From assembly GCA_037833965.1 (NCBI GenBank), contig AP031351.1:13218501-13282500 (forward strand): a stretch of DNA of 64,000 nucleotides, in the 5' to 3' direction. A program made the translations under genes and the position numbers. The notes under the pieces were generated by a model. That model did no database searches. It had not been told where the DNA came from and saw only the letters and a program-made list of their open reading frames with translations. Below are positions 1-64,000 of the stretch, piece after piece; positions within the stretch are counted from its first letter, which is position 1, and each line of letters starts with the position of its first letter. Source of the stretch: Marchantia polymorpha subsp. ruderalis (taxonomy: Eukaryota; Streptophyta; Marchantiopsida; Marchantiales; Marchantiaceae).

Positions 1-1551
1 TCTTGTTATACAAATCCAAAGATTGATCATTGTTAAAATTTCCATATATTATCAAAAACATAGGAAAAGATTGAAATTTTTCATTAATGGTAATTGTGTA
101 AATTGTTTCGGAAAGTAGAAGTTTATCCACTGCTTACAACCATTATACTAACAACCAATATACTCCGAAGGTATATCGCTTTATCAGTTAGAAACTAGAG
201 CTTAATTTGCAACTAGAAATGTTGCCAATAAATAATTATTGGATTCATTTCGTGATTTATAGAGTAGACGCGTGTGCACCAATATGCGAATTTCCTAAAC
301 TCGACTGAAGAGAAATGGAGGGCTTGGATAAAGTGATATTCGGCCACGCGGCCGTCACAGTGCCAACGACAACCATCGTCTCGTGCACTCATAGTTAACA
401 AGTGTTGAGACAGGAAACATAAGTAAAATCACTAACAAACCTATACTACAAACCTCCAATTATAAGAGAGTGATCTTGCATTAGTTTCTACAAGATAGTA
501 CTAAAATTTGTTAAATTGAATCCGTTTATCTTTCAAGGTTGATATACACTTCTAAAAGACCATGAAATCAAAAGATTCCTTGTGCTAGAAATACCATAGT
601 CATTCAATTTGTCTTGACATCACTCACCGTAGTATTTGTCAACAACACTCGAAGGTTGTGCGATAATTTATTTTTACTTACTTCCATTGAACACGCGACA
701 TGTACTTCAAACAAATCACTACAAATGTGAGTCCTTTCCTGAACTGTCATTCAAGGATGTCGCCATAAGATTAAAACCAAATAGCCCTACTAACTCGATC
801 CTCTTGCAAGAAAATCTGGAGCTTCTGGTCTCGTCTACAACAAAAATCACTTGCAGGCCTATTAAGCACGAGGACCAGTGAAGGACTGACAAGATGAAAA
901 CCGAATGAGAATGTACAGGTAGCCACGAGACGGGCACTTCGCAGCATCTCTTCAATAACTCCGGCATGATTCTCAAGGATTTAGTATTGCACTGAGCTGG
1001 ATCAGCAGGAAAGTATATGCATTACAGTATGATGTGGTAACACTGAAAGAACTCAAGCTCTGACAGACAACCAACCAGCTGCGTGTCTCCAGCTAGCTAC
1101 ATCTAAAGCCTATTTCTGAGTACATAATCAACAGGAGGCAATGCGCTAAATGTATGCAATCTGTACCACGTAAAATCTGTACCACGTGACTGTGACACCA
1201 TAGAACAGGCTACTGACAAACAAACCACAGTGGCTTTGGAGGTGTATCCAAAAGTCGACCGACCAATATCATACAGACACCCCCTCTCCTCTTTATTTCT
1301 ATCTCCAAGTAGGAAACTCAGGATTCCAGTCATCAATATTCAAAGAATGAGTCATGGTGTGCAACAAAAATAAGCAGCATCCAATGACAAGACCCATTAT
1401 GAACGATCCAACGGTCCTTTGAATCGTATAAGGGTTTTAAAAGGGGTGATGGAGTGCGTAAGGAGGTTCTCATGGATCGCCCACCCGTCGCAGTTCAACA
1501 GCAGTGTTGAGATGGTATACCATAGTGTCAATTTTTGAGTGAATCCAAAAA
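1..1551. other. Flank without a supported gene
   Basis: This is moderately AT-rich sequence downstream of the SPPL1 stop codon on the minus strand. It contains only short unrelated open frames on both strands, with no domain or splice pattern I recognise. Part of it is presumably the 3' untranslated region of SPPL1. Confidence 0.5.
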
Positions 1552-3982
1552 CTAAACCTCCAAAAGGCGCACTTTGTCTGTTACAACGGGCCTTGGTCCC
1601 GTCCACAGTTCGTTCAATTCACTTCTGGTCCATGCTGCAAACGCCACTGGTCCCAGAGTAGAAGGAACCTACCAGAAAACAGAAATTCACGTGAGTGACA
1701 ATGTATTAATGAGCTTCGTCTACCTGCCTCTTGTTCCTTCTCACAAATGCTACAGAACTTTATGCAGCTTCATTCAAGGAACATGCATAATGCAACAGAG
1801 GTTGAGGTCAGCAGGTCAATGATCACTTTCGCTCAGGTCCCAGCTCCAACGAGATCTAGTCAATTCAAAAGTAGCGTGTCTATGTCACAATATGCACAAG
1901 ACTTGTGCCATTCCCACAATACCGGAGAACAATTTTCTTATTGGTATATGACTTAACTAGCTTTACTGCGACTGCAACGTGTCTCTTAACATGAACAGAG
2001 ACAATTAAATTACTGCAAGAGTAGTCAAGACACTCGAGATACTAGATCTGGTCATCCGCCAAGTTCGAGGGACTCGGTTTAAATTGACTTGGAAAACATG
2101 GGCCATACTCAAGTTACTTCACATACGGGATGTCTTCAGACTGCTGGAGGGATTCTAATTTACCCGATGGCCATCCACAACTCCAAGCCGGAGATAGCAA
2201 TCGCTACTCACGAGATTAAACTACACATTAGGGTGTCAGCCAACTGCACAACCCTTCCACTTTTTTAAAAGTATCTAAAGATGGTGAAAGTAGCTGCGTC
2301 TTCCACTTATTGTAAGTTTAAAAACCGTAATGTGGTAGTAGTACATGGTGGGTTATTTGCGCAGGCGACGATTCATAAGAGTATGCGTAAAGATTACAAG
2401 GTGCTTGAAAAGAGCACGGGCTCTCAGTAGATACATGTGTTTCTTGGTTTAAGTTGACCTGGATTTATGAGTTTAAAAAACTTATGCTTCATGTAACAGA
2501 AGGTAGCACAAAAAACTCAAGCAAAAGGGCTGTCGACATTTACCAGGTAGAGCAGAGCAGGCTGAGGAGACCGGGTGAGAACACCTGCCGCTAACGCTGC
2601 AATTAGACCAGCTGCATACCCACTCGCAGCGTACCAAATGTACTTCGAGCCATTCACCTTCGGGAAAGCCAGCTCCATATCGAAGTCCCTGCCTTTCCTA
2701 TGGTCGAAGCAAAGGACCAGGGCGAGCAACATTCCAGGAATCGCCTGCTCAGCATTTCGTCCAGCACAACCACACGAGACTTGAGTGAGAGAGCAGGTTT
2801 GGACAACGACGAAGAGATTGGAAATTCTATCATCGACCCTTTCCTTGTCTTGCATGCTCGCTCTTCTCCATTCTGCTGAACATGATTATCGGAACCTGGT
2901 ACTGTGTTCGATCGACAACAGTAAAGACCCACAGCGTTCTTCCCCCATACGATATGCCAGAAATTCAAGTTCTAAAGATGCCTAAAAGCGAGCGCTCGTC
3001 TACAAAATGCATTCGGCTTTGGGAAAGGCCTGAAACTGCAATCATTCACCAATCCGGACACTTCACATAGAGTCTTTAGTAGGCTTAGTAGAATGCTCGT
3101 AGGATGAGCAGTGGATATATGTACCCGTTCACACCCAACGGCAGCATGTCAAAACAACTGTGTCCAAAACAGGAGGAGGTAAAGACTAACCATGTCTCCA
3201 AGACCTAGCATCATAAATTCTCCGTTGGGCCCCCCAGGCTCCCCCAGCAAATGTCTAGGGAAGAGCAGCTTCACAGGAAGATCGAGTTTCTTGGTGATGG
3301 ACTTGAGACCTGGAAGATTCAGGGAATTGGCAACCGTGTGCATAGGGTTTGACGCCTGTTGTGTGGCCACCGACACCATCACATTGGCCCCGAAGAAGCG
3401 CTCCGAGAAGAACACCCAAAATATATCATACACGAACAGACAGGCCAGTAAAAGAGCACAAATCTTGATGTTGGGAAGCCGCACATGGCTTACAAAGGCT
3501 ATGCATATGGAGATGCCGAGAATGTTGTTCAGAACCCAGTGGCCAGAAATGAGCCAAGCTGCCACCATCCCCACACTGACCACGACGAGCATTCCTTGAG
3601 TGCGGGACAGGGGTCCACAACAGCATCGGCTGACGATCGGGTTCAAAGGGGACACTTTGGAATTCATGTAGGTGGCATAAGGGGCAAGACAGAAGGCCAG
3701 AGATGAAGCGGATGCAATGGCTGTGAAGGCCGTGACGAGTTGAGATAGAGAAGAAAAGAGATAGAACATGAGTAATAAACTGCACGAACTAGCAATCGGA
3801 ATCATTAGCGCTTGAGAGGTGTCCAGTGTGATGGATGCTTCTGAAAAGTCACGGTGACGATCAGCCTCTTTCTCATAGTTCAAAGCACGCTGTGCGGATG
3901 CTAGCACCACGAAAACCGCTGTAGCTATCAGCACTAAGGATGATGGCTCCAGCAAATTTATCAACGTCCAAAGGGGCTCCAT
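1552..3982 (-). CDS. SPPL1: Signal peptide peptidase-like 1 (GxGD intramembrane aspartyl protease)
   Basis: Three coding exons on the minus strand, 3982-3191, 2744-2544 and 1668-1552, join in phase 0 to give 369 residues, a normal length for the short plant SPPL1 type. The family are multi-pass membrane aspartyl proteases of the endomembrane system that cut type II membrane segments. Catalytic motif 1 is YD (Y185-D186 in VYDIFWVF). Motif 2 is GLGD (D263), one codon before the first splice. The PAL motif is at P326-L328 in SPQPALLYL, and the last exon supplies the VPSTLGPV continuation. There are about nine hydrophobic segments, and no large lumenal protease-associated domain is present. The first donor is the unusual GTTAGT, but the joined frame matches family order exactly. 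The ATG at 3982 was chosen because MEPLWTLINLLEP resembles the usual SPPL1 start. Confidence 0.93.
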
Positions 3983-6037
3983 TCCTGTTCCTTTCTATGC
4001 CACTACTCCACAATCCTCCTGCCAACTCGATTCCCCGACCCAATTTCAAATTCGATTTCAGCTTCACCCGGCGGTTGCTCAAATCTCTCTTCCGATCTTT
4101 ACTTCCCATCCAGAACTGGCTTCCAGCAAAACCCCACCATTGGCAACAAACCCCGTTCTGTTGCTCAATCTGCAAAACCTAATTGTTCGTTATTGATTGA
4201 ATGCAACGCTTGGAGATAAAAATGCTGCTGCTGATGTTCTTGTTGCTGTTGTGATGCTTCCTCGACTCCTTTTTGATTCCAAAGGCACGCACATCAAGGC
4301 AATTTGCTCCCATACTCGCTTCACGCCAAGTTCTCTACCACTTTCTCATCTCCCGCGTTTGCACGTCACTGCGCGAGCTGGATATACGATGTGGCGATAA
4401 TGCAGTCGCAAATTCCGTGCTTTGGAGGCAATCAACACAAGTCGATGCTTTAAATTGACCGCGAGCAGTCGGATGGGTACTTCGCGGCCGAAGTGCGCAC
4501 AATTGTCCGGGCCAACCGGCAAAGGTAGGGCAGTTGGTCAGTTTCTCGTCGAATTACACTCCTCAGTTTCCCCCAACGCGAGAATTGATTATCATGAAAA
4601 ATCTACGTAAGAATGATAAGCTTTGCGAGCGAGCCAAGGCCACCTCAATGAGCACGAGTCGAACCCCCTGCCCGCCTGCCAATTTTGTATTTCTCATTCA
4701 AGTCCGCTGCTGACCGAAGCGAACAAGGGAAGGAGTGAGCGAATGATTCCCACCCGGCGGACACCACGAGCAAATGCAGAAATCAGGCTGTCGGCATCCG
4801 TCTGCCTGCTGTGCTGCAATTCGCGGAGCATGGAGACGACCCTAATTCAAGCCCGTCACGCTCTTTGTATGGCATACGCAGGACCGCCCGCGCTTATTCC
4901 ACTCGCTCCAATCACATCGGCCCCGCCCCGCCCAATTCCAAATACATACGTACATGCAAAGAAGCCTCGCGATCTAGCACATTTGGGTCTCTGCCTCTTG
5001 TCCTGCCCCTCTCTTTGCTCCCTCGGCGGAAGGAGTCAAAGGAGAGAAGCGAGATAGAGAACAAGATGAACAAGAACCCGTACTCTATCCCACCTTCCAC
5101 AACAACCAGAAGAACAGGACGAGTACGCAGACGGCTGCGGCTTTTTTCTTGCACACCACCAGGCAGGCAGGCATCCCGACCGACAGTCAGTCACAGCGAG
5201 CAATGGGCACGGGCATTGGCGTTGTCAGCAGCAGCAGCACGTGATTGTCCTTATCTCCTGCCCTAAGCATGCTCTGCGTTGCATTAAGCTCACTTCTTCC
5301 TTCATTCCACCCGTTTCTAGGAACTCCGACACCGGTCACTCTCGAAAGCTCGTGATTCTCTGTCCTAGGATACAAGGCTCTATTCCAAGTGCTCCGGCAC
5401 GCCATGTGCGTCTGACCCATCGTCCTCACGCGTTGGGAGAGCTTGTAAGCTTAGAAACAAGAGTTTATCATGTGAGGAGCGAAGGTTAAGCGTTTGTGGC
5501 TGATGGACGCCAGAAGAATGCAGCACTGACTTTGGTGATATGTTTTTCGTGAACAAAACATTTGTGACAGTTTGAACCATGTGAGTTTGCGATGGTGGCT
5601 GCTGAGCAAGACACGAAGTGCAAATCTTGGTGTGCAGACAGGACTGAAGAATGTTCCGTTTCGTAGTTCGTATGTTGTGACAATGTCGATCGATACACGT
5701 GGACTGGCCGTGGATCTTAACTACTAACACCTTCAAATCGTCGTGAGTTCAAAGCACAGCCTTGTCTAGTGTCGCAATATGATTGTAGAAGTTTACACGC
5801 TCAGCCAGGTCTCTAGCCGTCAGGCTATGACGAGCACATACTAATGAGCACAGTTCACACGCTCGTGATCTAGCCAGACTTGCAACTTGAACAGAAGCAG
5901 CCCTTCCAGAGCCTGTCTGAGGCTTGCACATGAGAGCTTTGGCAATTTGCTAATGAATGTAAGCTAAGTTCTATAATTTACTGGTACAGTGAGATGTAGC
6001 GTTACACATCCCTCCAACAACGTAGCAATCATCACCC
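3983..6037. other. SPPL1 upstream region and RIBF 3' flank
   Basis: About 2 kb separate two genes on the minus strand. The half next to SPPL1 (to about 5.4 kb) is relatively GC-rich with pyrimidine tracts, as expected for a 5' leader and promoter. The part from about 5.5 to 6.0 kb should hold the 3' untranslated region of the FAD synthase gene. The open frames here overlap one another on both strands, are rich in serine, proline and arginine, and show no family I recognise. Confidence 0.45.
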
Positions 6038-8363
6038 TTAAGGGAATTCCAGTCCCAGGCGCGTCCGTTGCAACACCTGTTCCACATTATCTAGAAGACG
6101 TATTTGGATGTCGTCGGTTCCGATTTTCACGTGTCCTATGCCTATCAATTCATCGCCAATATCCAGTTGGCCGCTTGCGCTTAAAGTCTCTGTTGGATCG
6201 CCGGTTCTGACTAATGTGCAATCGTAGCAACCTTCTCGAGGAGCCTGATTCAAGGCGTTCTTCAGAGGAATGGTGAGAACATCTCGTTCCTGTCTGCAAT
6301 TCTCCAGACTCAGCACTAGCCGATGCTTGCGCCCCAGTAAGCTTGCAACTCGTTCTAAATCTCCCTTTGCTAGAGCTCTACGGACTCTTGTAGAAGAAAC
6401 TTGTCCTTTCTCCCTACTTGTGCCTGACATATCATCTTTCTGGACATCGGCGTCAAAAGTGTCCATAACGGGGTCTACTATAAATGCCTGGAGACCGTAG
6501 TCATTACACAAGTGCACCAAATCCGAAGCATCGCCGGCTGCTTTGTAACCAAACCGGTAATTGGCGCCTGCAAGAAGCTCATCAAAAGACTTCAGTATTT
6601 CTGCTTTCTCATCAAAATCTGACAGAATCTGGATATGGAAGAAGATGGAATCTTGGCAGGCACATGGAACCAAGCTGGAAAATCATAAGTAACTTTACCA
6701 GCGACAACTCCGCTAACATGTAATTCTGTTGCTAGCTTCTTTACAAACTCCTCGGGACTCAAAGATCGAACTTTGGTAAAATCCAGCGCGTGCTCCTTTG
6801 GGATAACTCCTCCACATCTTTTTGCCCATATGGACATAATACGTCTTCTATCGCACACTGCAGCGACGGGCAATCTGCAACCATGGAACGTATCGAGTAT
6901 CATGGTTCATGTCATTTCAAACTCTCGACCTATCCACGTATTTTTTGGCATTTCAGGTTCGGAGTCTGCTCAAAAGTTTAAAACGCTGCTACTGGGCTAA
7001 AGACTTGACATCAATGACCAAGACGTGCACTGCACTGAGAATTGAACAAACTTTTACTCAGATTGGGAAGCGGAGTGCTTCCCAATCTGAGTAAAAGATT
7101 GAACAAGTTACTTGACTTCACTCTGCCCTGTTTAAACTTGTTAACGTGAGCAACTTGGACTCTTTATTGAACAGCAGTCTCAGTTCTTTTGCTGCCAAGT
7201 CAAAGGAAGGGACGAGATTTTTGACTCCATACCGTGGCTGCCAACCAAGAACCTCACCCATGCCAGCGAAAGATAGCAGTACGGGAGAGCCCATTCGCGC
7301 GGCTTGCTCCGCAAGAGCTCGATGTCCTATGTGAAGTGCGTCAAACTTTCCAAGGGCTACGACTCCTCCTGTTGATATAAAAACGTGAGAGCATAATTCA
7401 TCAGAGCAATGTCTCGTATCCCCAAGCCAAGGATCTACACCTGTGAAAATACTAGATTCAAACTTTGAGATGGGTAAGTGATAACACGAGTAAGCTGATC
7501 GGGGACTAAAAATTTGGGGATAGTGCACCTCCCTCAACACGAAAATTCGAGGATCATCTGTTTTACTAAAGTGAGACCGATTTGCCAGCTAATAACTGGA
7601 CAGACAGACCACGCTATGAGGCTCACTATGGACAGCGGCCTACGAAGTCATGAACTTGATGACACAGAAGCTAAATTACTATCCAAACCACGTGGTCATG
7701 AAAGTGCATGCTACATTCATTGGTATGGTGGAGAACAATTGGTGAATTGGATTTCTGAGTCCATACCGCGAATGTCAGGAATCGGTACATATGTCCCAGG
7801 CTTTGCAATAAACTCAGTCGAAATTGGAATATCTTCTTTTTCTTCCCGAATACTCCTTGGTCTAAACTTTTGCGTCTCTACAAATGAGCACTCTGCCAAC
7901 GTTATGAGGATAGCAATTCATCGTCGACGTAAAAACACGTAGCGGATAGTAAACCTATTCAACAAGAATGAAGATCGCAAGATAAGTGAGACTCGAAGGC
8001 ATTTACAATACTGAGTTATGAGCTCCTAAGAATTCTTAAAACTAAATTTTCCTGACTGAAAAACACCTCCTTTCAAAGATTCATGTGGCGTGGCCATGAC
8101 GTAACAAATTCATAAGACATCAAAACGAAACACAAGAACTAACCTTCGGAAACCTCCGCTCGAACCAGAAGGGACCTCCGTTTCCATCTATTCGCTCTAT
8201 GACCTTCCTTTAACACTGAGCATTCGAAGCTCCTTGAACTCAGAGCAGAGCTTGTAGACGAGAACTCGTCGCCTCCACTGGACAACGAGGCCTGCATAGT
8301 TCGAAGTAACTCAATGCCACAGGTACCGAAACAAATTGTAGCAAACATCAAGTGATGTCTCAT
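6038..8363 (-). CDS. RIBF: Plastid-type FAD synthetase (FMN adenylyltransferase)
   Basis: Four exons on the minus strand (8363-8144, 7494-7233, 6874-6699, 6567-6038) join with consistent phases to a protein of about 395 residues. It adenylates FMN to FAD. Plant RIBF1/RIBF2 are plastid enzymes that lack the riboflavin-kinase domain of bacterial RibF, and none is seen here. Exon 1 is rich in serine, threonine and arginine and poor in acidic residues, as a transit peptide should be. The nucleotidyl-transferase motif [11 protein letters not shown] starts near residue 122, with the HxxH pair at 128/131. [11 protein letters not shown] (from about 222) and SSTRVRRAL follow, as in the family. The acceptor of exon 2 (CAG before 7494) was chosen because it alone restores the phase with exon 1. 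An extra upstream exon near 8510-8730 cannot be excluded. Confidence 0.87.
7041..7107. repeat. Perfect 21-bp inverted repeat flanked by 9-bp direct repeats
   Basis: Inside the RIBF intron between 6875 and 7232, a 21-bp arm at 7051-7071 is followed by a 5-base loop and its exact reverse complement at 7077-7097. The 9-mer ATTGAACAA occurs on both sides, at 7041-7049 and 7098-7106. This looks like a tiny foldback insertion with a target-site duplication, or the product of a replication template switch. RNA from either strand could fold into a strong stem. Confidence 0.85.
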
Positions 8364-9440
8364 GAAAGATTATGACAATTTCTCCTCAAGCCTTCACATA
8401 GCTTGCAAATAAAATGCCAGTGCCCTCCCATCTCGATTACACCAAATGCCTAACAAAAATTGCAAACCACAGACACATACACGACAGGATTGCTGAAACA
8501 CTGAAATGATTTACGACTTCGTCATTAATTACATGAAATGGCTCAACAGAAGCGGCGTGATGTTGTCTGGAAGCCTGCAACCTGCTGCTCTTCGTTGATG
8601 CAAGAGAATTGCGGCCACTAAAGCTGACCCAAGAATTCAACACAACGACGACACCCCACGACGAGCACGACGATGAAGACGAACCGGGCATACAAACCGC
8701 GGGCATCAAGGCCGCTTTTGCCATCGCCATGGCTCGGCTTCAATCCCGCCCGCCTCGCTCCACTTTCTTCCCCTTCCCTTGCCCGTCCGTCACCGTCGCC
8801 CCAGACACCGAAGGCTGCTGCCACTCGCCCTGCCCCTCCACCTCCACCACGATGGCCCGAAATCCTCAAACGCAATCAAATTAACCATCAGACACCAAAA
8901 AGGGACAGAGAGAGAGAGCACGAGAGAGAGCCTTGCGCTCTCGTCGTCGCTCTCTCGCCTCCGATGGCCTCCTTCGGAAGGCTTCGTCGTCGTCGTCGTG
9001 AAGCTCTCGTGCTTTCTTTCGTCGCTGCGCTTCCTTCTTCTGTTGCCGCTGCTCGACAACGACCGAAACGAGCGAGAGAGACAGCCAGAGCGGACAACGA
9101 GCAAACGCCGAGCTTCGGGCCGAGCCCCGGCAGCGCTCCGGTGTCCGGTCGTCGGTCGCTCATTCGTTCGGTCAGCGGCTCCCCTCTCTCTCTCGACCGA
9201 GATAGAGCACGACCGTCGGCTCCGGTCTTTCTCCCAATGCGTTGACCTGCTGCTTCCCGGCTTTACCGGCCGACCTTCGGTGCATCGGGCTACGAGGAAG
9301 AAGCGCAGGGGCGTTCATTTCATCGACCGCTTTCTGGATAAATGTCGATTTTCGTATCCAGCTTCGAATTTCTGATCTCGTTCGAAACCTGGTTCGGAGC
9401 CACCTCTTCGGGTCTAATTATTCGTCGATTTTTTGACCTA
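8364..9440. other. GC-rich promoter-like region upstream of RIBF
   Basis: GC content rises sharply from about 8600 to 9400, with CT/GA runs such as the AG-repeat near 8906-8930 and CGT-repeats near 8983-9000. Long open frames occur in several frames on both strands at once, which is typical of GC-rich, low-complexity DNA and not of a coding gene. It probably carries the RIBF promoter and leader. A non-coding or transit-peptide exon between 8510 and 8730 on the minus strand remains possible. Confidence 0.45.
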
Positions 9441-9999
9441 ACACTGGCTATGTTCTAACGATATATGCTGTCAATGTAGTTCATATTTGTTAGTACATAC
9501 ATGTATGAGATGTCCACCACCTTCTTCTTTGTCGAACGAGGTCTCGACAAATTTCGTTTGCAATATGCTTGATCGTAGAATGAGGCCATTTTTTCTCACG
9601 ATTGTTTGGTAATATTCAGGCCTCTCTATATAGGTAGTATGTTCTGTATCTCAAAAAAATAAATATAATTCTCAAAACAAAATACGTAATATACGGAGCT
9701 TGACAGAAATCTCTCTTGTTTGTTCAATAAAATCATAATTTGACAGCAAGGTGATACACCTTTGCCATTTTGTTATTATAATATACATTTCAACAATGTT
9801 CGGAAATGCTCAAGCTACCTAAACTTCACTAAACTCAGAGGGTTCAGTCAACTGATGTAAGTGAATACAAAATCAATGTTATCAATTCACAAAAGCCAAA
9901 TGCGGTTTGTGTTCTTTCACTTTTTTTTTTGGTCATCTTGGGAACAAAATGAACAAGTTCTTGATATTTTGGAACTAGTTGAAAACTTATTGTGTTTTC

Positions 10000-11730
10000 A
10001 AAACTACAAGTTCTTGAGTTAAGTAAGGAGGCAAAGTATTAGAACTCGCCTGGTTGAACTCACCATTGCTTTTACCTTGTTTAGGTTGCAAATTCTTTTC
10101 AAAAAAAGTTTGCCAACTGCATGCAGAACTTCAGTTTTTGACTCAGTGTCCAACTTTGCCCATGATTGCGTAGCAAACATACCTTCATCTTCAATTAATC
10201 TTATCAAATTGGCATGAATAACTTGATATCTATCCATGGAACCGTTGGACACGATTTTAACTCAATTCCAACTCGCTCTACACACGCAAAGCGTTGTAAG
10301 TTAGCTAGCAAATCTTGGAAAACTTACTTCTACCGTTGCAAAGTGGTTCTTCTTTTTTGTATACCTTCCACACATTCGTTCATATGGTCTGAAAACTTGT
10401 TTACAACTGTAATCAAAATCCACCAAGATAATGAAATCATATCGCAAACCCGTTGAAAGTCATCACTCTGGTCAAAATAAGTCATGGTTTGAGATCTTTT
10501 GATCGAAAAACACGATACATGGAACATCTAGGCCCAGCAAGTAGTAGATAAATTTGGACAAATGATTTGCATTTCATCGATCAAAATCTTCTAACATCGT
10601 AAAATAAAAATGAGTGAGGTAAGAGTCTTATAAAATCCACGACCAGCGTTTTTTTAAATCTTCTGCATCACAATATCTATATGATACAACAAACACCAGA
10701 CAACAATGAAATATGGTATAATCATCTCCTAAATACGTGTGACAGCTCCAGATAAATGTCATGTTATATTTGTAGTACATCAGACGAACATCCAATTAGC
10801 TTGTACTTCCATGAAGAACAAACTGCATAAAACAACTTTGAAAGCATTTCAAACACTGGTAGTCATGTATATCTATTCAAAAAATAATAGTAATAAGCTG
10901 AAGATTTTCAAGAGATGATTTTTGATAAAATCAAATGTGAACATCAATACAATATACACCTTGTAGATCACAAAACACATCAAACGCTACAGATTAGGAT
11001 TAGGGTGCAAGTGAAGTATTTGTGCAATGTTTTTAATGGATATAACGAATGAGGTTCTAACACAAGGAAGTATGTTTCTCATCTTAGAAGCAACTAGTTA
11101 TTCATTGCAAAATCCAAATTTGGGAATGTCACATATTTCTCTCGCATCTTGAACGTTATCAGCAGCAATCAAAAAAACATTCCTTGTGCAACAAAACGAG
11201 AGACTAGCTTGAATTGCTTCTTTTGGCTGATTTGAATGCAATAATTGTCATCTTCAATTTGTTTAATTAGTGATATTGTATTTTTTTCAAGATTGACCAT
11301 CCAAATCGTTTCACTCTATAGCATTTTTTTTATGATCACGTCAACAATCGAAGATCTAATGATAATGAGTATTCACGGAAGATTGGAAAACATGACAAAT
11401 ATTTTTGGCATGTTTGATAGCAACTGCAAAATAATTGAACTTATCTTTTGTTGAAAACTTTTTATATTCTTTCCATCTTACTTGATGGTTAATGCAAAGT
11501 TGCTGCATGTAGTTGTTTGTTATGAAAGGGCAACCTTCAAATTTCAAGGATTTTTTAGCAACTTTTTCATGTCCAAAACATATACAGAATCGACATCTAA
11601 CAGCAATCACTTTAGAAAATCTAACATCACAGCTTGCTATATAAAGATCATATTGTATAATGTATTTTGATTGAAATTGAGTTTTTCCGGATTGCTTTGA
11701 AGCAGGATCAGCAGAATTCATCAAACTTCA
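10000..11730 (-). mobile_element. Decayed hAT-like DNA transposase
   Basis: Broken frames on the minus strand keep the order of a plant and oomycete-type hAT-like transposase. The longest frame, 11724-11356, has a CRFCICFGHE zinc-finger-like motif after a long polar N terminus. Further down, past stops, come SRFVAQGM, then YKLIGCSSD followed in another frame by NMT near 10.75-10.8 kb. A block with WWILITVVNKF and a frame ending in LQR follows at 10527-10330, and another frame lies at 10252-10019. The reading frame is interrupted many times, so it is a relic. I did not find its terminal repeats. Family assignment rests on remembered motif order. Confidence 0.55.
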
Positions 11731-11885
11731 TGCAATAAATGTTCAAAACTGTAGTGAAGTTAAATAACGATGGGAGCGCAGTTCAAACCGAAACCAATCT
11801 TTGAGAGCTTTTAATAACCGTAAATTCATTTACAAGGTTGTGGTGTGTGAAGTAGATTGTCTAACTTTTAGTTAGTAACGTTAAG

Positions 11886-12035
11886 TAATGTCACAAACTA
11901 TCACTTCAAAGTTTTAGTTTAGTACTTCTCTTAGTTTCTCTAGTAAAACCATCGAGATCAACAAAGACATTGTCACAAATGATCATTACAAAGTTTTTGT
12001 TGAGTATTTCCGTTAGTTTCTCTAGTACAAAGTTT
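11886..12035. repeat. Diverged tandem duplication of about 80 bp
   Basis: Two neighbouring segments share the order: TGTCACAAA, a CACTTCAAAGTTTT or CATTACAAAGTTTT block, GAGTA/TAGTA, CTTAGTTTCTCTAGTA. The first lies at about 11888-11946 and the second at about 11971-12030. They are clearly similar but diverged, so the duplication is old. No coding role is seen. Confidence 0.55.
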
Positions 12036-13400
12036 TGTTGAAGATACAAAACTTTTTGAAAACAAAATATGGCAAATAAGGAACTCGAGAGTCCAATTTC
12101 TGTATCTAGAGAGTCATGGAAATATTACAAATTGTACTATTTTTTACATAAATTAGAGCATTGCAGTTTTGATTTGTGATGATAGGTGATCTTATAAAGA
12201 ATGAAACTTCTCGTAAAGCTTCAAAGATTGTATAATAAGCGACATTGTAAATTGTAAAACTTTAGCTTTAGAATAAAAAATGTAGATAATTCTTGATGTG
12301 TTGTTTATTGATGTGTTTTCAAATATATACCATTGGCCTACTTTGTAATTTTGATTTTGTGGTTACATATTGTAAAGATCAAATTATGTATTCTTCAATA
12401 AATCACAAATGAAGAAATGATATGTCTTTTCAATCTATTTCTTATATTTGGATGATTCACTATGTAACAACAATATCATGACATATATAATTACATTCAA
12501 TGAATATATAACAACAAATAGATGATAAGCATTTATAAGGTCTAAGAAGGTAAAATCTTGTGATGAGATGTATACCAATGATACAACTTCATAACAAATA
12601 CTTCCATTATAAATGGCATATGCATATTTTGCCAATTAAATCATATTACAAAATCAAAAAAAGAATTCAATTTTACCTCTCTTGTAATACAAATCTTTCG
12701 TGTTGTAACTTTCATTTATAATACATATTTATAAAATATCACTATAAAAATTTAAAGAAAATTAATTTTTTGTAAATGCTAATTTGAAATTAATATTGAA
12801 TATCTATTTTTTTCACACAAGGAATTTTTTAAAATTTGTGTTTGAGATAAACACAAAATGTTTACATTTTTGATACATGTGATACCAATACATGGAATTT
12901 CAACTATATTTTTAATTCATACTATGTATAATTTTAAATATTTTATTATAATTAAATCAAGAAAATTTTGGAAGAGAATTGCTAAAATTGAATAAATTAT
13001 GATTATAAGTGATAATTTATACAAAATTACTTGTGACTCATGATTTGTTTAAAGAGATGTTCAATAAATAAATAATATATTGAATTTATACTGTAAAATG
13101 ATTTTTCATCTATAATACTTGTTTTTCTTTCCAATGTCTTAGTACATAATGAATTAATTTGAAATGCTTTCTGTTATTCGCAGATCAAGATTTGAAAGTA
13201 CTGTACCACTAGATATCTTGTGAATCTTACTATATGAAAAAGTGATGTTGATTGAAACAATGTTTAATTATTTGATAACACAAGCACTTACATCTCCTCT
13301 TTGAAGACTGTGAGGCTAATTTGCTACTCAAGTTTGTGTTCAAAGGAAAAAATATGAAATTTTAATATTTCATCTAAAATGATGAGAGTAAAAATATAAT

Positions 13401-14720
13401 AAGAGTGCAGCAAAATGGTTCGTGTGCAGTAACCCAATCCAGATGGCAATTGGTGGAGATGTGTTATAATTATGGGGAGGAATTCTTGGCCACTGGCCGA
13501 GTGTTAATTCTGAATAGCACTTCTGGACATATAGTCCTCGAGATGTAGCCCTGTTGAGTAAAATTCGCGGTGGCATTCTCGGCAGCGAATTTCGTTGGTC
13601 TACGAGGCAGCGTCTCGTTCTTCTTCTGAGCTTCTGAGCTGCGGGAGTGGCAGGAATCTGATCGACGCCTGAGATTCGTGCATGCACGTGCTATCGTTGA
13701 CAGTGCACGAAGAGGTCGGAGTTCAGGGATCCAGCAGCAGCAGCTGCAGTCTCAGAGTGCTGAGCTCATGATCCATGCATGCGGATCATCGTTCTTCCAA
13801 ACGGCACAGAAGCAAAGTTCTTTCTTCGTCCTGATTTCGTCACGTTTGGGTTGCCGGGCAACTGATCCTTTCACTCCTATTGTTAAGTCCTTTCGATCGA
13901 GTGACATTCCATCAGTGCCCTCCCTCCCTCACTCCTGGAATGGTTTGTTCAGAAATTCACCTCCTCACGTCTCAATTTGAGCAATGAACGAATCTCCTCG
14001 ACTGCAGATCCGCGTGGAGTCCAGTGGGAGACCTGCACCCCAAGGGACTCGTGCAGAATGAAAGAAAGTCTTGGTCTCCAAAACTCCAAACCGACGAGAG
14101 CCGGAGAAGGCCCGTGGCCCGCGGTCAGGTCTCGATCGAGGCTCTTGTTGGAAGAATGATCCTTCTGAAGGACATCCCGAACCTACTGAGCGATGGCGAA
14201 GCGTATGGATGTGCTGCTGGTCGCAGTCGCGCTGAAAGTGAGAGGTCCGGCGGTCATTCAGGGGCGGGCCCCACCATCTGCAGAGCATCTCCTGGACCGA
14301 AGCATCGAATCATCCATGCCAGAGTCTGCCGCTTTGATCGAGAAGCTGATGGCATAGCACTTCGATCGGCTCTTCGAAGCTCAAGCTGTGGACGAGGCAA
14401 CGTCTTCCGCGGCGGCTTGACTCGGAGATTCCGTGCTGGAATGCGACGAAGCATGTGGTAGGGTTTTGAGGTCGGGGAATGTTGGCGCCGTGAGGATCCA
14501 GAGGAGCAGAATTTCTGGTAGCGGACCGGATTGGGAGTCCGAAGAAGACTTGACCATTGAATTGCGGAAGGATCGGAAGAGCGGCTGGTTGCTTCAAATG
14601 CATCTCATGTGAAAGAAGAGGAGGCTGGGGCCGAAGCTTTGGTATTAAATTCGGTCAGGAACCGAGAAGGACAGGAGTCACTTCTCGAGGGAGTGGGAAT
14701 CACCACGTGGTAAGGTCGAG
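13401..14720. other. Upstream region of the hydrolase gene
   Basis: GC content rises here relative to the block before it. The open frames on both strands overlap and show no family I recognise. A perfect G-box, CACGTG, lies at 14704-14709, twelve bases before the chosen ATG at 14721, probably within the leader. The region probably contains the promoter and 5' leader, possibly with an untranslated first exon. Confidence 0.45.
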
Positions 14721-17700
14721 ATGCAGATCGTGAGCGGTCATGGGTTCACGCTTTGTGCATCTCGAGTCGTGATCAAGTTTCAGAAATCCTACAGTCGGTT
14801 TCAACACTCGGTTCCGGCATGGACCCGACGACTCTCCAAACAATGTCGCATCGATGAGCAGCAGCATGTGCGAATCACGGATTCCTCTGCTCGACCGAAG
14901 ACTGGACCATGGAATCTGAACGTACGCTCCAAATCCGAACCAGCTCTGGTGGACCTCTCTAGCAACACAGCGGTCACTCCATCGCACGCATTTGTCGATG
15001 GTGTGCTGGGTGTATCACAGCAAAATGGCGATTCGGATTCAAACACTGCAACTTCAGATATGATATTTTTGGGAACAGGAACTAGCGAGGGTGTGCCCCG
15101 AGTCAGCTGCCTCACTCACACTTCCATGCGATGCCCTGTAAGAAAACCCGCTACCCAGACGCTGCTTTTGGATTCGCAAATCGAAAGGGATTCGCATGGA
15201 CTTGCACATTTTAGAGTAAAACCATATTGGCCTGTAGTTTTCTCAGTGTATGCTGCTAGAGGACAAGCAGGGGCCCGAGATGAGCCTCCTGCACCGTGGC
15301 GAAAATTCTGTCACCTTGCGCTGGTCTCTAGGTCGTTGCATAATTACAACTTTCGAGGAGTCAGACAGTTGGGGGGGAAAATTGAGATCCGCAAAATAAA
15401 TTTGAACATGTTGGACTTCTGAGATTGGAAGAGGAGACGCACTTGAAGACGCTTAAGATTGTTAGTCGAGGTGCTCTACCTGAATTTCTCACACAACGTC
15501 GAGAAGATTGCCGAGTTTTGAATCTCTAAGCTGGTGGCTGATTTTCTTCTTGCATAGGTGTGTTGGGGAGCGGCACAGCTTGGGAACAAGAATAGGCGTC
15601 GTAACACTAGTCTTCTGGTGCGTTATCTTGCAGCAGATGGTATAAGGCGAAACATCCTCATAGATGCTGGCAAGTACGACTCTGCAAAGCGCAGCTGGTT
15701 TAGAATCACGTCGTCTCTTGCGTTCATTGCAGGTGTTTGAGTAGTAGATTTATCAGCTGTTGCTTTCCGTCTGTGGGGCATGGGAAAACTATTCGATCAG
15801 TAACATCTTCTATATTGGACGTCACTTCCATTTCACAAATTAGACGCAGATTGATGATCTCATATGATGATTTATTGAATGTGATTTGATTGCATTGGAC
15901 GTTGTAGGTTCTTCTATCACAGTGCACTGCAGTGGTTCCCACATTACGGGTGAGTTTTTTTATTCTAGTAAGGATGGAGGTGTACCAGTCTTACAACAGA
16001 AGAAGAGCGAAATGTGTTCTCCTGTAAGACTCTAGTATATTGTAGTTTTTTTTTTGCAAGATCAAGGCTTCCTTTCCAGCATATAGACGACTGGGCAACA
16101 TTTCATCCTGGAGACCTTGAGTGGGAGTTCTGTCAATATGGCAATGTCAGATTTGATATCTTGTGCGATATATAGACGGACAGGATTTCTGAGTACGATA
16201 TCGCTTTGATTTTGAATTCAGGATACGAAACCTTGATTCGGTTATAATTACACACTCTCATGCTGATGCTGTTGGAGGTACCTTCTCGGTGAATCTCTTG
16301 ATTTAAAGTTCAAGGTTGAGAAGTAGAGTAGGGAAGATTGTCTCAGTGGAATGCTCGTCAGCGTATGAAGAGTTGAAAGGTGTTGATTCGTCGCAGGGTT
16401 GGATGATTTGCGAGACTGGACGAACAATGTCCAAGATTCGATTCCTATCTACGTTGCCCAACGAGACATTGAGGTCATATGCTGCTTCTAAGTTCTCGGC
16501 ATGTACTTTGTTCACCCTCATTGTCCTATTCTCCTTTTTGGGAACTAGTCTTACTGGTAAAAATTAGAGCAGGTTTTTGTTATTCTCTCCCAATGCACGA
16601 AACAGTGAATTTATCTTTGTAGGAGTCCTGTTGATTGCCACGGGAGCGTATGGTGCATTGGAGATCGTTTACCCATACTGACTAGCTAAGATCTTTGTCT
16701 TGAGTAGGTGCTGTCCAAGTCTCACTACTACCTTGTTGATCCGAGTGTCATTACGAAAGGAACTGCCGTCTCAAAGCTTCAGTTTAAGCTGATCACAGAG
16801 GAACCATTTTATGTGCACGGTCTCAAGGTATTTCATGTTTATTATGAGATTGTGTCTGAGAAATGTTCAGTTTCCCGTAATTTTGTCCTTGGTAAACAGA
16901 CAAGACCTGGAGCATGGAAAACAGTTTTGGAAGGTTTTGAAATTTTCTGGTTGAAAGTGGCGTGAGTTGTACTCATCATGTCGGTATTGCAGGTGACTCC
17001 CCTGCCTGTGTGGCATGGGCCAGGTTATAGATCTCTCGGATTCCGAGTGGGAAACGTCTGCTACATAAGGTATGAGCCGATTTTCTTAATAGGGTTTTCA
17101 CATTTTCTTTGGACCATCTGTGCAACTGATGTTGGTGTTCGTATGTTGTAACCATATCTATACACCTGAAGACTACATGCCCTGGCTAAGCAGTGCTAAA
17201 CAAGTAATGTTGAACGAAGAGGGAAGAGGACTAAATGAGAGTGAAGAGGGTTTCTCGCGTTTTAGGATTTCTCCCCGTAAGTGAGCTTTTAGATGTTTGT
17301 AAGGTGACTCCTGGACCGAGGACTCGATCTGCCAAGGACCCCTTACTGACGCTCCAAGGGGTGAATTATTATTATATTTACAAGAGAGCAACAGGTTTCG
17401 GCTTTCAATCTAGGCTAGACCTTACAAGAATGTGTTAGTAGTTCCACCTGTTTAGCGAGGTTGTGGACTATCTTGCACTCTTTATAAAATGTGCTACATG
17501 TGACCAGATTATGGTCAGGCCTTTGTCTTGCTTGTTGAAGCTTTAGGCGTGAAGAAGTCGCTGCCATACGTCGATTGAACATTCTCGCATCTCACTTTCG
17601 GAACTGATCTGATTCAAACACAGTCCTTGTATTCATGGACTAGATCAGTTAGATCGAATGATGTCAGGAAAACTAATTCTAGCAAAAAGTAGAGCTTGGA

Positions 17701-18680
17701 AACATCACGTAGTTATTTCGTGTCGCTCTCCGTCGTGCACGTTAAAGATATGACTATGAAATTTGCACTAATAAACCTGGTGCACCGTGGACAGTGATGT
17801 GAGTGAAATACCCGAGGAAACATATCCTTTACTTGAGAACTGCGAACTTCTTATTCTGGTAAGGCATACGTCAACTCGAACTTTTTGATGATGAAAGACA
17901 TAATTCAATTCAGCTCAGTGCTCGTTACAGTCGCCCAACTAGAATACAGCTTGTTTGATGTATGGTTGATAATGATTTCAGGATGCACTAAGACCTGATC
18001 GATCCAGTGCTACCCATTTTGGATTACCACAAGTAAGTAATTTTCTGTTCTTCTGTTGTTCTTCTATGTATTCAACTTACATCAGGATGCTGTAAGACCA
18101 GATCGATCCACTATCACTCATTTTGGATTACCGCAAGTAAGTACATTATTCTCACCTTGATGGTGTCCATTCTGCCCGTTCACGGAAGTTGGACGTAGAA
18201 ATTTAGGTTCTTCGTCTTTATGTTTGGATGCTGTGCAGTTCTGACTTTTTCACCCTTCAGGCTCTTGACGAAGTTCGGAAAATTCGACCTCAACGAACGC
18301 TCTTCACTGGTAAGTTTCAAAATCTAGTGATGGAGAACCGTGTGCAAAGTTGAGAATTTCTCGAAAGAGTTTCATCGTCATTGGAGAGGATAGCACGTCT
18401 CAGCTGACTTATTCCGTATTCTTATTTCTCATTACGGAATTTCATTACGGATACTGCACATGTTTTTGTAAGGAAATAGAGGTGGTCATACATTACCATC
18501 AGAGGGAACAGTTGGTTTTCATGGGCTCTCACATGATTGTTACTCTTATGTGCTGGACTAGGGATGATGCACACGATGGACCATGACAAGATCAACGCGA
18601 AACTTGCAGAGATTGGAAAGGAGGAGGGCTTGGATATGCAGCTGAGTTTTGACGGGATGAGAATACCAGTAACAATTTGA
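14721..18680 (+). CDS. Metallo-beta-lactamase-fold hydrolase with organelle-type N terminus
   Basis: Exons: 14721-15137, 15558-15673, 15908-15949, 16222-16277, 16397-16473, 16708-16827, 16993-17069, 17795-17858, 17982-18032 and/or 18086-18136, 18261-18309, 18562-18680. All phases agree and give 395 residues with one copy of the duplicated exon. It resembles the conserved plant metallo-hydrolase family (Arabidopsis At1g30300 type) of unknown substrate. DMIFLGTGTSEGVP opens the domain. The metal motif is THSHADA (H203, H205, D207) followed by GLDDLRDW. Later landmarks are LPVWHG, GNVCYI, DALRPDRSSATHFGLP and GMMHTMDH. The first 110 residues are basic and serine-rich, suggesting an organelle transit peptide, which is inferred only. 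The duplicated exon is listed separately. Confidence 0.9.
17982..18032 (+). other. Duplicated exon, copy A (51 nt)
   Basis: This 17-codon exon of the hydrolase gene encodes DALRPDRSSATHFGLPQ. It has an AG acceptor, a GTAAGTAA donor and phase 0 at both ends. It matches the family consensus more closely than copy B, so it is probably the ancestral form. Confidence 0.9.
18086..18136 (+). other. Duplicated exon, copy B (51 nt)
   Basis: Only 53 bases after copy A lies a second exon of identical length, phase and splice signals. It encodes DAVRPDRSTITHFGLPQ. It differs from copy A at nine of 51 bases but at only three residues (L to V, S to T, A to I). Either copy, or both, keeps the frame, so mutually exclusive splicing or joint inclusion (412 residues) are both possible. 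The very short intron between the copies would make joint inclusion difficult. Confidence 0.88.
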
Positions 18681-20516
18681 GTCCACAAATGAGAAACAAC
18701 CTTTGCGGTTCATACATCATCAAGTTCACACTTTTTCCTTCCCTCGGTAAAAAACGGAGTGGAAGCACTCAGGCTTCGTCATTCTTGAAGCATCGGATTT
18801 TCTCCATGACATCGTCCTTTTCATACACTCCAGCATCAATTGTGCTCGTGCTACTCACGAACACAGCCAAGTTTAAACCCGCAAGGTGCGAAAGCACTCA
18901 TTCACTGTCCATATGCATTCTGGACCCGTGAAGGAAGTGCCGACGGTGTACGGATCGATCTTTTTATAATAAATGGACCACTGTCATTTACTGTTATTTA
19001 TACGTTCGGAGTTGACCAATTATACACGTGATTATCCATTGCGTGATTATTCATCGGTCACAGAAAAATCATACATTTTATTTAAGAGAACCATGTACAT
19101 TAATTTTGCTACCATGAACTTTGTGAAACAAGAACAACATCAACAAGCTGCGAGATTGATATAACTATCGAAATAGACGTTTTGTGTTGGGTTTAGTGTT
19201 GGCTTGAAATTGCATGCAAAGAAAAAGATGCAAGATGATCACTACGGATGCTTCAATAGCATTTTTCAGATATTACTTTGTCGTCAAGTGAAAAAAGTGT
19301 GGAAATGTCATGTCATAGCCCATGGCTCTTAGCTAGCCTTTAAGGGTAAAGAACTCTTCAGGTAACTTTTGGAATCTCACATCGAATCCAGATCACTCTT
19401 AAGGGGTAGGCACAAACAAGCGCAAACGAACATTGCTCAAACCTAATGGCTTTCCCTAGACGATATGTTAGGGATAGTGATGCCCGAAAAGAAAGTACGG
19501 TGCCGTCTTTCACATATCCGAACTTAATCTGATATTTTCTATACATTAGAGATAGACGTGTTCATGCTTTGGTTAGAAATTGAGACTTAACATCTAACAT
19601 TAACACAACACATCCAAGGTGAGTGAACAGTGTAGCAGGTAAAGGCGGATGGAAGTATACCATCCGAGATACCTAGAGTTGGGTTCAAAGTCATCACAAT
19701 GTAAAATATGTTCTACGAGTAAATTCTATGCAAAATGAATTTTGAAATGTCTAAATTGAATGCATAATCAACAAGATAATATGATTAAACTATCACACAT
19801 GATAAGTGATTAATACTATAAACAGCGGTAGCTATTGTCAATCTTCAAAACATAAATAAAAATTGTTCAAAATAACCTGAATTTGTAACGGATATCTTTA
19901 AGCTTCTATGCCACTAGTTTCCAATATGTGTTCTGCATACAGTATTTGAATCATCTGAACCAAATATATAAACAACAATGCAAAATAATAAACTATCACA
20001 GGTCATAAATGATTGATTTTATAAATAGCATCAACTAGTGTCAATTTTTAAAATATGGATAAAAATTGTCGAAATGACCTAGATTTGTATCCAATATCTT
20101 TCAGCTCCTATGTCACTAACTTCCGTAAATACTGCGTGACATCACTTCGTATTTTCGGAGTCAGAACTTAACTTAGATAGTGTCTACAACGACAACACGT
20201 TCTCGCAGGATATCGTGTCTTGATTATTTATTACGACTACTTAGGCACTTTCAGTTCGTAAAAGTTAATGATTGAAAGGACAAGGGCATCATGAACAGAT
20301 GGGTAAGAAAAACATCACAAAAGTCAAGTTAAACCTTCGTAAAAAAAGTTTTGACACATTTGAGCTATCATTTACATAAGGACACGTCCAGTATAATAAC
20401 AATTGATGATAATATACAGTTTCATATGAACAAATATCTCAAGGCTGCGACATTTGACGCGCATCCTTGAGTGAAAGAATGTGGAACACAGTACACTGAA
20501 ATGTACAAAGACTGTC
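18681..20516. other. Convergent 3' flanks with no gene
   Basis: The hydrolase gene ends on the left and the dioxygenase gene ends on the right, so 3' untranslated regions should lie at both edges. The middle is AT-rich and holds a diverged tandem duplication of about 150 bp. I see no coding gene. Confidence 0.55.
19775..20124. repeat. Diverged direct repeat, two copies of about 145 bp
   Basis: The segments 19778-19922 and 19985-20124 share a long alignable order. Both have AAACTATCACA, TAA-TGATT, TATAAA-AGC, TAAAAATTGT, AACCTGAATTTGTA or GACCTAGATTTGTA, and a CTCCTATG or CTTCTATG-CACTA-TTTCC end. The offset is about 202 bp. Divergence looks like roughly a fifth of positions, so this is an old local duplication or two copies of a short non-autonomous element. 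Confidence 0.6.
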
Positions 20517-23500
20517 TCACGACGATGAGAGCGGGGCAACCTGTGCACTCATGATTTTCTTCCCCTTGAGTTTAATAACAGACAACTCGGACTTCACATA
20601 TTCTCCAGCAACAATGGGACTATAAAGATGCGCTCGAGGTGCGTCCGCGAAGTGGCCAAGAGGTTGCAGCACAGCATCATATGCAATATGCCCAAATACC
20701 TGTACATGAACATGAACGGGTACGGGGAAGCAACAGAGAATTTTCGAAGATCGATTAGATGTCAGATGAGTCGGTGCGAGCGATTAGAACTGAACAGGGA
20801 GTTGTCATGATACAAATCAAAAGTTTTGTCAAAAACATCTGCAAGGAACTGAAGTCGAGCTCAGTCTGAGAGCTCAAGCTGCAGCATTATAATTTCAGGA
20901 GGAGTTTTCAAATCCAAGAGCTGATGATGAGAAGATAGAAACTACATACTGTGGAAGATACTCTCCATAAACTGCGTCCTTCCTTGCGGGCAGCCTCCAC
21001 TGCAGCCAGTGTTTTGTCCGTGACCACAACCTCATGCATGCCAGCTGAGCATTCTCCACCTGTCAGCCACTCCAACTGAAGTCCCAAGATCGCTCTGTTA
21101 GTTTCATCCTTTCGTAAGCCATAAAAGCGAGAAATGTAATGCAACCACAAGGGCCCCAAGAATATTCACAAACCATATACTGCATTGCCTATTATTATAC
21201 CATGAGCAGGTGAATGGATCAGACGCCTAAAATTGAAAGAAAACTCTGGAATGAACTTCAACGCGTCTAATATTAGAAATTGAAAAAGTTGCACTACCCG
21301 TGAGTGCCAAACTTATTCAATTCATACTCGTGAGGTTCCAGACGGCTTCTTGTGTTTCGTAAGGTCCCCTCCCATTGGCTTGGATGGAAGGCGCTTGACG
21401 TAATCCTAGGAGTGCGTATATGAAGTTTGTTCAGATGTGTTGTGTGACTCATAACATCTGAACATCAGGTTAGAAACTTTCATTACCTCCTTGCCTGCTT
21501 GGAGTAGGAGACAGCCAGGGGGTACACTGACCGGAACTTTCCGACCATCTTTCAGCCAAATGAAGAGGCCAGGGAATCGACTTCGACCATGTATAGTCAA
21601 AAAGTTTAGGTCATAATGATAGCCTGCAAACACAGTGCCTTTCTTGCCATACTTCGAGAGGTCGCATCCTGTAGGAGCGAGCAGGTGAGGTCCCTGCATG
21701 ATTTGCAATGTCATGTTTGTCAAGTCCCTTGCAGTCAGACAACACTTTTTCGTTATTCAGTTTTCAGGTTCACGACAGTAAGCTGCAGCCAAGATATCAT
21801 ATGCAAACTAAGGATATGCATTGATATTCAACTTCAAAGAGGCAAAATTTCTGATTGAGCCACAGCTAGAATTTGGCAATTAAGCTGTTCAGGCTTCATA
21901 TATAAACCGAAGGTCTATTCATGTTATTTCCACACAACATTCGGATCCTTCGTGGGATGAACGCAAGTTTTTTATGCACGGACCAAAGATCAAAGCTGAA
22001 CTTGCCTCTTTCATCAGGGATGTGAAAGTTGTTTGCGGAAGCCCAAAGCCAGTTGCAGCCATTTCAGCGACGACCTAGACAAATAAACATTAAAATACAA
22101 GTGAGGGGTCGAATAACAGCACAATCTCTCCGCAAGTCTATATAGCTCAGAGACAACTCCTTGGTCCTTCTTATCGAACACTTTGTTCACATTACGCCTA
22201 TCCATACAAGAAGTTTATAGGGTCCCCTGCTGAACCAAATCTGGACCCGTAATGTTGTGTTCAACTTCATCCTGGAAGCTAACATCATATCATCATCTCT
22301 GGTATTTCATGACTCGAACTCGTATGAAAATTACAAGGCGTAATCATAAATTTGTGGGTTGAGCAGATACAACTCAAATCCACATCATATAGGAAATTAA
22401 GAAGCATGTTTCAGAAAAGGCCATACCTCGACGGCCGAAATCATTTTCCGACCCCAATCATTCAGCGTATCTCGCCACTCTGGAAAGCCCTCTGGAATAA
22501 CGGGATCTGAACTAAGCTCCTGCAGAAGGACGCCATCCATTGATCACAATATGATGACAAAGCATGTAAAATAAATAGCCCCCCAAAAATTACAAAATAA
22601 TTCAACAACATTGCTTACTGTGAGTTTTTTTACGTCCGATCACGGAGCAACGACGACACAGTACACTAAGCCAAATACCTGGAAGCCAGTGTTGGAAGGG
22701 CGAGGACCAAATCTCCACATGTAGCGCCACTTTGGGTCAGCACCTGAAGGTACGTGAGGGCGAGCATCTTCAGAAAGCTGATTCATGCGTTCTTGTAGAC
22801 TCTGGTCAAACAAACAACGTGGAGTTTCTATTCCTTCTGGTGTGACGCCTACCTGTTCCTCCCCACCAAATCGACAGTTAGCTCCGTGTGATCAACAGAG
22901 TGAGAGGGATGAACTTATAATCATACTGAACATTCAGTGTGACATATGATATGATGTAAACTGATCGGTATACAATCGGAAAGAGAGGTTAGCAGTTTCG
23001 CAGCATACGTGAGGGGTTTTGTCACAGCCTGTGCATGGAGTAGCTCTGCAACAAAAAAGTGACCACACGTGTTCTTGTGGATACACAGGCAGATAATAGC
23101 ACCGTGATCGGGAATGTCGCTCTCAATAATTCCTATTAATTCGAGAGATTCATACTGAGCACCTAAAAACAATCGCAAACGTGCTGGCGGCTAAGAATTC
23201 CGTTCGTGCGAATTACACTTGGCAACTTCTTCTCGATAAGCTCTTCTGTCCGTCCATTGTTGAAGACGATGTTAGTGATGCCGATGAATTCGGTAAACTT
23301 TGAGCTCGAGTTTTCGACCTCTGAGCATTGTTCACACGATTGAACGCTTTGTAGAAAGCTTCCGGAAAAACTGTTGGATTGAAGACTCAGGATACCCGGA
23401 AAATTTGACAATGTGCACATATTCTTTCGCTTAAGGCCGCAAAGACCGGAACCGGAAGGTAGCGCAAATTTCTCAAAGAGAGGGATGGCAAATTTCTCCA

Positions 23501-23843
23501 TTGTAATCTTCAAGGGACTCTGAGAAAATCAAGAACGGTGAGATAATGGCAGACATTCGAGGAACAGTAATTTCATTTTTACCTGGTAAAAAACGTCAGG
23601 TCGTTCCTGCTGGCGCTTGAAAGCGTCCGACTGGCTCCAGTACTTCTCCATCATGTCCAGGAACCGATCATTGTCCTCCGTGGTGCACCTGGGATCCCTG
23701 ATCACCAGCGCTCCCGTGTCCCTCAAGCAATTGGCCACCTCTTGGCACAATGCCAAGAATTCCTGACCCGCATCTCCATTCTCCTCGAGGCCCCCCCTGG
23801 CCAACAGATACTCCTCCAAATCGATCACCGGCAACTCCATCAT
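20517..23843 (-). CDS. 2-oxoglutarate/Fe(II)-dependent dioxygenase, isopenicillin N synthase-like
   Basis: Seven exons on the minus strand (23843-23583, 22852-22679, 22519-22427, 22074-22006, 21693-21487, 21075-20950, 20699-20517), all in phase 0, give 370 residues. The family is highly conserved in plants, but its substrate is unknown to me. The double-stranded beta-helix iron ligands are present: H225 and D227 in GYHYDLNFLTIHG, and H282 in GMHEVV. The 2-oxoglutarate-binding pair is R306/S308 in LWRVSST. Other family landmarks are PVIDL near the start, YQVGVTPEG, PKWRYMWRFGPRP, PVIPEGFPEW and GPHLLAPTG. The fourth intron has a GC donor (GAG|GCAAGT). An in-frame ATG at 23948 would add 35 residues. 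MMELPVIDL was preferred because family members begin just before this motif. Confidence 0.92.
23163..23513 (-). other. 116-codon open frame inside dioxygenase intron 1
   Basis: The intron 22853-23582 contains a 116-residue frame on the same strand as the host gene. It starts with MKITMEKFAIPLFEKF and includes a run rich in serine and asparagine. I recognise no domain. Intron retention would have to cross an in-frame stop before reaching this frame, so it is not an obvious extension of the enzyme. It is probably a chance frame but is unusually long for an intron of this size. Confidence 0.2.
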
Positions 23844-24455
23844 CACAAACTCCTTCGCCCCACCTCGGCTCTCTCGAATTGCGATCAATGACTCCGCTTG
23901 ATGCCGTCCGTCCGTCCGTCCCTCCCTCCCGAAAGCAGCGAGCTGCAAGATTCAGAACAGAGATGAGATGCCGCGCGGAGCTCGGTACTCGGTGCTCGTG
24001 GAAGGACCAGAAGTCGTCCGTTTGCTGGCTGGCTTCTTGCTCGCCCTCGTCGCAGGACGCAGACCCGGACACGGGAAATTAGACAAGTCCATCCATTGGC
24101 CCACATTCCAAGCCACCGCGGCCTGCCCTCTTCCGACGGTATGATGTGGCGCAGCAACACGTGGCTGGTCGCCTCTCGAAGGCCCCGCAGGCCGGGCCCC
24201 TTTCCACGACACCGATGTCGTCTTTCTTTCTCGTTCCTTTGTCGACATTCTCCAGCATGAAATGCAGAAGATGGGAGCCGCATGAACGAAATCGCAGATG
24301 CGGAGCCCAATCGCATACAGCCATCGCGCAATGCGGATAAGTGAGGAAGCAAAGAAATTATCGTGATGACTGCAAGTCGCAAGTCTTTTCTCTGTTAATC
24401 GCAGTTCTGTGGGTGAAATTTCGTCTCATTTTCGAACTTTAGGCACACTTCATAG
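23844..24455. promoter_or_regulatory. Short divergent promoter region with ABRE/G-box-like site
   Basis: About 600 bp separate the dioxygenase start on the minus strand from the first supported exon of the small gene on the plus strand, so the two probably share a bidirectional promoter. It is GC-rich near 23.9-24.3 kb. ACACGTGGC at 24157-24165 matches the ABRE/G-box core (ACGTGGC) known from abscisic-acid-responsive plant promoters. Function is inferred from the motif only. Confidence 0.4.
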
Positions 24456-24860
24456 AGTTCGTATCAATTGCTTATCTTCGGTTGCGTCCTCACTGGCAGA
24501 TTCACTTTCCTGTGTGGCGTAATCGCCTATTTCGGACGTCGACAGCAAACACGACGTGGCAAAATAGCTAGGTACATCTAATTATTTCCTTCACATTAAC
24601 CCTCCTTCAGAGGTCAATTATTTTGATTATTTCGGTATGACTAGGGTCTTTGTGAACTACAAGCCCAAACATGTTGGTTTAGCAAAGTAAAGAGGACCTT
24701 TACTCTAATTCTCTACGCCAGGCCTCGGCTGCAGATTGGTTTCAAGTACCCCCTTCCACCCGTTTACCATCGAGAACAACTGGAACATCAGACTAGTGAT
24801 CTTCTTGCTTTGAAGCAAATCGACGTGAATGATGAGATACAGAGGCTTTCAGCTCGGTGA
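24456..24860 (+). CDS. Small putative single-pass membrane protein (5' end unresolved)
   Basis: Two exons fit splice signals and phase: 24456-24571 (ATAG acceptor, ends AG|GTACAT) and 24722-24860 (CCAG acceptor, stop TGA). They encode at least 84 residues. A hydrophobic stretch of about 25 residues containing LLIFGCVLTGRF and FLCGVIAYFG is followed by a strongly basic patch GRRQQTRRGK. A polar tail follows with FKYPLPPVYHREQLEHQ and LLALKQIDVNDEIQRL. This fits a small type of organellar or endomembrane protein with a basic positive-inside segment. I do not recognise the family. The initiator ATG must lie in an upstream exon that I could not place, since the frame is stopped just before 24456. 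Confidence 0.5.
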
Positions 24861-25480
24861 AAACTTCATTGCAAACATTCAAGGGAACCTAGTTGTTGGC
24901 AGCGGGACGAGAGGCCACGATAGATCCTACTCCTTCGAACATACAAAAGAAGAAATAGAAGACTTATTCACAAAGCGAGAACACAGAAGCAAGAGATATG
25001 GCCCATATTGCAACTCCACCACCTTTGCTAGATAGGAGCTATTATTTTTATACTACTTTATTTCTTCGCCAAAGGAGCCTGTGAGGTATATTCACTATGC
25101 ACACTAAGAAAAGGAGTTGCATGCTTACATTTATACATAGAGAAAGTTCTCTGTCGCTGAAATGTGACAATCGGTGACATGTGATAACTGTAAAGCACAG
25201 CGTTCTTCATCTATTGAGATGGACGCTCACAATTCAGATGACAATTTGTTGTAGGATCTCTTACTTGAAACCCTACCGGTCACTACATTAAGGCTACCTT
25301 ACATCTTTAATACATTATGCTTACAAGCCATAGACTGCCCTTGAATTCAGCTGACTTGCTGCACCAAAGGTACGCTATGGGAACCCGGGCACAAACTCTT
25401 GTACCGGTCATCACCTAGGTAGCGCAACAAGCCTCAAAAGAATGGAGTTATCACTCGTAGAGATACATCTTGTGTAAAAC
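24861..25480. other. Convergent 3' flanks, no gene
   Basis: The sequence lies between the stop codons of the small plus-strand gene and the minus-strand NFU gene. It is expected to hold their 3' untranslated regions. A 68-codon frame at 24829-25035 overlaps the end of the small gene and is a shadow. Confidence 0.5.
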
Positions 25481-27079
25481 TTACAAAAGTTGGACGGCGG
25501 CTATCATTGGAATTTTTTCTCGTAGCTTCTGAGTCACTGCTACTCGTACTGTCATAACCCCGGCAGCAGGACCCTCTATTTTCACTTTAACTACTGGACC
25601 GTCGATTTTCACTAAAGATAGTTCACCTCCTCCCGTACCAACAAGGTATGGCCTGATTTCTGAGAGAACCTGCATAACACGCCACAAGTCAAAACGATAC
25701 CAAATCTGACAGATAATTGAAGGTTGAAGATTGAATTGCAACATACGAACTTACATATGGACCATAATGGGCATATGTTGAAGCCAGATGCGCGGCAAGC
25801 AGAGCATAAGCTACCCACCTTTTCCACATTCTCTTCGTTCAAAGCCAGGCCTGTCTCTTCATCCATCACCTGCTCCACCCCTATAATTTCGGGTATCTTC
25901 TCCATCAAACGTCTTTCAATTCCCATTTTCATGGTCATCATCGAACTGGGACAAGATCCGCATGCACCTTGAAGTTTCAGCTTTACAACCAGTCCATCGA
26001 TTTCATGAAGAGCCACGTTGCCTCCGTCTGACATTAAGTATGGGCGTACTTCATCTAAAACCAACTCTACGTTGTCTTCAGTTAACTCTAGCCCATCGAT
26101 TGAAGCTTCGGGGGTTGCAACTGCTCTCACTACTGCAACAACAAGTGAAGGTGGAAGCGTCAGCGACAAAATGATAAAATTATCAGTTTCGTCACTCCAT
26201 CTACCAATCGTCAAGGGAGCATAGTGGCGGCAACGCCTCCTCCCTGCTTTCACAAACCCAACTTCTAGCAATAGAGCCTGTCAGGAAGTAAGCTGACTAG
26301 CCCGAAATCCATAAAGCCCGCGATTGTCACAAAATCAGAAACTCCAAGTGAATTTTGGAACAAATTTGATCAAACTCTTGAAGGAGAGTAGATTTTAAAA
26401 TTTCAGGAAATGATTCTCACCTGTGGATCTTTGACCTCCAGTCACATTGAGCTGCAATTTAGCTCTCAACAACAAGGTATTGTCTAATCGCGACCTGTAG
26501 ACCTTCAAAATAGCAGGGACACACTTCTTCCACTCAATCACTGAAAACGGGAGACAATTTCAGTAATTCCGGTTCAGAAACAAAGAAATTTTGTGAACGC
26601 AAGACCATGCGGGGCGACCTCGTCTGCTATCCAACGTATAGTAAGCGAAATCGGTGAACAGGGCTAGGCCAACAGACCGAGACACAACCTCCTTCAGTGA
26701 ACCTTCCGCTGTTTAAGCTCGAAGAGACAATTTACCACCCATAGGACATAACTTCAGAATAACCAGACCCAGGAACCGCCCGAAGATTGCCACCTACAAT
26801 TACCAAATCCTTCATCGACAGTGCACAGATAGGCCTGGCTACGGTGAGTCATTAGGGAAAGCATTCAAGACGGGACGACAATACGAGATTCCCGACTATA
26901 CGCGACGGCCATACCTTAGAAGAAGTAGCAACACTGGCAGCCCCGCCCGCGAAAGGCCTGTGGAGAACCACAGGCACCTGCGTTACGCCACAGAAGCCGC
27001 ACGGTGTCCGCGTGCCGACGACTGCGAGCTTGGCAGCCATCATGCCAAGCTGTTGAGTCGAAGTGGAAGCCGTCGCCAT
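25481..27079 (-). CDS. NFU: Plastid NifU-like iron-sulfur scaffold protein (two NFU domains)
   Basis: Four exons on the minus strand (27079-26915, 26532-26421, 26132-25819, 25669-25481) give about 259 residues. Plant NFU1-3 assemble and transfer Fe-S clusters in the SUF pathway of plastids, and the protein fits this type. Exon 1 ([20 protein letters not shown] onward) is an alanine/serine-rich transit peptide. VRAVATPEA marks the usual processing region. The first NFU domain carries the cluster-binding CGSC (C150 and C153) within [13 protein letters not shown] and [18 protein letters not shown]. The second, C-terminal domain ([16 protein letters not shown] to [11 protein letters not shown]) lacks the CxxC, as normal in plastid NFUs. 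The acceptor of exon 2 is uncertain. The one at 26532 (GAG|TGG) was chosen because the nearby CAG acceptor would bring in a stop. Confidence 0.9.
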
Positions 27080-28362
27080 AGGCGAACTTCAACACAGAAA
27101 CACAATTCTTCGGAAGCGAGAGCCGAGAGCGAGGCGAGACCGGCAGCAGCAGCAGGTTCGAAGCGCAGGCCGAAGGATTTGGACGAGGATTTCGAGCACC
27201 GAGAGGGGCCCGTCCCTGATCCGGCTCCCGATGGAAGGAAGATGGAGCGTGGGCGAGCACGCGCTCCGCTCCCGTCCCAGAAGCGTGAGGCCGAAGAGAT
27301 GCAGGCGCCAGAGACGTTGCCAGCGCGGCGGAAGATTCAGAACCGAAGCAGGCGCGGCGATCCGACTGGTGCGCCTGCCGTCGACGAACATCCGGTCCTC
27401 GTCCTCGTCCGCTGTGCACTGCCACGGCGACCGGTCGTCCCCCATCACCTTTTGATTCTTGTTTTTTGGCATGATTCCCTTCTCGAATCGTTCCAATATT
27501 CCTCTCTCTTTCCTTACTTCTACCTTCGTCACGTACCTTATGACTTCAAAAACAAATCTATTCAATGCTTTAAAACACCAAATCATGAAAGGTAACATCT
27601 CATTTAGACGGCACTTCAAAGACATTCTTCTTTTTGTATAATATAGACTTTTTTTATTTCTTGATTTAATTTAAAAACCGGTGAAATAATATAAAAAGAT
27701 ATGAAAAATATCTCTTTGAAATATATCAGACAACTTTATTATTTCCTAAGTTGATATAAAAACCTACAAATCAATAAAAGCTATGAAAAATATTTTTGGT
27801 ATTCACATTAGATTTTTATGCCCGAATAATAGTTTTAAATTCTTATGAAGAATATTTGTTCAAGAGTTTAGAGCATCAACAATTTTTTGTGATGCCATAC
27901 GTTCAGATTTGGGGAAAAAAATTTTAATATAAGCACAAACTGAAAGACATTCAATGGAGATGTATAATTGAACAAGCTTTGTGCCAAATGATTGAAAAAT
28001 TGAGAGATTAGATGAACGCATTTGAGCAAAGCCAAAGTCGAGTTAAAAAGCTCAATTACTGATGTACAAAGAATGAAAATGAAAAAATGAAAACATTCCA
28101 TGGAGATATCAAATCAAGATTGTTAGATCTCGAGACTTTCATGATCCTTAAGATGAAAAAAACTTGTAAATAAAAATAAATTTATATCAAGATAATTTCT
28201 CCAATGAGTTTTTAAAGATTTGATCATAGAATATATTATGTCCTTGTTTTGTTCAAGATCAACCTACTCACTTGAATCTTGATGTTAGTCTCAAGTTTGT
28301 ATTATGAAATCTAGCTAGCTGGTGAGAATAATAAACATTGGTATTCTTTATATTTTGTTAGG
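27080..28362. other. NFU upstream region then AT-rich intergenic sequence
   Basis: The first 400 bp are GC-rich, with overlapping frames on both strands, and probably form the NFU promoter and leader. From about 27.6 kb the base composition drops to strongly AT-rich and nothing coding is seen. Confidence 0.5.
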
Positions 28363-28967
28363 TAGTAGTTGGAGAGATTTGCTTGATGGGACCCCTCAGG
28401 TTTAGTTTTACCCGATGGGATCCCAAGGACGGTGTGCCGTCGGACATAGTTCTTGTAACTACGATTATTACTAGTTACAATGCGAGAATTACAATCAGAG
28501 ATCAATCCCTGATTATAATTTCTGGTGGATTATCACGGGGACAAAGATCGATTTTGCTCGAATTGCAATTTGTTGTGCTTCAATTCTTCCGATCGTAAAG
28601 ATTCACGGATTTCTCTGTTGCCTCCCACCTGCACACTCCTTCCGTAACCCTGCGTGTTCCGAGCTCAAGTCTCGCGATCATCCATTTGTGGCGAACAAAT
28701 AAACTCCGGATGAACATTTCTTTGCTCGTCTCCTTGGAGAGTGGCCGGAAACAGAATGACAACATAAAAACAAGTGAGTGTGATGGAGTGCGAAGTCCAC
28801 TCTGTCTATGGGTGCGGTGGACTCGTTGCACTCTCTCTAGTTGTTATTAGAACATGGGTGACGGTGCATCGTTCATGGGTCCCATCGGGTAAAATGAAAC
28901 CTGAAAGGTCCCATCAAGCAAATTACTTTCCTCCGGGTCCCATCAAGCAAATCTCTCATAGTAGTTG
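28363..28967. mobile_element. Non-autonomous terminal-inverted-repeat element with 9-bp target duplication
   Basis: TAGTAGTTG occurs at 28363-28371 and again at 28959-28967, flanking an element of 587 bp (28372-28958). The ends are inverted: the left begins GAGAGATTTGCTTGATGGGA and continues with a TCAGGTTT block and TTTTACCCGATGGGA, and the right carries the reverse complement. The right end also has an extra internal copy of the GGTCCCATCAAGCAAA unit about 30 bp inward. A 9-bp duplication with long inverted repeats and no coding capacity fits a Mutator-like MITE. The two TIRs are similar but not identical. The family name is inferred from the duplication length. Confidence 0.8.
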
Positions 28968-30129
28968 TCACATCCATGCATGTGTAAAATTGTTAAATTT
29001 ATAGTCGGTATGATTTTTTCAGAATGTTCGAATTTTAAATTCACATATGAGATTTAAATGAAGATGAAGGTTTTGATTCTTTCAGATTGGAGTTAATGAA
29101 CAAATAATAGTCATGACTTGAAAAATCCGAACAACTTGATCGGGACTATCTTATAAGAAAGCTAGTGCATTCGCACAAATAACTTAATATTGTTTATTAC
29201 AACGACTTTCGGCCTAATATTCTTGCAAATCAATAATATGATCGAATGCATATGAAGTGGAGCAGCGAAAGAGGAGGAAATGACAACAATATTTTACATA
29301 TATACGCATGCTGTTCCTCCGTACTTACATTCAAGTTCCATGAAGTCTGGAGGACCATTAACTTTTCTGGGATGATATGAACTATCATTAAAAATTAAAT
29401 AACTTAATGTTGTATGTGCATTGATAAGTATCTGCTATTTTTTATAGTATTAGTATCTTGCCACATGTTAACCTCTTGGTTTTATCCTAACAAACCTTGA
29501 TGAATCTTCCGTCCTTTTTTATGTCCTACTTCCTATTCCAATTCGTGAATCTAGATGTAAGAGCCTTTGGTTGAATCACACGGTAAACATTATCTGATCA
29601 TCATGAATTTTCGAAAAAAGATGTTGATGTCTCTCATTGGCACTTGTTGACGTATGCATATGAATGGTTATTTAAGCTCCACTAGTGACACACATGCACA
29701 GTGTCAGTAATATACACTAATATACCCATATTCTTATACAGGTAACAGTTACCATCAAAGTCTTCGCTTATGAGCTATGCACAGATAATAATGATATTTC
29801 ATCTACCTTCGAAACCATAGACTCAGATGGTTTCGAAGAGATGAAAGAGAGCCCTGCCATATCATATCTTTGCGGTGGGCTTCCGAGCATTGAAGAGTTC
29901 GTAGAATGGATGGGAGATTCCTTTGTAGTCTCCAGTCGTCGATGGCCGATCTTCCCAGTGGCGACTGTAGGGTTTAAGCAGATCGGGAGAAATCCGGGTG
30001 ATAGGAATTCATTCGGACAAATCGGTGTTGTGGTCGAAGTCAGCAAGTCTTGGATTGATGTGTCGTAGACATTAGGGTTCAGAGAGTTCAAAAGCTTGGG
30101 ATAATTTCGTCGATTGGTGCAGGGCAGAA
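28968..30129. other. RBFA upstream region
   Basis: AT-rich intergenic sequence from 29.0 to 29.75 kb, in which I see nothing, is followed by about 350 bp of better-balanced sequence that probably holds the RBFA promoter and leader. The 163-codon minus-strand frame at 29768-30259 overlaps the RBFA start and has no recognisable family. Confidence 0.45.
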
Positions 30130-30753
30130 ATGATGTCGAGGGCAATTTGGAGTCGTAGCACTGGATTGAGGCGTGCAGTAGGGGCGCCTTGCGTCTCGGC
30201 GCAACGTGAGTTTTCCACCCACAACAACAGAAAGTACAACAATCCGAAAGGAGTCCCAACTCTTCGGCAGAAGAGGATTGCGTCGGAGGTGAAGGAAGTG
30301 ATAAGCGAAGCTTTGCAGCAAGGTCCGTGTCAGAATCCGATTTTTCAGCGTGCCGGATTCGAGATCAAAGACGTCAAAATGAGCTCGGATCTGCGAACAG
30401 CTCACGTCCTGTGGCGAGCGCTACCCGGAATGCAGAAGAATGCGGAGAGGGCAGTCCTCGCCAATGTGAAGCGCCTGCGCTCGCTCGTTTTCTCGCGACT
30501 CTCGCTCCCTTTCTCCCCGATTATCAAACTTCAGGAAGACACGCTTTCTCCCCAGGTACAAGCTCTCGAGGAAGCTTTCGCAAGGCTTCGGGAGGACGAA
30601 GGGGAACTACAAGAAGACAGTGCAGCAGCACTTGAAGAGGACGGGGGTTCAGCACTTGTAGGAATGCATTCTCAAGAGGATGAAGACTCTGACGACGATC
30701 TTAAAACGAAGTCGCAAGGGGTTGAAGAGGGTTCTCCTGTGTCAGCTCCGTAG
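30130..30753 (+). CDS. RBFA: Ribosome-binding factor A (organellar)
   Basis: Single-exon gene of 207 residues. RbfA binds the small ribosomal subunit late in maturation and helps process the 16S-type rRNA 5' end. The RbfA domain spans roughly residues 45-130. It contains RQKRIASEVKEVISEAL, the central EIKDVKMSSDLRTAHVLW and the helix rich in leucine and arginine that follows (RAVLANVKRLRSLVFSRL). Residues 1-40 are arginine-, serine- and alanine-rich with few acidic residues, a likely mitochondrial or plastid presequence. The C-terminal 60 residues form an acidic tail not found in bacterial RbfA. Two ATG codons are adjacent at 30130 and 30133. The first was used. Confidence 0.88.
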   Translation: MMSRAIWSRSTGLRRAVGAPCVSAQREFSTHNNRKYNNPKGVPTLRQKRIASEVKEVISEALQQGPCQNPIFQRAGFEIKDVKMSSDLRTAHVLWRALPGMQKNAERAVLANVKRLRSLVFSRLSLPFSPIIKLQEDTLSPQVQALEEAFARLREDEGELQEDSAAALEEDGGSALVGMHSQEDEDSDDDLKTKSQGVEEGSPVSAP

Positions 30754-31402
30754 TGTTCCGCTCCGATGCACGTAGTGTACGCCGACTTTATCACGATGAT
30801 CGAGTCTTTGGAATGTCAGTTTCAGATTTTATAGGCTGATCTTTGGAACTTCTTTTGGCCTGGAAGTCATCTATTGTGCGGAATGCGGTGACCGCGGGGA
30901 TCCAGGTCGCGAGGCACGAAGTGGAGTGCGGAGAGTGTTTGGTCACTCGGTTTGCTCCGTCTATGAGTTCACCGGAAGTTGTAGCTGTCTGCGGAAAGAG
31001 CGAGAAGCAACTTCTAGCCTCACAGGTCAATAATGATTGGCTTTTCGGATTGACAAATTTCACTCCCAAGTGCAGGAATGTTGAACAGCATGATGGAGGA
31101 TCCTCTTCTGATGATGGGATCACTAGATGCCATCCAATTCAGAGTTTTGGTGGCTAGATATAATCTGAGTACAAGCCTCCGACTGATCATGTTCGAGTGT
31201 ACAAGGTAAATTCTAACATTCTCTGGAAGACAAATGAAATAGCACTGAGCATGGACATTCATCCCTAGTTGTCAACCATCTGAGGTCAAGTCAGCGTATA
31301 TTATTGGCTAACAGCATCCTAGAGAAGCAAGAATGTGAATGGGCTCTAGACTCTATTAATCCATTTATAGTTTTACAGAACTCTCTGTGAATGCAGAAGA
31401 TT
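30754..31402. other. Convergent 3' flanks of RBFA and the MFS gene
   Basis: About 650 bp between two converging stop codons. The 104-codon plus-strand frame at 30843-31157 reads MELLLAWKSSIVRNAVTAGI at its start. It has no family I recognise and probably lies in the RBFA 3' untranslated region. Confidence 0.45.
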
Positions 31403-34400
31403 TCACCTATTTACCTTTGGGCGGACTAGTGTTTTGGGAAGAGTGTATGATAAGCCAAACGTACAGAGAGACAAAAGAACTACAAACTGCCACGCCAAGA
31501 ACTCGTGAAACGGGAAATTCTTCGTTGAAGAGAAAGACCAAATCACACCTCCAATGGCTGGACCGATGGCACGGAAGAAGCTACAAAAGCTGTGGCTCAG
31601 TCCTGTCACCGCCCCAACGTTGTCAGACGAAGCAGAATTTGTCACAAGGATCAGGACCCCCGTGAATGCTGTGCAAGCCACGGCGCTTCGTACAGCCATT
31701 GTAAACATGAGTAGAATCCATTGCAGGGTCGGGGTTTCAGACAGCACCGAGCATGTCGGAAATAAGATCCAACATAAGATCGAGCCTAGTATTCCATACC
31801 GAAAACAGAACAGAGGTCCCCAGCGTTTTGCAACTACGGGGTACAGAATGAGGGTGTAGAGACACAATGCCAAACCTGCTTCGCCTAGAACTATTCCTAA
31901 TTTGGAGGAGCTGAATCCTAGGCCACCTTCAACTTGGGATGATGCTCCGAATAATGGAAATAGTTCATCTGCAAGCATTACACGTCGTAAGTTGGCAGGG
32001 TGTTCTCTTCATTTTTTAAGCTTGCTATTAACCTGCCCAGATACGTGCCTTGATTACATGCCCAGATACATGCCTTGATTACATGCCCAGATACATGCCT
32101 TGATTGCCTTGGTATTAAGGAAAGTGTTCGTATATGTGTATGTTTCCTACAGAACATACCGGTAATGATAAACACCAATCCGGTCATAGAATAACAAAAG
32201 GATGACAAGAGTACATCTCGATCTCTCAGGAGATCCAATGTAGACGAAGAAGGCTTGTTTTGGGGTTGTGGAGGCTGTGGAGGTTCTTCCTCGACCGGTT
32301 CTGCTGGAAGAGTGCTGAGGGGAACAGCAGCCGCAGATTTCCCAAATTCTTCTTTCCTCGACTCCTCTATTGGCGATATGAGGACGATCAACTTCTGCTC
32401 TGTTGTGTTGTTGCTTGAGCACTCATCAAGGTTGATGTCCATCATGTGCTCATCATATCTTGATGACTTGAAGTGTCTCATCTCTCTGAACTGGGTTTCC
32501 CCATCAGCTGGCTTTTGCCGCTGGATAGACGTGTCTCCTGGATTGACCACAAGTTTTTGTGGAGGAATCTTCTTGTAAGTTGTGTTCTTGTTCCTAACAC
32601 GCTTGTTTGTCTCTTTGAGGTGAATGGCAGCAATGACCCCTATTGATGAGAAAAGTGTTGCACTCACACAGGGAAGAAAGAACGGGTGTGTCTGCAGGAA
32701 CTGTGGACAGTTTGGAGATGCGTACTGTATACACGGTTGTGCCAACACGCCAGATACTATCGGTCCTCCTATGGCTCCGATTCCCCATGCTAGATTGAGA
32801 ATTCCGTAGCCTTTAGCCTGGTTTGTTCTGCGTAAACGATCAAGTTGTTCACCAATAAGATGAAGATGTCTAATGTCTCCAAACTTAGTTCCTGTAAAAG
32901 TCCCCGTTAGCAAAGTCGTGCAAACCGGACTGAATTTAGGTGCTCCTACTGCAGCCCTATCCCGAGCTTATTGAGCACGTGTAGTTACCCCTGCATATTG
33001 TACCGAATCCGGACCTTAGACTAGACGTCAATAGAGACTATCCATCTCCGTCGACGCATGACATGTACAGAGACCTGAGGGTGAAAAGTGTACCCATCAC
33101 AAAGTTCTGCCATCGTGGATTTGGTGATGGTCATGGAACCATTGAGCAGCCCGCCCAGAAAGCGCACCATGCAGGCGCAACGGTATGTTCGGCTGAGGCC
33201 CAAAAGCAGCGAAGAGAGTGCGCTCACTGCATTCCCGAACGCTACCCACACCTACATATTAAAACAGCTGGTCAGTTTGAAAGGTCTGATGGAAGTTACT
33301 CTATCACGTCGTGCCCACGATTTGAACGCGTGGGTTGGTATTTAAGTGATAGAAAAGGAGAAGGAAGGTACCCTGCGGCCTGTTCTGTCTGAAATTATTC
33401 CCCATACCATGGAAGAGCAAAACTGCGCCAGTGGGAAGAGTGAAGCCTGCACATCAGAGGGTTCAGAGTGTTAGGTTTGCATTGGACAAGCTAAATAATG
33501 GTCAGTTTGAGTTTCTTTGCGAAACTCAAACTCACTTTTTACCTTCTACGATTGCTCTGACCGATTGCTTCTGACGATTGCCCTGACAGCTTTAACTAGA
33601 ATATATTGGGCTTCCACAGAATATTGAGGGTGTGACGATGAATGAATAGGTACATCCGTTTGTGCTAGAGAAAAAATGTTCTCCACTAACATGCTGAAAG
33701 TTTACTGCAACGATCAACGATATGTCACAAAGAAGTTGGTGTTTTTTAGTATTGATCATCAGAAACTGCATTAGATATACAAACCTGAACTTGTTTTCAC
33801 TTTGAGTGTTGAAGTCAACACTTAGTTCTTTTCAAGATTTCTAACCCATTTTTATTGTACCCTCTGAATCCTCCAGACTGTCTACGCGATGAAGATACAA
33901 TATGCAGGACCTCAGGAATTCTTGATCCACAGAGCAACGTGTCACACTCCTCCTTAATTATGAGTGCACTGTAGCATGCTACTGCAATCAGCAAGATTAT
34001 GAGATTTTGAGCTTAAGGTGCCTTCATATGTAGTGCTCACTTGCCTTCGAGGTTTCAGTTCATCATTACAAAAAAATTGTCAGGCAGAAGCGCTTAAAAT
34101 CTCTGAGAGCGTTGTTAGGTTTGTCTGAATTAAAGCTTATTCAGTGGTGCTCCCATCAGGCTTGCTACATCAACCCTTTTTGATGCAAGGCAGCTGTTAA
34201 TCTATTTCGGGGCACAGATCGAAGCAACTTTGTGCATCCTTCGAATATGTGTATTTCTTACCATGTCCAATGTGTTTCCTTTCTACTTAGGCCAACATGA
34301 AAAGTCAATTCGTGAAAAGTCATGAAAATTCTTCCGACGATGCCCTTTTCGTTATGAGCAGGACGTCGTGTACAAAGCTCTGTATCATAGGAGTTTACAA

Positions 34401-34825
34401 TCACTTGTACCTGTTACGCTTTCTCTTTATGGGAAAATTGCATGTGTGTATTTTAAGCCTGCGCTGTCTCGTGACATATCGATCTTCGTAGTGGAAGAGT
34501 TTGAAGGCGTTGCTCCTCACCAAAAGGCCGGCGTAGTATCCCAGATCATGACCTTGCTCCCCTGCAACTCCATAGGCTTCCACCATGAAAACCAGCTGTC
34601 ATACACATGAGATATTCCTGTAAGTTTAAAGGAAGAAATTGAATCGTGTTTTGAAGTTGCAGCAGTTGTACCTAATATATGCAGATTCAGATTCTAGGGT
34701 CATGCCAACTTTGAGTAGCATAGCGGAGAAATGTTTCCGAATGTCTACTTTTAGAAAGAATAGAGGTTGACCTCACCATCGGGAACAACATGGTCGTTTG
34801 AAACCCTTGACTGCAGTGTATGATC
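31403..34825 (-). CDS. MFS transporter of the ZIFL (zinc-induced facilitator-like) type
   Basis: Six exons on the minus strand can be joined: about 34825-34777, 34595-34521, 33446-33372, 33251-33094, 32827-32160 and 31968-31403. They give about 530 residues. The first TM segment reads TTMLFPM/LVFMVEAYG across a splice, followed by DLGYYAGLL. MFS motif A is WGIISDRTGRR. The second signature region reads AKGYGILNLAWGIGAIGGP, then LAQPC. All agree with plant ZIFL proteins, proton-coupled carriers of the tonoplast or plasma membrane implicated in zinc, potassium and auxin transport. Substrate cannot be read from sequence. A long hydrophilic loop of about 115 residues between TM6 and TM7 contains proline- and glutamate-rich stretches. 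The exon or exons before 34825, including the start codon, were not resolved. Confidence 0.82.
32034..32108. repeat. Three tandem copies of a 25-bp unit in an MFS intron
   Basis: The unit TGCCCAGATACATGCCTTGA plus TTACA is repeated three times without gaps at 32034, 32059 and 32084. There is one substitution in the first copy (ATACG) and a diverged end in the last. It lies in the intron between exons 32160 and 31968, close to the acceptor-proximal third. The near identity means recent expansion. Confidence 0.9.
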
Positions 34826-36618
34826 CTGGAATACAAGAATTGAAACTATGAAGCTGCAACCAATTTGATATTACGAACGTTATAACTGCATTCTTTTCGT
34901 CACTCTAAAGTAGCATGGAACCTGTCCGGTTTGCGGTAATGATTTGAATCAATAGGTCTGCATGCAAGCTACTTTCCCAATCTTCAGGTTTGAGGGCGTG
35001 GTCCTCTTCTCCAGAATCGTGTATCGTACCATATTAGCGTCAATTCGCGCCTGTGGAGGCATGGATGGACCTTAGTCTCAATCGCAAGAACGAAACCTCT
35101 AATTTTTGTAGATTTTTTTCTGAAGGTCCGTTCATAGTGCTCCTTTATCACATTTTCAGCTTCAAGGCAACTACTACATACAGAACAGTGTGTGACTTGA
35201 GAAAAATTTTGAGTTGTAGGTTTAACCCTTGCTCAAGCTGCTCGAGGATTGTCAACAGAGTCCAGGGTCTGCAACGTAATTACCGAGGTAGGGGAGTAAC
35301 CAGCGCCAATGACCCATCTGAAATCTGGGCATCCTTGTTAATTGGATCCGTTGGTTGCATTATAGATGGGTGGTCACAAACGTGCCCCCTGTCGGCCATC
35401 TGATCCACGGTCGCCACATATCAGCATCAGATCATGATCTCTGGTGGTTGATTCACCGTACCAGCACTGCCGCTTGGTATAGTTATTGCAAGCAAGCAAG
35501 GAAACGCTACATTTGCCAGACATTGGTAGACGAAATGCTTCCAAGACTTCCAAGACAAGCGATGACAACTGAGATGTCACTTATGCTGCATACTGCGAGA
35601 ACATCGGTTTTGAGGATTGCATTCATATTGCGTGACCGTCCATGAAACGCACCAGTTATTTGCCGGAAATGAGGTAGTTTGCAACATACTATCACATCGT
35701 TCTTAACCCAACAACCTCAGCCACTTCAATCCCTGTCGGTGGAGAGAAAAACCTCAGAGTGCAGTTCGAAAGGATGAGTAATCTCAGTTATGACGTTCCA
35801 GCTTTCAGTCACAACTCCATCAAGAAGACTGGGGGGTCAAGTTGTTCAGGCCCAGGGAACCAAAATCGAGGCCTCATCCGAAGGGGAGTTCGTGGAAGAC
35901 TGACATACTGTTGAGGTTTTCCCTGCCGTTCGGTGGATTCTATTTGCTGCTCCACATTGTTGCTTTCAGGTTAGGGAACCGTTGACAGCCAAAACTAAAG
36001 GGTGAGCTTTGACTTTAACGTCACGATTCAAAATTCAAAACAAGAAAACTTTCCGATTGCATGGGATCCAGCGCTTTCAATTTGTGCCGCCGTTGAGTCA
36101 GACGAGCGCGGTGGGCCGGGCTGACGGTTCTGGAGCAAGTAGTGTTTTGCGGCCTAATGAAAGGGTTGAATCTACGGACGCCCACATTGTCTCCATATCT
36201 GGCTTCAAATAAGCGCAGCTGATGTTGCAGCGCGGATGAAGCTGCACGGGGATTATGGACATGTGTGAGTCTAGCATGTGCACAGAGGCGATTTGTTACA
36301 AAGCAGAAATGAGTCAGAATCGCCATCTTTCTCTTGTATCCAGTTCGAACATATACAAATTTGTCTCTACACAGAGGTCCACATCTCTCTTTTGCACGAT
36401 ATGGAACAGGAGATATTTCAGCAGACGCTTAAAATGATCGGTGGATGCAAAAAAGGTGGCAGAGCACGCATATGGACATCAAACGCCATACAAGCGGTTG
36501 CAGAAAATCCATTACGACAACCTTAATTCCCCGCATTCCACTAAATGGTACCCACGGTGACGCTTGCATCCAAACAAACGCTGATTTCCTTTTTGTCTGA
36601 GCAATCGCTCCATTCCAA
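34826..36618. other. MFS 5' region and unassigned sequence
   Basis: The proximal part should contain the missing first exon or exons of the MFS gene. A minus-strand frame at about 35966-35809 encodes an odd proline-rich stretch with RPRFWFPGPEQLDPPVF before a stop, and could be an exon of an unrecognised gene. Other frames are short and contradictory. Confidence 0.35.
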
Positions 36619-36860
36619 TCACTCTCTTCGACGCATTGTTCGACGACGCTTAAAGAAGGAGGAGGCACCGAATCCATCACAAGAACACTTGCTCGACTTC
36701 GAATCCTGACAAGCCAGAAGTCTACACGAGATCATTCTCGGCCGCTGGCACTCACACGATTCAGACGTCCGGAAAGTCGAATTGCTTCTCCCCGAGAGAG
36801 CGTCCCTTCTTCCTTCGGCCACGAGTCTCCGCTCGCTGCTCGGAATTCCAATTCCGCCAT
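36619..36860 (-). CDS. Possible small two-exon gene of unknown function
   Basis: An ATG at 36860 opens 35 codons (MAELEFRAASGDSWPKEEG and on to GRLNR) ending at a very good donor, CGT|GTGAGT at 36756. A CAG acceptor at 36705 leads in phase to 28 more codons with DSKSSKCSCDGFG and a basic end FFKRRRTMRRRE, then a stop at 36619. The result is a 63-residue basic protein. The upstream divergent intergenic region has a strong palindromic G-box. I recognise no family, and the second exon could instead belong to another splice form. Confidence 0.3.
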
Positions 36861-37988
36861 TCCATCGTCTTGATTCACTTCGTCCGAATTTGGGCCTGCT
36901 GCGGTGGCACTAGCGAGATTTTAGTACTGCATCGCCAAGGTTCAATTCATGACCATATGACACGTGTCAAATTCACAGCACTCCACGTCAACAAAAAAAC
37001 TCTAATGCACCCCAGAGCAGACAGAATCCAGCTCGAGGGTGACCTGGAAACCATCCGATCACGCCTCCCTTTCAGGTTCAGGCCGTCGATCCTGGTGACG
37101 TGATCCCGCCGGCTAGGCTACATTCGTGTACAGTACAGTACTGTACTGCGCTGTTCGATCAGTTCGGGAAAAGGTTCAACGTGGTTGGGCCGTGTTACTG
37201 CGCGGTACTGTCAGTGGCTACGTCGTTTGGCGAAGTTCACTCGCTCATCCGGTCTCAAGAAGTGACGATCAGGTCACGAGACTGATGAAGGACTTGCTCC
37301 GCTCGGCGAATGGAGCGTCGATTGCGTCGAGCTTCGTGGTGGGGGTTCTCTTCTAATCTCCGAACTCTTGCATGCTTACTAGAGAATTGCAGTGTCAACT
37401 CCTGGACTGCTGACAACGATCGGAGGTGATTAGTTCCGAGGATTGACGCAGAGATCGTGTTTTTACACGCCGCCTTGGCAGGCCTTGGCGATTTATGCTG
37501 ATGAGGTGCACGTATAGTACTGCAATGCGGGCGAGTCGATAGCAGCTCTTGTGAGAGTGTGAGCACAGGAGTAGTGGGGGTAATTTTGTCGAACCCTAGC
37601 TGCCGCTGCCGCGGATGAAGCTGGAGCGGAATCTTGGGGGTATGGTATAAATTTGAGAGATGGAGCTGCGTTCCTGGATCCTCAGGAGAGTAGAGATCTT
37701 CACAGCTCGCAATGTGCACTTTGTCAGAAGCTTTTCTGATGAAGGTTCAAGGCACGCTCATAGTCTGTTCTCAAGACACAGTGGTGACGAGAATTTTATC
37801 CGCCCGAGTTTCATTGCGGCCGTCCGTGAAGTTTTTCTGATCGATTATCATCGCATCTGGACATTCTAAGACCTGGATCGACTAAAGATTAGGTCTAGAC
37901 GAAAACACGGATAGAATCTGATCTTTGTCTTGCGTTGGTTTCCAGATTACGCCTCGTATTCTCTGTCTCGAGTATCGATTAGAATAGA
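36861..37988. other. Divergent intergenic region upstream of the CX9C gene
   Basis: The region separates the possible small minus-strand gene from the CX9C gene. A TATAAA-containing stretch occurs near 37644. A CCAG-type acceptor just before ATTACGCCTCG, near 37945, suggests an intron in the CX9C 5' leader. Frames such as 37660-37869 have no recognisable family and could be leader sequence. Confidence 0.4.
36958..36969. promoter_or_regulatory. Palindromic G-box/ABRE site
   Basis: TGACACGTGTCA is a perfect 12-bp palindrome centred on CACGTG. Such sites bind plant bZIP and bHLH factors. It lies about 100 bp upstream of the possible minus-strand ATG at 36860 and about 1 kb upstream of the CX9C start at 37989. 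Function is inferred from the motif. Confidence 0.5.
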
Positions 37989-38294
37989 GTGATGAGCAGT
38001 GAGCAGGCTACAGGGTTGGATATTGATGAAGATCGAAAACGTCGCTGCCGAGGAAAGCTGTTTGCATTAGAAGATTGTCAACGGAAGTACCGGAAGGAGC
38101 CGGAAAGAGGCATGATGTGCAAACACTTGAATCATGCAGCCGCTCTTTGTTTGATCTCATGTGTTTGTCCGGAGGCTGTAGAATCTGTGCAGTATCATTG
38201 TTCCAGCCGGGGCAATACCTCCAAGCGTCAGCAGTGTCAAAGAGCCCAGGCTCGTCTACAAATCTGTATCGAAGATCAGCAGAAATCATCTTAG
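37989..38294 (+). CDS. Small CX9C (CHCH-type) mitochondrial intermembrane-space protein candidate
   Basis: A single coding exon encodes 101 residues starting MMSSEQATGLDIDEDRKRRC. The first cysteine pair is C20-C30, the second C44-C54. A third pair with the same nine-residue spacing occurs near the end (CQRAQARLQIC). Further cysteines lie between (ISCVCPEAVE). Twin CX9C proteins fold as disulfide-bonded helical hairpins after oxidation by the Mia40/Erv1 relay in the mitochondrial intermembrane space. They serve respiratory-complex assembly or structure. No N-terminal presequence is visible, as expected for this import route. I cannot assign it to a named subfamily. Its extra C-terminal CX9C is unusual. 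Confidence 0.65.
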   Translation: MMSSEQATGLDIDEDRKRRCRGKLFALEDCQRKYRKEPERGMMCKHLNHAAALCLISCVCPEAVESVQYHCSSRGNTSKRQQCQRAQARLQICIEDQQKSS

Positions 38295-39883
38295 TCTTCT
38301 ACGTTTAGATGGCTCGAAAGTGAAGGACCTTCTCCACCTCAAAATTTCCTGCAGCGACGACGTAAAGGTTGGCTGGGAATGAGAAAACTTTCCCACGAAA
38401 GAACCGACTTTTTCACCAGTCCTCTCATCGAACGCAGGCACTGAACGGTGCGTACTTCACAGCAGATTCTGCTGAATGTAATGTATCACGTTTCGTTTCA
38501 GCTTGTAAGCTTGAAAAGAATACTCTCAGTCATGACTCTTCAACATTAATCTCTTCTGGTGGCATCGCGCATGCTACTGGAGTGAATGTTTACGAACGAA
38601 CAGTCCTCACACTCCTCAGACTATCGTCATGAAGATACAACCATATGTCCTCGTCTGCTTGTGCAACAAGTCTGACCCTCTTACTTTGATACTGGACAAA
38701 AGTTATTTTGTCGATGGCATTGTACCTCATTTGTGTCAGCAACAGTTTCATTTATCACTGGAGACTTCACAAGCAGTTTATTATCTACGTTTTTCTGGAC
38801 CAAAAGAACTATGGCGAAGATGGCTAGTTGACTCTTCTACTTTGACACGATTGTGATGTACAGTATTCAGTTTGTTTCACCGAATGATAACTTCGTTTGC
38901 AAAGAGTCAGATTGTAAACCCTTTTCACACAACTCTGAATGACGACACCTCTCTAATGAAATAAAGGTTATCCATACAGGTGACTGACATGGAGAAAACT
39001 ATTACGGACATAGTACGCATGGAGGTAGAGGAGAGGAAAAAACTTATTTTTTTTATTAGCTTGTTATAGCATGGGATCATACGTAGAATAATCTAAGGCG
39101 TGTACATTCTGATAGTTAATTTCTGTTTGTAATGTCAGTTGGTTTTTTTGGTCTATTTCTACTCATGCACAATTCGTGGGCAGAATCTATGCTGGCCTCT
39201 ACTAACAAAAAGGTAATCAAGACATGTACTGGTGAATACGCACCTTTCAAGCATGGACATTAACATGTAAATGTATCTCTCTCATGGATCAGTAAACGTG
39301 CATATAATCATAAGTAGCAGGGGAAGATGGCCTCATGAATATTAAACACTATGTAAAGATACCATCAAGCTAAACATGTAGCTAGTAATTTGGGAGATCA
39401 AAGATTAGGCCGTGATGAGATATATGGACCGTAACATGAGCTAAGAAACCAAAATATCTACATATGATAGAAACACATGATATACTATTATCATCTGTGA
39501 TTGCACTACTCTTTATAGAGCAGTATAGTTGTATGTAAAGCCATGTAAATATAATGTCTAAAATAACAATCTAATAGAGTGAAGAAAGTGATGCACCGTC
39601 TCGTGTAGTATAATATTGTCTCGCGCACTCTATCTTAAAGTGGTTAAATTTCCGAGTCCAAGTATCCACATAGATCCCACACTATGGAAACAAAGAGATT
39701 ATTTCTCTGCATATTCCTATAATTGGAGAAGGTGGTCGTCGCTGTAATTCGAGAAAGATAGATAATCAGCCTATTAGAAACTCGATAATGTGTAGGATTA
39801 GTAATTAATAATCACATTTAAAACCGTAACTTGATTTTTAAACAAATTTTTTTAACCAAATCTAGATTCATCCTAATATGATG

Positions 39884-39912
39884 AATCAACTATCATATTA
39901 TGATAGTTGATT
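39884..39912. repeat. Short perfect hairpin
   Basis: AATCAACTATCAT at 39884-39896 is followed by three bases and the exact reverse complement at 39900-39912. A smaller imperfect stem, TTCATCCTAATATGATGAA, lies directly before it. Surrounding DNA is AT-rich and non-coding. Confidence 0.8.
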
Positions 39913-40864
39913 TCAAAGCAAAGCGATCATTTCTCCATGTGAAATCTCCACTATACTCACACGAGTCAGAAACTCCTATGCATGTTCAGGACGAAATTCA
40001 AAAGCATGGATGTTTTCTAGAGGAAAAGTGCAATCAAGCCATCTGAAGTAGTTACAAATTTTTTTTCAAAATTAGTTCCATGCTTCTGGTGTTTTATCCG
40101 TGTAGACATTATGGACTTTTGATCCATCACTTTTCAATGACTACTATAAAATGACCAAAAAATACGATCAAATTACGAGATGAAAATTTATGAAATAGAA
40201 GTGATGTTTAATATTTAACCCTTACATCTTTAATTCAATTATTTGACTTTAGTTACGTGCCTAAACATGATCAATATTAAGACATAGCGATCTAATTTTG
40301 ATGTATTATTTGATGTGCAAATTTTGTATGAAATTGCTATATTTAGTCACGTGTTTTCATGATTTGCTAGACAATGGTTGCATAAAATCTATGTTTCATT
40401 TTGACAATACATTATTATCATTTGCAATAATGTGAACCATTGAAAAGTGACTTATTTTGAAAAAAATCGATTACATCTTGATCTTTAGAAAAATTATGAT
40501 AAATATTTGTATTCAATCATTTACATAGATTAAAAAATATATTTGATGTTCAATCCAATTTTAAAATTTTATGATAATTTTTTCATATAATATTTTTTAA
40601 AATTTAATTTATAAGATATAATAATGATTTTTATCCTTGTCAAAGAAACTTTGCATCAATTGTAATCATTTTGAAATAAAAATTGAAATTTACGTCCATA
40701 CTCAACTCTAAAACTCTCCTGATGTTTCTTTCAGCCCACAAATATTTCATAAAAAACAAAAAGAGTGCAAGAATGTGTCTTCCGCAGATACAATGATGCA
40801 ATCGAGTCAACTCAAATTATGTAATTCACCTCTAATGACTAAACGACAACACAAAAAGTCTATA

Positions 40865-40994
40865 CTAAGAAACACTAAGTATGTCTCACTAAGTAACACT
40901 AAGTAAATGCTAAGTATGCTAACTAAACACTAAGTAATGCTAATACTCTTAGAATTCTAAGAGTATTAGCATGTAATTACATGCTAATACTCTT
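40865..40994. repeat. CACTAAGTA short repeats leading into two overlapping 36-bp palindromes
   Basis: The 9-mer CACTAAGTA or close variants occur about six times between 40872 and 40936. Directly after, 40937-40972 is a perfect palindrome centred on GAATTC. The segment 40959-40994 is another perfect palindrome, centred on GTAATTAC. They share the arm TAAGAGTATTAGCAT, so one strand carries three alternating copies of the same arm. The structure can form either of two competing cruciforms. Confidence 0.9.
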
Positions 40995-41060
40995 TCAATT
41001 AGCTCGACCTACACTAACATAAGTTAGCAGTACATCAATAAACTCATAAGTTTCAGTTTT

Positions 41061-41092
41061 CCTTGGAGGAAGGTCTCTACCTTCCTCCAAGG
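41061..41092. repeat. 13-bp inverted repeat at the edge of the RT fragment
   Basis: CCTTGGAGGAAGG at 41061-41073 is separated by six bases from its exact reverse complement at 41080-41092. The right arm forms the last codons (LGGR and stop) of the maturase-like fragment. The 18-bp unit ACCTCTTCTTTGATTTGT is then repeated in tandem at 41093-41110 and 41111-41128. Confidence 0.9.
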
Positions 41093-41214
41093 ACCTCTTC
41101 TTTGATTTGTACCTCTTCTTTGATTTGTACGGCCAGGGCGTTTGGACCCGTGACCCCGATCACCCAATCATCCGCGTATCTAACATAACGCACCCTGGAA
41201 CGTGTTTGCATCGT
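41077..41214 (-). pseudogene. Fragment of a group II intron reverse transcriptase/maturase
   Basis: The minus-strand frame reads [20 protein letters not shown] followed by [12 protein letters not shown]. The RYVRYADD core with the following W/F-x-I-G-V is the catalytic block of group II intron-encoded reverse transcriptases, found in mitochondria and plastids of algae and bryophytes and in bacteria. Only this block remains, about 40 codons. Upstream the match ends abruptly. Downstream an 18-bp tandem duplication repeats VQIKEE before a stop formed by an inverted repeat. The surroundings are AT-rich nuclear-type DNA. It is most simply an organelle-to-nucleus transfer, though a chimeric organellar contig cannot be excluded. 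Confidence 0.75.
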
Positions 41215-43276
41215 TAATAATTCTTTTAAAAAGTGAAATGGTAAAATGATACTCACTAACACCACAATATCAATTCAACTTTTGCTACACTCACAATGAT
41301 TACAAAAGTTCCAAATTTTACTAATACATAGAAAGTAATTGATGCAAATCTTGTTCAGTCTTTGAAAAAGTCAATATGTTTATGGTACAGTATTGATAAT
41401 TGTCATTGGGTGTAAAGCTGTGCATATCAACCTCACACAACAGTCAAACCCGCATGTGACAATGAGAAACACAGCGACGCTACCGGTTGAAAGGAACCGC
41501 TCATCGTTTACATGTAAAGGGTGTTCGAAATCAGCTCGCCAGGAAGATGTAAATATTGTCCCTCGCCAGAAAAGCATCTTCGTTAGTCACGGAACCAAAA
41601 CAATCCTCGTGGCAACGACTTTCGTTTGGGGTCGTCAAGATTCCATAATTCAGCATTCGTAACATCGACCTTCGTACGTGTATCTTCTCTACAATTCGTC
41701 ATGATTGTTGGCTTGGGTCGTACTTGTCGTTCATGTTGTGGTTAAGTGTGATCAGGGGAGTAAGTGTGCTAGAAGGTTCCGGAATTACAATCGACCTGCA
41801 GGTGACGAATGAGCATCGCTCTCATGCAGTCGCTGTACTGTGGGGCTCGGAGTGCGTTTCTCTCTCAAGGTGTGATGTTCGATTAGCTATAACGCCGCTG
41901 CCGTTCCTGGTAATTGCTGCTCCGCCTTTTCTCACGTATGTCATGAACTTTGTCGCTGGACTTTCGGCGTTTCCTATGATCTACTCCCCGGGGATCGATG
42001 CTTTGTCACCTTCGTTCCATCCGGAAAACAACCTGTCCTAGTTTGGCCACCAATTCCCACAGAGCAACACTATCCATCTTCCATGCGAGCGACCTAGTGA
42101 GGTGTGGAAGACACCGAGGCAATCAACTCACATGTGTGGTTTCCAGTTCCGTCAGTGATCTGCCTGTTGATGAGGCCCAGTTGTCTCAGTTTTTTCTCGG
42201 CGGTTGTCGTGGCTTGGGCAACGGAAACTCGGCCGATCTTCTGGTCCTGCCTGAAGGAATTTGGCAGACGAATGCTATACCGAATCGTATATTGGTTTCG
42301 TATAAAATGAAGGTACGTTTCGTAGAGCAGAGTTGGACGGCAACAGAGTGGAGATGTTTCACTTTGGCAGACTGACAGGACGGACCGACTGACAAGATAG
42401 ATTTCAGCGAAAAACAGTGCCGGAATATTCTGTCCTGACAATCAGGGCACATGAATAATCGGACATTTCCGTTCGTTCAGCCAACGACTAGTACAGTGGG
42501 GAGATGCACGTAACGGTACCGAAGAAGGGACGATGAGAGCGTGCATGCACGGGAAGGGAGGGAGGAAACGACGTTCCAAGAATGAATCAATGAATTCTGC
42601 TCGTCAGGCAACATACCATCGTTGGCTCTGGGTCAGATATCTACGTCAAAGCGTCTACTCTAGCTGGTCTTCATGTTTCCTTTGAATCTAGGAATAAATC
42701 TGTCATATATGTCTGTCGGGTCCTACTATCTCCTTCCTCGTCGAATACATACACAATTCCTCCCACCGGTTGCAATGCAGGTCGATTTGATTTACAAAGA
42801 GCTTCAAGTTTATGCCACTAGACACAGAGTGCAGCCGGAAGGGAGGGGGGCGGGGGCTGGTGAGCTTCAGCCAGACATGTGTACTTCCGTGCGCGAGCTA
42901 ATCAATAACCTATCTAATTCAGCTAACTATGTGAATATGGTGGCAGTGCAATTGGACCACCAACTGACTGACTGCACCGAACCGAACCGAACCGAACCGA
43001 GCTGCGCATTTTGCAAGAAAGAAACGGAGACCAGATATTCTACAACGGAAGGAAGCGAAATCCGGTGCTGGCCTGGTGTGCTACTGATAGAGAGAGAGAG
43101 AGAGCGAGGGAGAGTGTCCCCCACCGACCTCCGCCACCCACCACCACCTTCCTGCCGACCTTCCTTCCCACCTTTCCATCAAAACTGCACTCCTGCTCCA
43201 CTCGCCTACAGCCCTACCAGAACCTGAAGCCTAGCTCAGTAATAAATGAATGCAACGAAACACGAAGCGAATGGTG
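41215..43276. other. No supported gene; microsatellites
   Basis: Frames such as 41724-42041 and 42673-43227 on the plus strand have no recognisable family. The part next to the LRR gene carries short tandem repeats, CCGAA x4-5 near 42978-43000 and a GA run near 43088-43106. It probably includes the 3' untranslated region of the LRR gene. Confidence 0.45.
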
Positions 43277-44557
43277 TCACGGGTGATCGCCGTCGTGCGT
43301 GAGCTCGGGGTTGAGGCAGTCGAGAATGGGCCTGGTGTCGTCGCGGCCGCCGCGGCTGGGACAAGCGCTTTGAAGCGGAGGGAGGCCGCAGTTGAACTGG
43401 AAGCACAGAGTCACGTCGGCCGGCAGGCTCATGCCCGGCAGCAGATTGGTCAGGCCGATGAGAAAGTTATTCTGCAGGAAGAGAGTTTCCACGACGGCGC
43501 TTTGCAAATTGAAGGCGTAGATCGGGGGCACCATTCCGCTGAAGCGATTGTTGTTCAGATAGAGATTCTTGACGCCGGCCAAGGCCGTTGGCACCGATCC
43601 CGACAGGTTATTGTAGCTCAGATCCACGACCTCGATCTTGCACGGCAACGGTATGTAAAGGCTGCCCGACAGCCTGTTCCGGTCGAGCAGCAGGTACTGC
43701 AGGGGGAAGGAGAAGGCCTCGGCCAGCACCTCGCCGGTCAGCTCGTTCGAGCCCAGGTCTAGGTACGTTAGGCTGCGGAGCCCGGTCAGCCGGTCCAGGC
43801 CCCCGCCCAGCCGGTTGTTCGCCAGGCTCACGTACTTGATGCCGTAGGGCAGCAACGGTAACTTGCCCGTCAGCTCGTTCTTCGTCAGGTCCAGATGCTT
43901 GAGCGACGTCGCGGCGGAGAAGTCCGGCAGCTCGCCCGACAGCTTGTTGTTGGCGACGGACAGCGTGGACAGCGACGGCAGCTTGGCCACGCCGTCCGGG
44001 ATGGGCCCGCTCAGCTGGTTGTCAGTCAGAATCACGCTCTGCAGCCGGTTCAGATTGGACATCTGCCACGGAATGTTACCGGCAAACTTGTTGCCATACA
44101 GGCCCAGGAACTGCAAGTTGGTCAAGGAGCCCAGCGTCCAGGGGATCGACCCGCTGACAGCCCCGGGAACTATCGAGAACTGCGCCAGCGCCGTCAGCCT
44201 GCCGACGGCCTCCGACAGCGTCCCCTTCAGCCCCGGCGACCCCGCCGTCGGTTCTCCGATGTTCAGCACCACCACGCGCTGCACGCCGTCCACCACGTAG
44301 CACTGCACGCCCTTGAAGGAATCGCACGGATTCGTCGCCGAATCCGTCGAGAAATTCCACGACGAGAAGAATGACGAGCCCGGCAAGTCCTCCAGATTGT
44401 TGCGAATTTCCTGCAGCGCGCGCACGTCCGACTCGCTCAGCTGCGCGATCGCCGCCAGCGTCCACGACAGCAAGCATGCGCTCACGAACCACCAGCGCAC
44501 CACGCCCACGCTGCAATTGCTCCCGACTCCTCTGGACCGCAGAATCTGCCTTGCCAT
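43277..44557 (-). CDS. Secreted leucine-rich repeat protein (LRRNT-LRR, no kinase)
   Basis: An intronless minus-strand gene of 426 residues if started at ATG 44557. An in-frame ATG at 44629 would add 24 polar residues before the signal peptide, which is less likely. A hydrophobic segment at about residues 18-37 (VVRWWFVSACLLSWTL) should direct secretion. The cap domain follows: RALQEIRNNLEDLPGSSFF and the NPCDSFKGVQC pair. About ten plant-type LRRs follow (for example NNKLSGELPDFS, NRLSGSL), then a C-terminal cysteine cap with FNCGLPPLQSACPSRGG. There is no transmembrane segment or kinase domain. Order and both caps match the Arabidopsis At4g03010/At1g03440 LRR family, thought to be apoplastic or cell-wall-associated. 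The ligand is unknown. Confidence 0.9.
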   Translation of the reverse strand: MARQILRSRGVGSNCSVGVVRWWFVSACLLSWTLAAIAQLSESDVRALQEIRNNLEDLPGSSFFSSWNFSTDSATNPCDSFKGVQCYVVDGVQRVVVLNIGEPTAGSPGLKGTLSEAVGRLTALAQFSIVPGAVSGSIPWTLGSLTNLQFLGLYGNKFAGNIPWQMSNLNRLQSVILTDNQLSGPIPDGVAKLPSLSTLSVANNKLSGELPDFSAATSLKHLDLTKNELTGKLPLLPYGIKYVSLANNRLGGGLDRLTGLRSLTYLDLGSNELTGEVLAEAFSFPLQYLLLDRNRLSGSLYIPLPCKIEVVDLSYNNLSGSVPTALAGVKNLYLNNNRFSGMVPPIYAFNLQSAVVETLFLQNNFLIGLTNLLPGMSLPADVTLCFQFNCGLPPLQSACPSRGGRDDTRPILDCLNPELTHDGDHP

Positions 44558-47500
44558 GCTCGACTGATCACGATGCTGGCCGATCGCCAAATCCCGATCT
44601 CGTGCCCGTCGGTCACAGGCCGACGACATATCAGTTGAATCAGAGATTTCACTGTTGGACGACGAAACCCCAGCCCAATCCCCCAGGCTCGGTCACTGCC
44701 AACCTCCTTGCTCCATCCGATACGCGCTCTGCCTTCACATGAAACGCCCGTCCAAGCTTTGAGTCGAAGCCCGGCTCAAGCAATTGGCAGCAGCATTGTT
44801 CCTTCGTAGAGACGGTCGAAGCTCACTATTCAAGAATGATGGGAATCGTGAATCAGCTCTGTCTCGTTCCGACTCTAAATTCCAGAGCAAACACAGAGCT
44901 GCTGGCCCGCTCACCAGCCTTCTGTAGCTCCACGCTCGAATCCGTGTAACCAACCTGATTTCCCTCGGCCGACCAGATGCTAAATTGCCCAAAATGCTGC
45001 AGCACTAATCGACACGTCCTCGCATTCAACTGCGATAACTATGCGCCCCAAATGCGGGCCATATCCTTCCAGGCGGCCAGAAAGCTGCAAAGCTCTCCAC
45101 AGAGCATTCTCAGAGAGCTCCCTTCCAACGTCTAGCCGTGATAATCATATCCCCACAACGTCAACAGATGTCAAGCACGGTCACCTCTACAGCAGACAAA
45201 GATACTTCGAGGAAACAAGGCACAAAGCGCTCTTACTGTCGGAGGTGTACAGACCAGCGTGTCGTAAGGCGGCAACTGAGGTGGCAGCTGGGAATTATGC
45301 ACGCAGGAATTTTCTCCTCGTGACCCACGAGTCCGAACATACGAGCCTGATGTGAGGCGGGTCCCTGATTCTGTACGTAACTGCCGACGGCCGGAATCGG
45401 CAGATGAGCGCTTTCTGTGCTTCCTAAGAAATGCAGAGCTCTCTTGCTTCTTTTGTACTCGCGCTCGGCCGTGTCAAGAAGCTAACAAGAATGATTACGA
45501 GTTTCGAGCAACAATGGCAGGAATCCGGAATGCCACCGACGCGCCACTCGTTCCGCAGCAATGGGCGTTTCAGGGCTCCTCGACGTTCGGGTAGAGCTCA
45601 GCTCCTCGAAAGCATCAGTACAAACCCAGCGCTGGCTCGGCTGCCTGACTCCGCATTCGCATTACTCTGCGTCACCAGAAACAGATCGTCGCCTTTTCTG
45701 CATCGCGAAAACTGCTCCTCAAATCGTGCGCATATTTTCTGTGGGACGAGGATCTCCTCAGGCCGCGTAATGCACTCTCATGCCGCTGTCTTTTCGCTCG
45801 TCCCAATCAGTCTGAGATCAGTCAGGTCTCCGCGACCACGCAGAAGTTAGAAAGGGGGAGAGAGAGAGAGAGAGAGAGGGGAAGAGAAGAGAAGAGAAGA
45901 GAAGAGGAGGAGATGAAATGAGAGGATAGAAGAGAGCGTAACGAAGAAGAGAGAGAGACAATGCCGGTCTAAGTGCGAACCGAGCAGAAGCTCTTTCTCA
46001 GCTGCGGAGGCTTCCGAGGCTTTGCTTTGCGCCTTGCCTTGCCTTGCCTTGCTTCCAGAGCCCTCGACAACTAAGCTGCTGCAGCAGCTAGCTGAGCTAC
46101 GGGCTGATCAGACTGCACCAGTCGATCGGTGCCCTCCCGTCGCCCACCGCCACTTCCACGTCGGACTTGGAGGCGAAGAAGGGGGCGTTACACTCGTTCT
46201 CGCGAGAAGAGGCAGAGGAGGCAGAGGGTCGACGAGGCGAGGCTTGCATGGCGAATGAACCCCGCGGGCCGCGGGGAGGGCGACAGGACTGACCGGCCAA
46301 AATGTCCAGGCACCGTTAAAGATAGCACACCGACAAATAATTGCAAAGACGAAATTATTAAAGCGCAGGGTTACAATTTAGAAGTTGGAAGAGGGCCTGG
46401 CTGGCTGACTGGCTGGCGATCAATCGATCAATCAATCAATCAATCTTAGGCGGTCCGGGTCATCATAATCTCGCGTCCTGTGGAGCTTCGCGACCTTGAC
46501 CCCAGCGGATTGGCTAGCATGGCCTCGGCCAAACCGGGCTTGGCGACGGTCTCGTCCCCGCCGATTTAGAGAAGTCCGAATCGCTCCAAAATGTTGACTT
46601 GCGGCGACGGGAGACGTCGAATCAATCATATGCGCCAGGTGGACCCGTCCCTCGCGCGGGCCAGCGTGTCAGGACTCCGAAGCGTCGTCAGCTCGCGTCG
46701 TCCTTCAGGTTGCTGTTGGCCCCGAACCAAGCCTCGAGCCGAGCCGAGCCGCGCTTGCCAAAGAAGCTACTCGAAGTCCGGCGCGATACCTGAGAATCTA
46801 CGGCATCGTACGAGCGGCCGCCGTAGCTCACCCGGTCGAGGACTAATCGGGAGGCGAGGGGGTTTCTTAACGGGGGAGAAGCTTCTCACGAGAGATACCG
46901 CGGTTGATGCATTCATGATCGACCTCTCTCGCTCCATCTCTCGATCGCTCGATCGCTCTCGCTCGCCTACAGCAACTATAATGCCGCACCATATCTAGAA
47001 GAATGGAATGTTGTGGCATGCATTTCGGAACGCAAAGTAATCATGAAGTCGGAAGTTTCTCTGCATGCATTCTAAGACGAATGGGAGCTCAATGGCCGGG
47101 GCCGGCCTGCAGAACCAAGTGGGGGTTTGCGTCTTTAAGAACTTCATTTGTGGGTGATGATGATGCGCTCGGGTGCAGATTACGGTCTGCCATTTTGTAT
47201 GGTCGACGGTCGCGACTCGAGAAGCTTTCGCGAGGCTCTGTAGCCGCGAAGCTTGGTCCTTCCTTGCACCACGCTTGGATTATCGGAGGATCTTTTATTC
47301 ATCACGAACGCCGATTGCTTGATCGATTGATTGAGCGAGAGCCATCCCCATGACAGCAGTCACGGCAAGCCGCACTGTAGAATTTCCGCGATGTGCCGAC
47401 ATTATCAAGAAGAGCAGGACCACGGTTTCTTGGTTTCTTGGGCTCGACCGGCGAGCGAGCCCCCGGGCTTCTTGCCTCGCTGTAGTTTGCAAGTCAACGA

Positions 47501-49430
47501 TGCAGAGTCTTCACCAGGAAGCCGCTGTCTAGACTCGAGCTTGCCTTGCATTGCCATCTTCTGCCGTCTCGAAAAGAAGTTCTTGCCCTGGCCATAGCTG
47601 GCAAGGGTCTCTTTCTCCAGACTGCACCAGAGCTCGGCCCTTATTGTGAACGGACTGGCATAAGCGAAGATCCGCCATTATTGCCATTTATGTGCGAGCA
47701 CTCACCCTTCTGCCACCGTATAGTATAGGCCACAGCCACGGATCCTACCGTTGCTCTGCTCTCGTCCCATGCCGGAGCCGGCCCGGCTGCCGCAGTACTT
47801 TTGGTACGTGGTCTGGACTCTATGGCAATGCAGGCGCAGGTCGAGCTTGGGGAACGGCTACTGGTGGCGTTCGGTCCGGCCAGTCTGGCCCAAACGCACC
47901 ATAGCTCGCTCCCAGGCGAGACTAGCTTGCCTCGCTCTCGCAGCAGGAGGCTGATAGCGTTGCGGTTGATTCGCTTTCAGAGTGGCAGAGTTTGCAGGGT
48001 GGGTCGAGTGGGTCGGATAGGGTCGAACGTGCTTTGGAAAAATCGGAGTCTACTCGTGCAGACTGGCTTGGGATCTCGTGGATGCTGGCACGCAGAGTTG
48101 ACTACAGCGTTCAGTTCGGGGCACCATTCCTTACTCTTCTGTGTGGGCAGCCCAGCACCGCTTTTCAGCCGATCAAACCCTCCCCACAACCCGATCCTTT
48201 CAGTGAATGATCTTACTCGGATTGCTTCAGAAGCAAGCGCGTCCACGTCTGGCTTGCTCTGGCATATGAGCACCGTAGATGCAAGAGAAGCTTAATGGAA
48301 GCATGAGTGTGCCACCGGCTACCCTTGCTCCGTGCAAAAGACCAGGAGAGGTGTCATGATCGTCGTTGCAGCGAGCACAATACGCGCATGAAATGTGCTG
48401 CATCGGCTGAATTTCATCAACTCGAAACAAAGTTCCGACTGTCCCGTCGCACCTCCACGATGCATGTCGACCGACATGATCGCGATTCCCAGGAGCTTTC
48501 TGCATGCAATTCTCTGGAACAGCAGCTTTTTCCGTGCGCGTTCCACAAATTTACCCTGCCTAAGCCAATGCACTCATTTCTCATTCGACCAGAGGACTTC
48601 AAACCTCTGTCTCTCTCTCACGCACATCTCGTCTCATCTCATCTCAGCTGCCACTGTGATGGAAAATAGATTCGGCAGCCATAATAGAGCCTCTGAGTCG
48701 ATTCACTCCACTCCTTGATGTATATTGTTCGGAGTCGGTCGTCATCGGGTGACAAAAGCACTCGATGGAACACGGCTGCCGAGTCTGAAAGTGAGTGGCG
48801 CACGATCTCGATCCGCCGAATTAACTGCCTCCCCAAAAGCTATACGATGGAAATTACGACCTGTGCGGTGTGGTGAGCAGGTGAAAAGACGACGGACCTT
48901 TCGGACCCTCTACAACATGTCTCTCGTCTCGTACTAACTGTAGAATTCGTCCGGGCGGGTAGGTCCGGTTCACTGGGTTTGGCTTCGCTGAGGTTCGCGT
49001 CGTTGAAGTGAGTGTCCACGGAGCGAATGATTTCGAGGACGTGCACATTAACGGCCTAGGGGTGCTTCCAGCTATTGAGACAGGGCGGTTTGGTTTTCCA
49101 GAAGTTGGTGGAAGACGTGAAGCTTTCTCGAGGTAATACAACGAGTTCGGTTTTAATTGTGCCACAAAGAACGGGGTCGCCATTCCGTCGTGAACGATTG
49201 GACTCCTTCGACAATCTGCAATGAGTTACGACCATCCTCGTGTTCATCTTTTACAGTGCACTGCACTTGAATGCGCCACCGGAACAGACGCCGACGTCCG
49301 AGCCAGCGAACGTGGGACTTCTTTAGACTTCCGGGCCAGCCCCCTTCCTCCTCCTCCTCCTCCTCCGACATCATCAGATTTCATCACTCATCTCTCTCTT
49401 TCTCTCTGAGTGTCTCTCCGCGCTTCAGGC
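44558..49430. other. Moderately GC-rich region without identifiable genes
   Basis: The first 500 bp should be the LRR leader and promoter. Beyond it, frames of 60-160 codons occur on both strands in the same places, without family resemblance. Simple repeats are frequent: the GA tract at 45848-45960, CCTTG x4 near 46033-46052, and ATCA/AATC x5 near 46418-46446. One plus-strand stretch from about 48962 to 49132, bounded by a TAG acceptor and a GTAATA donor, stays open and reads VEVSVHGANDFEDVHINGLG in its middle. It could be an exon, but I cannot place it in a gene. Confidence 0.35.
45848..45962 (+). repeat. Polypurine GA tract
   Basis: A stretch of more than 110 bases is almost purely A and G on the plus strand. 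It contains a GA dinucleotide run, then several AGAGA pentamer units, then mixed purines. Read on the minus strand it is a CT tract, the form common in plant promoters and leaders and bound by GAGA-binding (BPC) proteins. It lies about 1.3 kb upstream of the LRR start. Confidence 0.8.
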
Positions 49431-49660
49431 ATGAATGATCAAGATCCAGTATCGCAACCGGGAACTACGGGAGCTGACACAACGTCGGCGACTCCTTCAT
49501 GGCATGTATACTTCCCTTACAACTTTCGGATCAATCAGGTGATGCGTATGCCGGTTTCATATCGATTCAATGAAAAGGTTGCACTCGGTACTGTGTGGTG
49601 GAATGTCCCCTGTAAAATGGTCTTAGTGCAGCGTGGAGGGGATGCAGTGAACAACTAACA
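49431..49660 (+). CDS. Possible gene start after a CT-rich leader
   Basis: A CT-rich stretch at 49345-49405, typical of plant leaders, precedes an ATG at 49431 that opens MNDQDPVSQPGTTGADTTSA and continues to a stop near 49656. A donor-like CAT|GTATAC at about 49507 and an acceptor at about 49540 are possible. No domain is recognised and no convincing downstream exons were found up to 51.4 kb. It may be a lineage-specific gene, a non-coding RNA or chance. Confidence 0.22.
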
Positions 49661-52600
49661 GATAACAAAAAGGAGGATAAGGCCCCATGGGGCAACCAAG
49701 ATATTCCTTTTTCTCCACGATCTCTGTATCTTCCTGCTACTGCTGCAGTTCTCGGATAGTTCGTAATGACTTCAAAGTGATAACAACTCCATCGGCTGCT
49801 GCCACGGGATACATTGAAAGTGTTATCTGTTCCCCAGAGCTGCCATGCCAGCATCTTGAAATTGGTAACTGCTCTCACTCTCTCTCTGTGTCTCTGTCGG
49901 CAACTCTGTCCACCTACTTGGAATCAAACAAACTTTGATATTGCTCCTTCTTGTGGCCCCTCATGCCAGCATACACTTCACCTTTTTCTAAGACTTGGAA
50001 GATGTGAAAACTGCTGTCCGCTGCTGCTGAGGTAGCATGCGTTTGTTGTCACATCTGCTTCCTACTTCTTCTGAAACCAAGTGGCGTCAACGTCGAGTAA
50101 GAGCCAAATCTTCTCCCCTCATCCAAATCTTCGCAGCAGTTGACTATGTACCACTAACGCGAACTTGTGTGGAATATCTCCCTGGAGTTTTCCATACTGG
50201 CTTCCCCTATACTCTTGTGTGAGCTAATTCTCATGACCTCTATTTCTAGCTTTCGAGCTTTCTAATCCCAAGTGCGATTGGGTTACCCTGTTCTCTAACA
50301 TTCAAAATATAAATATTTCATTTTTCTTCCGAACGCCATTTTTCTACTTTTGCAGTAGCATTCTTTTCATTCCAAATGTTGTTTAACCGCGTGGGACCAT
50401 CAGGATGCGCTCCTGACCCACTCTGCACCCGACCGAACAACCGACAGTTCATTTTGGCGAATTACTTAACCTTGACAAAAGTCCTAGAAGTAAACAACGC
50501 CTAGTGGCAAAAAGGTTTTGAACGTGAAATCTTGCGGTGCTAGGGGAGTGAGTCAAAGTTTGAGCCAACTCTACTTAAACCACATACGTTTCAGTCATTT
50601 CTTTCAGTTCGTACTTACAATTTCTAGTTATTCTTGTATGCGAGCTATGTTTCAGTGATTTCATCACATTTCGTTTATTTTCTCTAAAATATTTGGAATC
50701 GAAGGTTATTAGCTATATTTACGAAGAGCAGCTACGGCCACGCCTGTAAGATAATCTGCTTCTTCAGAAAATATAAGAATGCTTCTAAGCGACATGACAT
50801 CTGGAGTAGTTGTGTTTTTGAACTGTGCGGTATTATGGGGAAAGAATGGACCGTTTGTTCATGTATTATTTTGTAATTATGTAGATGACGTTAGAGTTCC
50901 TTGCTTCTTTTCTCAAACTTTTTCGATGGGTTTCTTTCGGTCTTTCCTAACGTATAACGATACCCAACATCTAAACCCAAACCCGTTATAATTAATTATG
51001 TAAATTGTGCTTTACATTACAAGTAATCAAAGCTCGTGTTTGCTCGTGCCCATTCTCTATACTGTAATTTAGTTCTGCTAACTGCGACTACATTGCTCCT
51101 TTCTCTATTCGCAAATTCACGTGCTCGGCACATTCATGGCCTTGACGATTATAATAATATATCCGTCTGAATTGTGGTTTCAGACCAAGCTCCGATGCAA
51201 TGGCCAAAGCTTTAGTGCTTCTGGTGAACGAAACAGCTGGGCTGGCAGCCGCTCTTTGTCGGCTCCGGTGACCCCGGGAGGAACGATCGATCGAAGGAAG
51301 CAAGAAATCAGTGAAAATTACACCTGTGACGGCCACCTCCTCGTCGTGAAGTGAACCTTATGACGAACCAGCAGCACAATCATCATCGTGGGGCGAGGTA
51401 CAGAACAAAGCGACTCTTAACCCGTCGGTAGCTGAGCAGAGTATTATTCATGCAACTGCTGCAGAGTCCAGAGTCCAGACCACCCTCCACAGACTCAGAT
51501 AACACGATGCCACAATTTACAGGCTGCCATTAAAGAAACCCAGCAAAAAGAGCGAGTTCCGACGAGATTTCCCGTCATCCTCAGGTTCCATGATCTAGAG
51601 AAGGCATGCCATGGTCCAGAGACTCGAGGGCTGACTCCGACAAACAGCAGCTGAGTTAAAAGACACGAAGCATGACGAGCATGTCAGTCAACTTTCCCGG
51701 CCTCTACTCCATGCTAGACTGGTAGTGTACTATTGTTGCTGTTGTTGCTGTAATTGTATATTGTATGCACTCACTGCTCTATAGTCGTACACTTGTGTAA
51801 GTCGTATGAGCATGGCTACGGTCGTAGTGAGTGAGCTGTCAAAGTCAAGGGGAATAAAGACATTAAAGGCATTTTGTCCCTCCACTCATCATTTCTTCCC
51901 CATTTTCTCTATCCCCTTTTAACTTTGCGGCCTAGATGAACGTTGTCACTTCGTCCTCTCTTGCCATCTATCTGTAAATCTACATATCTCTTTCCCTACG
52001 TGTTAAAATGTAAACGGCCACCTTGTAACTGTTATGGGAGTCAATAGGTGAGATGCATGTTGGTAATCCTGTGAGATCTAGACCCATGAGAAAACTCGCT
52101 TCAGGTGGCCTCATATTGACGCATCCACTCAATCAATGCACAAAGCCAAAGTGATGTGCTCTTTTGTTGGTTGAGGGTGGTCTATTTAATTCACCTGATA
52201 TGTTGCTAGCTAGATTTTAGCTGCTGGAAAATGATAGCAATTGAGTGTAAAGACATGGTCGAAGACTCTGCGCTCCTTACTTCTCCCTTTGGATATAACT
52301 TACTAAATTCTTTTGCCTTTATTACAACTAGTTAATGTTCCAAACGTATCCTATAAGACTTCTGTCATATTCACAACCCTTAAATGTATAGTTACTAAAA
52401 ACGAACGTCCTTTAATTGCAATGCATGCACGGTATGTAAATGTGATCTGTTAAGTATCCTTGAGAAGCTATTTAGCCGTAGTGGCGGCTGTAACTCAGAT
52501 ACCACTGAGAGATGTGCCTCGTTCCGCTATTTGCTGTCAGAAACTTCCAATATACAGATGTTCTTGCATGTGATTTTGGGAGTCCATTGTTAACGAAATA

Positions 52601-52942
52601 AATTAAAAATAACAGATGCAGTATTTATTGAATGAGTTGTCGCTTCCAAATGTTAAGAGTAAATTCTTTAGATGTTTCTAAAATCATGTTAAAACAACTC
52701 TTTTAAACAAGTAATGATTTTCACACAAAAGTTAGCATAGAAAACGTTTAAATTGATTCATCATGTGAATGAAACTAAAAGAAATGAATGAAATACATTT
52801 TAGAAGAAATCTATGAGTAAATGAAAATCATTAAGAGAAAACAAAATAATATGAAACAACCAACATGTTACATATTCAAAGAAAATGATATTCATCTATT
52901 GAGTCAATAAATAAATATGATAAACTATTAAAAAGCTCATTG
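49661..52942. other. No supported gene
   Basis: GC content is moderate to 51.9 kb, then falls. The minus-strand frame 51336-51088 and plus-strand frames near 50037-50222 and 50779-50991 show no recognisable family. From 52 kb on the sequence is AT-rich intergenic DNA. Confidence 0.45.
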
Positions 52943-53018
52943 TAAGAAAATTATCATTTTAAGTAGAGGAGAGTCAATGGCAAAGCACTCTACTCTACTT
53001 AAAATGATACTTTTCTTA
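52943..53018. repeat. Foldback with 32-bp arms and 12-base loop
   Basis: The left arm, 52943-52974, starts TAAGAAAATTATCATTTTAA and ends GAGT. The right arm, 52987-53018, is its reverse complement at 30 of 32 positions. The loop is CAATGGCAAAGC. The size and near perfection fit a very short MITE, or a hairpin able to yield small RNAs. It sits alone in AT-rich intergenic DNA. Confidence 0.85.
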
Positions 53019-53989
53019 AAATGTTCTTATAAATTATCATTTTCTACATGTTTCTCAAAAAAATTCCAAAATGATCAATATAATGTGATTAAATAATTTT
53101 TTGAAGTGTAGGCTATAAGTTTAGAAATCCTGATTCAACTGAATAGCCATTAGTAATTTTAAATTTCAATTTGGATCATGGATTTTTTCTTTTCTCTTAT
53201 TTTGAATGATATTATTTGAGTCTAACATCATCTACTCTTGCAATTTTGTTCTATTATATCAATGATTTATGAATGAAAATTATGAATATTTGATAGTGCT
53301 CTTGGATTTTTTATTTTTTCTAAGTTCTTTTTGCTATTTGAGAAGTGAGATCATATAAGTGCTGCAATTTTCCAAATGGTGTAAAATACATGATGATATG
53401 TTGTGCTTACTTACTTCAAAAATGTTATGGATTACAAGATACAAGCAAATGACTTATAACATTTATATTGTGCACATGCTTACTTAATCACATCTATATT
53501 TTTTATAAAAGAAACTCATTGTTATATATATGTCCATGTGAGCTGTTTGATTACATTTTAATTCATCATTTCACAAAACACATACACATTAGATTGTATC
53601 TCTTGTTGATCCTTGATAATATAGTGATAGATTTATAAAAATGATAAGCCATTTTTTGTTTGACCAAGATTGTCAACAATGCAGGTAAAAAATTTGAAGT
53701 TGTACTTGATACAAAGTGATGATATGTTTTTTGGGTAGGTAGAAGAAATCACTTACACATTCAATCGCAACAGTTTTGAAAAAAGTGTAACGCGGTACGT
53801 TGAACTTGAATCTTCTAGCTAAAAATATTCTTGATAATCCTATGAAGTAGCTTGGTCAATCATTTATGAATTTTCACCTTCAGTTACAAGCAAATGATTG
53901 ATTATAATGGTTTAAATAGAAAGTAATATACCTAAACCTTGAAAAATATTGTCTTTTTGAGAAATAATTCAAATCTATGTCAAAATGCT
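53019..53989. other. AT-rich intergenic sequence
   Basis: No open frame or recognisable element is seen. The part after about 53.6 kb may be the upstream portion of the decayed copia element that becomes recognisable at about 54.0 kb, but too many substitutions have accumulated to say. Confidence 0.4.
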
Positions 53990-54860
53990 TGAGTGAAATT
54001 TTGGTATGGATTGTGAGATGTATTTGTTGATGGATAATAAATTCTCAGAGCTAATGAAATCTTCAAGAAATCAAGTTTTTATCAAAAGTGAAAACAGAAC
54101 CTAAAATACAATTTAGGAGATGAAGAAAACACAATCTTTGACATCAAGTTGATAGCTATAGGTTTTACACAAGACAAAAATTTTGAAGTACAATAAAGCT
54201 TGAATTCCTTGTCACTCTACTATACATTCTTCTCTGATTGGTTGAACATCTATTTTAGAAGTAGTTGCTACCCACCCCATCAACCCTAAAGCATTGCATT
54301 GACCAATCAGATAAGCGTTTATAGTAGAGTGAGTCTAATTAGCCCTAAGTGAGCGATAACTAGCAGCGCCCTAAATAAAAACAAGACAAGAAAAATTCTA
54401 CAATAGTGTGTATGTTTGCAAAAATGCGTAGTTAAGTTCACAACAAAAGTTGACTATGGAATCACAACAGACGCAGCAAAGAAAACTATTCAATTGAATG
54501 AACCTATCTCTGAGATAGAAGTGAAACAAGAGGTTGTCAATCTTCATTGTGATAATGAGAGTGAAGATTGCCAACCTAGTTAGATTGCATTACATCTTTT
54601 TAGAAATCAAGTGATACACATCAAAAAGATACACATCAACATCATATATCACTTTATCAGAGCTGCAATTTTTTATATAAGAATTGAATTAATCAAGATT
54701 GAGCGTAAGTTCAATCCAACTGATGTTTTGTTTGAAAATTTCATAAAACTGTGCTATCTTTTAGATTTTTCATCATTAGCACAAGTGGAATGTACTAGCA
54801 ATTTTTGTTTTCTCTTTAATTTTTGTCTGTTTCATGTTTTCGCTACGACTAAACATTAGT
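53990..54860 (+). mobile_element. Decayed Ty1/copia retrotransposon, RT and RNase H remains
   Basis: Frames on the plus strand, broken by stops, keep the order of a copia polyprotein end. At about 54125-54190 the sequence reads FDIKLIAIGFTQDKNFE, matching the reverse-transcriptase start usually seen as KARLVAKGFxQxxGIDFxE. At 54540-54740 there is NLHCDNES, then FRNQVIHIKKIHINIIYHFIR, IELIKIERKFNPTDVL. This is the RNase H end (CDNxSAxxLAxNPVxHxRxKHIxxxYHFIR and NPADxLTK). Much of the segment between is lost. No flanking LTRs were recognised. It is an old relic. Confidence 0.72.
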
Positions 54861-56717
54861 AAGCTCTAGTCTAAAGAAGTATCTATGTTAATATTATTAT
54901 TAGAAATTTTTGAAAAATAATTACATAAATTATGGAGGTTGAAGTCTCCAAAAAATAAGTTAAAGGAAAAATTTTTAGTATTAACTCAAGTTTTAGTTTA
55001 CCTCTAGTTGCTTAATGCTAGTTAGAGTTAGATTCAGAACTTTACTAATATGTTAGTATTAATGTTACTGCTACATAGAAGTTCAAGTCATAATTTGCCT
55101 TGAACATTATTTAGGTTTCAATAAAACCTTTCGGTTACGTGAAGGTAACCCATCAATGGCAAATCATGTATCTTTGTGTTGATGTAGTGTGTCTGCTTGT
55201 GCTTTTTTGTATTTTGATTTGTTGTATTTTGAGAACTTTTTGATTCTTGGTACATTCCTATGAAACTATGAGGTTATTATCAAAAATATCATAATTTTGG
55301 AAACTCAAAATTTATTTCATTATATTTGTTGAATTTAATTTTATTAAGATTTGAGATCAAAGGTTAAAATTGTAATGCATTATATAGATATAACATGGCA
55401 CACACAAATCTAAGATAGGTGTATGTTGTCAAAAAATTACATGTTCAATCGAATAATTTTGAATTGTTTCAAAGCGTTCTAGTCTCTTAATCTATGTACG
55501 ACGTAATTTCAATTGGTATATTGCAAATATAAATACTCATTTATACAATTACATAAATGTGATATGTGAAATATTATACTAAAATTTTCTTTAGGAATAT
55601 AAAATAGTTTTTACGTTAATCTCCTTGTATTTATGTCATGTTTTACAAAATTTGATGACAGATCCTGGACATATTTTTATTTTCAAAATATGGATTTTTG
55701 AGTCTGTGTAATAGAAATTGGCATTAATATTACATCTTTATAAGCTTTTTTTGAAACAAGAAACAAATTTCATTACAATGGACAGAAAATTACAGCATTT
55801 TTTCGACTTGAAAACTTCAACATCTTCTCTTTCCAATTTATAATCCCAAGTTAGATTTATCCTTAAAAAGTAAGCAATTAATTTGAATGATAGAGCATTT
55901 AGTTCAGATGCATTAAATAAAACTGCACAAACTTGTATTTTATTTTCACTTGTCTGTTCATTGGATATTCTATTAGCAGTCAATCTTGATTGATAATTAC
56001 TTTGAACAGGCTTTATATTAGGTATGCTATCATACTTTTCACAATTAGGATTAGTGCGCTATTATTGTCAGCAATGTTTGTGGATATTGATTCCACCATG
56101 TGTGTTTTGATTTACACTTGCTGTTTCTCCTAGTTTTGACTGGACTTGGTTTAGCAATCTACATCTATCATCCTTCATGTCTGATACTACATTGCATGCA
56201 ACAATTGTGGATATAATTGGTCGATAATTTGTTATCTAGATGCTCGCTTTTGATGAACTCATGATAATCCATTAATGCACAAGAGGATATTCTACCAGAA
56301 TATGAACGGTATGACTTGCAGTCGATTCAAGTAGGACATAACCATGATTACTTGACAAAAGTATTTTTTCAAGTGAAAACTTCATGTTTGCATTATTTGG
56401 TTTGTAAATAACAGTAAATTTGTCTTAAACTTGCAGATTGTGAAAGAATTTCCAATATCTAAATCATGAAAATAGTAATCTCATCAAATTTGCTTCTATG
56501 TCATATTGTACAAACTTATATGCTTTTACTGTCGTTCCAGCTAAATAACTCTTCGTACCATTTGATGCATGCTACCACAATGACTGAATGATTGTTATTT
56601 AATCAATAGAAGTCTTCAGAATCAATCTCTTAATTCTGCTTCAAGATATCTCCAAATAACAACTAATCAACGTGACTTACCATTTGAATGAAAAAGAAAA
56701 TTTGAAACAATATAAAT
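54861..56717. other. AT-rich intergenic sequence
   Basis: No coding gene is seen. The minus-strand frame 55983-55738 has no recognisable family. Some of it could be long terminal repeat of the neighbouring copia relic, but I found no second copy in this window. Confidence 0.45.
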
Positions 56718-57020
56718 ATGCTCTCATTTCTCATGCAAGTCAATACAATTTGTCAGGAGACCCATACCCCATACAAAGAAGAAGTGTAAAAAAAAAGTCA
56801 AAGTAATGCTCCCATTTCTCATGCAAGTAATGTGCCAGGAGACCCATACCCCGTACAAGGAAGAATTGTAAAAAAAAGTCAAAGTAATGCTCCCATTTCT
56901 CCTGCTAGTAATGTGTTCGGAAGATCCAAACCCCATCCAATGAAATTATTCAAGTAAAGCCAAGGTAATGCTCTCATCAGTAGTAATGTGTGCAGCATAT
57001 TCATACCCCATAGAATACAA
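56718..57020. repeat. Tandem repeat, about 3.5 units of 80-88 bp
   Basis: Units begin at 56718, 56806, 56886 and 56968 with ATGCTCTCAT or ATGCTCCCAT. Shared parts are TTCTC-TGC-AGT, AATGTG, a GGAGACCCATACCCC-like block and a run of A followed by GTCAAAGTA. The first two units are the most alike, while the third and the partial fourth have drifted. Stop-free frames run through it on the minus strand and are a by-product of the repeat. Confidence 0.85.
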
Positions 57021-58606
57021 CAGGGTATATGACTCCATAACACTTTGCTACTTTCCTTGTCATGCGGAACAAAGTTACAGGCTCTGATCCCTCTGAAACA
57101 AAGAATATATTCACGATGAACGAATGGAAAGACAGAGCTAAGTATAATGAGCTTTGACCATTTAATCATCTGGCCTCTCATCCTCATGGGACCACGAACC
57201 GGGAATATCGCGGTTCCCTTAACCCTTTTCTTTCCCGAGAAAAAGTTTAGATAATACTCAGCAATCCTGCATGCAAAGAATCCCGGGCTTCGTGCCTTTA
57301 ACCAGAGTAGTAAATGAAATTCTAAATTCCTTTCCTTTTGTCCAGATGTAAAGACACAAAGGACTTATTCAATCGAAGGCTATGACGCTGTCCTAGACAT
57401 GAAAGCCAAGAATCGAGCTTGCAGGTAGATAGCAATCCCGTTTCAAGTGAAAGTAAACGATAGCATAACACATCTAGAGATCAACTGGCAAAGCCGTTGA
57501 ATGCACCGGGCTGGTTGGATGGGTAGGGCTGTTGGCCGTCCTGCCTTTAACTCTGCTGTTCAGACTTCCATCTGTACCCGTCCAGGCTAGTTGCGACTTG
57601 CTTCATAATAGCAGCTCCTTCGCTTTACAGCTTCAAAGCTTTGGACTCGTACGTGTTGAAAGACATTGTCTTCGGGGTTCGAATGAGGATCCACCTGCCA
57701 CGCCGTATCGTGGCGATCGTTGCCTCGAGACGAGTCAAAGAAGAAGGAGCTAGGGTGAGTTTCGGAGTGGGCTAGAGCCAAAGCAGGTCTGAAAGTCTTC
57801 TCCTGTGATGCTGATGCTCTTGAGATCATGTCCGAGATTTTCCAAGTTTTGACCAGCGACATTGTTGGCCAGACAGAGAGGCGAAGTGGCCATGCGCAGG
57901 CGTTACCATAAAACCGAGGCTGAAGCTGCTGCCCTCTTGGAAAGCATCCAACTGGCAGCAGTGATATCATTACCCAGTTCTCAGACTCGTCCTCCTGTTA
58001 GACTTTGTCGTACCTCGTACTCAGGCCCGTGTTTTGCTGCACAATTATGAACTGAAAAGCACTTTCCTTTACGTGTTATAGATGAACTTGGAACAACCAT
58101 TGGAAACAAAGGGTGTGGAGGCCACATCTTCCAAGTCTGTACCTGGTGGCATGTATGTTACAGCAAACGGACTGGATATGACAAGCTATAAAGTCCAGGG
58201 AGGCTGGAAAATAATGATAACGTAACAGAGTAAGACTTTCGACATAATGGAGGCCATTCATAACGCGACGCGATGTATGCAGTACAGAGAGTGACGATTT
58301 TGAAAGACTGCAGACCTTGGTAGACACGGTCATCTGAGCTTACGTTTAATTTCCACTGGCAAGTACAAAATGTGCTCCACCTCTTCGAAACAAAGGAAGA
58401 ATTTCAAACATGGCCTTCTTTACAGATACCTCATGGTTCTACAAACTGTGCACCTGTGAATCCTTCTTCACCTGTGACCAAAAATCACGAGAAAAAAGTA
58501 CACTTCGAAACGCTTCACTTTTTGAGATGAAAACCCATCAAGAAGTTTATTTCTACGGCGCTCGCTGCACATCAGCATCGCACGGTTATAAAATTGGTTC
58601 TTTGAT
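57021..58606. other. 3' flank of the zinc-knuckle gene, no other gene supported
   Basis: The part nearest 58606 should be the 3' untranslated region of the minus-strand zinc-knuckle gene. The 127-codon minus-strand frame at 57970-57587 and the plus-strand frames opposite it are mutually exclusive and unrecognised. Confidence 0.45.
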
Positions 58607-61600
58607 CTATGGTCGCTTTCGTCCACCTCCACCAGCGGTCCAACTTTTCCTACGACGAGACTTGAAGTTCTCTTTTGAACTTGTAACAAAGTTGTCAATA
58701 GGCCCCATATAATCATCGTCGTTGTTTTCTGCAAGGGCTGTATTGTCTTGTCGTTTAGAAGACGAGCCATATCCCCGGCTGTAACCGGCGTACAAATCTG
58801 ATTGGTGAGCCCTTGCTGGAGGCGTCCATCTCCCTTCCCGTGACTGCAAGTCCATCCATCGGGGCACCCCTCCGTTACGTCTTTGGTGTTTCGAACCAGG
58901 AGTAGAAAAGTCCGCGGGGGACAAACCTTGCTCTTCAGGTGGCCATGGAGCGGGCCATGGACGACGCTGCTGCTTTCCACCAACAATCCAAGAATAAAAA
59001 ATTACGACCAAATTCAATGACACCGATTAGCCACATCCATTTTGTCGTAAGAATGACACTGCCTAATCCCAAGCCCAAAATTTTGGAAGTTTTCTCCAAC
59101 CCGCGGTAGCTATGGTCCGAACGCAGGGAATAAAACTCAGCTTGTTCTTTTCAAAAGAGCAAACGCCTGGATGACCAGATTTGAAACAAACAAAGAAACA
59201 AAGAAGCCTTTACTATCGCTACTCACACAGGTGACAGGACAATAAAGCAACTAACCTTGCTGCATTCTCGAGCGAAATGCCCTTCTTCGCCACACTTAAA
59301 ACATAACGAGGCGGTTCTGTCCTTGTCACCTCCTGCTCTATCTCTATCTCTATCTGCTCTGCGAGTCCGCGTACAACCCTGTCATGGAACAAAAAACTTC
59401 TACATAAACTTGGGGCTCATAAAATTTTCAAAATGTGCAACACAAACATACGCACCCGATGTTTCAGGTCACATCAATCTTCTAAAATTTCGAACCTTCG
59501 AAAGCAACAACAATACCAAGTAATCCATAACGCACCGTTCCAGTATGACCCATTTCGCCACACATGAAACACGAGACAGGTACAGGAGAAGTGTCCACAA
59601 TATCAACACACGACAGGTGTCCGAACTCCTTGCAGATGTAGCATTGCACTTGCTGCGTCACGATCAACACACTACGGTCAATTCATAAAATGTCAATCTT
59701 CGTGATAAAATACCAACTGAACCATAATGCTCCAGTTAACAATTATACCTCCAAGTCCTGTTCGTCGTACTCATAATAACACGTTGGAGCTTCGTGACCA
59801 GAGCGTCCACACAGGAGACAGATAAACTCATCTCCTCTACTTGTCGGAGTCCGTAATCCCTTGTTGGGACAGTTCTTTGCAATATGGCCTACTTTCCCGC
59901 AGATGTAACAATCTGTTTTCTGCAAGCACGGGGTGACACGTCTGTTCTGAGAATATTTCTACATAAAATTACATTTACAATGGCATGTATTCTTCTTGAC
60001 TTCAGTACTTTGAGAAGAGATCCTTCTCACACTTAGGTGTATGTAATAACGAAACGGTTTGCCAAAAATACCTGAGGACAGTCCCTTCCATCGTGTCCAA
60101 AAGTTCCACAGACATAGCAAGGCTTGAGTCGGCGACCTTCGGCACAATCGACGGCCAGATGACCAACTTTGCCACAATTATAGCACGACTGATCCTGCTC
60201 TTCTGGAGGATCGAAATAACGTGGTCCACGCTGGAAACACAATGCACGTTAGGGTCGTGTATAATCTATTTTCTAAACCAGCCAAAGGAAATGGATCCAA
60301 ACAACTTGTGATGGTTTTAAATAACATTATATAGAGGGGCGGCAATCCCTCCAGTTTAAAAGTAATCAACAGATCTGCGCGATTCCTGTTTCCCTGCACT
60401 TAAAACAGATTAACTCGAGAAGACGATCTAACTTCAGTCCTGCGTTCGACACTACATTCTACACAACACATACTATCACCCGTCAGACACACCCTCTACA
60501 CAACACATACTATCACCCGTCAGACACACCCTGCACAACAGCGGAACCACCTTGTCGCCATTCAAAAGTTCCTACACCCCTAAGCTAAAGACCTTACAGA
60601 CAAGCATGACCATAATCCCAGCTGATGGACGGTTAAGCCGTGAGTAGGAATACGAGTGATGATTCAAAAGTGCCCTTCCTGCACAAGTGCCTCTAGATTC
60701 TTCGTCTAGAACCCTCAAAAGCTCTAACTAATAGCCAAGTAGTAGATGAAATTATGCATTTTGGTCGAAGAAGTGACTCACCAAAAGTTTGCGCATGACC
60801 ATACTCTCCTCTGCATCAAGAAGTTTCACTTCTTTCACGTGAGATTTTGCTTTAGTTTGATCGTTGTCTCCGCCTTTCTGCACTCCGAAAGGTAGAAATT
60901 ATTGCCCACTAGTGCAATGACGCAAACAAGAAAGGAACGTCCACTAAGAACAGCAACGCGGAGCTCCTCCAAACCAAGTTGTTCAGAGGGGTGGGGAGCG
61001 TCACGCAGTCACGACTACAAGTCGAGGCGAAAAGACTTCTTGAGTCGGTATAACAGTCACCTGCAGAAAAGGGAAACAGATTTAGGACCGAGTTAGCCCT
61101 CGAACTGTCTTACAGCGGAGAATCGACATATAGGTGCAACAGACACCAGCACAAAACAATTGCTTTACCAGATCAGATGTTCACTAAAAATAAAGTTCTT
61201 TATTATTCGCGTGCCTTCCACAGTTTCGATAAATTTTTGGTTAACCTTCCCCGATAAAGTTGAACTGCGAAGCTTCATATCCCTACTATTTGCAATATAT
61301 TCACGATGTACTCCTATATTCTCTCTTCTTCTTGTCGCTGCTTAGCACTGGAACTGAATAATATCATATTTGACAATAGTGTAAAAACGGAAATCAAAAA
61401 ATATGTTCGCAGGTGAACAGCGCAAGATCATCAAGTAACACACCATTACCATAGTAAACCAGGGCAACTAATCTCATACCAACAGCATGGCTCCAGATAC
61501 AGATGAACAGAAGTAACAGATGCACCACAACATGACCGCTTCCAGCTCAAACTTGAAGCTCCTCGCATAGTTTCTCAAGGTGGAGTTAGCTAATAGACTG

Positions 61601-64000
61601 TTTACATCTTATTTGAGTGCATCTCGTCTTGTCACTCCTTAAGATGTAGAATGTTCGCAACTGGACATATATTTGTCATTATTCGGTGGCAGGTTGCATA
61701 TCGAACTTTACGTCGCTAGAACAGCTTAAGTGCTTCCTCCTATAACTGCTCTTGACCTTCGAGGCTCGGTCTTGAAACACTCGCAAGAAACAGCGTGTAT
61801 ACCTTTCATTCACTTAGACTGCACACAAGCTATACGCCTGCTTGCTACACAAGTCCAGGTCTGACACTGATGCTTCATATCCTTGAACTAGAAGTAAACA
61901 ACCTGAGATATGCTGCTAACAACAATCAAATATGATATGGTGAGGCCATAAGAGTTCTTCAATATGTCGTTTTCAACCAAGATATGATAGCCCCCGCCTG
62001 TACTGAAAGCAATTCTTGGCTGTTCTAAACTGCTTTGACGAGCTCTGTTTGTTTTCTTCACACGTTAAGCTTTCTCTATAACAACGATAGCCTTCATTTT
62101 CATCTTGCAGGAGGTACTTCAAAGCTAATATAATCTGACGCTTGCAGATGTTCAAGTCGTAGACAAATGACATATTTCTGTTACTGTTTTAGATCAATTT
62201 GTCAGTAAGTAGCATATTGAAAGCTCGATGACTATGTTACCAAGTCCTGTGAAGTGTCTGTTATTTTAGGACTATCATTCGACAGATTGTTAGAATGATA
62301 ATGAGTTGCGAGTTTGTCTGTCGAGGTTTTTTCCCGACGGTAATTACATGCATAAAAATTCCCGTTATTGACACAAAAATCCGTTCCGAAACCAGGCTCT
62401 GACTAACCAGTATCTGAAATAGAAAATGTTCGGCATCCTCTTCAAATCAAGATTCATTTGAAATTAACATCAGTTTGGTACGTTTGAGCAGTATTTCAGA
62501 ATGTCAGGAAAACGTTTTAATTTGTAAACTCCTAAAAGTTTCTTCTTACTACTTCTTCTCCACTTGGCTTCTATCTTCTGTCATAGTTCCGTCCTATCCT
62601 GTGCTGGCAAATTCTTGTTCAGATTCGAGTTGTCTGTCCATTCTCCTTTGCTACCGTAACTTCTTAAAACCTTTTGAAGACTGATTTAAACTAATGTCCG
62701 GTACATTTCTCTTTGCTACATTCTTGCTAAACAAAATGAAAAATGTGAACAATGTAACCTTCGGACATGAAGTCAGCACAGAGAATGCTTTCCCGTTGAC
62801 ACTCCTAATACAATCATAGCTGACATCTACTGACCTACTTCAGTCGATAGACACACGGTATATTACCTCTGAAAATGAAACTCTATAATCAATTGCTAAC
62901 AACATTAATATCATATTGTGATCTTTGTAATCTATGAAAAACTTCCAGAAACCGGCAGTATGTTCCACACTTCTATCCTCTGTATGACAAAAATGCTGCG
63001 GTTTGATAAAGGCAAATTCAGTGCTCGCATGGAATTCTATCAACTGAAGGACATTTTGATGAATTGTGAGGCTACCATGTGCATCTCCTTTCTTTGATTA
63101 GAGAAGCATGGTACCTGAATAGAAGGCAACACTGTAAATTTCACCTTTAACTGTTCAATTTTTACAGTGTCCTAGTTAGGGCTCAGAAGTCTGGTAAGAG
63201 TCATGAAATAGTTACAATGACCTTAACTACATCATCTCAAACTCACTGGCGTGTAACAACTCAGCAATTTCACCTTAATTTTGACAAAGCTATGAGTCCT
63301 ATTCATACCTGATATGAGACAACAAAATGGCATTTGCAGCAAATGGTGTGGCCCATTCTCCAGCTCCCCAATGAAGCCTCATAGCTAGTTAAAAAACATG
63401 GAAAATGGCATGCAAGGATTCGAATTCGGAACATACTCTTACCTTCTTCTTCTTCTTTTCTTTCTTTTCTTTCTTCCTCTTTTTCCTCTTCTTTCCTCCA
63501 CCTTCATCTGGGGCGTCCTCTGCTTCGAAAAGGTCTGCGGCAAGCACAAGGTTTCCTTCGCCGTCCTCCTGTAGCTCGCCTTCCTCCGGAGTATCGCTCC
63601 TGGACAACGGTTCTTTGCACTCGTCTGCAGCAACAGAATTTCCCTCACTGCTGCGCTTCTCAACAATCAGCTCCTCCTCTGCACGACCATCTATAATGAC
63701 AACACCCTCATCTGCCGCCCGAGGCTCTAGCTTCCGCCTCTTCTTGGCTTTCTCGACAATGTGCAAACTCAAATCTTCATTCGCATGACTGTCATCTTCA
63801 TCTCCAATATCATCATCATCAGCTTCGCCATCCTCCTGCTCACCTCGCTGGACAACCGAATACCTCCGGGTCTCCAAATTCAGCCCATACCCCTCATCCT
63901 CCACGCTTCCTTCGTCCTCGTCGGCTCCTCCGCCGCCTCCACCATAACCACGGCTCCCTTTCGCCACACCTTCGGAGCTTCTCGGCGTCTCCTGGCCCAA
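58607..64000 (-). CDS. CCHC zinc-knuckle RNA-binding protein (AIR/TRAMP-like), 5' end outside the window
   Basis: Seven phase-0 exons on the minus strand: 64000-63443 (partial), 60877-60782, 60230-60072, 59919-59749, 59652-59536, 59378-59256 and 58969-58607. At least 528 residues. The N-terminal exon is acidic, then lysine-rich (nuclear-type), and has no start codon in the window. [15 protein letters not shown] leads into seven CX2CX4HX2-4C knuckles: [82 protein letters not shown] (split by an intron) and [14 protein letters not shown]. The layout, including the short fifth knuckle, matches the plant zinc-knuckle family of Arabidopsis At3g43590. Family relatives such as yeast Air1/2 bind RNA for nuclear exosome surveillance. 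The C-terminal tail is RGY/SRGY- and arginine-rich. The first intron, 60878-63442, is 2.6 kb and holds no other gene I can see. Confidence 0.9.

Follow-up and report, generated by a model that had tools for sequence, protein, structure and literature searches.

Organization of the gene

The window, that is, the whole stretch of 64,000 nt of Marchantia polymorpha subsp. ruderalis DNA that was analyzed, contains a gene for an MBL-fold metallo-hydrolase on its forward strand. The gene model was built by hand from the reading frame, the splice signals, and a motif characteristic of the plant family. The Arabidopsis locus of this gene family is presumably At1g30300; a literature search with this locus name found no paper. 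The features of the gene are as follows:

14721–18680, + strand: MBL-fold metallo-hydrolase gene, whole coding region (hand-built model, 12 exons)
14721–15137, + strand: exon 1
15558–15673, + strand: exon 2
15908–15949, + strand: exon 3
16222–16277, + strand: exon 4
16397–16473, + strand: exon 5
16708–16827, + strand: exon 6
16993–17069, + strand: exon 7
17795–17858, + strand: exon 8
17859–17981, + strand: intron 8, upstream of exon 9A (123 nt; TTGAT motifs 12 nt and 23 nt from the acceptor)
17982–18032, + strand: exon 9A (51 nt, phase 0, DALRPDRSSATHFGLPQ; consensus-like at position 3)
18033–18085, + strand: intron separating exons 9A and 9B (53 nt)
18086–18136, + strand: exon 9B (51 nt, phase 0, DAVRPDRSTITHFGLPQ; L3V, S9T, and A10I relative to 9A)
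18137–18260, + strand: intron downstream of exon 9B (124 nt; shares GTAAGTA with the 53 nt intron)
18261–18309, + strand: exon 10
18562–18680, + strand: last exon of the gene

All 11 introns of the model have GT-AG borders. The product comprises 395 amino acids when either 9A or 9B is included, 412 amino acids with both exons, and 378 amino acids with neither, and none of these four combinations contains an internal stop codon. A protein search yielded separate matches to all 12 exons, but this result does not support the model independently, because the query protein was derived from the same model. The weakest donor of the gene is that of exon 5 at position 16474 (GAG/GTCATA, score 2.69), which the frame of the model nevertheless uses.

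Elsewhere in the window, a diverged direct repeat of 86 nt (77% identity; 19786–19871 and 19989–20074) lies in A + T-rich DNA downstream of the gene. About 4 kb from 52500 to 56500 have a G + C content of 24–33%, compared with mostly 35–52% in the adjoining 500-base steps, and a tandem array of 81–82 nt units (56747–56977) adjoins this stretch.

The protein family and its metal site

The assignment of the product to a metallo-hydrolase family, proposed in an earlier sequence-only reading of this DNA, was borne out by a match to Pfam Lactamase_B_2 (PF12706) with 90.6 bits, well above the curated cut-off of 27 (E = 1.3e-25), which places the protein in the MBL fold. It is not assigned to the PhnP family, as the PhnP model TIGR03307 scored 70.9 bits against a cut-off of 272.25; altogether, six NCBIfam models, including that of PhnP, matched the product below their respective cut-offs. 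Its relatives with solved structures are 6b9v, 3md7, 3py5, and E. coli PhnP (3g1p). PhnP belongs to the same fold family and was matched over residues 115–392 (E = 1e-10), and 6b9v and 3md7 are closer. The first 113 residues, which precede the matched domain, may be a targeting sequence.

Among the matches listed, the nearest proteins are from Dehalococcoidia/SAR202, with 48–54% identity. An alignment query of genome contigs retrieved at least 591 stretches and at least 526 relatives, and the best 80 loci were used; a motif filter retained 71 of these with a usable frame and dropped 9, and these 71 are the bacterial rows referred to below. A search of genome contigs with a single protein query, as well as a search of viral contigs, revealed no relative of the gene. 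A paralogue with 44% identity to the window gene is present on contig 5 (21452626–21453540) as one uninterrupted frame of 388 codons, listed with a TTG start. It contains a single copy of the exon-9 motif, with a histidine at position 9 that is absent there in the window gene.

The window gene has HSHADA and LFTG in place of HxHxDH and LTH. We assume that HxHxDH and the final histidine provide metal ligands in MBL enzymes; on this assumption, the gene lacks the canonical two-metal signature, and it differs from PhnP and related MBL-fold hydrolases in missing both the last histidine of HxHxDH and the LTH histidine. Among the 71 bacterial rows from the best 80 loci, the two histidines were found in 67 and 65 rows, respectively, whereby tallies near the HAD motif are somewhat biased, because both the query and the filter relied on this motif. 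In a quick tree of 73 rows (midpoint root, no bootstrap), the window gene, the contig 5 paralogue, and four Chloroflexota (Dehalococcoidia/SAR202) proteins fell on one side of a branch with an SH-aLRT value of 100. In all six, HxHADA replaces HxHADH, and the place of the LTH histidine is taken by an aspartate or glycine. Therefore, the proteins of this branch probably have an altered second metal site, and this complicates any prediction of the chemistry of the exon-9 loop.

A genuine tandem duplication of exon 9

The analysis confirmed that the duplicated exon pair is real and as described in the sequence-only reading. Both copies are 51 nt long and in phase 0, they are 53 bases apart, and both are preceded by TCAG and followed by GTAAGTA. 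They are identical at 42 of 51 bases and 14 of 17 residues, so that nine base changes result in three replacements (9A to 9B: L3V, S9T, A10I). The replacements had been described as conservative throughout; this does not strictly apply to A10I, which involves three base changes in a single codon. With consensus weights that we chose ourselves, the two donors score equally (6.17), and the acceptors score 5.61 (9A) and 4.73 (9B), compared with a range of 1.72–6.05 in the gene. Thus, the pair has the hallmarks of tandem-duplicated mutually exclusive exons that have been used for their prediction, namely equal length, phase, splice signals, and homology (PMC3228551): the lengths and phases are equal, the AG/GT flanks are compatible, and the exons are homologous.

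A repeat finder reported the pair as a direct repeat of 62 nt with 85% identity and a spacing of 104. When all pairs of 51-mers in the window with offsets of 51–599 were compared, 42 of 51 identities were reached at only four places, so that the likeness of 9A and 9B is more than chance, judged among the window's own 51-mer pairs. Two of the three other places fall into the tandem array at 56747–56977. The remaining one is an A + T-rich direct repeat (11889–12021, spacing 82), known as a sequence alone. A search of the whole genome (241,466,482 bases in nine contigs) with 77 bases from 9A retrieved two places only, 9A and 9B.

A duplication generated during assembly was also considered as the source of the pair; it is unlikely, because the copies differ at nine bases and have an intron of their own between them. 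Intron 8 could not be aligned with the 53 nt intron (P = 0.72), and the latter showed a weak, non-significant similarity to the intron after 9B (P = 0.11). Further decayed copies of exon 9 were sought in the 11 introns of the gene, and none was significant (lowest P = 0.095).

Conservation of the exon-9 loop

The motif had been described as highly conserved and close to the active site, and the family alignment agrees. Position 12 of exon 9 is a histidine in all 71 bacterial rows (from the best 80 loci) and in both 9A and 9B; its counterpart in the alignment with E. coli PhnP is residue 200. We take His200 of PhnP to have a catalytic role; a literature search on PhnP with His200 found no paper. 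Two of the three replacements, S9T and A10I, lie immediately ahead of the T/S-H pair that contains this histidine. In the same 71 rows, position 9 is a histidine in 70, as it is in the paralogue, compared with serine in 9A and threonine in 9B, and position 10 is a proline in 50.

Of the three replaced sites, position 3 alone shows a direction. It is a leucine in 69 of the 71 rows (isoleucine and valine in one each) as well as in the paralogue, and therefore L3V is most simply interpreted as a change that occurred in 9B. The loss of this near-invariant leucine would fit relaxed constraint as well as specialization of 9B.

The length of the stretch is also conserved. No insertion was found in any of the 71 bacterial rows from the best 80 loci (28 or 29 residues each) or in the contig 5 paralogue; of the solved relatives, PhnP has two extra residues and the other three have none.

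Splice geometry of the 53 nt intron

The intron between the copies, with 53 nt, is much shorter than the other ten introns of the gene, which range from 119 nt to 725 nt. It is also below the minimum of 70–73 nt for functional plant introns (Goodall and Filipowicz 1990, as reported in PMC1626468) and below the cut-off of 73 nt that PMC1626468 itself used for flowering plants. Its adenines lie 2–51 nt from the donor of 9A, and those 10–23 nt before the acceptor lie 33, 37, 41, and 42 nt from the donor. The sole YTNAY motif, CTTAC, occurs 46 nt from the donor, which leaves only 6 nt to the acceptor; in nine of the other ten introns, such a motif lies 10–23 nt before the acceptor, and in the tenth it lies at 26 nt. 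For animal exclusive pairs, a threshold of about 50 nt between donor and branch point has been described, and the distance is 41 nt in rat Tpm1 (PMC7969005). The adenines usable as a branch point here, 33–48 nt from the 9A donor, fall below this value, which is an animal threshold applied to a predicted branch point. Splicing of exon 8 to either copy, or of either copy to exon 10, is free of the short-intron limit.

The sequence-only reading had suggested that joint inclusion may be sterically blocked. The geometry indeed should hinder splicing of 9A to 9B, but the block itself is less certain, since the branch point is predicted and the threshold is derived from animals.

Two further sources of information on splicing were used. 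Base pairing among the three introns around 9A and 9B, judged by pairwise duplex energies, was no better than in 200 shuffled sequences (P = 0.89, 0.17, and 0.44), and competing intron pairing of the Dscam docking/selector type was not found in them. Genome-wide, motif pairs were too few to reveal the shortest introns, with 7 at 40–60 nt versus 8 for reversed-pattern controls and 10 at 82–102 nt versus 6 for the controls. A general signal of short introns was sought in 264 kb, and neither histograms of the distances of splice-like sites, which were noisy, nor a splice-plus-coding scan, which was noisy and used a flank longer than the 51 nt exons, gave an excess over the controls.

Selection on the two copies

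As the sequence-only reading had proposed, dN and dS were compared between the copies. The NG86 method yielded a dN of 0.11 and a dS of 0.54, and two other methods gave dS values of 0.87 and 0.89. Nine random changes resulted in three or fewer replacements in 1.8–4.2% of trials, and thus neutrality of both copies is weakly rejected (0.018–0.042). The further claim that the low number of replacements reveals selection on both copies holds only in part: a constrained 9A paired with a drifting 9B is not rejected and is compatible with the replacement count alone, which has a probability of 0.46 if five of the nine changes were neutral changes in 9B.

The latter scenario corresponds to the explanation that the gene in practice relies only on 9A, with 9B as a duplicate that is included very rarely or not at all and has so far escaped decay. 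In addition to the unremarkable replacement count, it is in line with the departure of 9B from the consensus leucine that 9A has retained at position 3, the somewhat lower acceptor score of 9B, and the branch-like motif so close to its acceptor. However, 9B matches 9A in length, frame, the invariant histidine, and all 11 flanking splice-signal bases, and the exons have stayed alike, while the introns around them show no significant alignment. Drift from birth would rarely leave 9B so intact, given an age of the duplication that rests on about five synonymous changes. In a model with an indel rate of a tenth of the substitution rate and a transition bias of our own choice, the probability that a 9B neutral from birth keeps all 11 splice bases, acquires no stop codon and no indel, and has at most three replacements is 0.053, 0.0039, and 0.0003 at branch lengths of 0.12, 0.20, and 0.27, respectively. 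If only AG and GT are required to be kept, the values are 0.119, 0.0148, and 0.0022. The nine observed changes favor the shorter branch lengths. Neutrality of 9B becomes less likely when splice signals, frame, and the absence of indels are thus considered together with the replacement count, and constraint has probably acted on 9B over much of the time since it arose. We therefore regard an unused 9B as unlikely, albeit as an explanation that deserves serious attention.

Mutually exclusive use of exons 9A and 9B

Starting from the observed exon pair with its frame, splice signals, intron length, and position in the family alignment, we infer that both copies are used, that their joining is prevented, and that activity differs between the two loops. 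A tandem duplication of exon 9 would have generated two copies that now form a mutually exclusive pair, and each mRNA would join exon 8 to 9A or 9B, followed by exon 10. The outcome would be two enzymes of 395 amino acids with three residue differences, of which two immediately precede the invariant T/S-H pair. Within the 53 nt intron, the 9A donor and the branch point of 9B would be too close to each other to be engaged together, so that 9A would not be joined to 9B and distance would enforce exclusivity. The choice of either copy, not both, would follow from the length of the intron, which is below the plant minimum, and from the 46 nt between donor and motif. Because double inclusion remains in frame, the reading frame could not enforce exclusivity and mRNA decay would not police it.

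For 9A and 9B as sterically enforced mutually exclusive exons that exchange an active-site loop, with a usage derived entirely from the genomic DNA, we consider the chances to be about even. The fuller version, in which distance enforces the swap of the histidine-bearing loop across an intron below the plant minimum, with no contribution from RNA structure or mRNA decay, is put forward slightly more tentatively. Retention of frame, splice signals, and the invariant histidine by 9B, despite three replacements, is consistent with this interpretation; the unusual proximity of the branch-like motif of 9B to its acceptor counts against it, as does the scope of a single genome. Skipping of both copies would remove the invariant histidine in frame.

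Joining of both exons, which would produce a protein of 412 amino acids with a repeated 17-residue loop, would likewise be in frame and could make use of the good splice signals of both copies. We consider it improbable, however, since it requires excision of an intron below the reported plant minimum and since neither the 71 bacterial rows, nor the paralogue, nor three of the four solved relatives contain an insertion at this site, the two extra residues of PhnP being the exception. Still less credible is 9B as a regulatory decoy, with retention of the short intron sending the mRNA to decay and lowering the output: retention does lead to a stop codon inside 9B after 20 further codons, but a decoy would have no need for the reading frame or for the 14 of 17 residues that 9B shares with 9A.

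Relation to known exon pairs and significance

In animals, tandem exons of the mutually exclusive type are well established, and they are predicted by the criteria given above (PMC3228551, PMC9741552). The arrangement proposed here for 9A and 9B resembles exons 2/3 of alpha-tropomyosin and exons 4a/4b of OGDH in vertebrates, neighboring exons that are kept apart, with the branch point within about 50 nt of the upstream donor (PMC7969005). In those genes, however, the branch points have been mapped and are unusually distant from the acceptor, with a long pyrimidine tract downstream of them, whereas the entire intron between 9A and 9B has 53 nt and its branch point is predicted. Human tandem-duplicated exons are similar in that they are homologous, with mostly conservative substitutions and retained ligand-binding residues, but most of them are ancient and expressed (PMC9741552), whereas 9A and 9B are known as genomic sequence.

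In plants, mutually exclusive exons represent a minor fraction of events, with 11 of 2,442 peptide-supported events in Arabidopsis (PMC13136898), although large clusters of such exons have been called frequent in plants as well (introduction of PMC6071210). In Arabidopsis FLM/MAF1, adjacent alternative internal exons also swap a short segment of a plant protein, but there the differences amount to 19 and 15 residues in the I-domain of a transcription factor (PMC3266260), in contrast to the equal-length homologous exons 9A and 9B, which encode an active-site loop of an enzyme. The sequence-only reading was not aware of such a pair in this family, and a search of open-license full texts found no report of it for this gene among the papers listed; one of the papers that name both Marchantia and mutually exclusive exons concerns another family. 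Thus, 9A and 9B are a candidate for a known exon type that is unreported for this gene and has a separating intron unusually short for a plant.

A switch between the copies that tunes enzyme activity, as suggested in the sequence-only reading, is a plausible but tentative idea. If 9A and 9B are indeed mutually exclusive, this pair with its inherent distance constraint, in a liverwort that is haploid and readily edited, would provide a clean plant test of both steric exclusion and the minimum intron length of plants, and it would mean that a plant tunes the catalytic loop of an enzyme by splicing.
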